Source: Brochothrix thermosphacta DSM 20171 = FSL F6-1036
Lineage (GTDB): Bacteria; Bacillota; Bacilli; Lactobacillales; Listeriaceae
Length of the DNA: 64,000 nucleotides
NCBI RefSeq assembly: GCF_036884295.1
Contig: NZ_CP145608.1
Coordinates: forward strand, 1,364,001-1,428,000
Direction of reading: 5' to 3'
Positions 1 through 64,000 of this stretch are shown in pieces. Each line of letters starts with the position of its first letter. Positions within the stretch are counted from its first letter, which is position 1. A program made the translations under genes and the position numbers. The notes beneath the pieces were generated by a model that was not told the DNA's origin, did no database searches, and saw only the letters and a list, made by a program, of their open reading frames with translations.

Positions 1-1302
1 TTGTTGACGTCCATTTTCATCAAGGTAGGTTGCTTTCATTGCTTCTGAATAAAGTGATCCTAATTTAAAGATATGTCCAACTTCAATTCCTTTAGCGAAA
101 CTTAGTGTGCCAACGCCATCTGGAGTAAGGTCACCTTCTTGTACCATTCGTAAATCAGCAAATGTTTCAACATTAAAATCAGTGCCATGATTGATGTTAA
201 TAAAGTGGTAACCTGTTTCATTAGCTCCTACTGAAGCATTAACGATATCTTGAACGGCAGAATCTGCATAAATTTTCATATCAGCTGGTACATTTACTGG
301 CCCTAGTGAACCGTATTCAGCGCCCATTACCTCTAATGCAGCTGTTTCAGATGCCATTTCAATAACAGTAAGATCCAATAAGTTTTTCAATTTCACATCG
401 TTGAACTCATGGTCGCCACGTAATAACACCATAACGATTTCTTCGTCTGCTTGTACGAGTAATGATTTGATTGTTTTTTCAATTGGAATAGATAAACCTT
501 CCACAAGATCAGCAATTGAAGTCATTCCCGGTGTTGCTACTTTTTCTTTCGCTAATTTTTCTTCAGTTGAAGGGTTAGCTTTATAGTAAACTTCTGCCAT
601 TTCAACGTTAGCTGCATAATCGCTATTTTTATCATAAACTATAGTATCTTCACCAACATCAGCAATAACTTGGAATTCACGTGAACCAGTACCACCAATT
701 GCACCTGAATCAGCAATTACAGAACGCCATTCTAAGCCACAACGGTCCAAAATACGACCATAAGCTGTTGCCATATCATCAAAAGTTGTATCTAATGAAT
801 CTGTCTCAGCATGGAAAGAATAAGCATCTTTCATTAAAAATTCACGGCCGCGTAATAAACCGAAGCGTGGGCGACGTTCATCACGGAATTTAGTTTGGAT
901 TTGGAAAACAGTTAATGGTAATTTTTTATACGAGTTAATATCATCACGTAATAAATCAGTTACCATCTCTTCATGTGTAGGTCCTAAGGCAAAATCACGA
1001 TTATGACGGTCTTTCATTGTCATTAAATCAGCACCGTATTTATCCCAACGGCCTGACTCTTTCCAAATTTCTGCTGGTTGTAATACTGGCATTAAAATCT
1101 CAGTTGCACCAATTTCTGCTAATTCTTCGCGTACAATCGCTTCGATTTTATTTTTAACTGTTTGAGCCAATGGTAAATATGAATAAATACCTCGTGCGCT
1201 TTGACGCACATAACCCGCACGGATTAGGAATTGATGACTTTTAATTTCAGCATCACTTGGCACTTCTTTTAGTGTTGGGATGAAAATTTTAGATTGTTTC
1301 AT
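1..1302 (-). CDS. proS: Prolyl-tRNA synthetase, C-terminus cut by window edge
   Basis: Class II aminoacyl-tRNA synthetase that charges tRNA-Pro in the cytoplasm. The visible 434 codons start at ATG 1302 ([15 protein letters not shown]) behind an AAGGAG site. They carry the class II motif 2 region ([12 protein letters not shown]), the GPTHEE motif, and after about residue 220 the YbaK-like editing insertion typical of bacterial ProRS. The family is usually about 565-570 residues, so roughly 130 C-terminal residues, including the anticodon-binding domain, lie outside the window. It follows rseP by 21 bases and is probably co-transcribed with it, as in Bacillus. The frame is open to base 1. Confidence 0.97.
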
Positions 1303-1323
1303 ATGTGATTCTCCTTAAGTTTT

Positions 1324-2592
1324 TTATTTGAAAAAGAAACGGGTAATGTCATTCCAGGTCACTAAGACCATCAATAACATTAATAGAGCAAAACCGATAA
1401 CGGTCACCATACCTTCTTTTTTAGAATCTAATGGTTTACGACGAATAGCCTCGACAATTAAGAAGAGCAAACGTCCCCCATCTAATGCTGGTATTGGAAG
1501 AAGGTTAATAATTCCTAGATTGATACTTAATACCGCACCCCATTGTAATAACATAATTGCGCCGTTATTTACAACTGCTGCTGTACTTTGGTAAATATAA
1601 ACAGGGCCGCCTAGTTTATCCAATGAAAATCCTCCAGTAATTAAATTACCTAAAGATACAAAAATTTGTTTAAACCAGAAAACAGTTTGATCCACACCGT
1701 AAGATAATTTTGCTCCAATAGAGCTATCCTTAGGTGCCATAACACCGATTTGGCCAACTTTTTCTTCACCTTGTGTTACTTTTTTTGGTGTAACCACTAT
1801 TTTTTCGATTTCGCCATTACGTTCAATTGCAAAATTAAGTTTTTTATCGGGATTTGCACGAACAATTGTTGTCATATCTGTCCATGTTGCAATTTTTTTA
1901 CCATCAATTTCCTTGATTAAATCATTTTCTTTGATGCCTGCAGTTGCTGCAGCAGAACCTGATTGAACATCTCCCATACGTGCATCATTTGATGGCACGC
2001 CACCTGATGCAAACGCAAAGATAATGAATAAGAAAAAGGCTAAAATAAAGTTAAATACTGGTCCAGCAGCAATTGTCATGAAACGATGGATCCAAGATTT
2101 TGAGCGGAATTGACGGTCATAAGGAGCGATTGCTCGCTTATCGTTTCCATCAACAATTTCACAATCTCTTGCAACTGTATAAGTAATTAATTCCTCTGTT
2201 TCATCGCCTAGTACAATTCCTTTAATAAACAAACTTGTTTCCAATTCAGCTGATGCTACTTCGAATGGTTCAATGTTAGGGTATTTTTCAAGATTTGATG
2301 TGACGATTTGTTTAACTTCACCTGCATCATTGAACAATAACCCCACACGATAACCTGCATTAAGGACAATCGGTTCATCATCCTGTCCAGCCATTTGAAC
2401 GTAACCACCTAAGGGTAGTAGACGTATCGTATAGAGAGTCTCTTTCTTTTTATATGAGAATATTTTAGGTCCAAAACCAATCGCAAATTCGCGAACCAAG
2501 ATGCCTGCATTTTTAGCAAACAAGAAATGGCCGAGTTCGTGGAAGAAAACAAGTAAACCAAAAACAACTATAAACGCAATTATATTTTCCAT
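1324..2592 (-). CDS. rseP: Site-2 intramembrane zinc metalloprotease RseP/RasP
   Basis: Membrane-embedded metalloprotease (M50) of 422 residues that cuts transmembrane segments such as anti-sigma factors and leftover signal peptides. The zinc motif HELGH sits at residues 18-22 in the first membrane helix. A PDZ domain lies in the middle, and the third zinc ligand is in the conserved NLLPIPALDGGRL segment near the C-terminus, followed by a last membrane helix. The start ATG has GGAGTG seven bases upstream. It lies between dxr and proS, the standard Bacilli order. The enterococcal homologue Eep processes lipoprotein signal peptides into pheromones (family knowledge), which may matter for the small peptides at 24.9-25.9 kb. 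Confidence 0.97.
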   Translation of the reverse strand: MENIIAFIVVFGLLVFFHELGHFLFAKNAGILVREFAIGFGPKIFSYKKKETLYTIRLLPLGGYVQMAGQDDEPIVLNAGYRVGLLFNDAGEVKQIVTSNLEKYPNIEPFEVASAELETSLFIKGIVLGDETEELITYTVARDCEIVDGNDKRAIAPYDRQFRSKSWIHRFMTIAAGPVFNFILAFFLFIIFAFASGGVPSNDARMGDVQSGSAAATAGIKENDLIKEIDGKKIATWTDMTTIVRANPDKKLNFAIERNGEIEKIVVTPKKVTQGEEKVGQIGVMAPKDSSIGAKLSYGVDQTVFWFKQIFVSLGNLITGGFSLDKLGGPVYIYQSTAAVVNNGAIMLLQWGAVLSINLGIINLLPIPALDGGRLLFLIVEAIRRKPLDSKKEGMVTVIGFALLMLLMVLVTWNDITRFFFK

Positions 2593-2608
2593 TTGTCACT
2601 CCTTCTGA

Positions 2609-3748
2609 TTATAACCACGACGTGACACGCTGACGTGTCTCTGTTTCGATAGCTAAAATCGTTTCTAATTCAGGGTTTTTGATGATTGAATGGGCGAGCA
2701 TCGCTTTTTCAACCAAATTTTCAATATCTAAAAAACTAATTTTTTTTGTTAAGAACGCTTCTACTGCAACTTCATTAGCTGCATTGAGAACAGTTGGCAT
2801 TGAACCGCCTGCTTTACCTGCTTCATAAGACAGGTATAACGCACGAAATCTTTTCATATCAACAGCCTCGAATGATAATTGTCCAATTTTATTTAAATCA
2901 AACGGTTCATCATAACTAATGGGTAGACGATTCGGGTACGTTAAGGCATATTGAATCGGTAATCTCATATCAGGCGCACCCATCTGTGCAATCATACTAC
3001 CATCCACGTATTTGACACATGAATGTATAATAGATTCACGATGAATGGTTACATTGATTTTATCATACGGTAATCCAAATAACCAATGTGCTTCGATAAC
3101 CTCTAACCCTTTATTAAACAAGGTTGCCGAGTCTATCGTTATTTTTGGTCCCATCGCCCAATTAGGATGGTTTAATGCATCTGCTAATGTAACATTGGCT
3201 AACTGTTCACGTGTTTTATCACGAAAACTGCCACCCGAAGCTGTCAATAATATTGAATCTACTGCACGTTTCGAATTCCCCTGAAGCGATTGAAAAATGG
3301 CGGAGTGCTCACTATCAACCGGTAGCAATGTTACATTATGTTTTTTAACGGCATCCATCACAAGATGGCCTGCTGTGACAAGTGTTTCTTTATTGGCTAA
3401 AGCGATTGTTTTATGTGATTCAATGGCTCGCAAAGTGGGTAATAGTCCCCTACTCCCTAAAATGGCATTCACCAACATTGTACTTTTATGAAATGTCGCC
3501 ACTTCAATCAAGCCAGCCATCCCATGATAAAAGGTGACAGTCGGAAATTGGTGTGCTAACTGACGCGCTATATCTTTTGTTGCAACACTAACAATTTCAG
3601 GTGAAAATTCGCGGATTATTTGAGCTCCTTTTTGAATATTCGATCCAAAAGCTAGTGCTACAATTTGGAAAGCGGCAGGATGTTGTCGCACAACCGCTAA
3701 GGTTTGTACTCCTACAGAGCCAGTTGCACCTAGCAAACTAATTTTCAT
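2609..3748 (-). CDS. dxr: 1-deoxy-D-xylulose 5-phosphate reductoisomerase
   Basis: Converts 1-deoxy-D-xylulose 5-phosphate to 2-C-methyl-D-erythritol 4-phosphate with NADPH, the committed step of the MEP isoprenoid pathway. The 379 residues begin with the dinucleotide-binding loop [13 protein letters not shown]. The metal/substrate-binding segments [10 protein letters not shown] and [10 protein letters not shown] are intact, and the length is normal. The start has AGAGGTG upstream. The next gene downstream is rseP (17-base gap) and the upstream one is cdsA. Its neighbour uppS uses isoprenoids made by this pathway. Confidence 0.97.
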
Positions 3749-3764
3749 CTCATCACCTCTTTTT

Positions 3765-4553
3765 TTACATAAATTGTAAAATAATCATCATTGGAAAGAC
3801 AAACAACCAGCTATCAAAACGGTCATATAGCCCACCATGGCCTGGTAAGATTTTCCCTGAATCCTTGACGCCACAATAACGTTTGACACTAGATTCAACC
3901 AAATCACCACATTGACCTACAATAGATAATACAATTGTACCTATAATAATATGGAGAAGTGAGAGATCGATTGGGAAAATAAGGGTATAAATAACAGCGA
4001 CAATAGTAGCAATCACTGTTCCACCGATAGAACCTTCAATTGTTTTATTGGGAGATATTGTTGGTGCTAATTTAGTTTTACCGAACTTGCGCCCTACAAA
4101 GTAAGCAAAACTATCTGTTAAAATAACAACTAAAATCCCAAACATTAAGAGATTAAAACTGTCACTTCTAACAGTGATAAACGAACGGAAACCTGCGGCA
4201 ATATATAAAGAAAGAATAATACCAAGAGCCGCCTGTGCTACATTCACTTTATCAGCTGATAATACACTTGCTGTAAGGTTCATCATTACAATAACAGAGA
4301 CAATTAAGATAAAACTAATGTTATACTCTGCAAGTCTGTCTAAAATCGATGTTGGGAGTAAAATCACCCATCCTAAAATAAACAGTAAAATACTATCGAT
4401 AGCAAATAATGAACGTTTTTGCATACGAATAACTTCACCAATAGCAATTGTTGTTATTAAATACATCATTGCTTGAAAAGGCGTTCCGCCGATTACAAGG
4501 AAAGGTACAAAAACAGCTAATGCTAATATGGCTGTTATGATACGAGTTTTCAT
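3765..4553 (-). CDS. cdsA: Phosphatidate cytidylyltransferase
   Basis: Integral membrane enzyme that makes CDP-diacylglycerol from phosphatidate and CTP, the precursor of all phospholipids. The 262 residues are mostly hydrophobic helices. The C-terminal CdsA signature is present ([10 protein letters not shown] followed by [18 protein letters not shown]), with the conserved KD pair and the DRFDS metal-binding end. It lies between uppS and dxr with short gaps, as in other Bacilli. No truncation is seen. Confidence 0.96.
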
Positions 4554-4575
4554 CTTTGTTCACACTCCAAGTTTT

Positions 4576-5343
4576 TTACTTCAAAATACCACCAAAACGA
4601 CGGGTTCTATTTTGATACGTTGCGATTGCTTCGCATAAATCTTGATGACTAAAATCTGGCCAATGTTTTTCAACAAAATAGAATTCACTATAGGCAATTT
4701 GCCACAACATAAAATTACTCACTCGCATCTCACCGCTAGTACGGATAAGTAAATCGGGATCTGGAAAAGTATGCGTCATTAAGTGTTTTGCAATTAATTC
4801 TTCTGTTAAATCATCTGGCGTTAATTCCTGAGCTAATAGTTCACGCATTGCAGCTTGTGTTGCCGATACTATTTCAGCACGACCACCATAGTTAAGTGCA
4901 AAATTCAAAACCAAGCCTGTGTTATTTTTCGTTTTATCCATTGCATCTGTGATGACCTTTTGTGTATGTTTTGGTAAAACATCATGATATCCCATTACAT
5001 GCACACGAACATTTTCTTTCATCAGATCCGGCATGAATGTTTCAAAAAAATCCACAGGTAATTTCATTAAAAATTGAACTTCTTCATCGGGTCGTTTCCA
5101 ATTTTCTGTTGAAAAAGCGTATAAAGTTAATACTTCAACACCTAACTTACTGGCAGAGGTCGTAATTTTTTTCACGGTATTCATGCCCTCTTTATGCCCA
5201 GCAATTCGAGGTAAAAAACGTTTGTTAGCCCAACGGCCGTTACCATCCATAATGATTGCGATATGTTTCGGAATATTTTCTTTTGATAGTTGCGACTCGA
5301 TATCGTCGCTGCCATTGTTATTATTAAATAATTTATTAAACAT
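4576..5343 (-). CDS. uppS: Undecaprenyl diphosphate synthase
   Basis: Cis-prenyltransferase that extends farnesyl diphosphate to the C55 lipid carrier for cell-wall polymers. The 255 residues include the P-loop IMDGNGRWAN near residue 33, the HKEG/FSTENW region and the C-terminal RTSGEMRVSNFMLW motif that binds isopentenyl diphosphate. It is preceded by GGGGG at good distance. It begins a probable uppS-cdsA-dxr-rseP-proS operon, since about 200 bases and a strong hairpin separate it from frr. Confidence 0.97.
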   Translation of the reverse strand: MFNKLFNNNNGSDDIESQLSKENIPKHIAIIMDGNGRWANKRFLPRIAGHKEGMNTVKKITTSASKLGVEVLTLYAFSTENWKRPDEEVQFLMKLPVDFFETFMPDLMKENVRVHVMGYHDVLPKHTQKVITDAMDKTKNNTGLVLNFALNYGGRAEIVSATQAAMRELLAQELTPDDLTEELIAKHLMTHTFPDPDLLIRTSGEMRVSNFMLWQIAYSEFYFVEKHWPDFSHQDLCEAIATYQNRTRRFGGILK

Positions 5344-5490
5344 AGTTTATCCCCCACAAGGTTTTATTTCAAAAACCTGACTTATTGTACTCGTTTATCA
5401 TACCAAAAATACACGTATGATGCATGATTTAGTGGTGAAACTCATCTAATTATTACTATATTATCATAATCAGAGTTGTTTTCTAATGAA

Positions 5491-5536
5491 ATAACCGATC
5501 ATTCACCCAAAAAAAGACAGGTGGATGACCGGTTAT
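5491..5536. terminator. Long stem with A/T-rich loop after frr
   Basis: An almost perfect 17-bp inverted repeat (ATAACCGATCATTCACC at 5491 against GGTGGATGACCGGTTAT at 5520) ends just before the frr stop codon. On the minus-strand transcript its loop contains seven U residues rather than a U tract after the stem. It most likely ends or processes the rpsB-tsf-pyrH-frr transcript; its efficiency as a terminator is inferred. Confidence 0.6.
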
Positions 5537-5546
5537 AATGGAATTT

Positions 5547-6104
5547 TTAGACAGACATAATCTCGTCTTCTTTATCTTTTGTAATGCTATCAATTTTTTT
5601 GATGCTAGCATCTGTGTATTTTTGAACTTCATCAGATAATTGACGTAATTCATCTTCAGTAATATCGCCAGCTTTTTCAGCTTTTTTCAAGTCATCATTT
5701 GCATCACGACGAACGTTACGCACTGATACTTTAGCGTTTTCAGCTTCAGATTTAACTTGTTTAGCTAATACTTTACGACGTTCTTCTGTCAATGCAGGAA
5801 TAGTTAAACGAATCACTTCGCCATCATTTGAAGGTGTTAAACCTAAGTCTGATGCAAAAATAGCACGTTCAACATCTGATAAAGTACCTTTATCGAATGG
5901 TGCAATCATTAAAACGCGTGCTTCTGGCACAGAGATTGCAGCTAATTGGTTTAATGGTGTTTGTGCACCCCAGTATTCTACTGTAATACGATCTAAAATT
6001 GATGTATTAGCACGTCCCGCACGGATATTAGCAAGTTCGCGGCTTAAAGCGCCTTCTGCTCCTACCATACGTTCTTTAGCTGAGTTTAAAATTTCTTTTG
6101 TCAT
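5547..6104 (-). CDS. frr: Ribosome recycling factor
   Basis: Splits the post-termination ribosome together with EF-G. The 185 residues are the standard family length and show the RRF signature around [14 protein letters not shown] and the three-helix-bundle C-terminus. The start ATG at 6104 is preceded by GGGGG and lies two bases after the pyrH stop codon, so the two genes are clearly co-transcribed. Confidence 0.98.
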
Positions 6105-6105
6105 T

Positions 6106-6831
6106 TTAATATTTCCCCCTTACAGTCGTTCCAATTTTTTCGCCCATTGCTGCGCGTTTAATATTACCTTCTTCATTTAATGAGAAAACAACAAGTGGAA
6201 TATCATTATCCATGCTTAATGAAGAAGCCGTTGTATCCATTACTTCTAAACCAGAAGAAATGATTTCAAGGTATGATAATTCTTCAAATTTAGTTGCTGT
6301 TGCGTCAGTTTTAGGATCAGCAGTATAAACACCATCAACATTGTTTTTACCCATTAAAATAACATCTGCTTCAATTTCAGCTGCACGTAATGCTGCCGTA
6401 GTATCTGTAGAGAAATAAGGGTTACCTGTTCCAGCTGCGAAGATAACAACGCGGCCTTTTTCAAGGTGACGAATAGCACGACGACGAATATACGGTTCTG
6501 CTACTTGACGCATTTCAATAGATGATTGTACACGTGTTGGTACACCCACATTTTCAAGTGAATCTTGTAAAGAAAGTGAGTTCATAACTGTAGCAAGCAT
6601 GCCCATGTAATCGGCATTTGCACGATCCATACCCATTTCACTTCCAATTTTACCTCGCCAAATATTTCCGCCACCACAAACAATTGCAACTTCAATACCT
6701 AGTTCTACTACTTCTTTCACTTGTTTAGCAATTGAGTTCACGACTGTTGGATTGATACCAAAACCTTCTTCTCCTGCTAATGCCTCACCGCTTAACTTAA
6801 ATACGATTCGTTTATATTTAGGTGTATTCAT
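6106..6831 (-). CDS. pyrH: UMP kinase
   Basis: Phosphorylates UMP to UDP in pyrimidine metabolism. It is a hexameric amino-acid-kinase-fold enzyme regulated by GTP and UTP. The 241 residues begin with the FKLSGEAL nucleotide-binding strand and contain GGGNIWRG, the [12 protein letters not shown] region and the [12 protein letters not shown] segment. GGAGGT is six bases before the ATG. It overlaps no neighbour but sits two bases from frr; a terminator separates it from tsf upstream. Confidence 0.98.
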
Positions 6832-6875
6832 TATTAACCTCCACTCAATTTTACAATCGATTATTGATATTCTTT

Positions 6876-6900
6876 AAAAAAAGGGGAGCAAATGCTCCCC
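6876..6900 (-). terminator. Rho-independent terminator after tsf
   Basis: On the minus strand GGGGAGC-atttGCTCCCC-type arms (6883-6889 with 6894-6900) are followed by seven T residues. The position, 77 bases past the tsf stop codon, suits termination of the rpsB-tsf transcript with partial read-through into pyrH. Confidence 0.85.
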
Positions 6901-6976
6901 CATAGACTATTTAATTGTTATACCGTCGCTAGGTAGCTCCAGTAATCAATAGTCTGGTTATCTACGTGACACGTAA

Positions 6977-7861
6977 TTAGTTGTTGATTTGGTTCATAAC
7001 TTCTTCTGCAAAGTTTTCTTCGCGTTTCTCGATACCTTCGCCGACTTCAAAACGAGCAAATTCAAGAACTTTTGCGCCTTTTTCTTCAACAAATTTACCA
7101 ACAGTTACGTCAGGGTTTTTAACAAATGGTTGGTCAACAAGGCTAATGTCAGACAAGAATTTGTTTAAACGACCAGTGATCATTTTTTCAACGATGTTAG
7201 CTGGTTTACCTTCGTTTAATGCTTGTTGAGTTAACACTTCTTTTTCATGTGCTAATTCTTCAGGAGCAACTTCATCACGAGTGATGTATTTAGGGTTAAC
7301 TGCAGCGATGTGCATTGCAACGTCTTTAGCAGTTGCTTCATCAGTAGTACCTTCAATAACTGTTAAAGCACCGATACGTCCACCCATGTGTAAGTAAGCG
7401 CCAAAAGCAGAAGTTTCATTTTTTTCCATGATTACAAAACGGCGTAATGATAATTTTTCACCAATTTTGTTCATTGCAGTAGTGATGTATGTTTCAACAG
7501 TTTCGCCTGCGTTGATTTCAGAAGCAAGAGCAGCTTCAAGATCAGCTGGTTTAGAAGCTAATAAGTGCTCGCTTAATTCTTTAACAACAGTTTGGAAACC
7601 TTCGTTTTTAGCAACGAAGTCAGTTTCAGCATTTACTTCTAAAAGAACAGCAAAGTTACCATCAGTTAATACATTTGTAATACCTTCAGCAGCAATACGG
7701 TCTGCTTTTTTAGCAGCGTTAGAGATACCTTTTTCACGTAGGTAATCGATTGCAGCATCGATATCACCGTTTGTTTCAACTAAAGCTTTTTTACAGTCCA
7801 TCATACCTGCACCTGTTTTTTCACGTAATTCTTTTACTTGAGCAGCACTAATTTGAGCCAT
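6977..7861 (-). CDS. tsf: Elongation factor Ts
   Basis: Nucleotide exchange factor for EF-Tu. I place the start at 7861 ([19 protein letters not shown]), because AGGAGGAAACATAAA lies directly upstream and the family starts here. A longer in-frame ATG adds 27 unrelated residues. The protein has 294 residues with the N-terminal UBA-like domain and the TDFVAKN motif (about residue 80) that contacts EF-Tu. It follows rpsB after an inter-gene hairpin. Confidence 0.97.
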
Positions 7862-7906
7862 TTTATGTTTCCTCCTAGGACTAAATGTCATTTTATTTTT
7901 GTCTTT

Positions 7907-7951
7907 AAAAAAAGGTGATAAACAAATCAATCTGCTTATCACCTTTTGTTT
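7907..7951. terminator. Hairpin between rpsB and tsf
   Basis: Arms AAAAGGTGATAA (7910-7921) and TTATCACCTTTT (7936-7947) pair perfectly, and T-rich tracts follow on both strands. It probably acts as a partial terminator that sets rpsB above tsf, since tsf has no obvious promoter of its own. Confidence 0.75.
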
Positions 7952-7969
7952 TTCCGAACGTTTTAGAAA

Positions 7970-8701
7970 TTAGCCTTCAACAGTTTCAGTTGCAACTGCT
8001 TCTTCAACTACTTCTTCTTGTCCTTGTTTAGTTTCGATGATAGCGTCAGCCATACGACCTGTTAATAATTTAACAGCACGGATTGCATCGTCGTTTGCAG
8101 GGATAACGTAATCAATTTCGTCAGGATCACAGTTAGTATCTACAATACCTACGATTGGAATATTAAGTTTACGAGCTTCTTGAACTGCGATACGTTCTTT
8201 ACGAGGATCAACGATGAATAATGCATCAGGAATATCTTGCATTTCTTTGATTCCGCCTAAGAAGCGTTCTAATTTCTCTTGCTCTTTCTTAAGTAATACA
8301 ACTTCTTTTTTAGGTAATACTTCAAAAGTACCGTCTTCTGCCATTTTTTCGATGTCTTTAAGACGACGAACACGTTTTTTGATAGTACCAAAGTTAGTTA
8401 ATGTTCCACCTAACCAACGGTGGTTAACGTAAAATTGACCTGAACGAATTGCTTCGTCTTTAACTGATTCTTGTGCTTGTTTTTTAGTTCCTACGAAAAG
8501 AACGCGTCCACCGTCTTCAGCGATTGATTTTACAAAGTTGAATGCTTCGTCAACTTTTTTCACTGTTTTTTGTAAGTCGATGATGTAGATACCGTTACGT
8601 TCTGTAAAGATAAATTTCTTCATTTTTGGGTTCCAACGACGAGTCTGGTGACCGAAGTGAACGCCTGCTTCTAATAATTGTTTCATTGAAATAACTGCCA
8701 T
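7970..8701 (-). CDS. rpsB: 30S ribosomal protein S2
   Basis: Small-subunit ribosomal protein that binds 16S rRNA and helps recruit S1. The start is placed at 8701 ([19 protein letters not shown]) behind GGAGGG; an upstream in-frame ATG would add 21 residues foreign to the family. The 243 residues carry [14 protein letters not shown], the coiled-coil insert near residues 105-155, and a short acidic tail ([15 protein letters not shown]) after the core. It is the first gene of the rpsB-tsf unit. Confidence 0.97.
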
Positions 8702-8830
8702 GATGTTATTCCCTCCTGTGGTTTTATTTTTTTTTGCGATAAAATCGCCCTCTATAAGCATCATTTATACTAGGGACCATTTCCTTTGGTACCTCCCAGC
8801 ATATCCGCATATATGTGGATTTTAACAACA
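8702..8830 (-). promoter_or_regulatory. Structured 5' leader of rpsB
   Basis: The inferred transcript start leaves a leader of about 130 bases. It contains the near-perfect palindrome ATCCGCATATATGTGGAT (8804-8821 region), a GGGA...TCCC stem around GGTACC, and a small GCGAT/ATCGC stem next to the A-rich stretch before the Shine-Dalgarno. Ribosomal protein operons are often autoregulated through such leaders. S2 binding here is inference only. Confidence 0.4.
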
Positions 8831-8836
8831 CTGATA

Positions 8837-8865
8837 ATTATATCACGACATTTTTAATAATGCAA
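8837..8865 (-). promoter_or_regulatory. rpsB promoter
   Basis: Reading the minus strand, TTGCAT (8860-8865) and TATAAT (8837-8842) are separated by exactly 17 bases, a strong housekeeping-type promoter. It is the only clear promoter upstream of rpsB. Confidence 0.8.
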
Positions 8866-8966
8866 CACTTAAAATCCTATCAAAACGCTTTTTATACACA
8901 AAAAGCTGTTTACTATAATTTTTTCATAAAAATAACTGAAAAATGCATCTGAATCTCACATTTGTC

Positions 8967-8992
8967 AAAAAAGGCACCCTTATGTAGGTGCC
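8967..8992 (-). terminator. Terminator after acnA
   Basis: GGCACC arms (8973-8978 with 8987-8992) close a short loop, and on the minus strand six T residues follow. It lies 20 bases after the acnA stop codon. Confidence 0.85.
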
Positions 8993-9011
8993 TCTTCTTC
9001 CATAATATTTA

Positions 9012-11711
9012 TTAAACAGTTGCTACTGCTTTTTGGCGTAAAATTAATGGTAAAATTCCACCATTACGGTAGTAGATAACATCAATCAAACTGTCAAAAC
9101 GAGCGATGACTTGGAATTTCTTCACTGTTTCTCCAAGTGTTGCTGTCACAGTCACTAATTGGCGAACGGTCGCATTATCATCAATTTCAATATCAAATGT
9201 TTCTTCACCTGTTAGACCTAATGATTCAGCTGTATCGCCTGGTTGATATTGCATGGGTAGAATTCCCATCAATACAAGGTTAGAGCGGTGAATACGCTCA
9301 AAGCTCTCAGCAATAACAGCCTGTACACCTAATAGTTTTGGACCTTTTGCTGCCCAGTCACGACTTGAACCCATACCATAGTCTTTACCTGCTAAGACAA
9401 CTAATGGCGTCTGTGTCTCTTTGTAGGCCATCGCTGCCTCGTAAATAGACGTTACCTTTGTTTCAGGCCAATAGGTTGTGTAACCACCTTCTGTCCCCAC
9501 AGCGATTTTATTGCGAATACGAATATTTGCAAAGGTGCCTCGCATCATCACATCATGGTGGCCACGTCGCGAACCGTATGAGTTAAATGAACGAATTGGT
9601 ACATCTTGCTCACGTAAGTATTGTCCTGCAGGTGTATCTTTACCAATCGCACCGGCGGGTGAAATATGATCGGTTGTAACCGAGTCACCAAAATAAGCTA
9701 ACACACGCCCACCTTTAATATCAGTAATCGGTGCAATATCCATTGATAGATCATCAAAGAATGGTGGATTAGCGATATACGTTGAATCGTCATTCCAATC
9801 ATAAGATGCTTCATCTGTTGTTTCAATTGCATTCCACACGTCGTTATCATCAAATACTTGTGCATATTGTTCAATAAAGAGTTCCGGAGTCACAACTTCT
9901 TTAACTAATGCTTCAATTTCATGTTTTTCTGGCCAAATATCTCTTAGAAATACAGGTTGTCCTTCTTTATCCGTACCAAGTGATTCTGTTTCAAAATCAA
10001 ATGCTGTACGCCCTGCTAATGCAAACGCAACAACAAGTGGTGGTGAAGCTAAATAGTTAGCTTTGACTAAAGGATGGATTCTTCCTTCAAAGTTTCGGTT
10101 ACCACTTAAAACGGATGATACTAACAAGTCTTCTGCTTGAATCGCAGCTTCAATTTCTGGCAGTAAAGGACCTGAGTTACCGATACATGTTGTACAGCCA
10201 TAACCGACAAGGTTAAAGCCTAATTCATCCATATAAGGTGTTAAACCAGCATTATCTAGATAAGCCGTTACAACCTTTGAGCCTGGAGCTAAGGATGGTT
10301 TAACATAATCTGGTACTTTCAAACCTAATTCAACCGCACGTTTAGCAAGCAAACCTGCGCTTAATAATACGTATGGATTGGAAGTATTTGTACACGATGT
10401 AATCGCAGCAATCACAACAGCTCCTGTTGGCATTGTCACTTGACGGCCATCATCAAACTTAACTACAGCTTCGCGTTCACTTTCCTCTTTTGATAAACCG
10501 AATCCTTGGTTACCTGAGGGTGCAACGAGTGCTGTTTCGAAAGATTCTTTCATCTCAGTTAACGGAATTAAATCTTGTGGGCGTTTAGGCCCTGCTAGGT
10601 TAGGTGCGATTTCACTTAAATCAATTGTCACATTAGAAGAATATGTAATTTCTTCGGTCACATCATGGAATAATGCATTTTCTTTTAAGTAACTCTCAAT
10701 CACTTTGATTTGACGTTGCTTACGACCTGTTAAGGCTAAGTAGTTCAAAGTTTCATTATCAACTGGGAAAAAGCCACAGGTCGCCCCATATTCAGGTGCC
10801 ATGTTAGCTACTGTCGCACGATCTGATAATGTTAATGTTGCTAAACCTTCACCTGTAAACTCAACGAATTTACCAACAACACCGTGTTCCCGTAAAACTT
10901 GGGTCACTTTTAATGCTAAATCGGTTGCTGTCGCACCTGGTGGTAACGCATTTGTTAATTTGACACCCACGACTTCAGGAATAGGGAAGTACGATGGCTG
11001 ACCAAGCATCCCTGCTTCGGCTTCAATGCCACCTACACCCCATCCTAATACGCCCAAAGCGTTAACCATTGTTGTATGTGAATCAGTACCCACTAATGTA
11101 TCAGGATATAGAATGGTTTTACCAGCTTCTTCTTTTTCGAACACCACACGCGCCAAAAATTCAAGGTTAACTTGGTGAACAATACCAGTTGCTGGCGGCA
11201 CTGCTTGATAATTATCAAATGCTGATTGTGCCCATTTTAAAAATTCATAACGTTCTTGATTACGCTTGAATTCCAATGCCATGTTACGTTGCAAGGCATC
11301 TGCTGTTCCGTATGTATCTACTTGTACAGAGTGATCAATTACTAAGTCAACCGGTACTTCCGGGTTAATTGCCTCAGGGTTCCCACCGAGTTTCTGTAAT
11401 GCGTCACGCATTGCTGCTAAATCAACTACAGCTGGTACACCCGTGAAATCTTGTAGAATAACACGTGCAGGTTTAAACGGTACTTCACCTGGTTGAACAG
11501 CTGGTTGCCATTGTGATAATGCCTCAACATGTTCTTCTGTAATAATCAGGCCATCAAATTGACGTAAGACTGATTCCAATAGCACTCGTATGCTGTATGG
11601 TAAAGTTGTCACATCATTTAATTGGTCTTTACAGTAGCTGGCAATATCAAAATAAGTGTACACTTCATTATCGACTGTCAGCTCTGACATATAATCATTG
11701 TGTTTTAACAT
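9012..11711 (-). CDS. acnA: Aconitate hydratase A
   Basis: TCA-cycle enzyme that interconverts citrate and isocitrate with a [4Fe-4S] cluster. The family is bifunctional in some Bacilli, where the apo-form binds RNA. The 899 residues match the usual length. The three cluster cysteines are visible in [11 protein letters not shown] and [12 protein letters not shown], and the C-terminal swivel domain has the [13 protein letters not shown] segment. The gene (citB in Bacillus nomenclature) stands alone with its own promoter and terminator. A CcpC-type box lies about 90 bases upstream, fitting citrate-responsive repression known from Bacillus and Listeria. ATG 11711 follows a G-rich site; an ATG seven codons later is possible. 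Confidence 0.96.
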
Positions 11712-11746
11712 AAGAAGCCCCCCGTTATCATATTTGTATACCTTTC

Positions 11747-11775
11747 ACTATAGCCTTTTTAAGGTGATAAGTAAA
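11747..11775 (-). promoter_or_regulatory. Probable acnA promoter
   Basis: TTTACT (11770-11775) and TATAGT (11747-11752) on the minus strand are 17 bases apart, about 40 bases upstream of the start codon. The -35 is weak, as expected for a regulated promoter. Confidence 0.5.
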
Positions 11776-11798
11776 ATAATTTATATTTTAATTCTAAC

Positions 11799-11813
11799 AT
11801 AAGGAAAACTTAT
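11799..11813. promoter_or_regulatory. Candidate CcpC operator upstream of acnA
   Basis: ATAAGGAAAACTTAT fits the ATAA-N7-TTAT dyad recognised by the LysR-type regulator CcpC in citB promoters. It sits about 25 bases upstream of the -35, with a further ACTTATC half-site nearer the -35. The spacing resembles the Bacillus arrangement. Binding is inferred from the motif only. Confidence 0.5.
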
Positions 11814-11858
11814 CATTAGAAGTTTAATATTTATTTAACAAAAGTTACTAATGCCTTA

Positions 11859-12285
11859 ATGAGTTATACCCTAGCCTAACAATTTTTATTTTAGTATGTT
11901 TCCTTGCCGTATTCTTAGATAACATCGGGATAGTTGCTGGTGTGGTCTCGCATTTATACTTGCGCTTATACTTATACCGGCTAATAAAAATCACGCACTT
12001 CCAAATGCATCTAAACCCGTTATCCCTGTAACATGTGGTGTTGTCCTTGTTACAATCATACTTGTGTTCTTCAATTTAACCCCTATTTTTGAGAATTTTA
12101 CCCGTTATGCCGCTATCTCTTTGCTGTTTTCATTGCTAGCTACTTTGTTAGTGATTGATTTAGTTGATTACTTTAAGAAACGAGCCACTAAAAAAGGGAA
12201 ACAACTGCGGAATAAATATTTCATAAACATTAACAGTCCTCTGCAGCTGTTTTTTTATTCAAAATTGATAAAATCGAGTTTTTAA
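11859..12285 (+). pseudogene. Decayed small membrane-protein gene with two frameshifts
   Basis: Three consecutive plus-strand frames join into one plausible membrane protein. MSYTLA starts at ATG 11859 and runs into a stop. The next frame continues LTIFILVCFLAVFLDNIG. After about base 11945 the third frame gives LAFILALILIPANKNH and later LVTIILVFFNLTP and ISLLFSLLATLLVIDLVDYF, ending in a Lys/Arg-rich tail. At least three to four hydrophobic segments are visible. Two single-base shifts would restore the frame, so it is a recently broken gene. I do not recognise the family. The last intact segment has a GTG at 12064 but no Shine-Dalgarno. Confidence 0.6.
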
Positions 12286-12317
12286 ACGTAGATCTCTCTC
12301 CCCTATTAAGAATCGAC

Positions 12318-12346
12318 AAAAAAGCAACTACCGAAAGGTAGTTGCT
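12318..12346 (-). terminator. Strong terminator downstream of the repeat array
   Basis: AGCAACTACC-gaaa-GGTAGTTGCT forms a perfect 10-bp stem (12323-12346), and the minus strand continues with six T residues. It probably ends the SNF2-transglycosylase transcript, about 350 bases past the last stop codon, so the repeat array in between would be transcribed. Confidence 0.75.
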
Positions 12347-12380
12347 TAGATAGAATAATACGATAAAGATTCCAACATAA

Positions 12381-12463
12381 GGAATGGTACTCAATTGCTT
12401 GAAGGATTGGTACTCAATTGCTTGAAGGATTGGTACTCAACTGCTTGAAGGATTGGTACTCGC
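12381..12463. repeat. 23-bp tandem repeat, three and a half copies
   Basis: Units beginning GGATTGGTACTCAATTGCTT repeat at 12381, 12404, 12427 and, partially, 12450, differing at one or two bases. A further copy of GGATTGGTACTCAATT occurs at about 12613 inside the neighbouring array. No open frame uses it convincingly. Confidence 0.85.
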
Positions 12464-12474
12464 TGTCGCTGCGT

Positions 12475-12690
12475 CCCATACTGTACTTGTAAGCTCATTT
12501 CTTCGCAACAATGTCAGCACCCATACTACTCTCGCAAGTTCATAACTTCGCCACAATGTCAGCACCCATACTGTTCTCGTAAAGCGGATAAATCCGCTAC
12601 GATATTAGCAAAGGATTGGTACTCAATTTCTGGCGAAATTTCCGTCCCATACTGTTCTCGTAAAGCGGATAAATCCGCTACGATAACAGC
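12475..12690. repeat. 45-bp hairpin-bearing repeat array, four copies
   Basis: Units opening with CCCATACT start at 12475, 12520 and 12565 (exact 45-base period) and again at 12646 after a short insert. Each unit carries its own small palindrome, for example AGCGGAT-aa-ATCCGCT in the third and fourth units and AAGTT-cat-AACTT in the second. The palindrome sequences differ while the flanks are kept, which suggests structure is conserved. This looks like a dispersed intergenic element family. Confidence 0.8.
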
Positions 12691-12692
12691 AG

Positions 12693-13268
12693 TTACTTAT
12701 ACAATTCCTTATAGATGTCTTGATAGTATAAAATGTCACGGACATAGATGTCAGAGTGGTTATAATCAAAGATCGCTTTTTTTAGATGTTTACGATCGAT
12801 GCTGGCTTTTGTTTTATTCAGATAGTTTGCTGTACTATAAATAGCATCCACGGCATTCATTGGATCAGCGATACCATCACCGTCTCCATCAACACCATAA
12901 CCGCCATATTTAGCGATTATTTTAACATCTGTCAGGTCTTTCTCCGTGACTTCGTTATTTTTCCCTGGATAGTTCCATCCTACCCAAGTTAATGGTAAAA
13001 ACTGCATGGGTCCAATTGCTCCAGCATTGGATACCATTGATTTTGAACGCGAGAAGTTCGTTTCAACCCGATGTACTGCTGCTAGTAGCTGCCAATCGAT
13101 GTTGTACTCTTTTCCAGCGGCTTTATATGTTTCAATATATTGTTTAGGAATGTGACCTTTGATTTTTATTGCTTGTGATTGCCAGAAACTTCCGAAGAGT
13201 AACGTAACAAACACAACTGTAAACAAGAGAAATCCAAAAGCGCGCACAACCCTTTTCATAAGTGTCAT
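12693..13268 (-). CDS. Membrane-anchored lytic transglycosylase
   Basis: Probably cleaves the glycan strands of peptidoglycan outside the membrane. The start is set at 13268 (MTLMKRVVRAFGFLL) because AGGAGAG precedes it; a second ATG at 13286 overlaps the stop of the upstream gene. The 191 residues have an N-terminal membrane helix (about 8-28). An SLT-type domain follows, with the likely catalytic Glu in HRVETNFSRS, GAIGPMQFLPLTW, a GVDGDGDGIADP loop and NAVDAIYSTANYL. No cell-wall-binding repeats are present. It is translationally coupled to the SNF2 helicase gene. Confidence 0.85.
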   Translation of the reverse strand: MTLMKRVVRAFGFLLFTVVFVTLLFGSFWQSQAIKIKGHIPKQYIETYKAAGKEYNIDWQLLAAVHRVETNFSRSKSMVSNAGAIGPMQFLPLTWVGWNYPGKNNEVTEKDLTDVKIIAKYGGYGVDGDGDGIADPMNAVDAIYSTANYLNKTKASIDRKHLKKAIFDYNHSDIYVRDILYYQDIYKELYK

Positions 13269-13282
13269 GAGCAACTCTCCTA

Positions 13283-16200
13283 TCATGATAATTTATCGGT
13301 ATTAAAAAGTAATTGTTTTAACTCATTAATGTTTATATTTGCTTTTTGTTCATTCGATGGTAGGATTTGATCAACTAATGATAGTTTTGATTGTTGTAAA
13401 TCACGAATATTTTCTTCAATCGTACCTTTCGAGATAATTCGAACCACATCTACATCTTTTGTTTGACCAATTCGATGCGCACGCGCTGCTGCTTGTTGTT
13501 CAACTGCGGGATTCCACCATAAATCATAGAGAATAACGCGGGATGCACCGGTTAAGTTAAGTCCTGTTCCTCCGGCTTTAAGCGAAATTAGAAAGACGGT
13601 ACGTTCACTATTGTTGAATGCCGTTGCCATTTCCATTCGTTTTGAAGCGTTTGTTTTTCCATCTAATAGGAAATAAGGAATGCCTAATTTTTCAAGTTCT
13701 TGTCCAATCAGTGGTAGCATTGAAGCAAATTGTGAAAAGATCAGCATCTGTTTATCTTCAGCGGCAGTTTCAGTCACTATTCGTAACAGTTCATCTAACT
13801 TCGCCGAGCCTCCTTGATAATCTTCTAAAATCAATCGTGGGTCATCACAAATTTGGCGTAAACGAGTCAACGCTGCTAATATCTGCATTCGTTGTTGTGG
13901 CTCGCTTTTATCTTCTTCAAGCGATACGCGCAAACTATTAATAACTTGCATGTAGATTCGTTTTTGCTCAGAGTTTAAATCAATCGATAAATTCGTTTCA
14001 TTCAAACTAGGCAAATCTGAGAGAATATCTTGTTTCAGTCGACGTAAAATAAATGGTGCTGTTAATTTTTTCACTTCGGCTGGTGGCAATTTTTTAAATT
14101 GTGTTAAGACTGGTAAGTAGCCAGGTAAAATAATCTGGAATAACGCCCATAAATCGTCACTTCTATTTTCAATCGGCGTACCACTTAACGCGACTTTATG
14201 TTTCGCTTTAACGTGTTTAGCGGCTTGCGAAATAAGTGAACGTGAATTTTTCAATGATTGAGCTTCATCGAGTACAAAACAACCCAGATGATGTTGACGA
14301 TATTCTTGTAAATCTTCACGCAACATCGCATAACTTGTAATGTAAATTTGATTCTCTTTCATTTCAGCGATAGCTTCTTGACGTTTTACTTTGTTACCAT
14401 CGATAATTTGAGCTTTAATTTCAGGAGCAAACTTACTCCACTCATTTTGCCAGTTGTAAACAACTGATGATGGACAAACAATCAACGTTGGTTCAAAGGA
14501 CTCGTATTTGTCTAATAGACTACAAATATAAGCAATTGTTTGAATTGTTTTACCGAGACCCATTTCATCCGCTAAAATACCATTTAACCCATACTGAGAA
14601 AGTAGACTTAACCAACTATAACCTTCAATTTGATGAGGTTGTAGCGTACCGCCCGTTAGTTTTTCACTGACTTTTTCTAAGTCCCAATCACCTGATTGCA
14701 TCAGGATCATCAAGTCGTGTAATTGGTCAGTAATATGAATTTGTGTTTCGCGGTTTTGCATTAGTGGCAACGCACGATAGATAGATAAACGTAATTGGTT
14801 TTGTTGCCAATCTGCTGGTTTAATTCGCATCTTACGCAACAAAGCGTGAAGCGCTAATGCTTCTTCTGATTCTAAAGAGATTAAACGCCCTTCTTCATCT
14901 TCATACACTAGCTCACCTTCAAGTATATGTTCAATTAATGATTTAGAATGATCTCCTTCAAAGTCTTTAAATTGCACTGAGAAATTGACATAACCATCTT
15001 GTGAATCTTCATTAAAATAAGTCTCTACAGGCATTTCTGTAATGATATTTTCTAACGATTCATCCATGACGATTTCAGCGTGCTCTCTTAACAGAGGCAC
15101 GATATATTTATAGAATACATATCGCTCACTTGCTTTCGCGCTGACCAATACAGTATTTTTTTTCACGTGTAAGGGGGCTTGTTCAAGAATTCGCATAACA
15201 GCATGCTCTGCATACGTATCACGAATAAATAATGCTTCGCCGCTTAATTCTGGCGTCCAACGATCAAAAAAGGGATCGTAACCAAAGTCATTATAATAAT
15301 GAGTGACTTGTAAACGATGCTCGTTATCGATTACCGCAATTTCAATGACGGTATGAATAGGATGATGTACAACTTCCATCTCTTCGAATTCTGGCAACTG
15401 AATTAAGGTGATTTTTTCTAAACTTGTCAAAATATAAGAAAAGAAGTTTGAATAATCTTCTTGCAGAACAAAATGGACCGTTTCTTCCGTTTTTTTCAAC
15501 CACTTTTTAATGATTGTGAACGGCTTAATCGTATGTTCTGAAAAGTGATAAAATGAGCCATCAAAAAAGACAAGTTGTTCTTGTTCGAACAGTAATAATT
15601 GCTCAAATTCTTGAAAATCAAAAGAGATGCCTTCTTCAACAAATTGATGATTCAAAGTGATTGGCACTTTTGTATTCTCATAAAACCCTTGAACAGGATA
15701 ACTAACATCTTGATAAGTGAAAGAGGCTAACTGCATCGGCATTTGTTTTAGTATCCTTACCATCATTTCACTCGTTAACGTTAATTGTTTCTCTTCAGCA
15801 TAGGTACGTGACCAATCGTTCGTATCATATATTCGCGCCATTCTTGCTAGCTCACTTAGATCAGTTAAAATTTGTTGGTGTGCCTTCGAAAACAAAATAT
15901 CTTTAAAATCGATTGTTAGACGAGGGTTAACTATGTAATAGGTATCGTTTTCCCAAGCTTTTAAAAATGCACGAATATCTTTTATCACATAATGTGTTTG
16001 ACCGACTTTACCAATCTGTAAAGAGATAGCGATTTTACGATCCGCTTCCGATACAAACAGCGGCATCAACATATAAGTCAGCTCATAGGGTGTACGTTCT
16101 GTTTTTTCGAAATCGTAATGGTAAGTGTCCTCTGCTAAATCCGAGGCAAAATCATTAATCAGTGAAACAGTGGTATTTTTAGGTCTTGGTTTAATTACTT

Positions 16201-16408
16201 TTTGCTGTACGAGTTCGTCAATGACTTTATTGATATGCACACATCCTGTTTTAGGGTCAGATTCGTATTCACGGCATTCACAACGATAAGTGGGGTCTTT
16301 TTCATTTAAGTGAAACGCAGAAACAATATAGCTCACCCGTGTATCTTTGACTGTGGCCATAATCATGTCATGCTCTTTGTCTTGACGCATATGAGTTATT
16401 GATAGCAT
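13283..16408 (-). CDS. SWIM-domain SNF2-family DEAD/DEAH helicase
   Basis: Large ATP-dependent DNA translocase of 1041 residues. The N-terminus has a SWIM zinc finger (CECREYE...CVH, about residues 43-58). A long middle domain leads to the two RecA-like lobes in the last 450 residues. These show motif I DEMGLGKTIQTI, motif II DEAQ, motif III SGTPIENR and motif VI QQAAARAHRIGQT. It corresponds to the Bacillus YwqA/Listeria SNF2 type; its substrate is not established. It starts one base before the GNAT gene stop and lies near sbcCD, hinting at DNA repair or chromosome maintenance. Confidence 0.93.
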   Translation of the reverse strand: MLSITHMRQDKEHDMIMATVKDTRVSYIVSAFHLNEKDPTYRCECREYESDPKTGCVHINKVIDELVQQKVIKPRPKNTTVSLINDFASDLAEDTYHYDFEKTERTPYELTYMLMPLFVSEADRKIAISLQIGKVGQTHYVIKDIRAFLKAWENDTYYIVNPRLTIDFKDILFSKAHQQILTDLSELARMARIYDTNDWSRTYAEEKQLTLTSEMMVRILKQMPMQLASFTYQDVSYPVQGFYENTKVPITLNHQFVEEGISFDFQEFEQLLLFEQEQLVFFDGSFYHFSEHTIKPFTIIKKWLKKTEETVHFVLQEDYSNFFSYILTSLEKITLIQLPEFEEMEVVHHPIHTVIEIAVIDNEHRLQVTHYYNDFGYDPFFDRWTPELSGEALFIRDTYAEHAVMRILEQAPLHVKKNTVLVSAKASERYVFYKYIVPLLREHAEIVMDESLENIITEMPVETYFNEDSQDGYVNFSVQFKDFEGDHSKSLIEHILEGELVYEDEEGRLISLESEEALALHALLRKMRIKPADWQQNQLRLSIYRALPLMQNRETQIHITDQLHDLMILMQSGDWDLEKVSEKLTGGTLQPHQIEGYSWLSLLSQYGLNGILADEMGLGKTIQTIAYICSLLDKYESFEPTLIVCPSSVVYNWQNEWSKFAPEIKAQIIDGNKVKRQEAIAEMKENQIYITSYAMLREDLQEYRQHHLGCFVLDEAQSLKNSRSLISQAAKHVKAKHKVALSGTPIENRSDDLWALFQIILPGYLPVLTQFKKLPPAEVKKLTAPFILRRLKQDILSDLPSLNETNLSIDLNSEQKRIYMQVINSLRVSLEEDKSEPQQRMQILAALTRLRQICDDPRLILEDYQGGSAKLDELLRIVTETAAEDKQMLIFSQFASMLPLIGQELEKLGIPYFLLDGKTNASKRMEMATAFNNSERTVFLISLKAGGTGLNLTGASRVILYDLWWNPAVEQQAAARAHRIGQTKDVDVVRIISKGTIEENIRDLQQSKLSLVDQILPSNEQKANININELKQLLFNTDKLS

Positions 16409-16993
16409 TTATTTATCATCCCTTAATGGTAATATTCGAAACATTCTATTATACATATGATCGCCAATCTTTAAAGTACCGTCTGTTTTAAAACCGACAC
16501 GCTCATATAGGGCACCTGCTTTAGGATTGTGCTGATCACAATTAAGACCTATACGCGTTTCACCCGCTTCGGCTGCCACTTCATTGGCATAATTCAGCAA
16601 TGCAGAACCAATCCCTTTACCGCGAGCCTCAGAGGAGGTAACTAACGCATCGATGTACCATTCGCCAGGAAACGTTTCAACATCCGGGAAAAGCACCTCG
16701 TCGGGTGGAAGATTAAATGAAGCATTATACTGCTTAAATGGTTCATCTAAACGTGCGGCATCACTGCCAGAATAACCACATAAAAAGCCTAAGATAGTAC
16801 CTGCTTGTTCATACACATAAAAGTTTTTATAACTATAACGTGATTCTTCACCTTCAATAATGGGAATTATTTTATTATTAAGTTCTTCATCAGACTTATA
16901 TTGTGCAAATACTGGCAACTCGATATCTCTTAAAATAACAGAGAGTAAAGGTGCTATTTGTTTTGCATCTTCTTTTTGGGCATTTCTCATCAT
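16409..16993 (-). CDS. GNAT family N-acetyltransferase
   Basis: Predicted acetyl-CoA-dependent acetyltransferase of 194 residues with unknown substrate. The acetyl-CoA loop is SEARGKGIGSALLNYA (about residues 120-135), followed by the HNPKAGALYERVGFK segment typical of the fold's last helix. The start codon is one of two adjacent ATGs with a rather distant AAAGGA. It directly precedes the SNF2 helicase gene, so it probably shares its transcript. Confidence 0.85.
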   Translation of the reverse strand: MMRNAQKEDAKQIAPLLSVILRDIELPVFAQYKSDEELNNKIIPIIEGEESRYSYKNFYVYEQAGTILGFLCGYSGSDAARLDEPFKQYNASFNLPPDEVLFPDVETFPGEWYIDALVTSSEARGKGIGSALLNYANEVAAEAGETRIGLNCDQHNPKAGALYERVGFKTDGTLKIGDHMYNRMFRILPLRDDK

Positions 16994-17066
16994 AACTATG
17001 CAAGTCCTTTCCTACATAAGTGTAAAACTCAATTGTATCTCTCTAAAGAATAGCACAAAAAGGGCA

Positions 17067-20000
17067 TTAATTGAAACTAAAATGCGTTGTTGAGCCTTTT
17101 GCTGTTTGATTGATAACTAATTTGCTGTGAATGCGTGATTTTAGTTCGGGTACATGTGAAATGATACCTACTAAACGACCATTTGCTTGTGTATCGAGCA
17201 ACATATCAATCGCTTGTTCAAGTGAATCTGGATCAAGTGTCCCAAACCCTTCATCAATAAAGATTGTCTCTAAAGACATACCGCCACTTAATTCTTGAAT
17301 ACAATCGGCCAAAGCCAAAGCTAACGCAAGTGACGCTTTAAAACTTTCACCACCGGAGAGTGTTTTTACATGCCTTGTTTTAGACGTATAAGCATCAATG
17401 ACAGATAGTTCAAGACCGCTCTGTGCATTCCCTTTTGTTAATTCTGCTTGACGTTGGAGTTGATAACGACCATCAGTCATCGTGCGTAAACGTGGGTTTG
17501 CATATTCTAAAATTAAATCAAGAAATGCCGTCAGCACATAACGCTCAAACGTTAATTTAGAACCATTTTTACCACGGGCCACATTTGCTAAATAACTAAC
17601 TTGTGAATACACAGACTCTGCTGATACAATCGCAGCCTGTTGCTTACGGTAGCCATTGATCAACTGCTCTTCTTGCCCCGCTTGTTGTTGATACACACGC
17701 ACACGCTGTTCAATAACGTGACGTTCTTCGTTACAAAGGTTTAAATTATTTTGAATACTAGCAATGTCAGGGTAAGTTTGTCCGTCTAATACACCTACTA
17801 ACGTTGCTAATTGCTCTTTTAATTGCGCATATTTTTGCTGATAAGCCGTGACTTGTTCTTTCAGTTCCAAGAAAACCTCAGAAGCTAAACAAGCTGCTTC
17901 AAAACTTGCTTGATCATTAAAACCTGCAGCTCGTTGTTTTTCAAGGATACTATTTGTCATTTCAGTTAAACGTTCTTGCTCTGTATGAAGTGCCTTTTCA
18001 GCTGAATCTAATGCTGCAGTTTGTTTAGTGAGCTGAATTTGGTTCGCTTGCACACGTTCAGATACACTTTGTTCTTCCGCTTCAAAAGCAGAAATAATCT
18101 GAGTGGCTTCTTCAACAGCTTTAATCACAGCCTTTAAATCATCTGGCCTTGGTGGTGTATCGGCTTCTAATCGCTGACGGTCACTGGCAATTCCTCTAAT
18201 TTGGGCAACTGCCGTTTTAAGCGCTACTTCCAACGCTTGTTTTTCTTCGAGGTGACGGTTGTAATTAGCAATCAAACGTTGTTGCTTTGCCTTCGCTTCT
18301 TCGTATGTTAGTACATAATTAAGTGCGCTGAGTTCCGCTTGCTCATCTTTCAAAGCTTGAACATGCCATTCGTATTGTTCAGAAGCTGTTGTAGCTGTTA
18401 CATTCAATTTTTCATAACTTGCCGCAATATGCCCAGCTGTTTGTTTTATTTGAAATTGTTTAGTTCTAATTTGAATTTTTGTTTCTTCTATTTGTGACAA
18501 AACACCCTTCATCAACTGCTCAATATCCGCAAGTGCTTTCTCACTATCAATCAAATGAGCCGCTTCTGCTATATGAGGATGAGACTCAGAACCACAAACA
18601 GGGCAAGCATCTCCTTCCTGTAGTTGTGACGCAATTTGTGCCACAAGCTGTTGACGTTCCTCTGCAATAATGTTCGAGCGCTCTTGTTGCAAGCGTTCGC
18701 TCTTGGCAACTTCTTTTGCAAGTTGTTGTTCAAGATAACCCACTGCCTCTGTGTCGCGTGACGAAGCATCAAGAAGTTCATCCACTTCACTATAAAGCTG
18801 CAACCAACGTTGTTGTTCTTCCATCCGTTGTGTTATAAGTAGACGTTGTGTTTCCTGACCTTGTGCACGCTCAACATGTTTTTCTGCTTCTACCACCAAT
18901 TGATTATCCGTCTCTAATAGGACAACTTGACGATCAAATTTTTCCTTATTGGCTTCTTGAGCTTTGACGATAGTGTTCATTTGCTCCTGCAAACTTTGCA
19001 GTTGTTGCCAGGCAGGCAAATAGCGTTGCCATTCTGCTGTTTCTGCTTTTGTTGTGAGGTACTGTTCACGTTTTGCTTCCAATTCTGCTTTTGTTGTTGT
19101 TAATTGGTCTGTTGTACTATTTAACAACGTTAATTCTTCTGCAGCGGTTTTAACCAGCTGTTCTTTTTCAAGTATGGCAGCTTTAATTTTTTCTTGTTCA
19201 CTGATCCATGCCATAATCGGTTGAGCTGCTGTTGCTTGTTCCAATAAATGACTTTGTCTAGACTGTTCCTCTGCCTGTTCTTCTAATGTTGCCAAAGATG
19301 TCGTTACTTGCTCACGCTGTTCCCATTGACGAATAAGCGTTTGTGCAATTGCAAGCTCCTGTTGGAGTTTTGTATGGCGCTGTTCAACGCTGTTTTTTTG
19401 CATCTCTGTACTTTCTAAAGCTGCTAAAGTTGCTTGATTCAACGTTGCTAAATGAGCCATAATATCGGAATGTTGTTGTAAATTTTCATCTGCTGCAGCC
19501 AATTCATGGTAATCATCACGTAACCCTTGCAATTGACGATCGATAACTTTCACAACTTCTTCAGATTCACGCTGTTTTTCAAAGAGTTGTTCCTGAATTT
19601 TTTTGTAGATGGCTGTATCCGCTAATTTTTGTAAAATCTCTTCTTTGTCTTTACTGTTGCTCATTAATAATTCACGGAATTCATTTTGAGGAATCATCAT
19701 TATTTGACGAAATTGCGTAACGGTTAAAGGTATAATCCCTGCCATTGCCTCTTGAACATCGCGTATATTGGCGCCAAGTACTGTTTCAGTATCTGATTCG
19801 AGTTTAAATAACGAGGCTTCCCCGCTAATTAAGCGTTGGCCAGAGCCACGTTTTTTATTAAGTAATTGTTGTGGGCGTCGAACAATACGATACCTGACAC
19901 CATTAGTGTCAAAAGTAAGGCTTACTTCTGTTGGTGTATCTGCATCCGCATAATCGGAGCGTAGTGATTGTGAATCGCGCATATCACCATTGGCTTCGCC

Positions 20001-20159
20001 ATATAAAGCAAAGCTCATCGCATCAAAAAGGGTTGATTTCCCTGCACCTGTTTTCCCTGTAATTAAAAAGATATGTTCGGATGCTAACTCTCGGAAGTCA
20101 ATCACCTGTTTTTTTGCATAGGGTCCAAATGCCTCTATTATCAATTCAATTGGTTTCAT
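17067..20159 (-). CDS. sbcC: DNA double-strand-break nuclease complex ATPase SbcC
   Basis: Rad50-like SMC protein of 1030 residues that works with SbcD to open DNA hairpins and process blocked ends. The N-terminal Walker A is GKTGAGKSTLFDA (about residue 35). Long coiled coils flank the zinc hook CPVCGSESHPH near the middle. The C-terminus holds the signature LSGGESFKASLALALA and Walker B IFIDEGFGTLD. The start codon is one base before the end of sbcD, with AGAGGTG upstream, so the pair is co-translated. Confidence 0.96.
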   Translation of the reverse strand: MKPIELIIEAFGPYAKKQVIDFRELASEHIFLITGKTGAGKSTLFDAMSFALYGEANGDMRDSQSLRSDYADADTPTEVSLTFDTNGVRYRIVRRPQQLLNKKRGSGQRLISGEASLFKLESDTETVLGANIRDVQEAMAGIIPLTVTQFRQIMMIPQNEFRELLMSNSKDKEEILQKLADTAIYKKIQEQLFEKQRESEEVVKVIDRQLQGLRDDYHELAAADENLQQHSDIMAHLATLNQATLAALESTEMQKNSVEQRHTKLQQELAIAQTLIRQWEQREQVTTSLATLEEQAEEQSRQSHLLEQATAAQPIMAWISEQEKIKAAILEKEQLVKTAAEELTLLNSTTDQLTTTKAELEAKREQYLTTKAETAEWQRYLPAWQQLQSLQEQMNTIVKAQEANKEKFDRQVVLLETDNQLVVEAEKHVERAQGQETQRLLITQRMEEQQRWLQLYSEVDELLDASSRDTEAVGYLEQQLAKEVAKSERLQQERSNIIAEERQQLVAQIASQLQEGDACPVCGSESHPHIAEAAHLIDSEKALADIEQLMKGVLSQIEETKIQIRTKQFQIKQTAGHIAASYEKLNVTATTASEQYEWHVQALKDEQAELSALNYVLTYEEAKAKQQRLIANYNRHLEEKQALEVALKTAVAQIRGIASDRQRLEADTPPRPDDLKAVIKAVEEATQIISAFEAEEQSVSERVQANQIQLTKQTAALDSAEKALHTEQERLTEMTNSILEKQRAAGFNDQASFEAACLASEVFLELKEQVTAYQQKYAQLKEQLATLVGVLDGQTYPDIASIQNNLNLCNEERHVIEQRVRVYQQQAGQEEQLINGYRKQQAAIVSAESVYSQVSYLANVARGKNGSKLTFERYVLTAFLDLILEYANPRLRTMTDGRYQLQRQAELTKGNAQSGLELSVIDAYTSKTRHVKTLSGGESFKASLALALALADCIQELSGGMSLETIFIDEGFGTLDPDSLEQAIDMLLDTQANGRLVGIISHVPELKSRIHSKLVINQTAKGSTTHFSFN

Positions 20160-21311
20160 CTATTCACCTCTTCTACTCTCATCAATTACATTTTGCATAA
20201 ACTCACGATCAACATCAGTAAGTGGTTGTTGCTCAACTGTTTCAAAAAACTGCGAAAACAGGGTTAGGATATCCGCTTGTTTTAAATCTTTGAATTGTTG
20301 CCCTTGTTGATGAATAGCCGTTTGTGCTGCCCGCTCTAAATGTAAAAGGTGTGGGAAAACTTCCTTCAAACGACGCATCGGTTCATAAACATCCCCCACA
20401 TCAGTGAGTGTTATTTGTAAATAATCATCCACAGGTCCAAAAGCAGTCGGTTCAGCTAATAAAGCTGCCATCTCGGCTTTGACTAGACGCATGTCTCGTT
20501 GAGGGTGTAAAGGAACTTCACGCATCTGCAACTCTCCCTTTTGCGGGACAGTGATAATGCGAACACTTTTTTGATCCTTTACTTCGGAAAAAGAATATTT
20601 CAATAATGAACCAGAATAACTCACCGTCCCTTGAGGTAGGGTGTCTGTGGTTATTTTTCCTAAAGCATGTGGGCGATGTAAATGACCTAGAGCAGTATAA
20701 TCAAATGCTTTAAATAGTTTTGCACTCACAGCATCAACACCCCCCATTGCTAATGGGCGTTCTGATTCGCTTGGTTCAGCGCCAGTTACGAATAGATGTG
20801 CCATTGCAATTTGACGTTTAGAGCGATCCATTAGTGGTTCAATCTGTTCAATAATCCGTCGCATCGCAGCTTCTTGCGTACGAATGGTACTGTCTTCAAA
20901 GTAGGCAGCCGCTTCGAGATTTTCAAAAAAAGGAATTAACCAAAATTGCACATCGCCAATGGTAACAGGTTTAAAAATTTGACTGATTTGAGTGGTCAAA
21001 TAAAAACCATTTTTCTGATACCAACTGCTACCAAAATTTAAACGATTGCTACTATCATGATTTCCACTAATTGCGACAATCGGAATTTTAAGTTCTAAGT
21101 TAATCGTTGCTAACGTCTCATTTAAAAGTTCGACTGCTTCCAAAGGTGGAATAGCACGATCGTATAAATCACCTGCAATCATTAAAACATCAGCAGCTTC
21201 ATCCTTAAGCAATTCAACGAGTTGTTGCAGTTGATAGGCCTGATCCTCAGTCAATGATTGTCCGGAAACGATTTTACCGAGATGCCAATCAGCTGTATGT
21301 ACAATTTTCAT
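20160..21311 (-). CDS. sbcD: Exonuclease subunit SbcD
   Basis: Mre11-like manganese nuclease of 383 residues. The metallophosphoesterase motifs are in order: DWHLGK near residue 8, GDLYDRAIPP, GNHDSS, and GHLHRPH. The C-terminal capping domain and SbcC-binding tail follow. It is the first gene of the sbcDC pair. About 55 bases separate it from the GNAT gene next door. Confidence 0.96.
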   Translation of the reverse strand: MKIVHTADWHLGKIVSGQSLTEDQAYQLQQLVELLKDEAADVLMIAGDLYDRAIPPLEAVELLNETLATINLELKIPIVAISGNHDSSNRLNFGSSWYQKNGFYLTTQISQIFKPVTIGDVQFWLIPFFENLEAAAYFEDSTIRTQEAAMRRIIEQIEPLMDRSKRQIAMAHLFVTGAEPSESERPLAMGGVDAVSAKLFKAFDYTALGHLHRPHALGKITTDTLPQGTVSYSGSLLKYSFSEVKDQKSVRIITVPQKGELQMREVPLHPQRDMRLVKAEMAALLAEPTAFGPVDDYLQITLTDVGDVYEPMRRLKEVFPHLLHLERAAQTAIHQQGQQFKDLKQADILTLFSQFFETVEQQPLTDVDREFMQNVIDESRRGE

Positions 21312-21366
21312 TCTTGTCTCGTCCTTTCTGTATCTCTGTAATAGTCTAATTATACACTAAAAAAAG

Positions 21367-21882
21367 CTATTGCCCTCCCTTTTCTACACAATAAACAGTG
21401 TGAGGCATATCTATTTGTCTATAATGTTTTATAATCGTCTTAATTGGTGTCATCTGATTGCGTAACGCTACTGCCTGCGAGGCCCTATTTGTATCGCGAA
21501 TAATTGAAAATACTTTATCAGCTCCCAATCTTTTAAAAGCATATTTTTTACACGCTATTGCAGCTTCAGTGGCAAAACCTTGATGCCAATAGTCGGCATT
21601 AAATAAGTAACCGACCTCTAATAAATGTTCACCTTCAACTTCTTGCCAGGTCAAACCACATTGTCCGATAAAGCGTCCATTTTCTTTTAAAATAACTGCC
21701 CATAATCCAATACCGTGATCACGGTAATTGCGTTGTTGTTTTGCTAACCAGTCTGAAACTTCTGTATCGTTAAACGCTCCTTCGTAGGCAGTCATTACTT
21801 TATCATCCTGTAATATTAAACATAAATCAGTGAAATCCTTCGTTGTCATTTCTCTTAAAAAAAGTCTTTCTGTGGTTATCAT
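21367..21882 (-). CDS. GNAT acetyltransferase, RimJ/RimL type
   Basis: 171 residues with the RimJ/RimL-like opening MITTERLFLREMTTKD, the GQCGLTWQEV strand and the acetyl-CoA-binding end LFNADYWHQGFATEAA. Members acetylate protein N-termini, antibiotics or small metabolites; the substrate cannot be told from sequence. It is transcribed toward sbcD, and a GGATGTG site precedes the ATG. Confidence 0.85.
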   Translation of the reverse strand: MITTERLFLREMTTKDFTDLCLILQDDKVMTAYEGAFNDTEVSDWLAKQQRNYRDHGIGLWAVILKENGRFIGQCGLTWQEVEGEHLLEVGYLFNADYWHQGFATEAAIACKKYAFKRLGADKVFSIIRDTNRASQAVALRNQMTPIKTIIKHYRQIDMPHTVYCVEKGGQ

Positions 21883-22055
21883 TTGCTCACATCCTTAACT
21901 ATAATGATACTAGAAGGTACTATTTCCGTTTGTTTTCCCCCTAGCATTAGACCATTTGTGTAATAAATATTAACTTAAACCCTTTTCAATTAGCTGATAA
22001 CCCTCTATAATTAATAAAGAAGTCTTTGAAAATCAATCGACAGGAGTGTCCTATC

Positions 22056-22661
22056 ATGTTTTATAATTTTGCAAGATCTATTATTGCTTTTTGTCTCCTT
22101 GTAATTAATGGACGTTATACTGTCCAAAACAGAGACAAAGTAATTCCTACACCATTCGTACTTGTTTCACCTCACACATCGTGGCTTGAAATTTTGTACT
22201 TAGGTGTAACAATCAAACCGATAAAAATTCATTTTATGGCTAAAGAAGAACTCTTTCATAACAAATTATTTGGTAAAGTTTTACGCGGTTTAAAAGCATT
22301 TCCCGTCAATCGTACAAACCCTGGACCAAGCGCACTTAAAGTCCCTGTTAAGTTGTTAAAAGATGGTAATGTTCTTGGTATTTTCCCTTCAGGTACACGT
22401 AAAAACACTCACAACCAATTAAAACGTGGGGCTGTTACAATTGCTAAAATGGCCAAGGTACCGATTGTACCTGCTTATTACGATGGTCCTCAAAATGTGA
22501 AAGATTGGTTTAAACGCCATAAAGTTACGATTCGTTATGGTGAACCTATCTATATGGATGATGCTAAAACAAAAGAAGCACTTGAAGAAAAATCATTGTT
22601 ATTAGTCGCTGCCTTTGAGAAACTTCGTTTAGAGGTTGAAGCCTCTAAAAAACAAAAATAG
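22056..22661 (+). CDS. plsC: 1-acyl-sn-glycerol-3-phosphate acyltransferase
   Basis: Adds the second acyl chain to lysophosphatidate at the membrane. The start is put at 22056 (MFYNFARSIIAFCLL) because AGGAGTG lies seven bases before it; ten extra upstream codons have no ribosome site. The 201 residues begin with a membrane segment and show the catalytic block as SPHTSWLE, so HX4E replaces the usual HX4D. The GIFPSGTR substrate motif follows. The protein resembles Bacillus YhdO-type PlsC. It is one of the few plus-strand genes here. Confidence 0.93.
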   Translation: MFYNFARSIIAFCLLVINGRYTVQNRDKVIPTPFVLVSPHTSWLEILYLGVTIKPIKIHFMAKEELFHNKLFGKVLRGLKAFPVNRTNPGPSALKVPVKLLKDGNVLGIFPSGTRKNTHNQLKRGAVTIAKMAKVPIVPAYYDGPQNVKDWFKRHKVTIRYGEPIYMDDAKTKEALEEKSLLLVAAFEKLRLEVEASKKQK

Positions 22662-22664
22662 TAT

Positions 22665-22705
22665 AAAAAGAATCATCCGCTATAATGGCAGATGATTCTT
22701 TTTTT
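22665..22705. terminator. Bidirectional terminator between plsC and the TPM-domain gene
   Basis: AAGAATCATC and GATGATTCTT pair across a 13-base loop, with T tracts on both strands. It serves two converging genes. Confidence 0.85.
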
Positions 22706-22717
22706 GCAAAATAAACG

Positions 22718-23563
22718 TTAAAATTTCCGGCTGCTTCCACCGCCGCCGCTTGAACCGCCGCCTCCAAACGAGCCTCCTCCACCAAAACCGCCGCCAGATC
22801 CGCCGCCGAAGCCGCCTCCTGAACCACCACCACGGTTGTTGTTACTGAGTAGTGATAATATCCATAAAATAGTACCGACGTTATTGCCGCCTCCTGAACC
22901 GCCTTTTCCACCTCGACCACTAAAAAGTGCGAGTAGGATAACAATTAACAGGATAGCAATACCAATACCGCCACCAAAACCAGAAGAATTATCTTCTGAT
23001 ACACTCGTATCGACATCATAACCAGCAAAAATAGTATCGTTATTAAACTCATATTCTTTATTAACTTTTACTGCTACTTCTGTAAAGATACCTTTTAACG
23101 CTTTGTCAAAATCATCACTTTTCAAAGCAGCCATATTGTTATCCAAAATGGCACCTGTTCCGCTATCTGTGAGCGCACCTTCGAGCCCGTATCCTACTTC
23201 GATATGGATATTACGATCCCCTTTTGAGAACAGTATCAACACACCATTATCTGTTGCTTTATTTCCTATTTTCCATTTTTCAAATAGTTTAACAGCATAA
23301 TCGTTAATCTCTTGACCTTGTAGACTGTCAACTGTTGCTACCACAATTTGTGGTTTTTCTTTGGTTGATTCATAATTCTTGTTGACATCAATCATGTATT
23401 TAGTCGTATCTGTTGTTAGAATCCCTGCTTCATCAGATACATAAAAAGCCTTTGTTGGTTCAGGATATTTAACAGCTGCATGAACGACTGGTAACGTCAC
23501 AAATGATGTTAACATTATCAAAAGGATACTTACTAAAAAGAGCGGATGGTTTAATTTCCGCAT
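22718..23563 (-). CDS. Secreted TPM-domain protein with Gly/Ser-rich tail
   Basis: 281 residues: a signal peptide ending near VVHAA (about residue 30), a TPM/YgcG-type domain (about 35-180, with FYVSDEAGIL and the VGYGLEGALTD core), a membrane helix around IAILLIVILLALF, then a tail made almost only of Gly, Ser and Phe repeats ending SSRKF. TPM domains are linked to membrane protein quality control and photosystem repair in other organisms; the role in Bacilli is unclear. It lies 26 bases after lemA and forms the common lemA-TPM pair. Confidence 0.88.
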   Translation of the reverse strand: MRKLNHPLFLVSILLIMLTSFVTLPVVHAAVKYPEPTKAFYVSDEAGILTTDTTKYMIDVNKNYESTKEKPQIVVATVDSLQGQEINDYAVKLFEKWKIGNKATDNGVLILFSKGDRNIHIEVGYGLEGALTDSGTGAILDNNMAALKSDDFDKALKGIFTEVAVKVNKEYEFNNDTIFAGYDVDTSVSEDNSSGFGGGIGIAILLIVILLALFSGRGGKGGSGGGNNVGTILWILSLLSNNNRGGGSGGGFGGGSGGGFGGGGSFGGGGSSGGGGSSRKF

Positions 23564-23589
23564 AACGAGACACCTCCCAGTGACTTTAA

Positions 23590-24156
23590 TTAGTCGAGAT
23601 CAACGGTTGGTGCTTTGTCTGCTCCAGCTGTCGCTTCGAAGAATTTCATTTTCTCAAAACCAAACATTCCCGCAACAATTGAACCTGGGAAACGTTTTGT
23701 TTTGGCATTGTAATCTTTAACGACTTTATTATAACGATCACGTTCAACTGAAATACGGTTTTCTGTACCCGCTAACTCGTCCATTAATTTTGTAACATTT
23801 TCATTTGATTTTAAATCAGGATAATTCTCTGTGACTACTAACAAACGTGAAAGTGCGCTATCTAACTGATTACTAGCTTCAACCTTTTCATTTGTTGATT
23901 TCGCAGAACCATACTGAGTACGTGCTTCAGCAATTTGACCAAAGACTTCTTTTTCTTGTTTCATACTTCCTTTAACACTGTTTACTAGGTTAGGAATTAA
24001 ATCAAAACGACGTTGTAATTTAGAATCAACGTTTGCCCATTGTTCTTCGACATCATTTTGTACAGTCACCAAACTATTGTAAGTACTCACAACTGGAATA
24101 GCTACAACTGCTAAAATAGCAACAATAATAATACCTATTTTCATCCAACTTTTCAC
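23590..24156 (-). CDS. lemA: LemA family membrane protein
   Basis: 188 residues: an N-terminal membrane helix (about 7-24) and the helical LemA domain with VEEQWANVDSKLQRRFDLIP, which fits the family very well. The start is GTG at 24156 with GGGGAATG seven bases upstream. LemA proteins occur next to TPM-domain genes in many bacteria; the biochemical role is not settled. Confidence 0.93.
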   Translation of the reverse strand: MKSWMKIGIIIVAILAVVAIPVVSTYNSLVTVQNDVEEQWANVDSKLQRRFDLIPNLVNSVKGSMKQEKEVFGQIAEARTQYGSAKSTNEKVEASNQLDSALSRLLVVTENYPDLKSNENVTKLMDELAGTENRISVERDRYNKVVKDYNAKTKRFPGSIVAGMFGFEKMKFFEATAGADKAPTVDLD

Positions 24157-24412
24157 TTTTCATTCCCCATTTCATTTCATCTAAATTAGTTACTATCCGA
24201 CTAGTTTAATTATACACTAAAGTAAAAGTAGTTATCAATTGGATATCTTTTTATACTACACATTGCTATACTATCTACAATAGTTAAAAAATCATTTTCA
24301 GTAAATAACACTTGTAATAGAAGTAATGAAGAAACCGTATGTTTTTCTCATCAACTAGTACAAAAAGTCATAGTCACTTAAATAATGTTGAAGCTAAAAG
24401 GGGGTTGATAGA

Positions 24413-24607
24413 ATGATCGCTAATATTATTGGTCCAATAATTGTTTTTCTTTCAATTACTGTAGGTGTTTTTGGACTTTTACTAATTATCATTAGTCTTT
24501 TTTCAAAAACAAAACTTTCTAAATATGGGCTAATTTGTATAATTGTCGGTATTTTGATGTATGCTGCGACATTTTTGTTCAACCTACTAGATTCCAGTCA
24601 TTGCTGA
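24413..24607 (+). CDS. Small two-helix membrane protein, unknown
   Basis: 64 residues in two hydrophobic segments (about 4-30 and 38-58) joined by the basic loop SKTKLSKYG, ending DSSHC. The AGGGGGT site seven bases before ATG is good, so it is probably real. It points toward the cluster of 23-residue peptide genes and is the nearest other gene to them; a link as an immunity or partner protein is conceivable but unsupported. I do not recognise a family. Confidence 0.55.
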   Translation: MIANIIGPIIVFLSITVGVFGLLLIIISLFSKTKLSKYGLICIIVGILMYAATFLFNLLDSSHC

Positions 24608-24618
24608 AAAGTAATATG

Positions 24619-24698
24619 AAAAATAGACTGCTGATTTTCGATTAAATATCAAAAATAGACTGCTGATTTTCGATTAAATATCAAAAATCAACAGTCTA
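24619..24698 (-). terminator. Terminator hairpin with one arm tandemly duplicated
   Basis: A 32-bp unit (starting AAAAATAGACTGCTGATTTT) repeats at 24619 and 24651 and is followed by the complementary arm AAAATCAACAGTCTA (24684-24698). On the minus strand this gives one 5' arm and two alternative 3' arms, each followed by five T residues. It could end the transcript of the peptide genes upstream. Confidence 0.7.
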
Positions 24699-24895
24699 AT
24701 TAAGTTTAGTTAATATAATAGAAGCACATTAATATTAGGGGGTAATGCTAGATCAGTTGTTTCTTTAACGTACAAAGTCAAACAGTATCAAATTAAGCAT
24801 GCTGTTCTCATATTTTGTAAATTAAGAAATATAAGACTTCAAATAAATGCTATATTGCCTCTTTTATAAGTCCCCTATTTAATATGAACTCTATC

Positions 24896-24926
24896 TTATA
24901 AAAAGTCCGGATTTCTTTGGGGTACT
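24896..24926 (-). terminator. Weak terminator candidate after the first peptide gene
   Basis: On the minus strand AGTACC and GGACT can form a five-pair bulged stem followed by TTTTTAT, 20 bases past the stop codon. Pairing is weak. Confidence 0.3.
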
Positions 24927-24944
24927 AACGAGATCAACTATTAA

Positions 24945-25016
24945 TTAACATGCTGAAATTCCGATTAATGTGAAGAATGGGACTGCGAAGAACCCAAGGA
25001 TCGCTGCTGTAAACAT
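24945..25016 (-). CDS. 23-residue hydrophobic peptide ending in Cys (copy 1, type A)
   Basis: Exactly 23 codons plus stop. The product begins MFTAAILGFF, has VPFF around residues 12-15, and ends LIGISAC, the last residue being cysteine. AAGGAGGTG lies seven bases before the ATG, about as strong as any site in the window. The protein is identical to the copy at 25170-25241; their two nucleotide differences are both synonymous. There is no Lys/Arg N-region, so it is not a classical signal peptide, but the last four residues ISAC fit a lipobox. Too short for routine gene callers. Function unknown; a peptide signal, leaderless bacteriocin or membrane toxin are alternatives. Confidence 0.8.
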   Translation of the reverse strand: MFTAAILGFFAVPFFTLIGISAC

Positions 25017-25049
25017 TTGAACACCTCCTTTTTAACTTTTTTATAATTA

Positions 25050-25121
25050 TTAACAAAATTTAATTGATGCTAATCCACCGACTAAAAGTAATGGTGCTGC
25101 AAATAAAAGTCCTACTACCAT
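25050..25121 (-). CDS. 23-residue hydrophobic peptide ending in Cys (divergent member)
   Basis: Same size as its neighbours (23 residues) but a different sequence. It starts MVVGLLFAAP, has a hydrophobic Leu/Gly core, and ends LASIKFC, again with a terminal cysteine. AGGAGGTG precedes the ATG by eight bases. It carries one lysine near the end and a central proline at residue 10, where types A and B have proline at 13. The lipobox fit is poorer (IKFC). It lies between the two type A genes, 33 bases upstream of copy 1, so the three are probably one transcript. Function unknown. Confidence 0.75.
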   Translation of the reverse strand: MVVGLLFAAPLLLVGGLASIKFC

Positions 25122-25169
25122 TATGCTCACCTCCTGTTCAACTTATTTTTGAAAATATATTTTTTCTGA

Positions 25170-25241
25170 TTAACATGCTGAAATTCCGATTAACGTGAAG
25201 AATGGGACTGCGAAGAACCCAAGGATTGCTGCTGTAAACAT
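25170..25241 (-). CDS. 23-residue hydrophobic peptide ending in Cys (copy 2, type A)
   Basis: Encodes the same protein as 24945-25016: N-terminus MFTAAILGFF, C-terminus LIGISAC. The codons for Ala5 and Thr16 differ only at the third position, so two copies have diverged without changing the peptide. AGGAGGTG precedes the ATG. It is the first gene of a probable three-gene run (25241 to 24945), itself downstream of the type B gene at 25356-25427. Confidence 0.8.
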   Translation of the reverse strand: MFTAAILGFFAVPFFTLIGISAC

Positions 25242-25272
25242 TTGAACACCTCCTGCCTGTTTTAAATAATAA

Positions 25273-25320
25273 TTAACGATAATAAGTGCTCCTGAAACAT
25301 AAAATAGCACTAAGCATCAT
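25273..25320 (-). other. Possible decayed peptide gene between type A and type B copies
   Basis: A short frame of 15 codons (MMLSAILCFRSTYYR) has AAGGTG four to seven bases upstream and fills the gap where another 23-codon gene could have stood. It lacks the family length, the proline and the terminal cysteine. It may be a degenerate copy or a chance frame. Confidence 0.25.
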
Positions 25321-25355
25321 CTGTCACCTTATTTAATTTGCTGTCTATTTACTCA

Positions 25356-25427
25356 TTAACATGCCGAAACTCCTACTAGTGCAAGAAATGGAATAAACGC
25401 CATACCTACTAATGTCAGTACCATCAT
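25356..25427 (-). CDS. 23-residue hydrophobic peptide ending in Cys (copy 1, type B)
   Basis: Begins MMVLTLVGMAF, contains IPFL around residues 12-15 and ends LVGVSAC. Three ATGs stand in a row; the middle one (25427) gives 23 residues and an eight-base distance from GGAGG, matching all the other members. Type A and type B share Met1, Gly8, Pro13, Phe14, Leu17, Gly19, Ser21 and Cys23, so they are related. A duplicated regulatory block lies about 165 bases upstream (25593-25656). Function unknown. Confidence 0.8.
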   Translation of the reverse strand: MMVLTLVGMAFIPFLALVGVSAC

Positions 25428-25592
25428 CATAATCACCTCCTTAAAATCATAATTAAAATTGTGTCTTCACTGTATTACCAGTGAAGATATCATCGTTATT
25501 TTTTCAATATTGCAATTATTCAGGCTTCGAAAAACACCTTATAATTTTCAAGTGATTTTCCTTTTTACGCGTTGACCTTAATTTTAATAACC

Positions 25593-25656
25593 CCTTGTTT
25601 AAACAGTGATTTCTTATCATAAATTCACTTTTAGTGTCATTTATGAACCAAAAAAA
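25593..25656 (-). promoter_or_regulatory. Regulatory block, copy A, upstream of peptide genes
   Basis: About 64 bp that recurs at 26101-26166. Conserved cores include GTGATTTCTTATCATAA, TTCACTTTTAGTGTCA and ATAAACCAAAAAA-like sequence (plus strand). CACT-TTT-AGTG is a perfect short palindrome and AGTGA...TCACT flank an inner TATGAT. It is better conserved than the leader between it and the peptide gene, so it probably holds a promoter and operator. No regulator can be named. Confidence 0.55.
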
Positions 25657-25713
25657 TATCATCAATAAAGACAGTCAATTAATATAGCTTAAAATCACAC
25701 CTTTAATCAATAC

Positions 25714-25758
25714 AATAAAAAAGAGAATTTCCAATCAATAATCGAAAATAAATCCTCT
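25714..25758 (-). terminator. Terminator between the two peptide transcription units
   Basis: On the minus strand AGAGGATTT and AAATTCTCT pair across a 19-base loop and are followed by TTTTTATTG. It would end the transcript of the type B copy 2 gene and isolate the downstream unit. Confidence 0.65.
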
Positions 25759-25877
25759 ATTTTATGAGGGAATGTTCACTGATTTCAGATGTTCTTTCTG
25801 GTTTAATTACTAATTTTTGTCGCATTTCAACTTTAAGGCTGTTTTCATTTTATTGCTAAAAAGTCACTTTCAACTTA

Positions 25878-25949
25878 TTAACATGTTGAAACGCCAACTA
25901 AAGCAAGAAACGGAATAAACGCCATACCTACTAACGTCAGTACCATCAT
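25878..25949 (-). CDS. 23-residue hydrophobic peptide ending in Cys (copy 2, type B)
   Basis: Begins MMVLTLVGMAF and ends LVGVSTC. Compared with the gene at 25356-25427, seven codons differ only synonymously and one changes Ala22 to Thr. Such a pattern is strong evidence for selection on the peptide. GGAGG lies eight bases before the ATG. It stands alone between its own regulatory block (26101-26166) and a terminator (25714-25758). Confidence 0.8.
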   Translation of the reverse strand: MMVLTLVGMAFIPFLALVGVSTC

Positions 25950-26100
25950 TGATATCACCTCCTTAAAATTTTTGGAGAATATAGCTATTTACTATTCCTG
26001 TCAGATAAAACATTATGATAGCTTATTTGAATGTAAAAGAAACTTAACTGTGATTATTTGGAAGCTCTCTTTTGTCACTCGCTATCCTAGTTTTATAATA

Positions 26101-26166
26101 CCTTGTTAATAATGTGATTTCTTATCATAATTTCACTTTTAGTGTCAGTTATAAACCAAAAAAAAA
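26101..26166 (-). promoter_or_regulatory. Regulatory block, copy B, upstream of peptide gene
   Basis: Second copy of the block at 25593, with CCTTGTT, GTGATTTCTTATCATAA, TTTCACTTTTAGTGTCA and an A-rich run at its upstream end. It is about 150 bases before the ATG at 25949. The intervening leader is not conserved between the two units apart from the TTTTAAGGAGGTGAT ribosome site. Confidence 0.55.
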
Positions 26167-26191
26167 AAAGACACCCCAAATTGAGAATGTC
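26158..26191 (-). terminator. Small hairpin with long T run
   Basis: On the minus strand GACATTC and GGGTGTC can pair (two G-T pairs) and are followed by about twelve T residues. It abuts the regulatory block and may be a back-up terminator for ccdC. Confidence 0.4.
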
Positions 26192-26245
26192 CGTTAATAT
26201 ATTTTGATGTTGCATTTTAATCCTATGATGATATCACTACAGATA

Positions 26246-26288
26246 ATAAAAAAGATGGGTTTCCGATTATTACCAGAAAACCCACCTT
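26246..26288 (-). terminator. Terminator after ccdC
   Basis: AAGATGGGTTT (26252-26262) pairs with AAACCCACCTT (26278-26288) with one mismatch. The minus strand continues with six T residues. Confidence 0.75.
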
Positions 26289-26341
26289 ATACGTTAAGTG
26301 TATTACTAGATGAAGGTATCATTGTTTCACAAAATACTTCA

Positions 26342-26815
26342 TTAGTTTAAAACACTACTTTTTTCTCGTAATTTTGATTTGAGTTGAAAATGCATCGCAA
26401 TTCGCCAAGGCCAAATCATCGCTACACCAAGGATCCAAAACATCCCTGCTAACTCACCAAAATCAATTGTGTCTGCTAAAAAGTACTTAATAATTAAACG
26501 AATTACGAGTAACCCCATTAGTATATAAGGAAACGATTTTGTGCGAACAATGTAAATATCATCGCCACGAATATCGTATTTTGTTGTCCATATTAACACA
26601 ATCGAGAATACTAAACCTAGCCCAATCGCTTCCAAAATATTTGGTGGCGAAACGCGAAACATCGGGACAACGAACATCAATCCTCCCGTTAGCATGCCTA
26701 GTGGTGGTATCCATATTTTTTTAAATGTCGCTGGATCTTTCGACGATTTCATGCGAATAATAATAATGGCAACACCAAACGCAAGTGTAATAATTGCTGA
26801 ACCCCAAAAAGACAT
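26342..26815 (-). CDS. ccdC: CcdC-family membrane protein
   Basis: 157 residues with about five membrane helices, matching the CcdC family found beside cytochrome c maturation genes in Bacillus; its precise role is not established there either. I use the second ATG (26815, MSFWGSAIITLAFGV) because the first abuts AGGAGG with no spacing. Recognisable segments are KIWIPPLGMLTGGLMF and GMFWILGVAMIWPWRIAMHF. No cytochrome c genes are nearby. Confidence 0.75.
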   Translation of the reverse strand: MSFWGSAIITLAFGVAIIIIRMKSSKDPATFKKIWIPPLGMLTGGLMFVVPMFRVSPPNILEAIGLGLVFSIVLIWTTKYDIRGDDIYIVRTKSFPYILMGLLVIRLIIKYFLADTIDFGELAGMFWILGVAMIWPWRIAMHFQLKSKLREKSSVLN

Positions 26816-26891
26816 AACCATCCTCCTTTTAAACGTTATTCCACTCGTTATTATATGCTCTATTTATGATAAGGTCAAAGGAAATCATCAT

Positions 26892-26917
26892 AAAAAAGCA
26901 ACCATTTCTGGCTGCTT
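26892..26917 (-). terminator. Terminator after the ABC exporter genes
   Basis: AGCAGCC and GGTTGCT (one G-T pair) form a stem followed by TTTTTTAT on the minus strand, 32 bases past the stop codon. Confidence 0.7.
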
Positions 26918-26948
26918 AATTACTAATTTTTATACCTGTTATTATATT

Positions 26949-28730
26949 TTAATCAATCACAGTTTCCGATTTATTTTGTAATTCATACATACTGAAGTAG
27001 ATACCTCGTTGAGCCACTAGTTCATCATGCGTACCGCGTTCAACAATTTTACCATGATCCAATACAAGAATTTGTTCTGCATCACGAATCGTTGACAGAC
27101 GATGTGCAATCGCAATCGTTGTACGTCCTTGACGAATTCGAACCAAACCTTCTTGAATAAGTTGTTCTGTTTCAGTATCAATGCTTGCTGTTGCTTCATC
27201 GAGCACTAAAATTTTCGGATCAGTCACAATTGTACGTGCAAATGAAAGTAATTGTTTTTGACCTTGTGAGAAGGCTGCACCACGTTCAACAACACGGTGT
27301 TCATACCCATTTGGAAATTCATTGATAAAACGGTCAGCTTGAACAAATTCAGCCGCTTCTTCAATTTGAGCTTGTGTTAAGTTCTCATTTTTCAATCGAA
27401 TGTTATCAGAAATCGTTCCATAATAGAGGAATGAATCCTGTAAAACCAAGCCCATTTTCTCACGTAATTCTGCTGTTGGATACTCTTTAATTGATACACC
27501 ATCAATCAAAATATCTCCACGTTCGAATTCGTAGAAGCGCATCATTAAGTTGATAATCGAGCTTTTACCACTTCCTGTATGCCCAACTAAAGCAACGGTT
27601 TCCCCTGGACGTGCGACGAAAGAGATATTCGATAACACATCTTGTTTACCATCATATGAAAAAGATACGTTTTTAAATTCAACTTCACCTTTTTTGATAA
27701 CACGATGTGTTGTTTCTGCCTGTTTTGGTGCATATTCGTGATTATCCATCATTTTAAAGATACGTGACGATGCAACAACTGCTTGTTGGAAGAATGCCAA
27801 ACGTTCCATAATTTGTTGGATTGGGTTAAAGAGTTGTTGGATATAGCTAATGAATACAAATACCACACCGACTGATACAGCACCTGAAAACGATGCCCAA
27901 CCGAAGTAGAAAAGTATAATAGCAATCCCTAAACCTGAGAGTAATTGAATAGCAGGTCCTAATAATAAACCATTCAATTTAGTGTTTCTAAAGCTTGCTT
28001 CAAAGTATGCTTCATTGGTTTCCGAAAATTCGTTACGTAAACGTTTTTCTTGGCTAAATTGTTGAATAATCGGCATTCCCGAAATTGATTCTGCTAGCTT
28101 TGCATTCATTTCACTTAGTTGTTCACGAGCTTGTTGATAAAAAGTTGTACTGTATTTTTGGTACAAAAAGATAATCCAAATTGAAATCGGTAGTAGCAAT
28201 AAACATATCAGCGCTAACTTAACGTTGAGGATAAACATTGTAATGTAGATACCTGTCAACATAAACACAGCCGAAACCGCTGTTGAAAGTACTGATACAA
28301 ACATATCAGTGATCGCTTCTGTGTCATTGGTTAAACGCGAGACGATACTACCTGAAGGGACTTGATCATAAAAACGCATCCCTTTCTTTTGTAGGTCTTG
28401 AAATAAGCCTGTACGTAAATCTTGAACGATATGAAATGCCGTTTTTTGAAAACGTAATTGTTCTACATACCAAACAAGTGAGGTTACGACAAACGTTGCA
28501 AATGTAATTCCTGTCCACAATGAGAGCGCAGCAATATCGGTGCTCTTATCTTGGATGAAATTATCAAGAATGTATTTAATTAACAAAGGTGTTGCCAGGT
28601 TACCTAATGTGACGATTAACGTTAAAATCAATGTCCATGCAAGGCTTTTTTTGTAAGGTTTTGCATAACTGAGCAACCGTTTCAAAGTTGCTAACTGTTG
28701 TTTTCCAGTGAGTTTTTCAAACTTTTCCAT
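26949..28730 (-). CDS. ABC exporter half-transporter, consensus Walker B partner
   Basis: 593 residues: six membrane helices, then a nucleotide-binding domain with Walker A GHTGSGKSSIIN, signature FSQGQ, and Walker B ILVLDEATASID with the catalytic Glu. The signature departs from LSGGQ, as in the second subunit of heterodimeric multidrug exporters (BmrCD, LmrCD and YfiBC types). Its ATG overlaps the stop codon of the partner gene, with AAGGAGGTGAG before it, so both subunits should be made in equal amounts. The substrate is unknown. Confidence 0.9.
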   Translation of the reverse strand: MEKFEKLTGKQQLATLKRLLSYAKPYKKSLAWTLILTLIVTLGNLATPLLIKYILDNFIQDKSTDIAALSLWTGITFATFVVTSLVWYVEQLRFQKTAFHIVQDLRTGLFQDLQKKGMRFYDQVPSGSIVSRLTNDTEAITDMFVSVLSTAVSAVFMLTGIYITMFILNVKLALICLLLLPISIWIIFLYQKYSTTFYQQAREQLSEMNAKLAESISGMPIIQQFSQEKRLRNEFSETNEAYFEASFRNTKLNGLLLGPAIQLLSGLGIAIILFYFGWASFSGAVSVGVVFVFISYIQQLFNPIQQIMERLAFFQQAVVASSRIFKMMDNHEYAPKQAETTHRVIKKGEVEFKNVSFSYDGKQDVLSNISFVARPGETVALVGHTGSGKSSIINLMMRFYEFERGDILIDGVSIKEYPTAELREKMGLVLQDSFLYYGTISDNIRLKNENLTQAQIEEAAEFVQADRFINEFPNGYEHRVVERGAAFSQGQKQLLSFARTIVTDPKILVLDEATASIDTETEQLIQEGLVRIRQGRTTIAIAHRLSTIRDAEQILVLDHGKIVERGTHDELVAQRGIYFSMYELQNKSETVID

Positions 28731-30478
28731 TAGCCCTCACCTCCTTCTGACGCTTGTACAAGTTGTTGTTGTTCAAAAATTTGACTGTACCAACCATCGC
28801 TTAACATTAATTCTGCATGACGACCTGATTGAGCCAATTCACCATTTTCTAACACCAAAATTTGTTCACTGTGTTGAACTGAACTTAAACGGTGAGCACA
28901 AATAATTGTTGTTTTATCAGAACGTGTTTCTTTCAAGGCGCTGACAATCGCCTCTTCAGTTTTAGCATCTACTGCAGACAAGGCATCATCCAAAATGAGT
29001 AATTCGGGATTCATTAATAAGGCACGTGCAATCGAAATACGTTGCTTTTGTCCCCCGGATAATGAAACACCACGTTCACCGACTACTGTATCGTAACCTT
29101 CAGTAAAGGCCTCGATGTCGTCATGAATCGCTGTTAAACGAGTAACTGCTTCAACTTCTTCTTGTGTGGCTTCTGGACGACCAAAACGAATATTTTCACG
29201 AATCGTTGTTGAGAATAAAAATTGATCTTGTGGAACGTACCCAATTGAACGGCGTAGCGAATCAAGCGTGTAATCCTTAATGTCACGTCCACCAATTGTG
29301 ATAAGTCCTTCATAATGATTCACTTGACGTAAGAGCATTTGAACAAGTGTCGTTTTACCTGCACCTGTGCGCCCAACGATACCTAATGTTTCACCTGCAC
29401 CGATCTTGAAGTGAATATTGTGCAAGGCTAATTTATCATCCGCGTAACGGACTTCTTCAACGTCCACTGTAATATCACCTGTTGGTGTCACATCAACCGC
29501 GCCTTCACGATCAGTGACCTCTGCTTCGTTAGCCATTAAAATAGCGACACGGTCATAAGATGCCGATCCACGTTCAAGTATATTATATAAAAACCCAAAA
29601 GCGAGCATTGGCCATACTAACATACCTAAATATGTAATAAATGAAACTAAATCCCCAATCGTTATTTCTGATTGACGAATAAGGTAAGCACCACCAAATA
29701 AAGTCAATGCGTAACTTAAAGCAACGATAATATTAATCGCAGGGTCAAACGCTGAATCGAGACGTGCCACGATGACATTTTTTTTACGTACGTCATTTGT
29801 TTGTGACTGAAAATGCTTAATTTCAGCTTCTTCTTGACCAAATGTTTTAGTTACTTTTGTACCCCCGATTGTTTCTTGGGCGTAATCATTCATATCAGAG
29901 AAAGCACTTTGTGCATCTCTAAAACTGATATGTAATTTTTTACCTAAAAATTGCGAAGATATTGCAATTAAAGGCATTGGCAATAGAGCAATCAATGTTA
30001 ATTTCCAGTTGATAAGTGTTGCCATTGTGACGATAACCATTCCCCCAGTTAAAACTGAATCGGCTAATGTCAAAATACCAGCACCCGCAACTTGTTGAAT
30101 ACTTTTCAAATCATTTGTTGCATGTGCCATCAAATCACCTGTACGATGTTTTTGAAAGAACGAACCTGACATGTTAGTAAGATGTTTGAACAAACTGTTA
30201 CGCATTTGTCGTTCAAGTCGTAATGAAGAGCCGAAAATGTAAGCTCGCCAAACATAACGTAACCCATACATAATCCCAGCGGTAACGACGAGTGTTGCAA
30301 TAATAGTAAGAAAAGATCCCATCGTTAAACTTCGGTCTGCAATGGCATCAACGGTTTTACCGATCAAACGCGCAGGAATTAATGATAACAATGAAACCGT
30401 TACCAAAGCAATTACCCCAATAATATACGCTCTTTTTTCTTGTTTGAAGAACCACCATAAATCTTTAAATATTTTCAT
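28730..30478 (-). CDS. ABC exporter half-transporter with degenerate ATP site
   Basis: 582 residues: six membrane helices, Walker A GRTGAGKTTLVQ, a canonical LSGGQ signature, but Walker B LLILDDALSAVD with Asp in place of the catalytic Glu. Together with its partner this leaves one consensus ATP site (partner Walker motifs plus this LSGGQ) and one degenerate site, the hallmark of heterodimeric exporters. GAGGTGG precedes the ATG. It is the first gene of the pair. Confidence 0.9.
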   Translation of the reverse strand: MKIFKDLWWFFKQEKRAYIIGVIALVTVSLLSLIPARLIGKTVDAIADRSLTMGSFLTIIATLVVTAGIMYGLRYVWRAYIFGSSLRLERQMRNSLFKHLTNMSGSFFQKHRTGDLMAHATNDLKSIQQVAGAGILTLADSVLTGGMVIVTMATLINWKLTLIALLPMPLIAISSQFLGKKLHISFRDAQSAFSDMNDYAQETIGGTKVTKTFGQEEAEIKHFQSQTNDVRKKNVIVARLDSAFDPAINIIVALSYALTLFGGAYLIRQSEITIGDLVSFITYLGMLVWPMLAFGFLYNILERGSASYDRVAILMANEAEVTDREGAVDVTPTGDITVDVEEVRYADDKLALHNIHFKIGAGETLGIVGRTGAGKTTLVQMLLRQVNHYEGLITIGGRDIKDYTLDSLRRSIGYVPQDQFLFSTTIRENIRFGRPEATQEEVEAVTRLTAIHDDIEAFTEGYDTVVGERGVSLSGGQKQRISIARALLMNPELLILDDALSAVDAKTEEAIVSALKETRSDKTTIICAHRLSSVQHSEQILVLENGELAQSGRHAELMLSDGWYSQIFEQQQLVQASEGGEG

Positions 30479-30621
30479 TTTTCCACCTCTGTTTCCAATT
30501 AATTATCTATACAAAACAGCTCATACTGCGCTTGATGTAGTGGCGGACAGCATGGCTTTCCATAAGCAAACATTCATTTAGCTATCATACTATTCACCTA
30601 TATTAAGGTCAAGAAGACTGT

Positions 30622-31866
30622 TTATATCCGACTAGTAGCCTCAGGATTGGTCTTTTGATGTTTTCGATGATATAAGCTAATTGATACAAATAAGACACCA
30701 ATAACTCCTAAAACGATGATATAGACACTGATGTAGAATGCGCTGACAAAGCCGCCTAATGTTAAAGCAAAACCTGCAACTAGCTGAGCAAATTGAAATG
30801 ATAAACCCGAAAAACTTAAGTAAGATGCTTGTTTATCATCAGGAATTAAGTCAACTTCTCTTGCGCTTAATAATGGCGTTGCAACCAATTCACCAATCGT
30901 AACGATGACCATAATCGGTACTAATAACGTGATACTATTTGCCGTTGCCATCACTCCATACCCTGTTACATAGATAAGTAGTCCAAAAAAGACAACATAC
31001 TTTTCTTTTAAGCCTGCTGTTATACGCGTTAATAAAAAGGTTAAAAAAACAACCATTAACGTATTGATAACTTGTAAAACGCTCAACATTCTAACACCAT
31101 CAATGGCAATGTTAAAGAGATGAATCATATCAAACTCTTTTGACAGACGCACACCTGTATAAGTTCCCATTGTGAATTCTGCCGCTTGATACAAAGCCAT
31201 ACCAACAACAAACATTAACCAACGGCGATCTTTCGCCACCTTTGCGTATGTTGAAAAAAGATGACGTATAACTTTAGTATCTTTACGATCCATTATCTTG
31301 TTTTCATATCGCAAGTTCATTTGTAGAAAAAACGTGACGATAAGCTGCATGATTACCGCTCCTATAAATAGCGGTAACAAATAATTTTTGAAGGCAAATC
31401 CACCGATTGATGCACCAATAGCCATCGATAAATTAAAAATCCAATATTCATATTGATAGACTTTCTTACGATTTTCCCTCGTGGTTGAATCCAACACAAC
31501 AGCTGAGTATGCTGGCGTGTAGAAGTTATAAGCTGCTCCACAAATAAAGTAACCCACAACCAACCAATTAATGTGAGCGAGCAAACCACTGAGATTAAAA
31601 ACAATTGTTAACAATCCAACAGCATACAGTGTTTGAAACACGAATAAAATTCGCTTTCGTTGATGGTTATCTGCCAAATAGCCACCAATAATTCCTGCTA
31701 AAAAAGATACAGCAACATTCAGAATAACAATAATTCCTGCTGTTCCTGTTGGCGTATGTTTTGCCAAGTAAATAATCATAAACGGCATCGTACAAGCGTA
31801 GATTAAACTGCTCATAAATGATGTTGTTAAGGTCGTTTTAATATTTTTTGATAATAAAATTTTCAT
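30622..31866 (-). CDS. MFS efflux transporter
   Basis: 414 residues with about 12 membrane helices. The loop after helix 2 has the MFS motif A as GGYLADNHQRKR, and a long basic central loop (KDTKVIRHLFSTYAKVAKD) divides the halves. The best guess is drug or metabolite efflux. It follows the ABC exporter genes on the same strand but 140 bases separate them, so it may have its own promoter. Confidence 0.85.
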   Translation of the reverse strand: MKILLSKNIKTTLTTSFMSSLIYACTMPFMIIYLAKHTPTGTAGIIVILNVAVSFLAGIIGGYLADNHQRKRILFVFQTLYAVGLLTIVFNLSGLLAHINWLVVGYFICGAAYNFYTPAYSAVVLDSTTRENRKKVYQYEYWIFNLSMAIGASIGGFAFKNYLLPLFIGAVIMQLIVTFFLQMNLRYENKIMDRKDTKVIRHLFSTYAKVAKDRRWLMFVVGMALYQAAEFTMGTYTGVRLSKEFDMIHLFNIAIDGVRMLSVLQVINTLMVVFLTFLLTRITAGLKEKYVVFFGLLIYVTGYGVMATANSITLLVPIMVIVTIGELVATPLLSAREVDLIPDDKQASYLSFSGLSFQFAQLVAGFALTLGGFVSAFYISVYIIVLGVIGVLFVSISLYHRKHQKTNPEATSRI

Positions 31867-31923
31867 AGAGCACCATCCTGTTGGTTTTTTATCGTGTCAT
31901 TGGCGTCTCTTATTTTTGCGCAC

Positions 31924-31955
31924 AAAAAAAGACTGCCTGGGTAACAAGCAGCCTT
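31924..31955 (-). terminator. Terminator after the 42-residue gene
   Basis: AGGCTGC and GCAGTCT (one G-T pair) form a stem with an 11-base loop and seven T residues follow on the minus strand, about 20 bases past the stop codon. Confidence 0.75.
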
Positions 31956-31976
31956 TTCATAAGTGAAAAAGAAAGG

Positions 31977-32105
31977 TCAACTACTCGTTGTTTTTGTATT
32001 AAATTTAAAAGAAGACAGATTATCCCCTTGAACATTGGAAATAAAAGCAAGCGTATTGTGGTAATTCTTCACTTCATTACGTAATACAAAAATTGTTGAT
32101 CCCAT
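31977..32105 (-). CDS. 42-residue protein of unknown function
   Basis: Begins MGSTIFVLRNEVKNYHN and ends FKFNTKTTSS. It has its own promoter (TAGGCA-17-TATATT), a GGAGGTGG site eight bases before ATG and a terminator directly after, so it is a complete one-gene transcript. The product is soluble and mildly basic without a signal peptide. I know no named family for it. It is too short for many gene callers. Confidence 0.75.
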   Translation of the reverse strand: MGSTIFVLRNEVKNYHNTLAFISNVQGDNLSSFKFNTKTTSS

Positions 32106-32137
32106 CTTTTCCACCTCCGTTTCTTTTCGTTAAATTT

Positions 32138-32166
32138 AATATAGCATATCTTTGTAGTATTGCCTA
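32138..32166 (-). promoter_or_regulatory. Promoter of the 42-residue gene
   Basis: TAGGCA (32161-32166) and TATATT (32138-32143) on the minus strand with a 17-base spacer, about 30 bases before the Shine-Dalgarno. Confidence 0.6.
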
Positions 32167-32203
32167 GATTTTTTTGATTATTCTCACAATTTGTCTACAT
32201 ACT

Positions 32204-32234
32204 AAAAAAACACACCTCCTAAGAGATGTGTTTT
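32204..32234 (-). terminator. Terminator after yneF
   Basis: AACACATC and GGTGTGTT-type arms followed by seven T residues on the minus strand, about 80 bases past the yneF stop codon. Confidence 0.7.
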
Positions 32235-32310
32235 CCGAATAGAATTCAATTAAAAGAGAAATTTTCATAATCATAATTTATATTAACTCTATAAACACAG
32301 ATATATGCTA

Positions 32311-32571
32311 TTATTTTTTCTTTTTCTTCTTTTCTTTTTCTTTAGCAGGTGCAGCCGCTTGTTGTTTGCTCATTGCAGACATCATTTGGTTGACCTTTTT
32401 TTGTGATGGTTTTTGACCCATTTGCGCCATCATCATTGTTAACATTTGCTCGTTAACAGGTGGGTTTTCTTGTAGATACTTCATCATATAGCGACGTGCT
32501 AAAAAGAAACCGAGTGCTAGACCCGCAGCAAGTGCAACTACAATAAGTGTAATTCCTAACCATAAACTCAT
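32311..32571 (-). CDS. yneF: UPF0154 membrane protein YneF with Lys-rich tail
   Basis: 86 residues: one N-terminal membrane helix (about 4-24), then the conserved UPF0154 stretch [20 protein letters not shown] and [18 protein letters not shown]. The family is usually about 70-75 residues. Here an Ala/Lys/Glu tail ending in a run of lysines extends it, coded by an A-rich tract prone to slippage. Function is not established. It follows tkt, as in Bacillus and Listeria. Confidence 0.9.
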
Positions 32572-32680
32572 TATTTACTTTCCCCCATTTCTTATTTATC
32601 TCTATTATTGTACTTGATAATTAACGTTATGACAATAGCTGTCATCAACTCTACTGTGATATTTCTACTTCGAGTTTGCA

Positions 32681-32709
32681 AAAAAAAGCAGGAGCGGTAT
32701 CCCGCCCCT
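32681..32709 (-). terminator. Terminator after tkt
   Basis: GGGGCGG and CCGCTCC (one G-T pair) close a small loop, and eight T residues follow on the minus strand, 20 bases past the stop codon. Confidence 0.85.
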
Positions 32710-32728
32710 CACTTCTTCTTAAATTCGA

Positions 32729-34720
32729 TTATAAAGATTCAACAGCTTTTACAACATTATCAACTGTAAAACCGTATTCCTCGATGATTTTTTCTCCTGG
32801 AGCAGAAGCACCGAAAGTATCAATTGCGATAACAGTACCATCTAAACCAACATATTTACCCCAACCGAATGAGCTACCCATTTCAATACCCACACGTTTA
32901 CGAACAGCGTTTGGTAAAACAGACTCTTTATATTCAGCTGATTGTTTATCAAACAAGTTAAACGATGGAATGCTGACAACAGAAACATCAGTACCTTTAG
33001 CAGCCAACGCAGCTTGTGCTTGTACAGCTAAGTTAACTTCTGAACCAGTAGCAATTAAGATAGCATCAGCAACATCTTTAGTAGATGGTGAGATTACATA
33101 ACCACCTTTACGAACGCCGTCTGCTGCTTTGCTTGCTGAACCTGCAACCACTGGTAAGTTTTGACGAGACAATACCAATGCTGTTGGATGATCTTGTGAT
33201 TCCAACGCAATAGTCCATGCCGCTTTTACTTCGTTACCATCCGCTGGACGAATAACAACCATGTTCGGAATAGAACGTAAGCTTGCAAGTTGTTCTACTG
33301 GCTCATGTGTTGGGCCATCTTCACCTACAGCAACTGAATCATGTGTTAGCACGTAAGTTACAGGTTGGTGTTGAATTGCAGCTAAACGAGCTGCTGCTTT
33401 AAGGTAATCTGAGAATACGAAGAACGTACCACCGTAAACGCGTAAACCACCATGTAGCGACATACCGTTTAACGCAGTAGCCATTGCGAATTCACGTACA
33501 CCAAACCAGATATTACGTTGTTCTGGAGCATCAACTGTAAATTGACCATCTGATTTAATAGTCGTATTATTTGATCCAGCTAAATCGGCAGAACCACCGA
33601 AGAAGAATGGAACTTTATCTGCGATTGCATTGATTACTTCACCGCTTGATGCACGAGAAGCTGTTGAAGAGCCTTCATCAAATGATGGAAGATCAGCATC
33701 CCAACCTGCAGGTAATTTACCTTCAAAAGAATCAACAAATTGTTGAGCTAATTCTGGGTATTCAGCTTTGTAAGAAGCAAATAATGCATTCCATTCGGTT
33801 TCAGCTTTTGCACCACGATCAGCAACGTTTGCTTGGTAGCGAGCATATACTTCTTCAGGCACTGTAAAGTCTGGTAAATCCCAACCATAAGCAGCTTTTG
33901 TTTCAGAAATACCTTCTGGACCAAGAGGCGCGCCATGGACAGCACTTGTACCTTGTTTTGGAGAACCAAAACCAATAACTGTTTTAATTTCGATAATTGT
34001 TGGCTGAGTAGTATTAGCTTTAGCTTCTGCAATTGCCGCTTCAATTTCAGCTAGATCATTACCATCTTTAACTAATAAATGTTGCCAGTTATAAGAATCA
34101 AAACGTTTTTGAACGCTCTCAGAGAATGAACGATCTAAATCACCGTCTAATGAAATATCATTAGAATCATAAAGGACAATTAATTTATCTAATTGCTCAT
34201 GACCAGCCATTGAAACCGCTTCTGCTGAAACACCTTCCATTAAATCGCCATCACCACATAAAGCGTATGTATAATGGTCAACAACGTTGAATTTATCTTT
34301 GTTATACATCCCAGCTAAATGACGTTCTGCCATTGCAAAACCAACAGCCATACCGATACCTTGTCCAAGTGGACCAGTTGTTGCTTCTACGCCATCAGTA
34401 TGTCCAAATTCAGGGTGTCCTGGAGTTAAACTATCCCATTGACGGAAGTTTTTAAGGTCTTCAATACTTAATTTGAAACCTGATAAATGTAACAAGCTGT
34501 ATAACAACATTGAACCGTGTCCTGCTGAAAGCACAAAACGATCACGGTTTGACCATGTTGTATTGCTTGGGTTAACGTTTAAGAAACGTGACCATAGTGT
34601 GTATGCCATTGGTGCTGCACCTAACGGCAAACCTGGATGTCCTGAATTGGCCTTTTGAATAGCATCCATTGAAAGAGTTCTGATTGAATTCACTGCGAGT
34701 TGATCAACTTTATCAAACAT
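32729..34720 (-). CDS. tkt: Transketolase
   Basis: Thiamine-diphosphate enzyme of the pentose phosphate pathway that moves two-carbon units between sugar phosphates. The 663 residues are the family norm. Visible features are the substrate loop [15 protein letters not shown], the TPP motif GDGDLMEG and the central [19 protein letters not shown] segment. GGGGATG lies before the ATG. It is a single gene with its own terminator; a TATAAT box lies at 34846-34851 (minus). Confidence 0.97.
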
Positions 34721-35271
34721 TTAAAAACATCCCCTCAAAATATATTAATAATACCCATTACACACTGCTTCACTTTCTGCTAACTTTTTGAGTTATTAAA
34801 AACGTGAAACAGCTAAATTGCAATGTAACTAAGCATACAAGAATTATTATAAACCATTTCAGCGCAAATCACTAGAGATAGATATTAAAAAGCTTATAAA
34901 ACCGCTGTTTATTGCCTATTTTTTATTTTAACTCTGCTTTTAGAACAATAAAATGATAGCGTATTCAGTCTGTCGTTAGTTAACACCTCACAAGCAAATT
35001 ATTTTCCAATGATTGGGTCGTTTTGGTTCTTTTGTTAAATAAGGTGGAAATTATTCTGAATTGAACGGATACTTTTTCCCGAAATACAGTTATTCTTTTA
35101 TCATAGGCAGTCATTAGTCATTAAATTGTTATTTAAAAACGCAAAAATTAGTAAATAAGACACATCTTTTCTAACTCAACGCTTTTAATATTAGTGATTT
35201 AAGATTATAATTAAAGCACACACACAAAGTTTTTAACTCTTTACAAAATAACAAGAAAAGGGATGATTTGA
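34721..35271. other. Intergenic stretch between divergent tkt and pva
   Basis: About 550 bases. It holds a minus-strand TATAAT (34846-34851) suited to tkt, with only a poor -35. Near the plus-strand gene there is a TATAAT at about 35211. I see no open frame with a ribosome site, no RNA gene and no clear repeat. Confidence 0.5.
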
Positions 35272-36273
35272 ATGATAGGTTGCAGTAGTTTTACATTAAC
35301 ATCAAAAGATAATAAACATTTGCTTTCTCGAACAATGGACTTTGGAATCGAAATGGCGGAACAAGTTGTTTTTGTTCCACGCAACAAAACATTTGATTTA
35401 ACTTATACAACGTCAGATTCAACAACATCAAAATTTGCTTTTATCGGTATGGGGCAAATTTTAAATAATTCACCGATTCTTTTTGATGGTATTAATGAAA
35501 AAGGTCTTATGGGAGCAACCCTCTATTTTCCAGGTTACGCAACTTATAAAGACACAGCAGCAGACGAAACACTCGCAATTTCTCCTGATAAAGTTATCCC
35601 CTACATATTATCGCAAGCAACAACGGTCGAAGATGTCAAAACACAGTTACTAGAATCTATTACACTTATTAATGATACCAACCCCATTATCAGTAAATTG
35701 CCACCTCTACATTTTATCTTTTCTGATAAAACAGGAGCAACAATTATTGTTGAACCGATGCCCAATGGTTTAAATATCATTGAAGATTCTATCGGGGTGA
35801 TGACGAATAGTCCTGACTATTCTTGGCACGAAACAAATTTACGCAACTACATCACAGTGACACCTCACCAACATGAACCGATTACTCTGGCAAATAAAGA
35901 ACTGTCAGCTTTCAGTCAAGGATCAGGTACATTTGGTTTACCAGGTGACTATACCCCTCCTGCTCGTTTTGTGAGAGTGGCTTACTTAAGAAACTTTTCT
36001 AAACAACCCGAAAATGAAATTGAAGCCGTCAGTTTATCTCATCATATTCTGGAATCAGTTAGTATTCCTAATGGAGTGGTGATTGATCCACAAGGTGAAC
36101 CTGACTACACATGTTACAGTAGCTACATGTGCGCCGAATCATTAAGTTTTTATTTTGCTGTTTATAGCAACCAACGACTTCAAAAAATAACATTGAACGA
36201 TGAACTTATCGCTTCAACCGAATATAAGGAATTTAAGGTACAGACTGAAGAGGATATCAACTGTCTTAACTAA
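35272..36273 (+). CDS. Penicillin V acylase / linear amide C-N hydrolase
   Basis: 333-residue Ntn hydrolase of the choloylglycine hydrolase family. The start MIGCSSFTL places the catalytic cysteine at position 4, so a three-residue propeptide must be removed, as in the Lysinibacillus sphaericus penicillin V acylase, instead of the MC start of bile salt hydrolases. The SRTMDFG segment supplies the conserved Arg and Asp. Members cleave penicillin V, bile-salt conjugates or N-acyl homoserine lactones; the natural substrate is open. No export signal. It stands alone between tkt and yneA. Confidence 0.85.
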   Translation: MIGCSSFTLTSKDNKHLLSRTMDFGIEMAEQVVFVPRNKTFDLTYTTSDSTTSKFAFIGMGQILNNSPILFDGINEKGLMGATLYFPGYATYKDTAADETLAISPDKVIPYILSQATTVEDVKTQLLESITLINDTNPIISKLPPLHFIFSDKTGATIIVEPMPNGLNIIEDSIGVMTNSPDYSWHETNLRNYITVTPHQHEPITLANKELSAFSQGSGTFGLPGDYTPPARFVRVAYLRNFSKQPENEIEAVSLSHHILESVSIPNGVVIDPQGEPDYTCYSSYMCAESLSFYFAVYSNQRLQKITLNDELIASTEYKEFKVQTEEDINCLN

Positions 36274-36285
36274 GGGGTTTTATAC

Positions 36286-36326
36286 AAAAACGCTACAACT
36301 AACATCGTGTTAATTGTAGCGTTTTT
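36286..36326. terminator. Bidirectional terminator between pva and yneA
   Basis: AAAAACGCTACAA (36286-36298) and TTGTAGCGTTTTT (36314-36326) pair perfectly and serve the two converging genes. Confidence 0.9.
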
Positions 36327-36365
36327 ATTTATTCAATTTAGTTTTAATGCATTAACTTCAAAAGA

Positions 36366-36698
36366 CTAATCATTATTTGCATACATGATTTCATCAGCAG
36401 TCTGTTGTTTTTTTACAGGAATGTAAATTTTAGTGCCCGCTTCCAATTTATTCTCATTAATAAGGTCGTTATTCTCACTCATCCATTGCACCATTGATTG
36501 TACTTCTTTAGTTGACGAGGCGTAATTTTCAGCAATTGTCCAAAGGTTATCTGATTCTACAATAGTATATTGTTCGTACTTACTTTCATCTATGCCAGCT
36601 GTTTTAAAACCTACTATTAGGAAAAAACAAGCACTAATAAGTGTAAAGATAATAACAAAAGAAAAATTAGTCCAAATACGTGATATTAAAGTTTTCAT
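36366..36698 (-). CDS. yneA: SOS cell-division suppressor YneA
   Basis: 110 residues: an N-terminal membrane helix (about 13-33) followed by an extracellular LysM domain (YTIVESDNLWTIAENY to AGTKIYIPV). In Bacillus and Listeria YneA delays septation after DNA damage. It is divergent from lexA and three LexA boxes lie between the two, so SOS control is well supported. The divergent lexA-yneA pair is the standard layout. Confidence 0.92.
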   Translation of the reverse strand: MKTLISRIWTNFSFVIIFTLISACFFLIVGFKTAGIDESKYEQYTIVESDNLWTIAENYASSTKEVQSMVQWMSENNDLINENKLEAGTKIYIPVKKQQTADEIMYANND

Positions 36699-36715
36699 AA
36701 ATTAAATCCCCCAGT

Positions 36716-36729
36716 CGAATGTATGTTCG
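36716..36729. promoter_or_regulatory. LexA box 1 (yneA side)
   Basis: CGAATGTATGTTCG matches CGAAC-N4-GTTCG with one deviation. It lies about 18 bases before the yneA start. Confidence 0.8.
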
Positions 36730-36745
36730 TATTTATATCATATAC

Positions 36746-36759
36746 CGAACATTTGTTCT
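36746..36759. promoter_or_regulatory. LexA box 2 (yneA/lexA)
   Basis: CGAACATTTGTTCT is an almost perfect Gram-positive SOS box, placed between the two start regions. Confidence 0.9.
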
Positions 36760-36774
36760 TGTCAACACAAAAAC

Positions 36775-36788
36775 AGAACAAACGTTTG
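36775..36788. promoter_or_regulatory. LexA box 3 (lexA side)
   Basis: AGAACAAACGTTTG overlaps the -35 of the lexA promoter, which explains autorepression. Confidence 0.8.
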
Positions 36789-36814
36789 TATTTGTCAAGA
36801 GCAAATGGTATACT
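36786..36814 (+). promoter_or_regulatory. lexA promoter
   Basis: TTGTAT (36786-36791) and TATACT (36809-36814) with a 17-base spacer; the -35 overlaps LexA box 3. Confidence 0.7.
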
Positions 36815-36846
36815 AAAGATACAAAAAACCATACAGAGGTGTAATT

Positions 36847-37449
36847 ATGAAACTTTCTAAACGTCAAAGTGAAATATTTGAATTTTTAAAAGACGAAGTA
36901 AAATCAAAAGGTTATCCGCCCTCTGTTCGAGAAATCGGTGAAGCAGTTGGCCTTGCATCAAGTTCTACTGTACACGGTCACCTTGAACGCCTTGAACAAA
37001 AAGGGCTAATCAAACGCGATCCTTCTAAACCAAGAGCAATCGAAATAATGGATGATTCACCTAAAGTTGGCACTGTGAATGTGCCATTGGTTGGTAAAGT
37101 AACAGCTGGTGTTCCTATTACTGCAATAGAAAATGTTGAGGAATACTTCCCGCTTCCTGAATCAATGCTTGTCAATGATGCCACATTATTCATGCTAAAA
37201 GTTGACGGTGAAAGTATGATAAATGCAGGTATTTTGGATGGAGATAAATTAATCGTCCGCCAACAAAATACGGCTTACGATAACGATATTGTTATTGCTA
37301 TGACAGAGGATGACGAAGCAACTTGTAAACGATTCTTTAAGGAAAGTAACCGTATACGACTTCAACCTGAAAACGATTCGATGGAACCCATCTACTTACC
37401 AAATGTATCTATTCTTGGTAAAGTTGTAGGTGTATTTAGAGAAATGTAG
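36847..37449 (+). CDS. lexA: LexA repressor
   Basis: 200 residues: winged-helix DNA-binding domain ([25 protein letters not shown]) and S24 peptidase domain. The cleavage site Ala-Gly is in [11 protein letters not shown] (about residue 86-87). The catalytic Ser lies in [10 protein letters not shown] and the Lys in [18 protein letters not shown]. RecA-stimulated self-cleavage switches on SOS genes. GAGGTG precedes the ATG. Confidence 0.97.
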
Positions 37450-37502
37450 CCTTTTCTTTCGCTACATCGGTTAATTATCTTAATACAATAATTAATACAA
37501 TT

Positions 37503-37547
37503 AAAAAAAGAGTAATAGGCAGCTTGTTGCTTATTTCTCTTTTTTTG
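37503..37547 (+). terminator. Terminator after lexA
   Basis: AGAG/CTCT and a longer imperfect stem enclose the AGGCAGCTTGTTGC region, followed by seven T residues, 55 bases past the stop codon. Confidence 0.7.
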
Positions 37548-37652
37548 GATACTAAATCATTTTTAAAATACCTATAATCATGAATGACATTGCTAATGCT
37601 TTAAAATTATTTATGCTATAATTTCATTATTAAAAAAGAAAGAGGTCCTTTG

Positions 37653-38153
37653 ATGAAGCCTTTAGCTGATGCTCTAATCATTATCGATTTACAGAATGGC
37701 GTGTGTTACAACGACACAGAAATTTTCAATCTATCTTCATTAGTTACTCTAATAAATAAACGTATGCTTGATTATACGTCTCAAGGGAAAAACATCATCA
37801 TTGTTCAACATACTGACGAAGATTTGATTCAAGGACAGTCCCCTTGGGAAGTCATCCCCTCGTTGGACAAGGGAAAAGCGACTCATTATATTCAAAAAAC
37901 ACATGCCAATTCTTTTTATAAGACTAATTTAAAAGAATTGCTTGAACAAGAACATATAAACCGTATCGAAATTTGTGGTGCTCAAACCGAATATTGTGTG
38001 GATGCAACTGTAAAAAATGCTCATGCACTGGGTTATTTAATCCAAATGTTAAGAGGTGGCACAACAACTTATTCTAATGCTTTTATGAGTGCAGAAAATA
38101 CGGTGCGTTTTTATGAAAATATATGGGATAATCGCTTTGCCACTTTTATTTAA
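37653..38153 (+). CDS. Isochorismatase-fold cysteine hydrolase
   Basis: 166 residues with the three catalytic positions of the family: Asp in LIIIDLQNG, Lys in YIQKTHANSF and Cys in CGAQTEYCVDATV. The ATG at 37653 is used; a TTG one codon upstream is nearer to the AGAGG site than is usual. Members hydrolyse isochorismate, nicotinamide or other small amides; the substrate is not evident. It converges with hemD. Confidence 0.85.
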   Translation: MKPLADALIIIDLQNGVCYNDTEIFNLSSLVTLINKRMLDYTSQGKNIIIVQHTDEDLIQGQSPWEVIPSLDKGKATHYIQKTHANSFYKTNLKELLEQEHINRIEICGAQTEYCVDATVKNAHALGYLIQMLRGGTTTYSNAFMSAENTVRFYENIWDNRFATFI

Positions 38154-38160
38154 TTACACC

Positions 38161-38197
38161 AAAAAGGTATAAAACATATTGTTTTATACCTTTTTTT
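38161..38197. terminator. Bidirectional terminator overlapping the end of hemD
   Basis: AAAAAGGTATAAAA and TTTTATACCTTTTT pair perfectly. The hemD stop codon (38184-38186) lies inside the stem, so coding and terminator overlap. Confidence 0.85.
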
Positions 38198-38894
38198 GGT
38201 TTTTGAAATACGAACGAAAACCTTCTATATGATAAGGATGCGCTTCATAAGCAACATTTAATCCCTTTTCTACAATAACAGCCGTTGTCACTGGTCCAAT
38301 CGATAATAATGTCAATTGAGACAACAACTGATGTTCTTCAGCAGTTAATAAGTTAATAAAAGCAATAACAGCCGAAGGACTTGTAAACACAACCGTATCA
38401 TCTGCCTTAAATTGAAACGGTTCTCTTTTTGCTTCAACGACAGTGTAGACACTTGTATGTTCAACCTCACAAACAGTCGCTAACTTTTCTGCTAATTCAT
38501 TGGTTGCTCGTGCAGATTGCGGTAACCATATCCGATCTGTATCTTTCAGTTGTTGTGCTATAACCTCAAACAATCCACTTGATATAAAATCAGCAGCTTC
38601 AATCACAGGTTTAAGACCATAAGATTCTAATACCTGCGATGTTGCCGGACCGATTGAAATAGCTTTGAACTGTCTATTGGGTCCACTATCTAACACCCGA
38701 TGAACGGTATTTTGGCTCGTGAATACAACAAAATCAGCAGCCGTTAATGCACGTAATTTTTTTGTGATTTCAGCCTGATTTAGAGGCTCAATTTTAAGAA
38801 CAGGGAAAAGAACGGCTTCATGACCTGTCTCATTGATCAACTGACACAAAGTTGCTGCTTGATGAGGCATTCGAGTCACAATGATTCGTGCCAT
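38184..38894 (-). CDS. hemD: Uroporphyrinogen-III synthase
   Basis: Closes the linear tetrapyrrole made by HemC with inversion of ring D. The 236 residues show the weakly conserved HemD fold: MARIIVTRMPHQA, the VVFTSQNTV strand near the domain junction, and VVFTSPSAV plus LSIGPVTTA in the second half. Context settles the call: it is the last of a haem gene run. AGGAGG precedes the start. Confidence 0.9.
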   Translation of the reverse strand: MARIIVTRMPHQAATLCQLINETGHEAVLFPVLKIEPLNQAEITKKLRALTAADFVVFTSQNTVHRVLDSGPNRQFKAISIGPATSQVLESYGLKPVIEAADFISSGLFEVIAQQLKDTDRIWLPQSARATNELAEKLATVCEVEHTSVYTVVEAKREPFQFKADDTVVFTSPSAVIAFINLLTAEEHQLLSQLTLLSIGPVTTAVIVEKGLNVAYEAHPYHIEGFRSYFKNQKKV

Positions 38895-38909
38895 GGGCTT
38901 CCCTCCTTT

Positions 38910-39884
38910 TTAAGCTTGATCGATCCAACGACAAACATCTTTCGCATGATACGTCATGATGATATCTGCACCCGCACGTTTCATACCCAAAAGTGTTTCC
39001 ATTACTATTTTCTCTTCTTCAATCCAACCATTTTGTGCAGCTGCTTTAACCATGGCGTATTCACCACTCACGTTATAAGCGACAATGGGTAAATCATGTG
39101 CATTACGAGTATCACGAATAATATCCATATACGCCATTGCTGGTTTTATGATTAGAAAATCCGCCCCTTCAGCGACATCTGATGCTGCTTCACGTTTTGC
39201 TTCACGACGATTGGCAGGATCCATTTGATACGATTTACGATCACCAAACTGAGGTGCACCGTCTGCTGCATCACGAAATGGACCATAATAAGCAGAGGCA
39301 TATTTCACAGCATACGACATAATGGGAATATTTTCGTATCCCGCTTTATCAAGTGCTTGTCTAATTGCATACACAAAACCATCCATCATATTAGACGGAG
39401 CGATAATATCTGCACCTGCCTCAGCTTGTGAAACTGCTGTTTGAGAGAGGATTGCTAACGACTCATCATTTAAAATGGTCTCTCCCTCAATCACACCACA
39501 GTGGCCATGATCTGTGTATTCACATAGACATGTATCTGCAATTACAATCAAGTCAGGATAACGCGTTTTAATGTAACGTGTGGCCTCTTGAATAATACCA
39601 TGCGTATGAAAAGCACCCGTTCCGATGGCATCTTTTTCTGCGGGAAGTCCAAAAAGAATCACTGACGGTATACCTAAAGCAACAATTTCAGCGAGCTCTT
39701 TATCAATAGTATCGAGTGAATATTGAAAAACGCCTGGCATAGAGGATACTTCTGTCATGACATTCTCACCTTCAACTACAAATAGTGGATAGATAAGATC
39801 TGCTTTTTCTAATTTATTTTCTCGAACTAATGAGCGCATTGCGGATGTAGTTCGTAAACGACGGTGACGTGAAAATTGAAACAT
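38910..39884 (-). CDS. hemB: Porphobilinogen synthase (5-aminolevulinate dehydratase)
   Basis: Condenses two 5-aminolevulinate molecules to porphobilinogen. The start is placed at 39884 ([13 protein letters not shown]) behind AGAAGGAATTCAC; six extra upstream codons are unlikely. The 324 residues carry the zinc-type cysteine cluster ([14 protein letters not shown]) and the two Schiff-base lysines in [17 protein letters not shown] and [11 protein letters not shown]. It lies between hemC and hemD. Confidence 0.96.
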
Positions 39885-39910
39885 GTGAATTCCTTCTTTC
39901 ATTTAATTGT

Positions 39911-40837
39911 TTACTCTTCAATATTAAGAGCAGCAATCATCGCTGCTGCACCTTGTTCAAATAATTTTTCTTTTGCTGATTGCCCCACTGTTTTGCTCTC
40001 TTCGCCTATTACCTGTGAATGAATCACACGTTGTCCATCAACACTTGCTAATAAACTGCGCAATACAATCCCTTGATTTTCTAAAGTGGCGTAACCTCCC
40101 ACAGGCATATGACAGCTACCTTCCATTTCAGCTAAAAAGGCACGTTCTGTCAAAACAGTCAATGCTGTTTCCGGATCATGAATTGTTGCTAATAGCTTTC
40201 GTACATCTTCATCGTCTGAACGACACTCGATAGCTAACGCACCTTGACCCACTGCAGGCAGACAATCTTCAATCGGCAATGGGTACATTTCTGTTTCATT
40301 AAATAAGCCCAACCGTTTTAAACCAGCTGCAGCTAAAATAATTGCATCATATTGGCCTTCACGTAATTTACGAAGACGTGAATCAACATTACCACGTAAT
40401 AATTTAATTTCTAAATCAGGACGTAGCGCTAATAATTGTGCCTGACGTCTTAAGCTACTTGTTCCAACAACTGCATTCTTCTTTAAATCCTTTACAGAAC
40501 GCCCATCTGAACTTACTAATACGTCCCTTGCATCCTCACGAATAGGGATAGCTCCAATTTTTAATTCTCCTGGCAATTCGGCAGGCATATCTTTCATGCT
40601 ATGCACAGCAATATCGATATCACTGTTAAGCAAAGCCCATTCTATCTCTTTAATGAAAAGTCCTTTACCGCCAATTTTAGAAAGCGATTCTTCTAATCGA
40701 ATATCACCTTTTGTGACAATTTCCTTAACCTCAAAAACGACATCTGGATAGTTCGCTTGTAATGCTTTAATAACGTGACCTGTTTGTGTCGTTGCTAACT
40801 GTGAACGTCTGGTACCTACGGTAATTACTTTTCGCAT
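39911..40837 (-). CDS. hemC: Hydroxymethylbilane synthase
   Basis: Polymerises four porphobilinogens into hydroxymethylbilane using a dipyrromethane cofactor. The 308 residues include TRRSQLATTQTGHV at the start, VHSMKDMPAELP, and the cofactor cysteine in EGSCHMPVGGYA (about residue 240). The start overlaps the end of hemA by 13 bases, showing tight coupling. Confidence 0.97.
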   Translation of the reverse strand: MRKVITVGTRRSQLATTQTGHVIKALQANYPDVVFEVKEIVTKGDIRLEESLSKIGGKGLFIKEIEWALLNSDIDIAVHSMKDMPAELPGELKIGAIPIREDARDVLVSSDGRSVKDLKKNAVVGTSSLRRQAQLLALRPDLEIKLLRGNVDSRLRKLREGQYDAIILAAAGLKRLGLFNETEMYPLPIEDCLPAVGQGALAIECRSDDEDVRKLLATIHDPETALTVLTERAFLAEMEGSCHMPVGGYATLENQGIVLRSLLASVDGQRVIHSQVIGEESKTVGQSAKEKLFEQGAAAMIAALNIEE

Positions 40838-42117
40838 AACTCTGCCTCGTTTCTATCATTTGCGGTTTGCAAACCAAAAAGATGTTCAACAAACGCTAAT
40901 TTATCCAATGCATCCTCTTCAAGTGCCAATTCTTTCGTTTTAATAATAGGTTCTTTGATAATTTGATTAACAATACTTTTCGTTAATTTATGAATCACCT
41001 TGAGTTCATGATCGCTTAAATTAGGCAACTTTCTTTCCATATGAGCCATTGCTGTTTCATAGATGGTTAACGTCTTATCACGCAATTCGTGGATGACTGG
41101 TGTTGCTTTTAATGTTAAACGCCATTTATGAAAAGATTCTTGTGCCTCAACTACCATTTTACTAACCTCTACCATAGCAGCTTCGCGCTGTTGTTTATTT
41201 TGATCAGCTATCCGTTCAATATCATCCATATCATAACGACTAATTTGCGGATGTACATCTAAAATCGGATCCGCATTACGCGGCATACCTAAATCAACAA
41301 TTGCTAGATAACGTAATTGTTCCTCGAGCAGTTTTTGCGTCAGAATATAATCATCTGAACGCAACGCACTAAACACGACATCCGCAGAAGCTAATACTTG
41401 TTGCAACGCTTCTTTCGGAGCTGCTTTGGTTTTATATTTCATCGCTAAGGAAATTGCATTTTCATATGTTCGATTAACAATCGTAATTTGTTCCATCGGA
41501 AAATGTGGTTTTAAATAATCAAGAATTAAAACACTCATTTTCCCTGCTCCAAGAATGACGAGTTCTTTTTTATGCATCATATCAAACTGCTGAGATTCAA
41601 TAAGTTTTACAGCAACTGTGCTTAATGATACTGAACCTTCACCAATTAATGTTTCTGACTGCGCTTGTTTACCGACTGTAATTGCTCGTTTAAATAACTC
41701 GTTTAAGACAACACCTGTTGTGTTTACTTCACGCGCACACTCAAAGCTATCTTTCACTTGACCTAAAATTTGTGTTTCTCCTACAATCATCGATGCTAAA
41801 CTCGTACTCACTTCAAATAAGTGTGCGATTGCCGCATCATTTTCGAGAAAAATCACCTGTTCTGCAACTTCATCGTAAGTCATATTGAATAACGCTGCTA
41901 AATATTTACGGACATAATAGCGGCCGCGACTAATTTCATCCACCACTAAATAAAGCTCCGTGCGGTTACATGTTGATAAAATAACATTTTCAAGCACGCT
42001 ATTTTGTTGATTTAGCGTTATCATAGCCTGTGCTACTGATTCCTCATCAATATGAAATTTTTCGCGATGGGCAACGGATACTGCTTTAAAATTGATGGTT
42101 GCTACAAGTACTTCCAT
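40825..42117 (-). CDS. hemA: Glutamyl-tRNA reductase
   Basis: Reduces glutamyl-tRNA to glutamate-1-semialdehyde, the first step of the C5 haem pathway. The 430 residues contain the catalytic cysteine in LSTCNRTELYLV (about residue 50), the NADPH-binding GAGKMSVLILDYL and a C-terminal dimerisation domain. The partner hemL is not in this run and must lie elsewhere. It is preceded by hemE at 18 bases. Confidence 0.97.
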   Translation of the reverse strand: MEVLVATINFKAVSVAHREKFHIDEESVAQAMITLNQQNSVLENVILSTCNRTELYLVVDEISRGRYYVRKYLAALFNMTYDEVAEQVIFLENDAAIAHLFEVSTSLASMIVGETQILGQVKDSFECAREVNTTGVVLNELFKRAITVGKQAQSETLIGEGSVSLSTVAVKLIESQQFDMMHKKELVILGAGKMSVLILDYLKPHFPMEQITIVNRTYENAISLAMKYKTKAAPKEALQQVLASADVVFSALRSDDYILTQKLLEEQLRYLAIVDLGMPRNADPILDVHPQISRYDMDDIERIADQNKQQREAAMVEVSKMVVEAQESFHKWRLTLKATPVIHELRDKTLTIYETAMAHMERKLPNLSDHELKVIHKLTKSIVNQIIKEPIIKTKELALEEDALDKLAFVEHLFGLQTANDRNEAELCEK

Positions 42118-42135
42118 TTTCTATCCCTACCTAAT

Positions 42136-43185
42136 CTATGAGTTCTGACTTTTATATGCCTGCACATGTGCAGTTACTTGTTTAATTACTGCTGGATTAG
42201 CTTCTGGGAAAACACCATGACCTAAGTTAAAAATATAGCCTGGTGCGGTTGTGCCGTCTGCTAATACGCGATTTAATTCTTGTTCTAAAACAGGCCATGG
42301 CGCTGTCAAATAAGCAGGATCCATATTCCCTTGAATTGCTTTGGTGATGCCTTGTTTACGGGCTGCAGCCATGGACATACGCCAATCCATTCCAATGACA
42401 TCTAATGGCATTTTATTCCACTCTTGTAACAAGTGCGTGGCATGGACACCGTGCATAATTTTAATAGCTGTACTATCTTCTAATGCTGCAAGTATTTTTT
42501 TAATCCCCGGAGCGATATAACGATTGTAATCAATCAAACTCACATCGCCAATCCAAGAATCAAATAATTGTACAGCTGATACACCGGCTTCTATCTGTGC
42601 TTTCAAATAAACAATCACCATGTCAGCTAGTTTATCCATCAGCAAATGCCATTCATCCTCATGTTGATACATAAAACTTTTTGTTTTAAGATGCGTTTTT
42701 GAAGGGCCTCCTTCAATTAAATAGCTCGCTAATGTGTAGGGCGCTCCTGAAAAACCAATCAACGGAACCGTGAGCATTTCTGCTGTCAATAACTTGATGG
42801 TATCCAACACATAAGGAATATCTCGCTGTGGATCTAAACTGCCAAGCGCGTCAATATCTTGACGTGTTTTGATTGGCGACTTAATAACAGGTCCAATTCC
42901 TGTTTCGATTGTGACATCAACACCGATACCGTGTAAAGGTGTCATGATATCTTTATATAAAACAGCCGCATCAACGCCATAGTTATTAACAGGTAATGCT
43001 GTCACATAGGCACATAATTCTGGTTGATGCGTAATTTCAAACAACGAGTATTTCGCTTTAATTTCACGGTATTCTGGTTGTGAACGCCCCGCTTGACGCA
43101 TAAACCACACGGGTACATGATCCGTTACTTCGCCACGTGCTGCTTGTAAAAACGTCTGATTCGTTATTTTAGTTGGTATCGTCAT
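42136..43185 (-). CDS. hemE: Uroporphyrinogen decarboxylase
   Basis: Decarboxylates uroporphyrinogen III to coproporphyrinogen III. The 349 residues carry the substrate-binding [15 protein letters not shown] near residue 27 and the [17 protein letters not shown] segment. GGAGG precedes the start. It is the first gene of the hemE-hemA-hemC-hemB-hemD run; a TATAAT lies about 35 bases upstream of the start codon (43220-43225), so the operon probably begins here. Confidence 0.97.
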
Positions 43186-43676
43186 TAAAAATCCTCCTCT
43201 TATACACTTCTGCCACTCAATTATAGCAATAATAAAAGCCTTGTCGTACCTTTTTGACTCTTTTGTGAATTATTTCATATTTTCGACACATTCATTAAGT
43301 GATTGCTAAAAAAGCATTGACTAAACTCACCTTTCAAACGAATGATACAATCAACACGTTAACTTTAACAAAACAATCAAACAATGACTTTTATCTGCTT
43401 ACGCTGCACAGATTGATTCAATAGCACTGCGCTTTATTATTGGAGACACCAAAACGCTAAAGCAGTCTTTATGCAAAAAGAAAACTGAGTATAAATTTGC
43501 TTTTAAATAAACGGTACTATGTTTAAACATTAGTTGAAAGTTTGAACTAAGCAATCAATCTATCTGTTACATAATCGGTTTAATGCATTATACAATTAAA
43601 CAGTTATTAAAATAGGGACTTGAAAGATACAATAACAAAATAAATTTCATAAAATACTTAGTTTTAATTACGCCGA
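43186..43676. other. Intergenic stretch between hemE and the insertion sequence
   Basis: About 490 bases. A minus-strand TATAAT (43220-43225) suits hemE. A plus-strand frame of about 40 codons near 43390-43510 (with SIALRFIIGDTKTLKQS) looks like the end of a lost gene but has no start or ribosome site. Nothing else recognisable. Confidence 0.4.
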
Positions 43677-44729
43677 TTGTAAAATTAAGCTAGACAATTA
43701 AAAAAATCATTTGTGATACACTCAAATTGTATTTCCGACGAAAGAAAACAAGGAGAGTGATCACAAATGACCTATACACATCTTACTACAGATGAACTCG
43801 TTTTAATAGAATCATATTATCATCAAACTAAGAAAGTTAAATTTGTTGCAGAGACTTTAAAACGTTCGAGACAAACTATTTATAATGTTTACAACGCTTT
43901 AGATGATGGTTTATCTATGCTAGATTACTACCAACGATACAAAAATAATAAAAAAAATTGTGGGAGACTTCCTATCCTTTTACCTGATAATGAAACTGAC
44001 TATATTCAAAAGAAAGTGGCTCAAGGGTGGACACCAGACGTGATTATTGGTCGTAACGAGTTTCCTATTTCTTGTTCTGTTCGTACTCTTTATAGACTAT
44101 TTAAGCGTGGCTATTTTAACTTAGCCGCCTTACCAATGAAAGGGAAAAGAAAGCCGAATGGTCACAAAGAAAAGAGAGGTAAACAAGCTTTTAAAAGAAC
44201 GATTCATCAGCGTGATAAGGAAAATCGTCACTTCAAAAGTGAGTTTGGTCACCTTGAAGGTGACACTATCGTTGGCAGAAATCATAAAAGTGCTGTTATT
44301 ACCTTAGTTGAAAGACTATCAAAAGTAATTATTACGTTGAAACCTACCGGCAGACAAGCAATAGATATTGAAAACAGTTTAAACAACTGGTTTAAAACAA
44401 TTCCCACTCATTTATTTAAGTCTATTACGTTTGATTGTGGTAAAGAATTTTCTAATTGGAAATCTGTCAGTAACTCCAATGATATTAATATCTACTTTGC
44501 TGATCCAGGTACTCCCTCACAAAGAGGGTTAAATGAGAACTCCAACGGATTATTACGCAAGGACGGACTACCTAAGAGAATGAATTTCAATGAAGTTGAT
44601 GAAGCGTTCATTCAGTCTGTTGCTTCTAAAAGAAATAACATTCCTAGAAAGTCATTGAACTATAAAACACCATTGGAAGTATTTTTGAGTTATGTTAATA
44701 ATGATATTTTGTCTAGCTTAATTTGACAA
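43677..44729 (+). mobile_element. IS30-family insertion sequence, complete
   Basis: About 1053 bp bounded by near-perfect 21-bp inverted repeats: TTGTAAAATTAAGCTAGACA at 43677 and its complement ending 44729, with one mismatch at position 5. The right repeat overlaps the transposase stop codon. Inside is a single intact transposase gene. I see no convincing target-site duplication, so it may be old or rearranged at one edge. Confidence 0.9.
43767..44726 (+). CDS. IS30-family transposase
   Basis: 319-residue DDE transposase. The N-terminal helix-turn-helix region (TLKRSRQTIYNVYNAL) is followed by the RNase H-like domain with catalytic Asp in HLEGDTIVG, Asp in SITFDCGKEF and Glu in RGLNENSNGLLRK. 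The reading frame is complete and has an AAGGAGAG site nine bases upstream, so the element may be active. Confidence 0.93.
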   Translation: MTYTHLTTDELVLIESYYHQTKKVKFVAETLKRSRQTIYNVYNALDDGLSMLDYYQRYKNNKKNCGRLPILLPDNETDYIQKKVAQGWTPDVIIGRNEFPISCSVRTLYRLFKRGYFNLAALPMKGKRKPNGHKEKRGKQAFKRTIHQRDKENRHFKSEFGHLEGDTIVGRNHKSAVITLVERLSKVIITLKPTGRQAIDIENSLNNWFKTIPTHLFKSITFDCGKEFSNWKSVSNSNDINIYFADPGTPSQRGLNENSNGLLRKDGLPKRMNFNEVDEAFIQSVASKRNNIPRKSLNYKTPLEVFLSYVNNDILSSLI

Positions 44730-44844
44730 ATAAAATTATAAATAATTCACTATTTACCCTAATTTTAAAATCCACACTATTTAACACAGAACCATCTAAT
44801 CTCAATAGTTTCATATCTTTAGCAGAAGCAGTTTTTATTTAGAC

Positions 44845-44876
44845 AAAAAAAGAAAGCCATTATAAATGGCTTTCTT
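44845..44876 (-). terminator. Terminator after rny
   Basis: GAAAGCCAT and ATGGCTTTC form a perfect stem with five-base loop and seven T residues on the minus strand, directly at the stop codon. Confidence 0.9.
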
Positions 44877-44883
44877 TTTACTA

Positions 44884-46446
44884 TTATTTCGCGTATTCAA
44901 CAGCTCTCGTTTCACGAACAACCGTCACTTTAATGTGACCTGGATAGTTCAATTCACTTTCAATTGATTTACGAATTTCTCGTGCAAGACGAATCGATTC
45001 TAAATCATCCACATCATCGGGTTTTACGATGACGCGAATTTCTCGACCAGCTTGAATGGCGAAGGCTTTCTCTACGCCTTTGAAGCTTTCAGGAATTGAT
45101 TCTAAGCGCTCTAAGCGATGAATATAATTCTCTAACGTTTCACTACGTGCTCCTGGACGAGCTGCTGATAAAGCATCTGCGGCCGCCACAAGGATTGAGA
45201 TAATTGAAGTAGGTTCCGTATCACCATGATGTGATGCAATCGCGTTGATAACTGTTTCATGTTCTTTATATTTGGTTGCCAATTCGACACCAATTTCAAC
45301 ATGACTACCTTCAATTTCATGATCAATGGCTTTCCCAATATCATGGAAAAGACCTGCACGTTTTGCCAAAGTAACATCTTCGCCTAATTCACCAGCTAAG
45401 ATACCACTTAAGCGAGCAACCTCGATAGAATGATTTAATACATTTTGTCCATAGCTTGTACGATAACGAAGGCGACCTAATATTTTAATTAAGTCGGGAT
45501 GAACGGCATGTAAGCCAAGTTCAAATGTTGCTTGTTCACCAAGCTCACGAATGTGTTCATCCACCTCTTTACGAGCCTTGTCGATCATTTCTTCAATACG
45601 AGCTGGATGTATACGACCATCCTCTACTAGCTTCTCAAGCGCGATGCGAGCAATCTCACGACGTACCGGATCAAAGCCTGATAAAATAACTGCTTCCGGT
45701 GTATCATCAATGATTAAATCAATACCAGTTAGCGTTTCAATTGTACGAATGTTACGACCTTCACGACCAATAATTCGACCCTTCATTTCATCATTTGGCA
45801 AGTTAACAACGGATACAGTTGTTTCTGATACAAAATCAGCTGCAGAACGTTGTATTGCTAATGATAAAAGATCTTTGGCTTTTTTATCGGACGTTTCTTT
45901 CGCATCATCCTCGCTCTCTTTAATCATAACAGCTATATCATGAGATAATTCTTTTTCAGTTAGAGTTAATATTTCTTCTTTCGCTTGGTCTTTCGTCAAA
46001 GCCGAAATGCGTTCAAGTTCAAGTTTCTCATCTGCTACCAATTTTTCTACATGAGCTTTTTTCTGTTCAATTAGTTGTTGTTTCTGAGCAATTTTTTCCT
46101 CTTTACTCTCTAGCGATTCCTCTTTATTATCAAGAGTCTCCGCCTTACGATCGAGGATTTCTTCACGTTGTAAAAGTCGGCTCTCTTTAGTTTTCAAATC
46201 AAAACGACGTTCACGCAGTTCATTCTCAGTTTCAGTTCGATAGCGTTGGTTTTCTTCTTTTGCTTCTAAAAGAGCTTCTTTTTTAAGACTCTCTGCGTCT
46301 TTCAACGCATCCGCTTTAATGTGCTCTGCCGTCGTGCGGCTAGCTTCCATATTTCGTTGATTAGAATCATTCGCTATTTTTCTTCCTACAACAATACCAA
46401 TGATCGAGAAAAGGAATACGAGGATGATAGTAATTACGTAGGTCAT
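44884..46446 (-). CDS. rny: Ribonuclease Y
   Basis: Membrane-bound endoribonuclease that starts mRNA decay in Bacilli. The start is placed at 46446 ([15 protein letters not shown]) behind GGAGGTGAATGT. The 520 residues comprise an N-terminal membrane helix, a long Glu/Lys-rich coiled coil (about 30-205), a KH domain ([16 protein letters not shown]) and an HD domain with [15 protein letters not shown]. The neighbour upstream is recA, as in Listeria and Bacillus. Confidence 0.97.
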
Positions 46447-46718
46447 ACATTCACCTCCATTCTTATTCAAATTCATGTCATATTGTCGGCTGACTTATTG
46501 TACAGCACACTACATTAGTGATTCAATATATAAGATAATATCTCTTAAAGTAAAATTATCTTACAATTTACATTATACCGATAAAATGGCGTTTTGTGAA
46601 ATAAATAATTTGATTTATATGTAGAAAATCGCCTTTTATATGCACATTTTCTAATAATTATCATTACGCTTGTAATAAAACGAGTAGAAACGTTGCTATA
46701 CAAAGGTTTTCGAGCAAT

Positions 46719-46744
46719 AAAAAAAGATAGACAAAATGTCTATC
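46719..46744 (-). terminator. Terminator after recA
   Basis: GATAGACA and TGTCTATC pair with a tiny loop and are followed by seven T residues on the minus strand, 17 bases past the stop codon. Confidence 0.9.
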
Positions 46745-46760
46745 TTTTCGTTTTTATTTT

Positions 46761-47813
46761 TTATTTTTCAACATTTTCCGTATCAACAGTCGCTTCTTCT
46801 ACTACTTCAGCAGATTCTGGTAAGTCATCGCCAATACCATAAGCATTACGAACTTTTCCAGAAATTTCTAAACGAGTGTCAGTATGTTCACGTAAATATT
46901 GTTTTGCATTTTCACGACCTTGGCCAATTCGTTCGCCTTCATAAGAATACCATGAACCACTTTTGATAATGATATCTTCTTCAGCTGCCATATCAACCAA
47001 TTCACCTTCACGTGAAATTCCTTCTCCGTATACAATATCAACTTCTGCAATACGGAAAGGTGGCGCTACTTTATTTTTAACAACTTTAATTCGTGTTTTG
47101 TTACCGATAATATCAGTACCTTGTTTTAGTTGTTCAGCACGACGTACTTCTAAACGAACTGACGCATAAAATTTCAATGCACGACCACCTGGTGTAATTT
47201 CAGGGTTACCAAACATAACACCGACTTTTTCACGAATTTGGTTAATGAACAGTGCAATTGTTTTCGATTTGTTGATTGAACCTGATAATTTACGTAAAGC
47301 TTGTGACATTAAACGCGCTTGAAGACCAACGTGTGAGTCTCCCATTTCGCCTTCAATTTCAGCTTTTGGTACCAAAGCAGCTACTGAATCGACAACAACG
47401 ATATCAACGGCTCCTGAACGTACTAACGCTTCACATATTTCAAGTGCTTGTTCACCTGTATCAGGTTGAGAAAGTAGTAATTCATCAATATTAACGCCTA
47501 ATTTTTTAGCATAAGCTGGATCAAGTGCATGCTCTGCATCGATAAACGCCGCTGTTCCGCCTTGTTCTTGAACTTCTGCAATTGCATGTAATGCTACAGT
47601 TGTTTTACCTGAACTTTCTGGACCGTATACTTCAACAACACGTCCACGAGGATAACCACCAACACCTAATGCCACATCAAGTGCCAACGAGCCACTTGGA
47701 ATAGTTTTTATATTGGTATCAGTTTTTTCACCTAATTTCATGATAGAACCTTTACCGAATTGCTTTTCAATTTGTTTTAATGCCTGTTCTAAGGCTGCTT
47801 GACGATTATCCAA
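46761..47813 (-). CDS. recA: Recombinase RecA
   Basis: Forms filaments on single-stranded DNA, drives strand exchange and triggers LexA self-cleavage. The 350 residues have Walker [13 protein letters not shown], the [14 protein letters not shown] Walker B region and the DNA-binding loop [13 protein letters not shown], with an acidic C-terminus. The start is TTG at 47813 (TTG GAT AAT), with GGAGGAAATAAG directly before; there is no ATG alternative nearby. A LexA box lies upstream. Confidence 0.97.
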
Positions 47814-47861
47814 CTTATTTCCTCCTTCGTAACAAAACGAAATTTATTATCTATAGTTATT

Positions 47862-47890
47862 ACTATAAACGTTCTTTAACCTAATTACAA
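47862..47890 (-). promoter_or_regulatory. recA promoter
   Basis: TTGTAA (47885-47890) and TATAGT (47862-47867) on the minus strand, spacer 17, about 50 bases before the start codon. Confidence 0.65.
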
Positions 47891-47899
47891 GCAAAAGAA

Positions 47900-47913
47900 C
47901 GAACGTATATTCG
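47900..47913. promoter_or_regulatory. LexA box upstream of recA
   Basis: CGAACGTATATTCG matches the SOS box with one deviation and lies ten bases upstream of the -35 of recA. Confidence 0.8.
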
Positions 47914-47947
47914 GTTTTGGTGTAAAAAAGCTGCTACTAAAGCATTT

Positions 47948-49204
47948 CTAATGTGAAGTTTTTGCTGTTTTTTCTTCCCAATACTTGTATAATTGCCAAA
48001 AAGCTTCTTTTACTGCTCTTTCACGATTATATTGGCGGTCCCTTGCAAATAAATGATGTTTTGCAGTTGTGGACGTTTCATCGCTAAACCCAATCCAAAC
48101 ACTACCTGAAGGTTCACCGTCATGAGAACCTGGTCCTGCAACACCTGTGAAACTAACACCGATGTTAGCAGCTGTTTGTTGACGAACATTATTCGCCATC
48201 GTTTTTGCAGTGGCTTCACTGACGACACCGTTTTCTGTTAATAGCTCTTCAGGCACACCCAACAGGCTTGTTTTTGTATCGGTTGCATAAGTGACCAAAC
48301 CACCACGTAAAACGCGCGATGCGCCTGGAACAGAGGCTAATGTCGCTTGGAATAAACCGGCTGTTAAACTCTCTGCGGCTGAAACAGTCAAATTTTGTTC
48401 CGTCAACAAACGCACAACTTTTTCTTCAAGGCTTTCACCATCGTAGCCAAAAAAGTAAGCGCCTAAACGACTCAGTACTTTTTCTTCAAGTTCATCGATT
48501 AATGGCGTTAATTCAGCTGCATTTTGCGAAGAAGCTGTTATTCTTAACGTTACCTCATGTTTACCTGCATATGTGCCTAGTGTAGGATTTGTTTGTTTTG
48601 TAATCAAATCATCTAGCTGATCAGCGAGGCGTGATTCGCCAATACCATAAAAGTGTAAAACACGCGATTCTAGTCGATAATCACCTGCAGCTTTTTCAAG
48701 GCGGTTTCGCACTTCATTGGTAAACATCGTTTTCATTTCGGTTGGTACCCCAGGCATTAATATGTATGTGACACCCTCATGTTCCAACATCATTCCTGGT
48801 GCAAAGCCAACAACGTTATCGAGTACATCGGCACCTTCAATGACATCGGCCTGCAACAGATTATTAGCTGTCATGGGCCCGTCACCACGGCGTTTAAAGA
48901 AATTTAGGATGACCTCTTCAGCCTTGGCGTCACGAACAAGTTCTAATCCAAGAACATCCGCAATCGTTTTTTTTGTTAAATCATCTTGAGTTGGGCCTAA
49001 TCCACCTGTAATAATAATAAGGTTTGCACGCTTCTGAGCTGTGCGAATAACATCACTGAGTCGTTGTGGGTTATCACCAACAACCGTATGATAATACATA
49101 TTATGTCCTGTTAATGCGAGCTCTTCGGAGATGAATTGAGCATTTGTATTAGTAATTTGTCCAAGCAATAGTTCTGTTCCTACAGCGATCATTTCAGCAT
49201 TCAT
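47948..49204 (-). CDS. cinA: CinA family nucleotide amidohydrolase
   Basis: 418 residues: an N-terminal molybdopterin-binding-like domain (EMIAVGTELLLGQ, GGLGPTQDDLTK) linked to ADP-ribose/NMN pyrophosphatase activity in homologues, and a C-terminal CinA domain with SAAESLTAGLFQATL and GVAGPGS, linked to nicotinamide mononucleotide deamidation. It sits between pgsA and recA, the conserved competence-associated location. GAGGATG precedes the ATG. Confidence 0.95.
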   Translation of the reverse strand: MNAEMIAVGTELLLGQITNTNAQFISEELALTGHNMYYHTVVGDNPQRLSDVIRTAQKRANLIIITGGLGPTQDDLTKKTIADVLGLELVRDAKAEEVILNFFKRRGDGPMTANNLLQADVIEGADVLDNVVGFAPGMMLEHEGVTYILMPGVPTEMKTMFTNEVRNRLEKAAGDYRLESRVLHFYGIGESRLADQLDDLITKQTNPTLGTYAGKHEVTLRITASSQNAAELTPLIDELEEKVLSRLGAYFFGYDGESLEEKVVRLLTEQNLTVSAAESLTAGLFQATLASVPGASRVLRGGLVTYATDTKTSLLGVPEELLTENGVVSEATAKTMANNVRQQTAANIGVSFTGVAGPGSHDGEPSGSVWIGFSDETSTTAKHHLFARDRQYNRERAVKEAFWQLYKYWEEKTAKTSH

Positions 49205-49328
49205 TTAAACATCCTCTTCCCCTATTTTATATCTATCTACACGCTGTATTATACCATTCACAGGTCATCATTTTAACTTATCAGTCTGTTAGTTAACATA
49301 ATTTTATTATTCAGTACTTATGAATAAT

Positions 49329-49356
49329 AAAAAACCCCAGATATATAATCTGAGGT
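49329..49356 (-). terminator. Terminator after pgsA
   Basis: CCTCAGAT and ATCTGGGG (one G-T pair) with a five-base loop, followed by six T residues on the minus strand. Confidence 0.85.
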
Positions 49357-49377
49357 CTCAAACGACTAATTGTTTCT

Positions 49378-49959
49378 TTATTTAAATCCGTCACTAAAGA
49401 CATGACGGTTTTGATAAAAATAATTGATACCTGATAACACTGTGAAAAAGACACAGACATAAAAGATAATTAAATCGACACGTATACCTGTTGCTGCAAA
49501 GGGAAAGTTACTTAACATTAATAGCGGTATAGCTACAAGTTGTGTAAATGTTTTAATTTTACCTAACATATTTGCAGCATTGACCTCCCCACCCTCAGCT
49601 AACAAGAGACGTAAGCCAGTGATTGCCAATTCGCGTGAAACAATCAAAACAACTGCCCAAGACGGAATAATATCAGCTCCTACCAAGGCAATAAAAGCCG
49701 CCATTACCAATAATTTATCTGCTAATGGATCCGCAAATTTACCAAAATTAGTCACTAGGTTGTGTTTACGAGCTAAATAACCATCTAACCAATCTGTAAT
49801 TGATGCAACAACAAAAACAATAGTTGCAATTAAATGAGCAACAGTAATTGTAGAGTCTAAGACGGTAAAAGTTCCCCAATTAAACGGAATCAAAAATAGT
49901 ATTAGAAAGACAGGGATTAATAGGATACGTAAAACCGTAAGTTGATTTGGAATATTCAT
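49378..49959 (-). CDS. pgsA: CDP-diacylglycerol-glycerol-3-phosphate 3-phosphatidyltransferase
   Basis: Makes phosphatidylglycerophosphate from CDP-diacylglycerol, the product of cdsA above. The 193 residues have several membrane helices and the CDP-alcohol phosphatidyltransferase motif DWLDGYLARKH then GKFADPLADK. Two adjacent ATGs are possible; the second (49959, MNIPNQLTVLRI) has better spacing from AAAGGAG. It lies between rodZ and cinA. Confidence 0.95.
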   Translation of the reverse strand: MNIPNQLTVLRILLIPVFLILFLIPFNWGTFTVLDSTITVAHLIATIVFVVASITDWLDGYLARKHNLVTNFGKFADPLADKLLVMAAFIALVGADIIPSWAVVLIVSRELAITGLRLLLAEGGEVNAANMLGKIKTFTQLVAIPLLMLSNFPFAATGIRVDLIIFYVCVFFTVLSGINYFYQNRHVFSDGFK

Positions 49960-49989
49960 CATTTTTCTCCTTTAAAAAAGGCGTAAGCT

Positions 49990-50034
49990 GCCCAATATAA
50001 TAAAAGTCATTGAGTATTTTCAAGACTTTTATTA
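49990..50034 (-). terminator. Possible terminator after rodZ
   Basis: AAAAGTC and GACTTTT pair across a 15-base loop, with TTATTATATT following on the minus strand. Confidence 0.4.
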
Positions 50035-50057
50035 CAATTTGCAGTTACCCCTCACTT

Positions 50058-50930
50058 TTATTTTTGTGTAATATTTAATGTGATATTTTGTGTAATAGAA
50101 TCTGAAGCGAAGGTTAATTTTTCACCGTCGATAGTCACCTCTAGAGCTTGTGAATTTCCGACAGTCACATTGACACTTGTTTGACCCGAGAGCTCAACTT
50201 CTTGTTTATTACCCGAAGCAAGTAAGCCTGACTCTAATGATTCTCCTGTTGAAGAAGTAATTGAATTCCAGCTATCACCACTTGTAGCATCTAATACCAA
50301 TTTAAGTTTGGCGCTCTTTGGAGCTTCGATTTCATAAACATTTGATTCTGAGTCTTTATCCGGTGCCGAAATTTTAACATCTCCAGCATCTTGATCTTCT
50401 TCTTTAGAATCACTTGATTCAGATTCTTTACTACTTGACTCCACTTTCGATTCGCCTGATTTGTTAGCTTCATCGATTGAGATACTTGTTGCAGGTGATT
50501 TATCTACCACTGTATCCGTTGACGTTTGTCCTTTGTTATATAACATCCACCATAACGCACCTACAATAACTACTACAATCACTGCTAACACAATTTTAAA
50601 GCCTTTGCCCAATAAAAAAGCAGGAACTTCACGAGGAGCCTTTTTTGGTTTCTCTCTTGTTGCTGTTGTATCGGTTGCATTAACTTCTGTTTTTATTGAA
50701 GGTAGTTCATTGCGATAGGTCGCCATTATTTCATCGCCATCAAGTCCAACGACTTCAGCATATGTACGTATGAAAGCTCGCGTATAAAAATCGCCCGGCA
50801 ACACACTGAAATTCCCTTGTTCAATAGCTTCTAAATATCTTTTTTGTATTTTTGTTTTTTGTTGAAGTTCGTCTAAAGTCATTTTCTTCTCTTTACGACT
50901 TTTCTTTAGCAAATTACCTAATTCGCTCAT
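50058..50930 (-). CDS. rodZ: RodZ-like cell-shape protein (YmfM)
   Basis: 290 residues with start at 50930 (MSELGNLLKKSRKEKK) behind AGGTG. An N-terminal Cro/C1-type helix-turn-helix (about 5-70) is followed by a basic linker, a membrane helix around IVLAVIVVVIVGALWWML, a Ser/Glu/Asp-rich stretch (SKESESSDSKEEDQDAGD) and a C-terminal DUF4115 beta domain. RodZ links MreB to the elongation machinery. It precedes pgsA, as in Bacillus and Listeria. Confidence 0.9.
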   Translation of the reverse strand: MSELGNLLKKSRKEKKMTLDELQQKTKIQKRYLEAIEQGNFSVLPGDFYTRAFIRTYAEVVGLDGDEIMATYRNELPSIKTEVNATDTTATREKPKKAPREVPAFLLGKGFKIVLAVIVVVIVGALWWMLYNKGQTSTDTVVDKSPATSISIDEANKSGESKVESSSKESESSDSKEEDQDAGDVKISAPDKDSESNVYEIEAPKSAKLKLVLDATSGDSWNSITSSTGESLESGLLASGNKQEVELSGQTSVNVTVGNSQALEVTIDGEKLTFASDSITQNITLNITQK

Positions 50931-51575
50931 ACTTTTCACCTGCCATCGCCTTGTTATTTTATGAATCAATCACCAAAAACGAGCATTTATTACTAGATTT
51001 TTTAAGGCAGTTGCAACTTGCCATCTCCAAAATATTAATGTCTCTGCAGGGATCGTATTCTTGTAGTACTTTTTCATCTTATATTAGTTTGATTTTCTAA
51101 AGCATCAATCACTTGAATGATTAATCAGCTTGATTCGCTAAAGTAGAAGCAACAATTACTTGTTATTATTCTAAAAGTAAAAAGAAAGTTACTTTCAGAC
51201 TGAAGATAAACGCCAATCTAGGTATACATACACCCGCTCAGCATTTCTATTCAGTCTGCCGATTTTGTTAAAAATGAGCACTTTATTTTTCAACAGTACC
51301 AACCTTCACTTTTTGCTCGTACTGGCTGATTCATCAATTCAAATCCACACAACACTGTCATTTGGTTGGAAATTTTATTATATATACTACCACCATATTA
51401 TTAAAATTTCATAAAAATATGAGCATATGCAAGATTACCAAAACAAACGTTCGTGTTTTGGTAAAAATACAGTGTGATTTAAGATAAAAACCTCTAATTT
51501 AACATAAAAATGCACTAACATCATTTTAGCACGTCACCTTGCACTTGTCACTTCTAATCAGGTATCGTTTTACAA
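50931..51575. other. Long gap where ymfI is expected
   Basis: About 645 bases between ymfH and rodZ, where Bacillus and Listeria carry the short-chain dehydrogenase ymfI. No dehydrogenase frame is visible. The stretch holds a 35-codon relic (50970-51077) and, at 51441-51454, AAACAAACGTTCGT, a near LexA box. Otherwise nothing recognisable. Confidence 0.5.
50970..51077 (-). pseudogene. Short gene relic, PH-domain-like start
   Basis: A 35-codon frame, MKKYYKNTIPAETLIFW followed by RWQVATALKNLV, reads like the N-terminus of a membrane protein of the YdbS/YdbT (bacterial PH) type and stops abruptly. No Shine-Dalgarno is visible, so it is probably a remnant. The family guess is weak. Confidence 0.3.
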
Positions 51576-52805
51576 CTATTTTTGTGGCTTAATTTTAAAT
51601 GCCAAACTTGACGTTTTTGCAAGTATTGTCTCTGCAAGACTAGACAAATTATCCAACGTAATTTCAGCTAAAATTGATAGCACATCATCAGGATCCGCCT
51701 CTTTAAAATGATAGTCTGCTAACCATTCACTATAGGCCTCGAAATTATCTGATAAAGTAACTAACGTACCAATCAATTCACGCTTAGCACATGTGAAAAC
51801 GTGGTCATTTAATATATCTGGGTGATGCGCAGTTTTTAAAAGTTGCTTGAGTGCTGCGACAGCTTCATCACCACCGGTTCCCATCAACAACAAATAACTA
51901 AAATTATCCTCATACACAAAATGGCTACTAAATGATTCATCGATAATCCCTTTTGCATAAAGTGTATTATAGTTGCTGGAAAGCGGGCTTAACAAAACAT
52001 CTGTTAATAGTTGTCGTTCCAACACACTTTTAATATAGGTACGCCCAGTCTCTTTTACAGCAGGCCAACGAACACCTACTGCAAACTTGTCTAGCTGAAT
52101 CGGCATGCTCATTTGTGCATCATTACCTATTTCTTTAAGAGGGTCACTATGATAGCTTAGTTTACTTGTTGGCATTGTATTAATTTCCCACTGTTTTTCA
52201 AGCTGTAACATGCTCTTAAAGAGGTTATCAGCATTAAAATTACCGGTAATCACCCAAAGCATTTCTTCTGGACGATACATTTGCGCATGCGTCTTTTGTA
52301 CCGTTTCAAGATCGATTTTTGCAACATCTTCTTTTGTACCTGTAATATCAGTTGCAATTAATTGATTTGGAAATAACCCTCCCAGACTCATTTGCATCAA
52401 TGCGGTGTACACATCATCTTCATACATTTCTTGCTCTTGTAGTATTATCGCCTGTTCATGTGCGACATGTTCTGCTGTCCATTGCGGCTGTAGAACCATT
52501 TTCGCTAAACGATTAATTAAAGGTTCAATATCATCTGTCGCCAATACAGTGTAGCTCGTTGACGTTGTTGTTGTAAAAGCATTGATATTTGCGTGTTTTT
52601 CAACAAAAAATTTACTGATATCCAGTGTTTCGGATTGGAACATCATATGTTCAATAAAATGAGCTACCCCTGTTAGTGGTGTCTCTAATTCTGTGGTTGA
52701 GCCAAATGGCACAGTTAACTGTATAAAACTATGATGTGATTCCGGTTTTTCAAGCAGCATCACAGTCATTCCGTTTGCTAATTTTTTCTTAATTGGTGCT
52801 TTCAA
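51576..52805 (-). CDS. ymfH: M16-family peptidase-like protein YmfH
   Basis: 409 residues of the M16 (insulinase-like) fold with an intact zinc motif HFIEH (about residues 48-52). In Bacillus the YmfF/YmfH pair is named for association with EF-P 5-aminopentanol modification. The start is TTG at 52805 behind AAAGGAGCGATCAA, and it overlaps the end of ymfF by 17 bases, so translation is coupled. The usual next gene, ymfI, is missing. Confidence 0.9.
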   Translation of the reverse strand: MKAPIKKKLANGMTVMLLEKPESHHSFIQLTVPFGSTTELETPLTGVAHFIEHMMFQSETLDISKFFVEKHANINAFTTTTSTSYTVLATDDIEPLINRLAKMVLQPQWTAEHVAHEQAIILQEQEMYEDDVYTALMQMSLGGLFPNQLIATDITGTKEDVAKIDLETVQKTHAQMYRPEEMLWVITGNFNADNLFKSMLQLEKQWEINTMPTSKLSYHSDPLKEIGNDAQMSMPIQLDKFAVGVRWPAVKETGRTYIKSVLERQLLTDVLLSPLSSNYNTLYAKGIIDESFSSHFVYEDNFSYLLLMGTGGDEAVAALKQLLKTAHHPDILNDHVFTCAKRELIGTLVTLSDNFEAYSEWLADYHFKEADPDDVLSILAEITLDNLSSLAETILAKTSSLAFKIKPQK

Positions 52806-54078
52806 TTGATCGCTCCTTTTTTAAGAGGCAATAACTGCCCTTATATTCCCATTGTTGCATCATCTTTTGAATCATTTTTGGCGTGATTTCTGCAATCATT
52901 TGTTGCCATTCTGAAAGCGACAACGTATGAGGTAATAATTGACGAGAAAATGCGATATCATTGACTCCTTCTATTTCATCTAATTCTAACTGTAAATCAT
53001 GCCATAATGTTTTTTTAGCAAGGTCAATTTCTTCCTGGGTCACGCCTTGCTCTGCCATTGCTTGTTGTTGGCGTTTCATTAACTCTAGAGCCTTTTCAGT
53101 TTGTTTACTCTCAACACCAGCTATAGCGTATGCTAATTGTTTTGTAATATTCATGCTGCCGTATATTTCATAAGCCAATTGTGCTTGTTCTCTGACTTCT
53201 TCAAACAAACGTGAGTGACTATCAACCGCCCAAATATAATAAGCCAATTGTAAAACTACGCGTTCTTGTTGAGAAGTAATCAGCGGCAATTGGTATGTAA
53301 TAATCGTTTTTGCTTGCATTACATCATGATGTTTTACAGTTTTTCCTAAATCCGCTAACTCACTCTTCCTAAAAGAATAACGTTGGATTTTTTTTACATT
53401 GCCCGTTGGAAATTGATCGAGCTGTTTTTTGATATTGTTCCATTCAACGTCCCCCGTAATCGTAATTAACTGTTCATCTTCCACCATCATTTTCTGATAG
53501 GTTTCTTGAAGTGCTTGTAAATTAATTGTAGTAACATCTTCTTTCACACCAATTGCGTGATAACGGTAGACATCGTTTTGATACAATTTTTGCAATACAT
53601 CCTCCATGGCAATATCTGTAGGATCTTCTTGGATGGAGTCAAACCGTTTAATTAATGTTTCTTGTTCACGAGCAAACAGTTCTTCTAACGCACTTGTTGG
53701 AGTGAATATTGGTTTGAATAGCGTGGATTGTAAGAAAGACCATACATCATCTTCATAATTAATATCATCGATTAGTTTCGGATTAGGATAAATTAACGTG
53801 CAATGAACAATATGATAATCCCCACTCTTTTCAACGATAGCGTCAAGTGATGCGCCAAATAAATACGATAGTCGTTGTTGAAAAGCGTTTAAAGTTGGAT
53901 AATCTTCGCTTAATCCAAACCAATTAGCAAAAAGAGAGCGCTTGGTAATGGTGTCACGCTCAATCAGCGCCTTAAAATGCCACGAGACTTCGACTTGTTG
54001 AAATTGTGTCGTTGCTTCTAACATAACGGGATAACCGTTGATTGTCTGGATTGTTTCATTATTTTTAATTTTTATCAT
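52789..54078 (-). CDS. ymfF: M16-family protein YmfF, catalytically inactive type
   Basis: 429 residues with the M16 fold but no HXXEH motif at the expected site, where the sequence reads FANWFGLSEDYPTLN; this is the normal non-catalytic partner of YmfH. GGGG abuts the ATG, so initiation may rely on coupling to ftsK, whose stop codon ends three bases upstream. Confidence 0.9.
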   Translation of the reverse strand: MIKIKNNETIQTINGYPVMLEATTQFQQVEVSWHFKALIERDTITKRSLFANWFGLSEDYPTLNAFQQRLSYLFGASLDAIVEKSGDYHIVHCTLIYPNPKLIDDINYEDDVWSFLQSTLFKPIFTPTSALEELFAREQETLIKRFDSIQEDPTDIAMEDVLQKLYQNDVYRYHAIGVKEDVTTINLQALQETYQKMMVEDEQLITITGDVEWNNIKKQLDQFPTGNVKKIQRYSFRKSELADLGKTVKHHDVMQAKTIITYQLPLITSQQERVVLQLAYYIWAVDSHSRLFEEVREQAQLAYEIYGSMNITKQLAYAIAGVESKQTEKALELMKRQQQAMAEQGVTQEEIDLAKKTLWHDLQLELDEIEGVNDIAFSRQLLPHTLSLSEWQQMIAEITPKMIQKMMQQWEYKGSYCLLKKERSIESTN

Positions 54079-54081
54079 CCC

Positions 54082-56400
54082 CTATTCCGATTCTTGAATC
54101 GGCCATTCCGTGACATTGACACGACGTGGCTTACTGCCTTCATGTGGTCCAACGATTCCTCGATTTTCCATTTCGTCAACAATACGTGCTGCTCTATTAT
54201 AACCAACTTTAAATTTTCGTTGTAACATCGATACTGAGGCTGCTTGTTGTTGAACAAACATTTGAACCGCCTCATCAAACAATTCATCATCTGGTTCGGC
54301 TTGGTTGGTATCAATCTCATCTGGTATCATTTCTTCTTGGTATTGTGCTTTTTGTTGCTCTATACAGGCATCAACAATCGTTTCTACCTCTTGATCTGAT
54401 AAAAATGCCCCTTGAATACGCGTTGGTTTTGAGGAATCGGCTGTTTTAAAGAGCATATCTCCCATACCTAATAATTTCTCGCCACCTGACATATCAAGGA
54501 TTGTACGAGAATCGATTGCTGAAGAGACAGCAAATGAAATACGTGCCGGAATATTCGCTTTAATTACACCTGTAATAACGTCAACTGACGGACGTTGTGT
54601 TGCAACAATCATATGAATACCTGATGCACGACCCATTTGCGTAATGCGCATAATTGCACTTTCAACATCATTGGATGCGACCAACATTAAGTCGGCTAAT
54701 TCATCAACAATGGTTACGATATAAGGTAACGGTGTTTGTTTAACCGATTCCGTTTCGTTGTTTTCAGCGACAATTTGGTTATAACCTTCAATATTACGCG
54801 TTCCATAATGAGAAAATAAATCATAACGACGTTCCATTTCTGCCACTACTTTTTGTAGTGCTTGAGCTGCTTTTTTAGGATTTGTGACAACGGGTGTTAA
54901 AAGATGTGGTACGCCATTGTACACGCTTAATTCGACCATTTTAGGGTCAATAAGCATCATTTTAACTTCGTGTGGTTTTGCTTTTAATAAAATACTCGTA
55001 ATAATCGAGTTAATACACACTGATTTACCACTACCTGTTGCACCGGCAACGAGCAAATGCGGCATTTTATTTAGTTTAGCCATTACTGCTTCACCAGATA
55101 TATCACGCCCTAAAGCGATTTGTAATTTTTCACTCGGAATATTTTGAGGGTTGTCCTCTAATATTTCACGCAATGTCACCATGGCAACATTTTTATTGGG
55201 TACCTCGATACCTATCACTGATTTACCTGGAATAGGCGCTTGGATACGAACTTCTTTTGCTGCTAATGCCAAAGCAATATCATCAGTTAAACTCACAACC
55301 TTGCTAACTTTCACACCTACAGCTGGTTGAACTTCGTATTCTGTTACAGCCGGTCCTAAATGAACCTCGGTCACTTTAGCATCCACACCAAAACTTTTGA
55401 AAGTCGCTTCCAAGATTTTAGCATTTTCATTAATTTGACGTTTTTCATCGCTTTGATCAACAAACTTTGTAGGATTCAATAAAGTTGTACTTGGTAATTC
55501 ATAGCTTGTATCGATCAAAGGCGCTGTAAACGGCACAACATCAGGCGTGTTTCCAATGACAGGGTCATCATTTTCTGGCACTTCTTTTGCTAGCTCAGTG
55601 ATTGGTTGTGGTTTTGCAGCATTCCCCAACACTTCTGCACGTAAGTCTGGCATTTGTTTACCTTCATTAAATGATTTTATACGTGGTGGTTCATAGGCAA
55701 CGTTTTTGGCTGGTTCTGGTTCAATTTCCTCTGATTCTTTTACAGGTTGACGTTCCACGGTTTTTTTAACTTTTGGTTTTTTTTCTTTATATGCTTTAAT
55801 TTTTTGACTAATTTTAGCAACTAACCAATTTAAAACTTCACGCGGTGAGTGATCGGTCACTAAAAAGACACCTTCAATAAATAATAAAGTTGCCAAAATA
55901 TAGGTACCTACAGCGGCGAATAAGAAATAAGTTAACGTAACAAGTAAGGCCGTAATATACCCCCCGCCGACAGAAACTAATGAAATCGTTTCTAAGCGAT
56001 AGTTGTTCACTAGCTGATTACTGACTTGCATAACACTTAAATCACCAAATAATAGCGGTTGAACAATGGCTGTATGATAGATAACCATAATTGCAAACAA
56101 CATAAAAAACACACCTAAGAAATGTGGTTTTAAAAGCGCTGGCCATTTTCTTTTAACAATAAAGTGAATACCCAATAATCCGATAAGAATTAATAAAACA
56201 CCTGCAAAAGTACCTGCAAGGACAACACTCATCTCAAATAAAAAGCGACCGACGAAACCAAACTGCCCCATCCCAAAAATCGCTAAAATAATCAATATAA
56301 TACCTGCTGATTCAAATGGTACTGGCCATTTTTTTAAATCTAGAACTTTCTTTTTTTTCTTTTTTGTCGTTTTCTTACGTTGTGACCGTTGTTGGGCCAA
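54082..56400 (-). CDS. ftsK: DNA translocase FtsK/SpoIIIE
   Basis: Pumps chromosome DNA through the closing septum. About 772 residues: four N-terminal membrane helices, a Lys/Glu/Pro-rich linker, the motor with Walker [15 protein letters not shown] and Walker [10 protein letters not shown], and a C-terminal gamma winged helix ([20 protein letters not shown]) that reads polarity sequences. The start is ambiguous: GTG at 56409 touches the AGAGG site, so I prefer TTG at 56400 ([12 protein letters not shown]) at nine bases. It leads the ftsK-ymfF-ymfH run. Confidence 0.94.
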
Positions 56401-56817
56401 ATCTGCCACCCTCTTCTATATAAATAATTGACTGAATAATCATTCCTAATTATACCATAATCTCTTTAAAACAGAACGTATAGACATATTTATGTCCCCC
56501 TCCGTCTTTTAGTTGACAATAATATCATTATGTTCGCTAAAGTTATCGCAAATAAACACAAAATATGACTGTTATTTTAGAAGACTGCTTTTTACTTACC
56601 TTTTTAAAGCTGATTGGTACTAAATTTAACGTCCCTTTTCAGCTAAATGCAGGCGTGTCCTTTTAAACAGCGCATTATTTAACCTGTTATATTTATACGT
56701 TTATTCAAAAAGCATTCATTGGCTTTTACTTTTCCCTCTTCTTAGAATGTGAGCGCCCTGCTTTTTATTGAGGGAAAGCTAGCTTAATCAGCTGTAAATA
56801 GCATCTGAAATTAAAGG
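56401..56817. other. Intergenic stretch between ftsK and the WYL regulator
   Basis: About 410 A/T-rich bases upstream of ftsK and downstream of the regulator. I see no coding frame with a ribosome site, no strong hairpin with T tract and no repeat. Confidence 0.5.
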
Positions 56818-57750
56818 CTAATCCTTATATAGGTTAGCAATATTCTGGATTCTATTTTTAAGTTCTGTTCGAATATGCAAAGGTTCTAAAAATTGACATT
56901 TATCACCAAAACTTAAAATAATGTTGTAATAATAGTCGTTTTCTATCAATGGAAAGTCAACAATGTAATGTTCTTCGCCATCTGATGTAAAGTCTTCGTA
57001 GACACAAAAATCAAGCACTCTATCCATGATAGACTTGTGAATTCGGATTGTTGTCCTTATTTGTATACTTGTCCAAGTATCTGTAAAATCTAATAAAGGT
57101 TTTTGATAATCTTTTGGCTTAAAGAAACTATTTTCAATTTTTAATTTTGATACACGAGACAGTTTGAAAAGACGAAAGTCCTTTCTTGTATAACAATAGC
57201 CATGAAAATACCAATGATTACTTTTCAATATAATCTGATAGGGTTCTGTTTTCCGTTCTGTTTTTATGCCGTGAGCATTTGTATATTCAAATGAGAGGAT
57301 GTTGTAATTTTGTAACGCTAATTTTATTATGTTTAGATTCTTCTCCACATTCCCATCACTTATCCACTGGTTTAAATCTATTTGGATTTGATTCGTTTGA
57401 AATTCAATTTCATTTACTTTGTCAGCAGGAATGAAACTTTTAACTTTTGTGAGGGCATTTGTTAATTCTGCGCTTTTTATTATATTTGAAAAGCCAGAAA
57501 GTCCAATTAAAATAGAAGAAATATCTGTAGATGAGAAAGTTTTTTGATCGATTTTATATCTTTTCATTATTTCAAAACCACCACCTACGCCAGATGTTGA
57601 ATAGACGGGAATACCGGCTAAGTTGATCGCATCTATATCACGATAAATGGTCCGTTTTGAAACTTCAAATATATTAGCTAATTCGTGTGCACTTACTCGT
57701 TCTTTATCAAGTAGTATCATTATAATACTAATAAGCCTGCTAATTTTCAT
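56818..57750 (-). CDS. HTH/WYL-domain transcriptional regulator (YafY type)
   Basis: 310 residues: an N-terminal DeoR-like winged helix (LISIIMILLDKERVSAHELA, VSKRTIYRDIDAI) and a C-terminal WYL ligand-sensing domain (around LSFEYTNAHG and NHWYFHGYCYTRKDFRLFKLSR). It is divergent from the DJ-1/PfpI gene, and a perfect inverted repeat lies between them, so it probably controls that gene and itself. Confidence 0.92.
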   Translation of the reverse strand: MKISRLISIIMILLDKERVSAHELANIFEVSKRTIYRDIDAINLAGIPVYSTSGVGGGFEIMKRYKIDQKTFSSTDISSILIGLSGFSNIIKSAELTNALTKVKSFIPADKVNEIEFQTNQIQIDLNQWISDGNVEKNLNIIKLALQNYNILSFEYTNAHGIKTERKTEPYQIILKSNHWYFHGYCYTRKDFRLFKLSRVSKLKIENSFFKPKDYQKPLLDFTDTWTSIQIRTTIRIHKSIMDRVLDFCVYEDFTSDGEEHYIVDFPLIENDYYYNIILSFGDKCQFLEPLHIRTELKNRIQNIANLYKD

Positions 57751-57783
57751 CCTGTATTTACCTCATCGTTTTTCTTCATTTTA

Positions 57784-57811
57784 GATTGTTGCCATACAGT
57801 TGTCAACAATC
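57784..57811. promoter_or_regulatory. Inverted-repeat operator between the WYL regulator and DJ-1 gene
   Basis: GATTGTTG and CAACAATC form a perfect 8-bp dyad with 12 bases between (57784-57791 and 57804-57811). It lies just upstream of a plus-strand TATACT. Its symmetry and location fit the binding site of the dimeric regulator. Confidence 0.6.
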
Positions 57812-57861
57812 CCCCCGTATACTAATAGAGTACCAAAAATTATAATAAATGGAGGAACTTT

Positions 57862-58500
57862 ATGAAAACTATTTATATTTATGTACTTGATACTCTTGCT
57901 GATTGGGAGCTGGGACATATTACTTCGGAGCTAAATTCTAGACGATTTTTTAAACCTGATGCCGATCAACTAGCAATTAAAACAGTGAGTTATTCAAATA
58001 AACCCATTCGAACAATGGGTGGTATGACAATCATTCCTGATTGTACTGTTGATGATATTGTCATCAATGAGACAAACATGCTTCTATTACCTGGTGCAGA
58101 TACTTGGAATAACGCAAAACACACAGCGGTTCTCAGTAAAGTAAGTGAGTTCCTTTCTGTTGGTGCTACAGTGTGCGCTATCTGTGGTGCTACTGCAGCA
58201 CTTGCTGACTTTGGTATTTTAGATGAGCGTCCCCATACTAGCAATGGTGAAGGTTTTCTTGAAATGGTAAGTTCCAGTTACAATGGACAAAAATTTTATG
58301 TGGACCAACCTTCAGTATCAGATAATCATCTTATTACTGCCGGGTCAACAGCCTCATTATTGTGGACAAAACAAATTATTGACGACCTCGATGTTTATAA
58401 AAAAAGCACATTAGACGCTTGGTATGCTTACTTTAATACAGGTGACTCCAAATATTTCTTCGAACTTATGGACACTTTATCATCTAATGACAAGAATTAA
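57862..58500 (+). CDS. DJ-1/PfpI family protein (type 1 glutamine amidotransferase-like)
   Basis: 212 residues with the Rossmann-like DJ-1/PfpI fold, the nucleophile elbow CAICGATAALADFG supplying the reactive cysteine (about residue 112), and LLLPGADTWN earlier. Family members include chaperones, glyoxalases and proteases; this one resembles Bacillus YoaZ-type proteins of unknown function. GGAGG precedes the ATG. The divergent WYL gene suggests induction by a specific small molecule. Confidence 0.88.
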   Translation: MKTIYIYVLDTLADWELGHITSELNSRRFFKPDADQLAIKTVSYSNKPIRTMGGMTIIPDCTVDDIVINETNMLLLPGADTWNNAKHTAVLSKVSEFLSVGATVCAICGATAALADFGILDERPHTSNGEGFLEMVSSSYNGQKFYVDQPSVSDNHLITAGSTASLLWTKQIIDDLDVYKKSTLDAWYAYFNTGDSKYFFELMDTLSSNDKN

Positions 58501-58556
58501 ACACTGTAACTCAAACACTTATTTTATTAGGCAGCATCAACAATAAAAAATCAAAA

Positions 58557-58596
58557 AATAAAGAGACTACCCTAATTGGTAATCTCTTTATTTTTT
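58557..58596 (+). terminator. Terminator after the DJ-1 gene
   Basis: AAAGAGAcTACC and GGTAaTCTCTTT pair around a six-base loop and ATTTTTTG follows. Its T tract is also the left flank of the repeated element. Confidence 0.8.
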
Positions 58597-58603
58597 GTCT
58601 CTA

Positions 58604-58843
58604 GTATAATAAGCCAAAACTTATGAAATTTCAAAACAAACAAAAATACATTAGACTTGAAATTCAACTTTGAGATAAGAATTTTTTTCTCCAACTACAA
58701 CAACCGGTGCTTTTTGCTATTTCAAAAAACTCATCAGACACAGATAGCCTCCCTCGTTTTTCTACAATATCTTCAACACCAAATAGGTTGTTTTCGTTCT
58801 CGCCTTTCTCCAATTTCTTCAGTTCTGAATGGGCTTATTTTAC
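58604..58843. repeat. 240-bp element with terminal inverted repeats, copy 1
   Basis: Bounded by GTATAATAAGCC (58604-58615) and GGCTTATTTTAC (58832-58843), which are inverted repeats matching at 11 of 12 positions. It differs from copy 2 at roughly 15 bases, including one extra base that breaks a minus-strand reading frame. Together with about 18 bases of flank it repeats with a period of 258 bases. It looks like a MITE-type non-autonomous element; no transposase is present. Confidence 0.75.
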
Positions 58844-58861
58844 TTTTATTTTTTGTCTCCA

Positions 58862-59100
58862 GGATAATAAGCCAAAACTTGTGAAATTTCATAACAAACA
58901 AAAATACATTAGACCTGAAATTCAACTTTGAGATACTAATGTTTTTCTCCAACTGCAACAACCGGTGTTTTTTGCTATTTCAAAAAACTCATCAGGCACA
59001 GATAGCCTCCCTCGTTTTTCTACAATCGCTTCAACACCAAATAGGTTGTTTTCGTTCTCGCCTTTTCCAATTTCTTCAGTTCTGAATGGGCTTATTTTAC
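58862..59100. repeat. 239-bp element with terminal inverted repeats, copy 2
   Basis: Bounded by GGATAATAAGCC and GGCTTATTTTAC. On the minus strand it holds an open frame of about 55 codons with SPFRTEEIGKGENENNLFG and later LSVPDEFFEIAKNTGCCSW, of unknown origin. Its right terminal repeat supplies the last two codons and the stop of the P-type ATPase gene, so it abuts or entered that gene's 3' end. Confidence 0.75.
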
Positions 59101-61425
59101 TTTTAGTATTTTTCTTGAGAGGCGTTTCAATCCATAAAACAGTGGGATTGCGCTGATCATCAATGGGATGTATACAACTGCTAAGTGCCATTGGAAGAGG
59201 TTATCTAACGCAAATATCTTCCCACCAAAAATAAATAATGCTAAGAAGAGGCTAATTGATGTTGCTATCATTAAACCGATTTTCCAATTAAATGGTTGTG
59301 ATACATAATAAAGTGCAACATAACAAACCATTCCTGTCATCCAAACTGTAATTGTTGATGTTTCATTATAGGTCCAACCGAATTGTTGACCAATTATTAA
59401 AATTATCATCGCATAAATGACAACACTGACGCCACTTGCTAAAGCGGGTTCCAAAACATTTTTTAGAAAGCGCCCTTTAATAGGTGCAACATTTGGTCTT
59501 AACGCTAAAAAGAATGATGGGATGCCTACTGTTAATGAACTGATTGGGCTTAATTGTATGGGTTGGAATGGATAAGGTGCTGCAATAAAAATAAATAACA
59601 CTGCCAATATAATAGAGAAAACTGTTTTTGTAAGGTACAGTGACGCTACTCGTTGAATGTTATTGACCACTTTCCGTCCTTCCAAGACAACTCCGACCAT
59701 TGAATCAAAGTTAGAGTCTAATAATACAAAGTTAGAGATGCCTTTTGCTGCATCACTCCCATTCTCCATCACAATACTACAGTCTGCTTTTTTCAGTGCC
59801 AATATGTCATTGACGCCATCGCCTGTCATACCTACTGTTCGTCCATTTGCCTGCAATGCTTCTACCAATGAACGTTTTTGTTCAGGGCTAACACGTCCGT
59901 ATATACGATGTGTTTTTACTAATTTACGGTAGTCTGTCTCTGCTGGCAATTTACTCATATCAATCATTTGATCTGCTCCTGAAACACCGGCGCGTCTTGC
60001 AATTTGTGCAACGGTCTGTGGGTGATCTCCTGAAATGATACAAATCTCAACATCTTGTTTCATAAAATAGGCCAAGGTTTGTGGTGCTTCAGCACGAATC
60101 TCATCTTCCAAATAAATAAAGCCAATTAACTCTAAAGAGTTGGGTAATGTTTGATTCGATAACGATGTTGCTGTTTTAGCAACGGCTAATACGCGTAAGC
60201 CATTGCTTGTCGCTTTGGCCATTGCTTGCGTTTCTAGTTCAGAAAACGAGTCAAACAAGTATTCAGGTGCACCCATAACAAAACTCTCACCATGTCCGTA
60301 CTCTACAGCACTCCATTTACGTGCTGAAGAAAATGGAATTATATGTGCTGTTTCCCAGTCCGATTCCTTTTGTTTGAAGTTTGACATGAGGGCTAACCCA
60401 GTGGCATTGTCCTCGTTTAAATCATGTGAAACGTGTCCGATAATCGCTTCGAATTCCTCTGTTGTCAGACCATTGACGGCTGTGACATCTGTCACTTTTA
60501 ATTCGCCACTTGTAAGTGTTCCTGTCTTATCTAGACAAAGAATATCAACACGTGCTAGCGTTTCAATTGAGTCCATTGTTTTAACTAATACACGTCGTTG
60601 TGTTAATCGAATAACGCTGATTGCTAAAGCTACAGAAGTTAATAAAATTAAGCCTTCTGGAATCATACCAATCACTGCGGCGGCGGTTCCTAATATTGCT
60701 TGATTAACATCCATATTACTGAAACGGCTAGTAATAAAAAGTATTGCTCCTATCGGAATAATCCCAAATGTTAACACTCTGATAATCCGTTTCATCGTAT
60801 GTACCAGTTCACTGTATACTTTTTTCGATCCTTTTGCTTCCATCGTTAATTTAGAGGTATAACTATTTTTTCCTACATGCGTTGCTTCAATCAAGGCGGT
60901 GCCACTGACTACAAAACTACCCGAAAAGACTTTATCTCCTGTATTTTTGAGAATAGCATCCGCCTCGCCTGTCAACTGAGATTCATCGCACTCGATGCCA
61001 CGCGTCTCTAGCAGAATCCCATCAACCATTACTTGATGCCCACGTTTAATTTCAATGAGATCATTTTTAACGATTTCATCCTGTGCAATTTCATATTTTT
61101 GGCTATTACGTATAACTGTCGCTTTTGCTTGGTTCAATAACGTCAATTCATCTATATTTTTTTTGGCTCGTAGTTCTTGATAAATCCCAATGGTTGTATT
61201 AACAACAATGACACCTAAAAAAAGTAAATTTTTATAACTGCCAGTATAAATAACAAAGCTGGCAATGATTAGATTAATAAAATTAAACAATGTCAGGCTA
61301 TTTTCAAGGTATATTTGTTTAAAACTCCGCGTCATTGGTTCTAACGCTTCATTTGTTTCCCCGCGTGCCTTTCGTTCTTCGACTTCAGCGAAGGAAAGGC
61401 CTGGATAAGTATTTTTATCTGCCAT
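59092..61425 (-). CDS. Cation-transporting P-type ATPase, CtpE/Exp7 type
   Basis: About 777 residues with start at 61425 (MADKNTYPGLSFAEVEERK) behind GGGAGG. The order is an actuator domain with LTGEAD, a membrane motif IGMIPEGLILLTSVA, the phosphorylation site LCLDKTGTLTSGE and the hinge GDGVNDILALKKADCSIVM, then four to six C-terminal membrane helices. The PEGL motif matches the CtpE subgroup, which handles calcium in mycobacteria; the ion here is inferred. The last codons (VK, stop) lie inside a repeated element, so the tail may be altered. Confidence 0.9.
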   Translation of the reverse strand: MADKNTYPGLSFAEVEERKARGETNEALEPMTRSFKQIYLENSLTLFNFINLIIASFVIYTGSYKNLLFLGVIVVNTTIGIYQELRAKKNIDELTLLNQAKATVIRNSQKYEIAQDEIVKNDLIEIKRGHQVMVDGILLETRGIECDESQLTGEADAILKNTGDKVFSGSFVVSGTALIEATHVGKNSYTSKLTMEAKGSKKVYSELVHTMKRIIRVLTFGIIPIGAILFITSRFSNMDVNQAILGTAAAVIGMIPEGLILLTSVALAISVIRLTQRRVLVKTMDSIETLARVDILCLDKTGTLTSGELKVTDVTAVNGLTTEEFEAIIGHVSHDLNEDNATGLALMSNFKQKESDWETAHIIPFSSARKWSAVEYGHGESFVMGAPEYLFDSFSELETQAMAKATSNGLRVLAVAKTATSLSNQTLPNSLELIGFIYLEDEIRAEAPQTLAYFMKQDVEICIISGDHPQTVAQIARRAGVSGADQMIDMSKLPAETDYRKLVKTHRIYGRVSPEQKRSLVEALQANGRTVGMTGDGVNDILALKKADCSIVMENGSDAAKGISNFVLLDSNFDSMVGVVLEGRKVVNNIQRVASLYLTKTVFSIILAVLFIFIAAPYPFQPIQLSPISSLTVGIPSFFLALRPNVAPIKGRFLKNVLEPALASGVSVVIYAMIILIIGQQFGWTYNETSTITVWMTGMVCYVALYYVSQPFNWKIGLMIATSISLFLALFIFGGKIFALDNLFQWHLAVVYIPLMISAIPLFYGLKRLSRKILKVK

Positions 61426-61590
61426 AAAGCCTCCCATGGTGCATTTTTAAAAGCCTTTCCATCGTGTTAAGCGTTGATTTAACAGGCTATTTGTCACTCA
61501 TTATAGCTAACCGTTTGGTTGATTGCAAATGATAGTACAAAATAAGCGCTCGACATGTTTAAAGAACGTTAGTACCTATTTTCATACGAT

Positions 61591-61645
61591 AAAAAAACTC
61601 ACCACAATCAAAAGCGATATTTCTGCTACTTTTGTAGTGGTGAGC
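61591..61645 (-). terminator. Terminator after hisC
   Basis: GCTCACCAC and GTGGTGAGT pair (61637-61645 with 61597-61605) and seven T residues follow on the minus strand. It ends the histidine operon. Confidence 0.8.
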
Positions 61646-61660
61646 TTATATTACAGAAAA

Positions 61661-62746
61661 TTAGTTAGCCAGAATAGCTTTTAATGCTGCTATACAGCCT
61701 TCATTTTGTTCAGCTGTTCCGATTGTTACACGCAACCAACCGGGTCTCAAACCAGCTCGTACAATGTAACCTCGTTTTAGTAATTCATCAAAGACTGGCG
61801 CTGTTTCACGCTCAATATTAAAGAAAATAAAGTTAGTTTGTGAAGGATAAAAGTCATAATTATTCGCGGAAAGGAACGCTTCCCATTGCGCCATACCCAA
61901 ACGATTGTTTTTACGACATTCCGCAATAAAAGCCTGATCTGCTAAGGCAACACTTGCTGCTGACTGAGCCACACGTGAAGTATTAAATGGTAGTCTCACA
62001 ACATTCAATTTATCATTAAGTTTTTTTGATGTGACACCAAAACCAATACGTAATGCTGCTAAACCATAAGCTTTCGAAAATGTGCGCATTACCATTAAGT
62101 TTGAATGTTTTTCTATCAATGGCATTGTATCTGGATAATCTTCAGCAATCGCATATTCAGCATAAGCTTCATCAACAATAACCAACACATGATCTGGCAC
62201 ACGACTTAAAACATTAATTAGTTCTTCATGTGAAAAATAAGTTCCGGTCGGGTTATTGGGATTGCAGAGCCATAAAATTTTAGTGTTGTGGTCAACCGCT
62301 TCCATCATCGCTTTTAAATCATGAAAACCATCTGCATCAACTGGCACTGATTTAACTTCTACACCCTCAATATCAGCATGTAGTGCGTATTGTGAAAAAG
62401 TCGGTGTCGCTTGTACAATGTTATCACCAGCTGTTAGAACAGCACGGCTTACAATTTGGATTACTTCATCTAGTCCAGCACCAATAACAAGTTGTTCGCC
62501 ATCTACTTTATAAAAATCAGCTAATTCCGCACGTAAATTAACGGCATACCCATCAGGGTAAATCGACGTGTCTGATAACGCTGCGATAGCCGCTGCTTTT
62601 GCTGCTTTAGATGAACCTAATGGGTTTTCATTTGATGCCAGCTTCGCAATTGAAGTCAAACCTAGTTCTTTTTGAACTTCTTCAATCGGTTTTCCGGGCT
62701 TGTATGCTTGTAAATCGTTCAAGACTGCTTTTATTTTGATAGACAT
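61661..62746 (-). CDS. hisC: Histidinol-phosphate aminotransferase
   Basis: PLP enzyme that makes histidinol phosphate from imidazole-acetol phosphate. The start is placed at 62746 (MSIKIKAVLNDLQAYKPG) behind GAGGAG; a longer frame adds 32 residues that overlap hisE. The 361 residues include WLCNPNNPTGTYF and the PLP lysine in MRTFSKAYGLAALRIGFG. It is the last histidine gene, an unusual but known place. Confidence 0.95.
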   Translation of the reverse strand: MSIKIKAVLNDLQAYKPGKPIEEVQKELGLTSIAKLASNENPLGSSKAAKAAAIAALSDTSIYPDGYAVNLRAELADFYKVDGEQLVIGAGLDEVIQIVSRAVLTAGDNIVQATPTFSQYALHADIEGVEVKSVPVDADGFHDLKAMMEAVDHNTKILWLCNPNNPTGTYFSHEELINVLSRVPDHVLVIVDEAYAEYAIAEDYPDTMPLIEKHSNLMVMRTFSKAYGLAALRIGFGVTSKKLNDKLNVVRLPFNTSRVAQSAASVALADQAFIAECRKNNRLGMAQWEAFLSANNYDFYPSQTNFIFFNIERETAPVFDELLKRGYIVRAGLRPGWLRVTIGTAEQNEGCIAALKAILAN

Positions 62747-62759
62747 CTGTTTCGCTCCT

Positions 62760-63080
62760 CTATAACGTTTTAATTTCTTTTCGATCGGTTGTTTTTGATA
62801 ACTTCCCTTCACGGCTTTGTAACTCCGCTTCCAGTTCAGCAAGGGTGATGTCTTTTTCAGCGAGCAACACCATCACATGGTACATCAAATCTGCGACCTC
62901 TAGTAAAATTTCTGGTTTATCATTATTTTTGGCTGCAATCACAACCTCAGTTGCCTCTTCACCAATTTTCTTAAGAATTTTATCCTGACCTTTATCAAAA
63001 AGATAGTTTGTATAACTGCCTGTTTTTGGCGTGATTTTACGTTGATTAATTTCAGTCATTAGACGTTCAAGTGCTTCCAT
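62760..63080 (-). CDS. hisE: Phosphoribosyl-ATP pyrophosphatase
   Basis: Second step of histidine synthesis. The 106 residues have the MazG-like helical fold with KKIGEEATEVVIAAKN and the ADLMYHVMVLL segment. It is separate from hisI here rather than fused as in many bacteria. GGAGGAG precedes the start. A 119-base gap with promoter-like sequence separates it from hisI. Confidence 0.95.
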   Translation of the reverse strand: MEALERLMTEINQRKITPKTGSYTNYLFDKGQDKILKKIGEEATEVVIAAKNNDKPEILLEVADLMYHVMVLLAEKDITLAELEAELQSREGKLSKTTDRKEIKTL

Positions 63081-63112
63081 GTAATCTCCTCCAAACTATT
63101 CTCTTTCGCTCT

Positions 63113-63142
63113 ATTATATACAAAGCGCTTCCCATTCTGCAA
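63113..63142 (-). promoter_or_regulatory. Possible internal promoter with cre-like site before hisE
   Basis: TTGCAG (63137-63142) and TATAAT (63113-63118) on the minus strand are 18 bases apart. Between them GGGAAGCGCTTTGT matches the CcpA cre consensus at about 11 of 14 positions. Carbon-source control of hisE-hisC is only a suggestion. Confidence 0.35.
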
Positions 63143-63199
63143 CCTTAAAACAATATTTAAAAAAGCATAGAATAATGAGGCTTTTCCATGCTCGTCAAC

Positions 63200-63517
63200 T
63201 TATTGAAGTTCTTTAAAAAAGCAGGATTTTGCTCCTGTATGGCAAGCGCTCCCACCTTGTTGTTTCACTCGAATTAATAAGGTATCATTGTCACAATCTG
63301 TAATGATTTTACACACTTCTTGATAATGACCACTGGTTGCACCTTTATGCCACAATTCGTCGCGGGATCGTGAATAAAACCAAGTATGCCCGCTAGTTAA
63401 TGTTTTTTGGTACGATTCTTCATTCATATAACCAAGCATAAGCACATCACCTGTTAAGTCTTCTACAATAATAGCGGGAATTAAGCCCTCTTGTTTCGAA
63501 AATGCTAATTCAGTCAT
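63200..63517 (-). CDS. hisI: Phosphoribosyl-AMP cyclohydrolase
   Basis: Third step of histidine synthesis, zinc-dependent. The 105 residues include [29 protein letters not shown] and the zinc cysteine region [13 protein letters not shown]. Its ATG overlaps the hisF stop (63514-63517), so translation is coupled. Confidence 0.96.
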
Positions 63518-64000
63518 ACACGCACCGCCAATCCATTGTTTGCCAGTTCTTCTTTTACCTGAGCAATATTCACGTCGCCATAATGAAAAATAGAAGCGGC
63601 TAATGCGGCATCCACGTTTGTTTCTTTGAACACATCAACAATATGTTGGGATGTGCCACAACCTCCTGAAGCAATAACTGGAATAGAAACAGCTGCAGTG
63701 ATAGCATTAAGTAGTTGAGTATCGTAACCATCTTTCGTACCGTCTTTATCCATGCTCGTTACCAATAATTCACCTGCACCCAAAGCTTCCACCTCTTTTG
63801 CCCAAACAATGGCATCTAATCCTGTCGCAATACGTCCACCTGCGGAATAAACTTCCCATCCCGTCACACAGCGCTTCACATCCATCGCAACCACGATGCA
63901 TTGCGAACCAAATTTTTGAGCCCCGTCTGTAATTAATGTTGGTTGCTTTATTGCTGCAGAATTTAATGAAATTTTATCTGCACCTGCTTGCAACATGGCT
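63514..64000 (-). CDS. hisF: Imidazole glycerol phosphate synthase cyclase subunit, N-terminus cut by window edge
   Basis: Makes imidazole-glycerol phosphate and AICAR from PRFAR with ammonia supplied by HisH. The visible 162 codons are the C-terminal two thirds of the beta-barrel, with [10 protein letters not shown], the catalytic Asp region [13 protein letters not shown] and the phosphate-binding VIASGGCGT. The frame is open to base 64000 and about 90 N-terminal residues lie outside. The gene order hisF-hisI-hisE-hisC points to an operon that begins beyond the window. Confidence 0.96.

What the first reader, a model, noticed from the sequence alone, without database searches (positions are those of the whole stretch)
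24945..25949. A cluster of five 23-residue peptides, all ending in cysteine
Five minus-strand genes (24945-25016, 25050-25121, 25170-25241, 25356-25427, 25878-25949) each have exactly 23 codons, an AGGAGGTG site seven to eight bases before ATG, a central proline and a terminal cysteine. Type A (MFTAAILGFF...LIGISAC) and type B (MMVLTLVGMAF...LVGVSAC) share Met1, Gly8, Pro13, Phe14, Leu17, Gly19, Ser21, Cys23; the fifth is divergent. Within pairs, type A copies differ by two synonymous changes only, and type B copies by seven synonymous changes and one Ala-to-Thr. That is hard to explain except by selection on the peptides. I know no described family of this form, and it is below the size most gene finders report.
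Basis: partly seen in the sequence, partly recalled or inferred. Interest (0 to 1): 0.92.

Follow-up and report, generated by a model that had tools for sequence, protein, structure and literature searches.

The report
Cysteine-ending hydrophobic mini-peptides, possibly lipidated
A probable meat-spoilage bacterium carries seven genes for oily peptides of about 20-24 residues that all end in cysteine, five in this window and two inside a small acyl-chain-making operon that Vagococcus salmoninarum also has with such a peptide in the same place, so they look like the ribosome-made part of an undescribed lipopeptide.

Summary
The five genes are real: they are the only AGGAGG-preceded ATG ORFs of 12-35 codons in the 64 kb window; one start is ambiguous (22-24 codons). 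The type B pair (7 synonymous, 1 nonsynonymous change; neutral P about 0.0007) supports selection on the peptide. The type A pair does not: its repeat is exactly ribosome site plus ORF in unrelated flanks, a recent copy or conversion. The same anatomy found two more Cys-terminal peptides elsewhere in the genome, inside an operon: acyl carrier protein, ketosynthase, Cys-less truncated ketosynthase, DUF374-like acyltransferase, [peptides], MacB-type ABC transporter. Vagococcus salmoninarum has this operon with one such peptide at the same position. In 395 genomes of the order, only these two have the enzymes, and only these two have an uncharged in-frame match to the peptide pattern. Best reading: ribosomal peptides acylated by the operon, perhaps on the terminal Cys, and exported as membrane-active lipopeptides. 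Acylation, activity and the link from the window array to the operon are inferred; window and operon peptides are mostly not alignable beyond shuffles.

The parts
24945..25016 (-). type A copy 1, MFTAAILGFFAVPFFTLIGISAC
   Evidence: AGGAGGTG 5 nt before ATG
25050..25121 (-). type C, MVVGLLFAAPLLLVGGLASIKFC (divergent)
   Evidence: AGGAGGTG 6 nt before ATG
25170..25241 (-). type A copy 2, identical peptide
   Evidence: 86-nt repeat D3, 98%
25878..25949 (-). type B copy 2, MMVLTLVGMAFIPFLALVGVSTC
   Evidence: repeat D1, 97 nt, 87%
25583..25656 (-). upstream conserved island of type B copy 1, with the dyad TCATAAAT-GACACTAAAAGTGA-ATTTATGA; possible operator or leader hairpin
   Evidence: repeat D4, 86% to 26091-26164; alignment; dyad pairs in the fold
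26091..26164 (-). upstream conserved island of type B copy 2, same dyad with small changes
24656..24698 (-). terminator-like hairpin (19 pairs) downstream of the array
   Evidence: consensus match only
24413..24607 (+). 64-aa ORF on the opposite strand, strongly hydrophobic, no family; possible immunity or accessory membrane protein
   Evidence: ORF; no Pfam match above cut-off; role is a guess

Best explanation
The window array encodes several versions of a leaderless, nearly uncharged, single-span hydrophobic peptide whose fixed chemical handle is its terminal cysteine. The same kind of peptide is encoded inside a small operon elsewhere in the genome. There an acyl carrier protein, a ketosynthase and a Cys-less truncated ketosynthase partner would build or load an acyl chain, a DUF374-like acyltransferase would pass it to the peptide (perhaps on the Cys thiol), and a MacB-type ABC transporter would lift the lipopeptide out of the membrane. 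The window peptides would be extra substrates or components of this system, acting outside the cell as membrane-active lipopeptides (bacteriocin or surfactant type). Shown: the genes, selection on type B, the operon and its conservation in Vagococcus, the restricted co-occurrence. Inferred: acylation, its site, export, activity, and that the window array feeds the operon.
For: All AGGAGG-preceded mini-ORFs of the window are these five and all end in Cys; neutral P 0.00065 for the type B pair. The same anatomy finds two more in this genome (MFTGLAILAGIGGVGLLSLC, MVTG...), between the acyltransferase-like gene and the ABC genes of an operon. V. salmoninarum (named) has ACP-KS-truncated KS-acyltransferase-peptide-ABC in the same order, with MVSMSIAAVTAILIGIMSIGWC at the same place. 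Of 395 genomes of the order only these two hold the acyltransferase and truncated KS, and only these two have an in-frame uncharged match to the AGGAGGTG...Cys-stop pattern. In seven loci scanned, the SD plus Cys-terminal ORF rule returns exactly the 8 peptides. KS residues C156/H289/H324 are conserved; the partner keeps the KS core but has Phe or Ala at the Cys position. The acyltransferase resembles DUF374 (BLASTP 3e-17 to a Fusobacterium DUF374 protein). MacB/FtsX permease.
Against: No enzymes lie beside the window array; it is about 158 kb from the operon. Window types A and B do not align to the operon peptides better than composition-matched shuffles (p 0.2-0.5); only type C does, weakly (p about 0.02, uncorrected). 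The operon's ABC ATPase gene is split by a one-base frameshift in an A-run in this genome, so the operon may be impaired, or the assembly is wrong there. The acyltransferase is below Pfam's cut-off and shows no clear HX4D motif; its AlphaFold model was too poor to use. Only two operon loci are known.
Confidence: 0.4

Rival explanations
1. The window peptides act unmodified, as secreted or membrane-inserted leaderless hydrophobic peptides (bacteriocin- or PSM-like), and the terminal Cys serves for disulfide dimers. The ketosynthase operon is a separate system with similar-looking peptides.
For: No enzymes near the array; no alignable similarity of types A and B to the operon peptides; several near-identical copies with very strong ribosome sites suggest high dosage.
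Against: Known leaderless bacteriocins and PSMs are cationic or amphipathic (general knowledge); these are nearly uncharged with GRAVY about 2. The shared anatomy is restricted to the two genomes with the operon.
Confidence: 0.22
2. They are small single-span membrane proteins that regulate or complete a resident membrane complex such as an ABC transporter.
For: Length and hydrophobicity of one membrane span; the operon peptides lie next to ABC genes.
Against: Several near-identical copies and absence at the orthologous site in the congener are unusual for subunits; the terminal Cys is unexplained; the ABC genes near the array are conserved in the congener without it.
Confidence: 0.13
3. They are type I toxin genes under antisense RNA control, which would explain small hydrophobic peptides in tandem copies.
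For: Small hydrophobic peptides, duplicated units, long upstream regions for type B.
Against: No Rfam match in the window; promoter-like sites hardly more frequent than in shuffles; strong, exposed SD; no charged tail as in the known toxins (general knowledge).
Confidence: 0.09
4. They are lipoprotein-like signal peptides or pheromone decoys: types A and B end in ISAC/VSAC/VSTC, which resembles a lipobox, and would be lipidated by Lgt on the Cys.
For: ISAC, VSAC and VSTC resemble the lipobox at positions -3 to +1 (sequence).
Against: No positive N-terminal region; types C, D and V end IKFC, LSLC and IGWC, which do not fit; nothing follows the Cys.
Confidence: 0.08

Closest known systems
Goadvionins and other lipolanthines (polyketide or fatty acyl-RiPP hybrids)
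   Same: A ribosomal peptide joined to an acyl or polyketide chain by a cluster-encoded acyltransferase (PMC10435860, citing Kozakai 2020; PMC13060382)
   Different: Those are lanthipeptides with synthetases and leader peptides, lipidated by GNAT enzymes (PMC13060382); here no synthetase and no evident leader, and the acyltransferase is DUF374-like
Type II PKS-like KS plus Cys-less partner without KS motifs (AmcF-AmcG, cispentacin)
   Same: One active KS, a partner lacking functional motifs, a dedicated ACP (PMC10698177)
   Different: No adenylating starter enzyme, aminotransferase or reductase here; the KS scores nearer FabF than AmcF and nearest PDB 9s5h chain B; AmcG itself was not compared
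Granadaene/aryl-polyene clusters
   Same: Dedicated ACP and KS; aryl-polyene clusters also carry an acyltransferase gene (general knowledge)
   Different: Those encode reductase and dehydratase, as in the Priestia granadaene-like plasmid cluster; the present operon has neither and carries the mini-peptide
Phenol-soluble modulins / leaderless bacteriocins
   Same: Clusters of about 20-residue peptides made without a leader
   Different: Nearly uncharged and ending in Cys; PSMs and leaderless bacteriocins are amphipathic or cationic (general knowledge)

Membership tests
Lipolanthine/goadvionin-type lipidated RiPP | lanthipeptide synthetase in the cluster | tested here: not met
   none evident among the ORFs of the two operon loci
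Lipolanthine/goadvionin-type lipidated RiPP | GNAT acyltransferase | tested here: not met
   the acyltransferase is DUF374-like
Lipolanthine/goadvionin-type lipidated RiPP | acyl chain attached to the peptide | not testable with these tools
   needs mass spectrometry
Type II PKS (KS-CLF-ACP) | active KS with Cys-His-His | tested here: met
   C156, H289, H324 conserved in both loci
Type II PKS (KS-CLF-ACP) | full-length chain length factor | tested here: not met
   the partner has 156-190 aa and covers only part of the N-terminal KS domain
Type II PKS (KS-CLF-ACP) | dedicated ACP | tested here: met
   PF00550, 2.4e-11
Lipoprotein signal peptide | lipobox before the Cys | tested here: inconclusive
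   fits types A and B only, not C, D or V
Lipoprotein signal peptide | positively charged N-region | tested here: not met
   no K or R in the N-terminal half of any of the peptides
Type I toxin-antitoxin | antisense RNA or known RNA family | tested here: inconclusive
   no Rfam match; promoter count near that of shuffles; transcription not testable
Phenol-soluble modulin / leaderless bacteriocin | cationic or amphipathic sequence | tested here: not met
   0-1 charged residues, GRAVY about 2
Granadaene/aryl polyene | ketoreductase and dehydratase in the cluster | tested here: not met
   not evident among the ORFs of either operon locus

The most novel reading that the evidence does not exclude
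A leaderless ribosomal peptide class whose terminal Cys thiol is the acceptor for a chain made by a minimal type II PKS-like set (ACP, KS, truncated partner) and transferred by a DUF374-type acyltransferase, with a separate multi-copy array supplying peptide variants.
Probability: 0.28. Interest if true: 0.87.

Novelty: new variant of a known kind. Interest (0 to 1): 0.72.

Why it matters
Lipid-bearing ribosomal peptides are few and are usually found through large modifying enzymes and leader peptides. A class with no evident leader, about 20-24 residues long and marked only by a strong ribosome site and a terminal Cys would be missed by gene finders and by cluster-mining tools. The short rule used here (SD + uncharged mini-ORF + Cys-stop near ACP/KS genes) makes it searchable, and gene deletion plus mass spectrometry in a food-spoilage bacterium makes it testable.

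Tried and rejected
Direct similarity searches with the 23-mers: nothing outside the own genome among 41 genomes; none in phages or plasmids. Viral contigs with the acyltransferase and KS: none; the peptides are too short for that tool. DNA similarity of the array to plasmids: short chance matches only. Fusobacterium hit of the acyltransferase: a lone DUF374 gene, no cluster, no peptide. KS hits on Priestia and Photobacterium plasmids: a lone fabF-like gene, a granadaene-like cluster and a larger type II PKS-like cluster, without such peptides in the two clusters scanned. KS profile across 292 Bacillota: one further hit at FabF-like score (281 bits), not followed. Acyltransferase profile in 399 genomes of the class: own genome only. 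Three other in-frame Cys-terminal matches were set aside: G131 (MKKFFDFFFNVVTYHMFLKFPC, charged, no ACP/KS genes in the 9 kb read), G126 (antisense inside a larger gene) and G018 (a frameshifted HU-like start). AlphaFold model of the acyltransferase too poor (pLDDT 45), fold search meaningless. The dyad upstream of type B: no other good match in the window or at the second locus. Literature: no described family found; PDB 9s5h, the best KS match, is not described in the library.

Full report
What is there. The five minus-strand ORFs are present as described. Every AGGAGG-preceded ATG ORF of 12-35 codons in the whole 64 kb window is one of these five. The anatomy AGGAGGTG + ATG ORF of 19-25 codons ending in Cys occurs five times, and never in 60 first-order Markov randomisations. 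One start is ambiguous: ORF 25356-25430 has three consecutive ATGs, so that peptide may have 24, 23 or 22 residues.

Selection and copying. The type B copies differ at 8 sites, 7 of them synonymous; under random substitution, one or fewer replaced codons has P = 0.00065. The B unit was duplicated as about 520 nt. Two islands stayed alike, 97 nt covering ribosome site plus ORF (87%) and 74 nt further upstream (86%) around the dyad TCATAAAT-GACACTAAAAGTGA-ATTTATGA, while the DNA between them diverged. The type A repeat is different: exactly 86 nt of ribosome site plus ORF, 98% identical, in unrelated flanks, and 2 synonymous changes give P = 0.07. That is a recent copy or conversion and should not be used as evidence of selection.

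Where it sits. The genome has 2.56 Mb in one contig and the window is C1:1364001-1428000. By size and by its sparse genus within what looks like the Listeria family it is probably Brochothrix thermosphacta; this is inference, because the genomes held are unnamed. In the one congener held, the interval between the start of lemA and the end of the ccdC-like (DUF1453) gene is 153 nt, against 2.2 kb here, and it holds no such peptide. So the array was gained here or lost there; the congener assembly is a draft.

A second locus. The pattern GGAGGTG...ATG...TGYTAA in the own genome returned the five genes plus two more about 158 kb away, MFTGLAILAGIGGVGLLSLC and MVTGLAILAGIGGVGLLSLC (frames checked). 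They lie in an operon: ACP (PF00550), FabF-like KS, a 190-aa partial KS, a 220-aa protein, the two peptides, an ABC ATPase, a MacB/FtsX permease, then a second ABC pair. The 220-aa protein has one relative in 395 genomes of the order, in Vagococcus salmoninarum (named). There the operon has the same order, with a divergent LytTR response regulator next to it, and in the gap between the 220-aa protein and the ABC ATPase stands AGGAGGTG + MVSMSIAAVTAILIGIMSIGWC.

Co-occurrence. The partial KS is also limited to these two genomes of 395. The pattern AGGAGGTG(5-8)ATG(57-63)TGYTAA matched 34 of 395 genomes. A frame check of these matches (exact or near duplicates were not all repeated) left, besides the window genes and the Vagococcus operon peptide, three in-frame cases: a charged 22-mer, an antisense ORF inside a larger gene, and a frameshifted HU-like start. 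The pattern was designed on the own genome, so the independent point is the single Vagococcus match, which falls inside the operon. A scan of seven loci with the plain rule (SD + 12-35 codons + Cys-stop) returned only the 8 peptides.

The enzymes. The KS has its Cys-His-His set. Its nearest solved relative is 9s5h chain B, and the partial KS is nearest 9s5h chain C. The partial KS has Phe or Ala where the KS has Cys, so it is probably a non-catalytic partner like a chain length factor or AmcG (PMC10698177). The 220-aa protein resembles DUF374, below cut-off; its Vagococcus relative aligns to a Fusobacterium protein over 169 residues (29% identity, E 3e-17), which hits DUF374 at 3.8e-17. DUF374 proteins are usually counted with lysophospholipid-type acyltransferases (general knowledge).

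How it probably works. A leaderless, nearly uncharged, one-span peptide with one invariant handle, a terminal Cys, encoded next to an acyl-chain-making and acyl-transferring set and an exporter, is best read as the ribosomal part of a lipopeptide. The window array would supply further variants. Not shown: any modification, its site, export, activity, and the link between array and operon. That link rests on anatomy and restricted occurrence, because types A and B do not align to the operon peptides better than composition-matched shuffles and type C does so only weakly. The ABC ATPase gene of the operon carries a one-base frameshift in an A-run here.

Known or new. No family describes the peptides. 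The nearest idea is the goadvionin/lipolanthine class, where an acyltransferase joins an acyl or polyketide chain to a ribosomal peptide (PMC10435860, PMC13060382); its lanthipeptide synthetase and GNAT are not found here. I therefore call it a new variant of a known kind, with the Cys-acceptor reading as the most novel case.

Noticed in passing
L021:7151-7474 and 6687-7154 (own genome, second locus): The ABC ATPase gene of the peptide operon is split by a one-base frameshift in an A-run, leaving two overlapping ORFs (stop and GTG overlap): a real lesion, coupled halves, or an assembly error.
   Followed up: partly
24413-24607 (+): A 64-aa hydrophobic ORF with no family, also ending in Cys (...LLDSSHC), opposite to the array and not in the short congener interval; possible immunity protein.
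   Followed up: partly
25583-25656 and 26091-26164: A conserved 30-nt dyad (TCATAAAT-GACACTAAAAGTGA-ATTTATGA) upstream of both type B genes; regulator unknown.
   Followed up: partly
24613-24676: A 32-nt tandem repeat (two copies, 97%) that contributes to a 19-pair terminator-like hairpin.
   Followed up: no
L021:13966-14449: Tandem repeats (MLIPYVNVLRV... units) open in several frames near the second locus.
   Followed up: no
L035:2035-2101 (-) (G131:C66): Another AGGAGGTG-preceded Cys-terminal mini-ORF, MKKFFDFFFNVVTYHMFLKFPC, in a different family of the order; charged and without ACP/KS genes in the 9 kb read.
   Followed up: partly
L033 (Priestia megaterium plasmid NZ_CP120620.1): A plasmid-borne granadaene-like gene cluster (ketoreductase, malonyltransferase, ACP, dehydratase, aminomethyltransferase-like, KS).
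   Followed up: no
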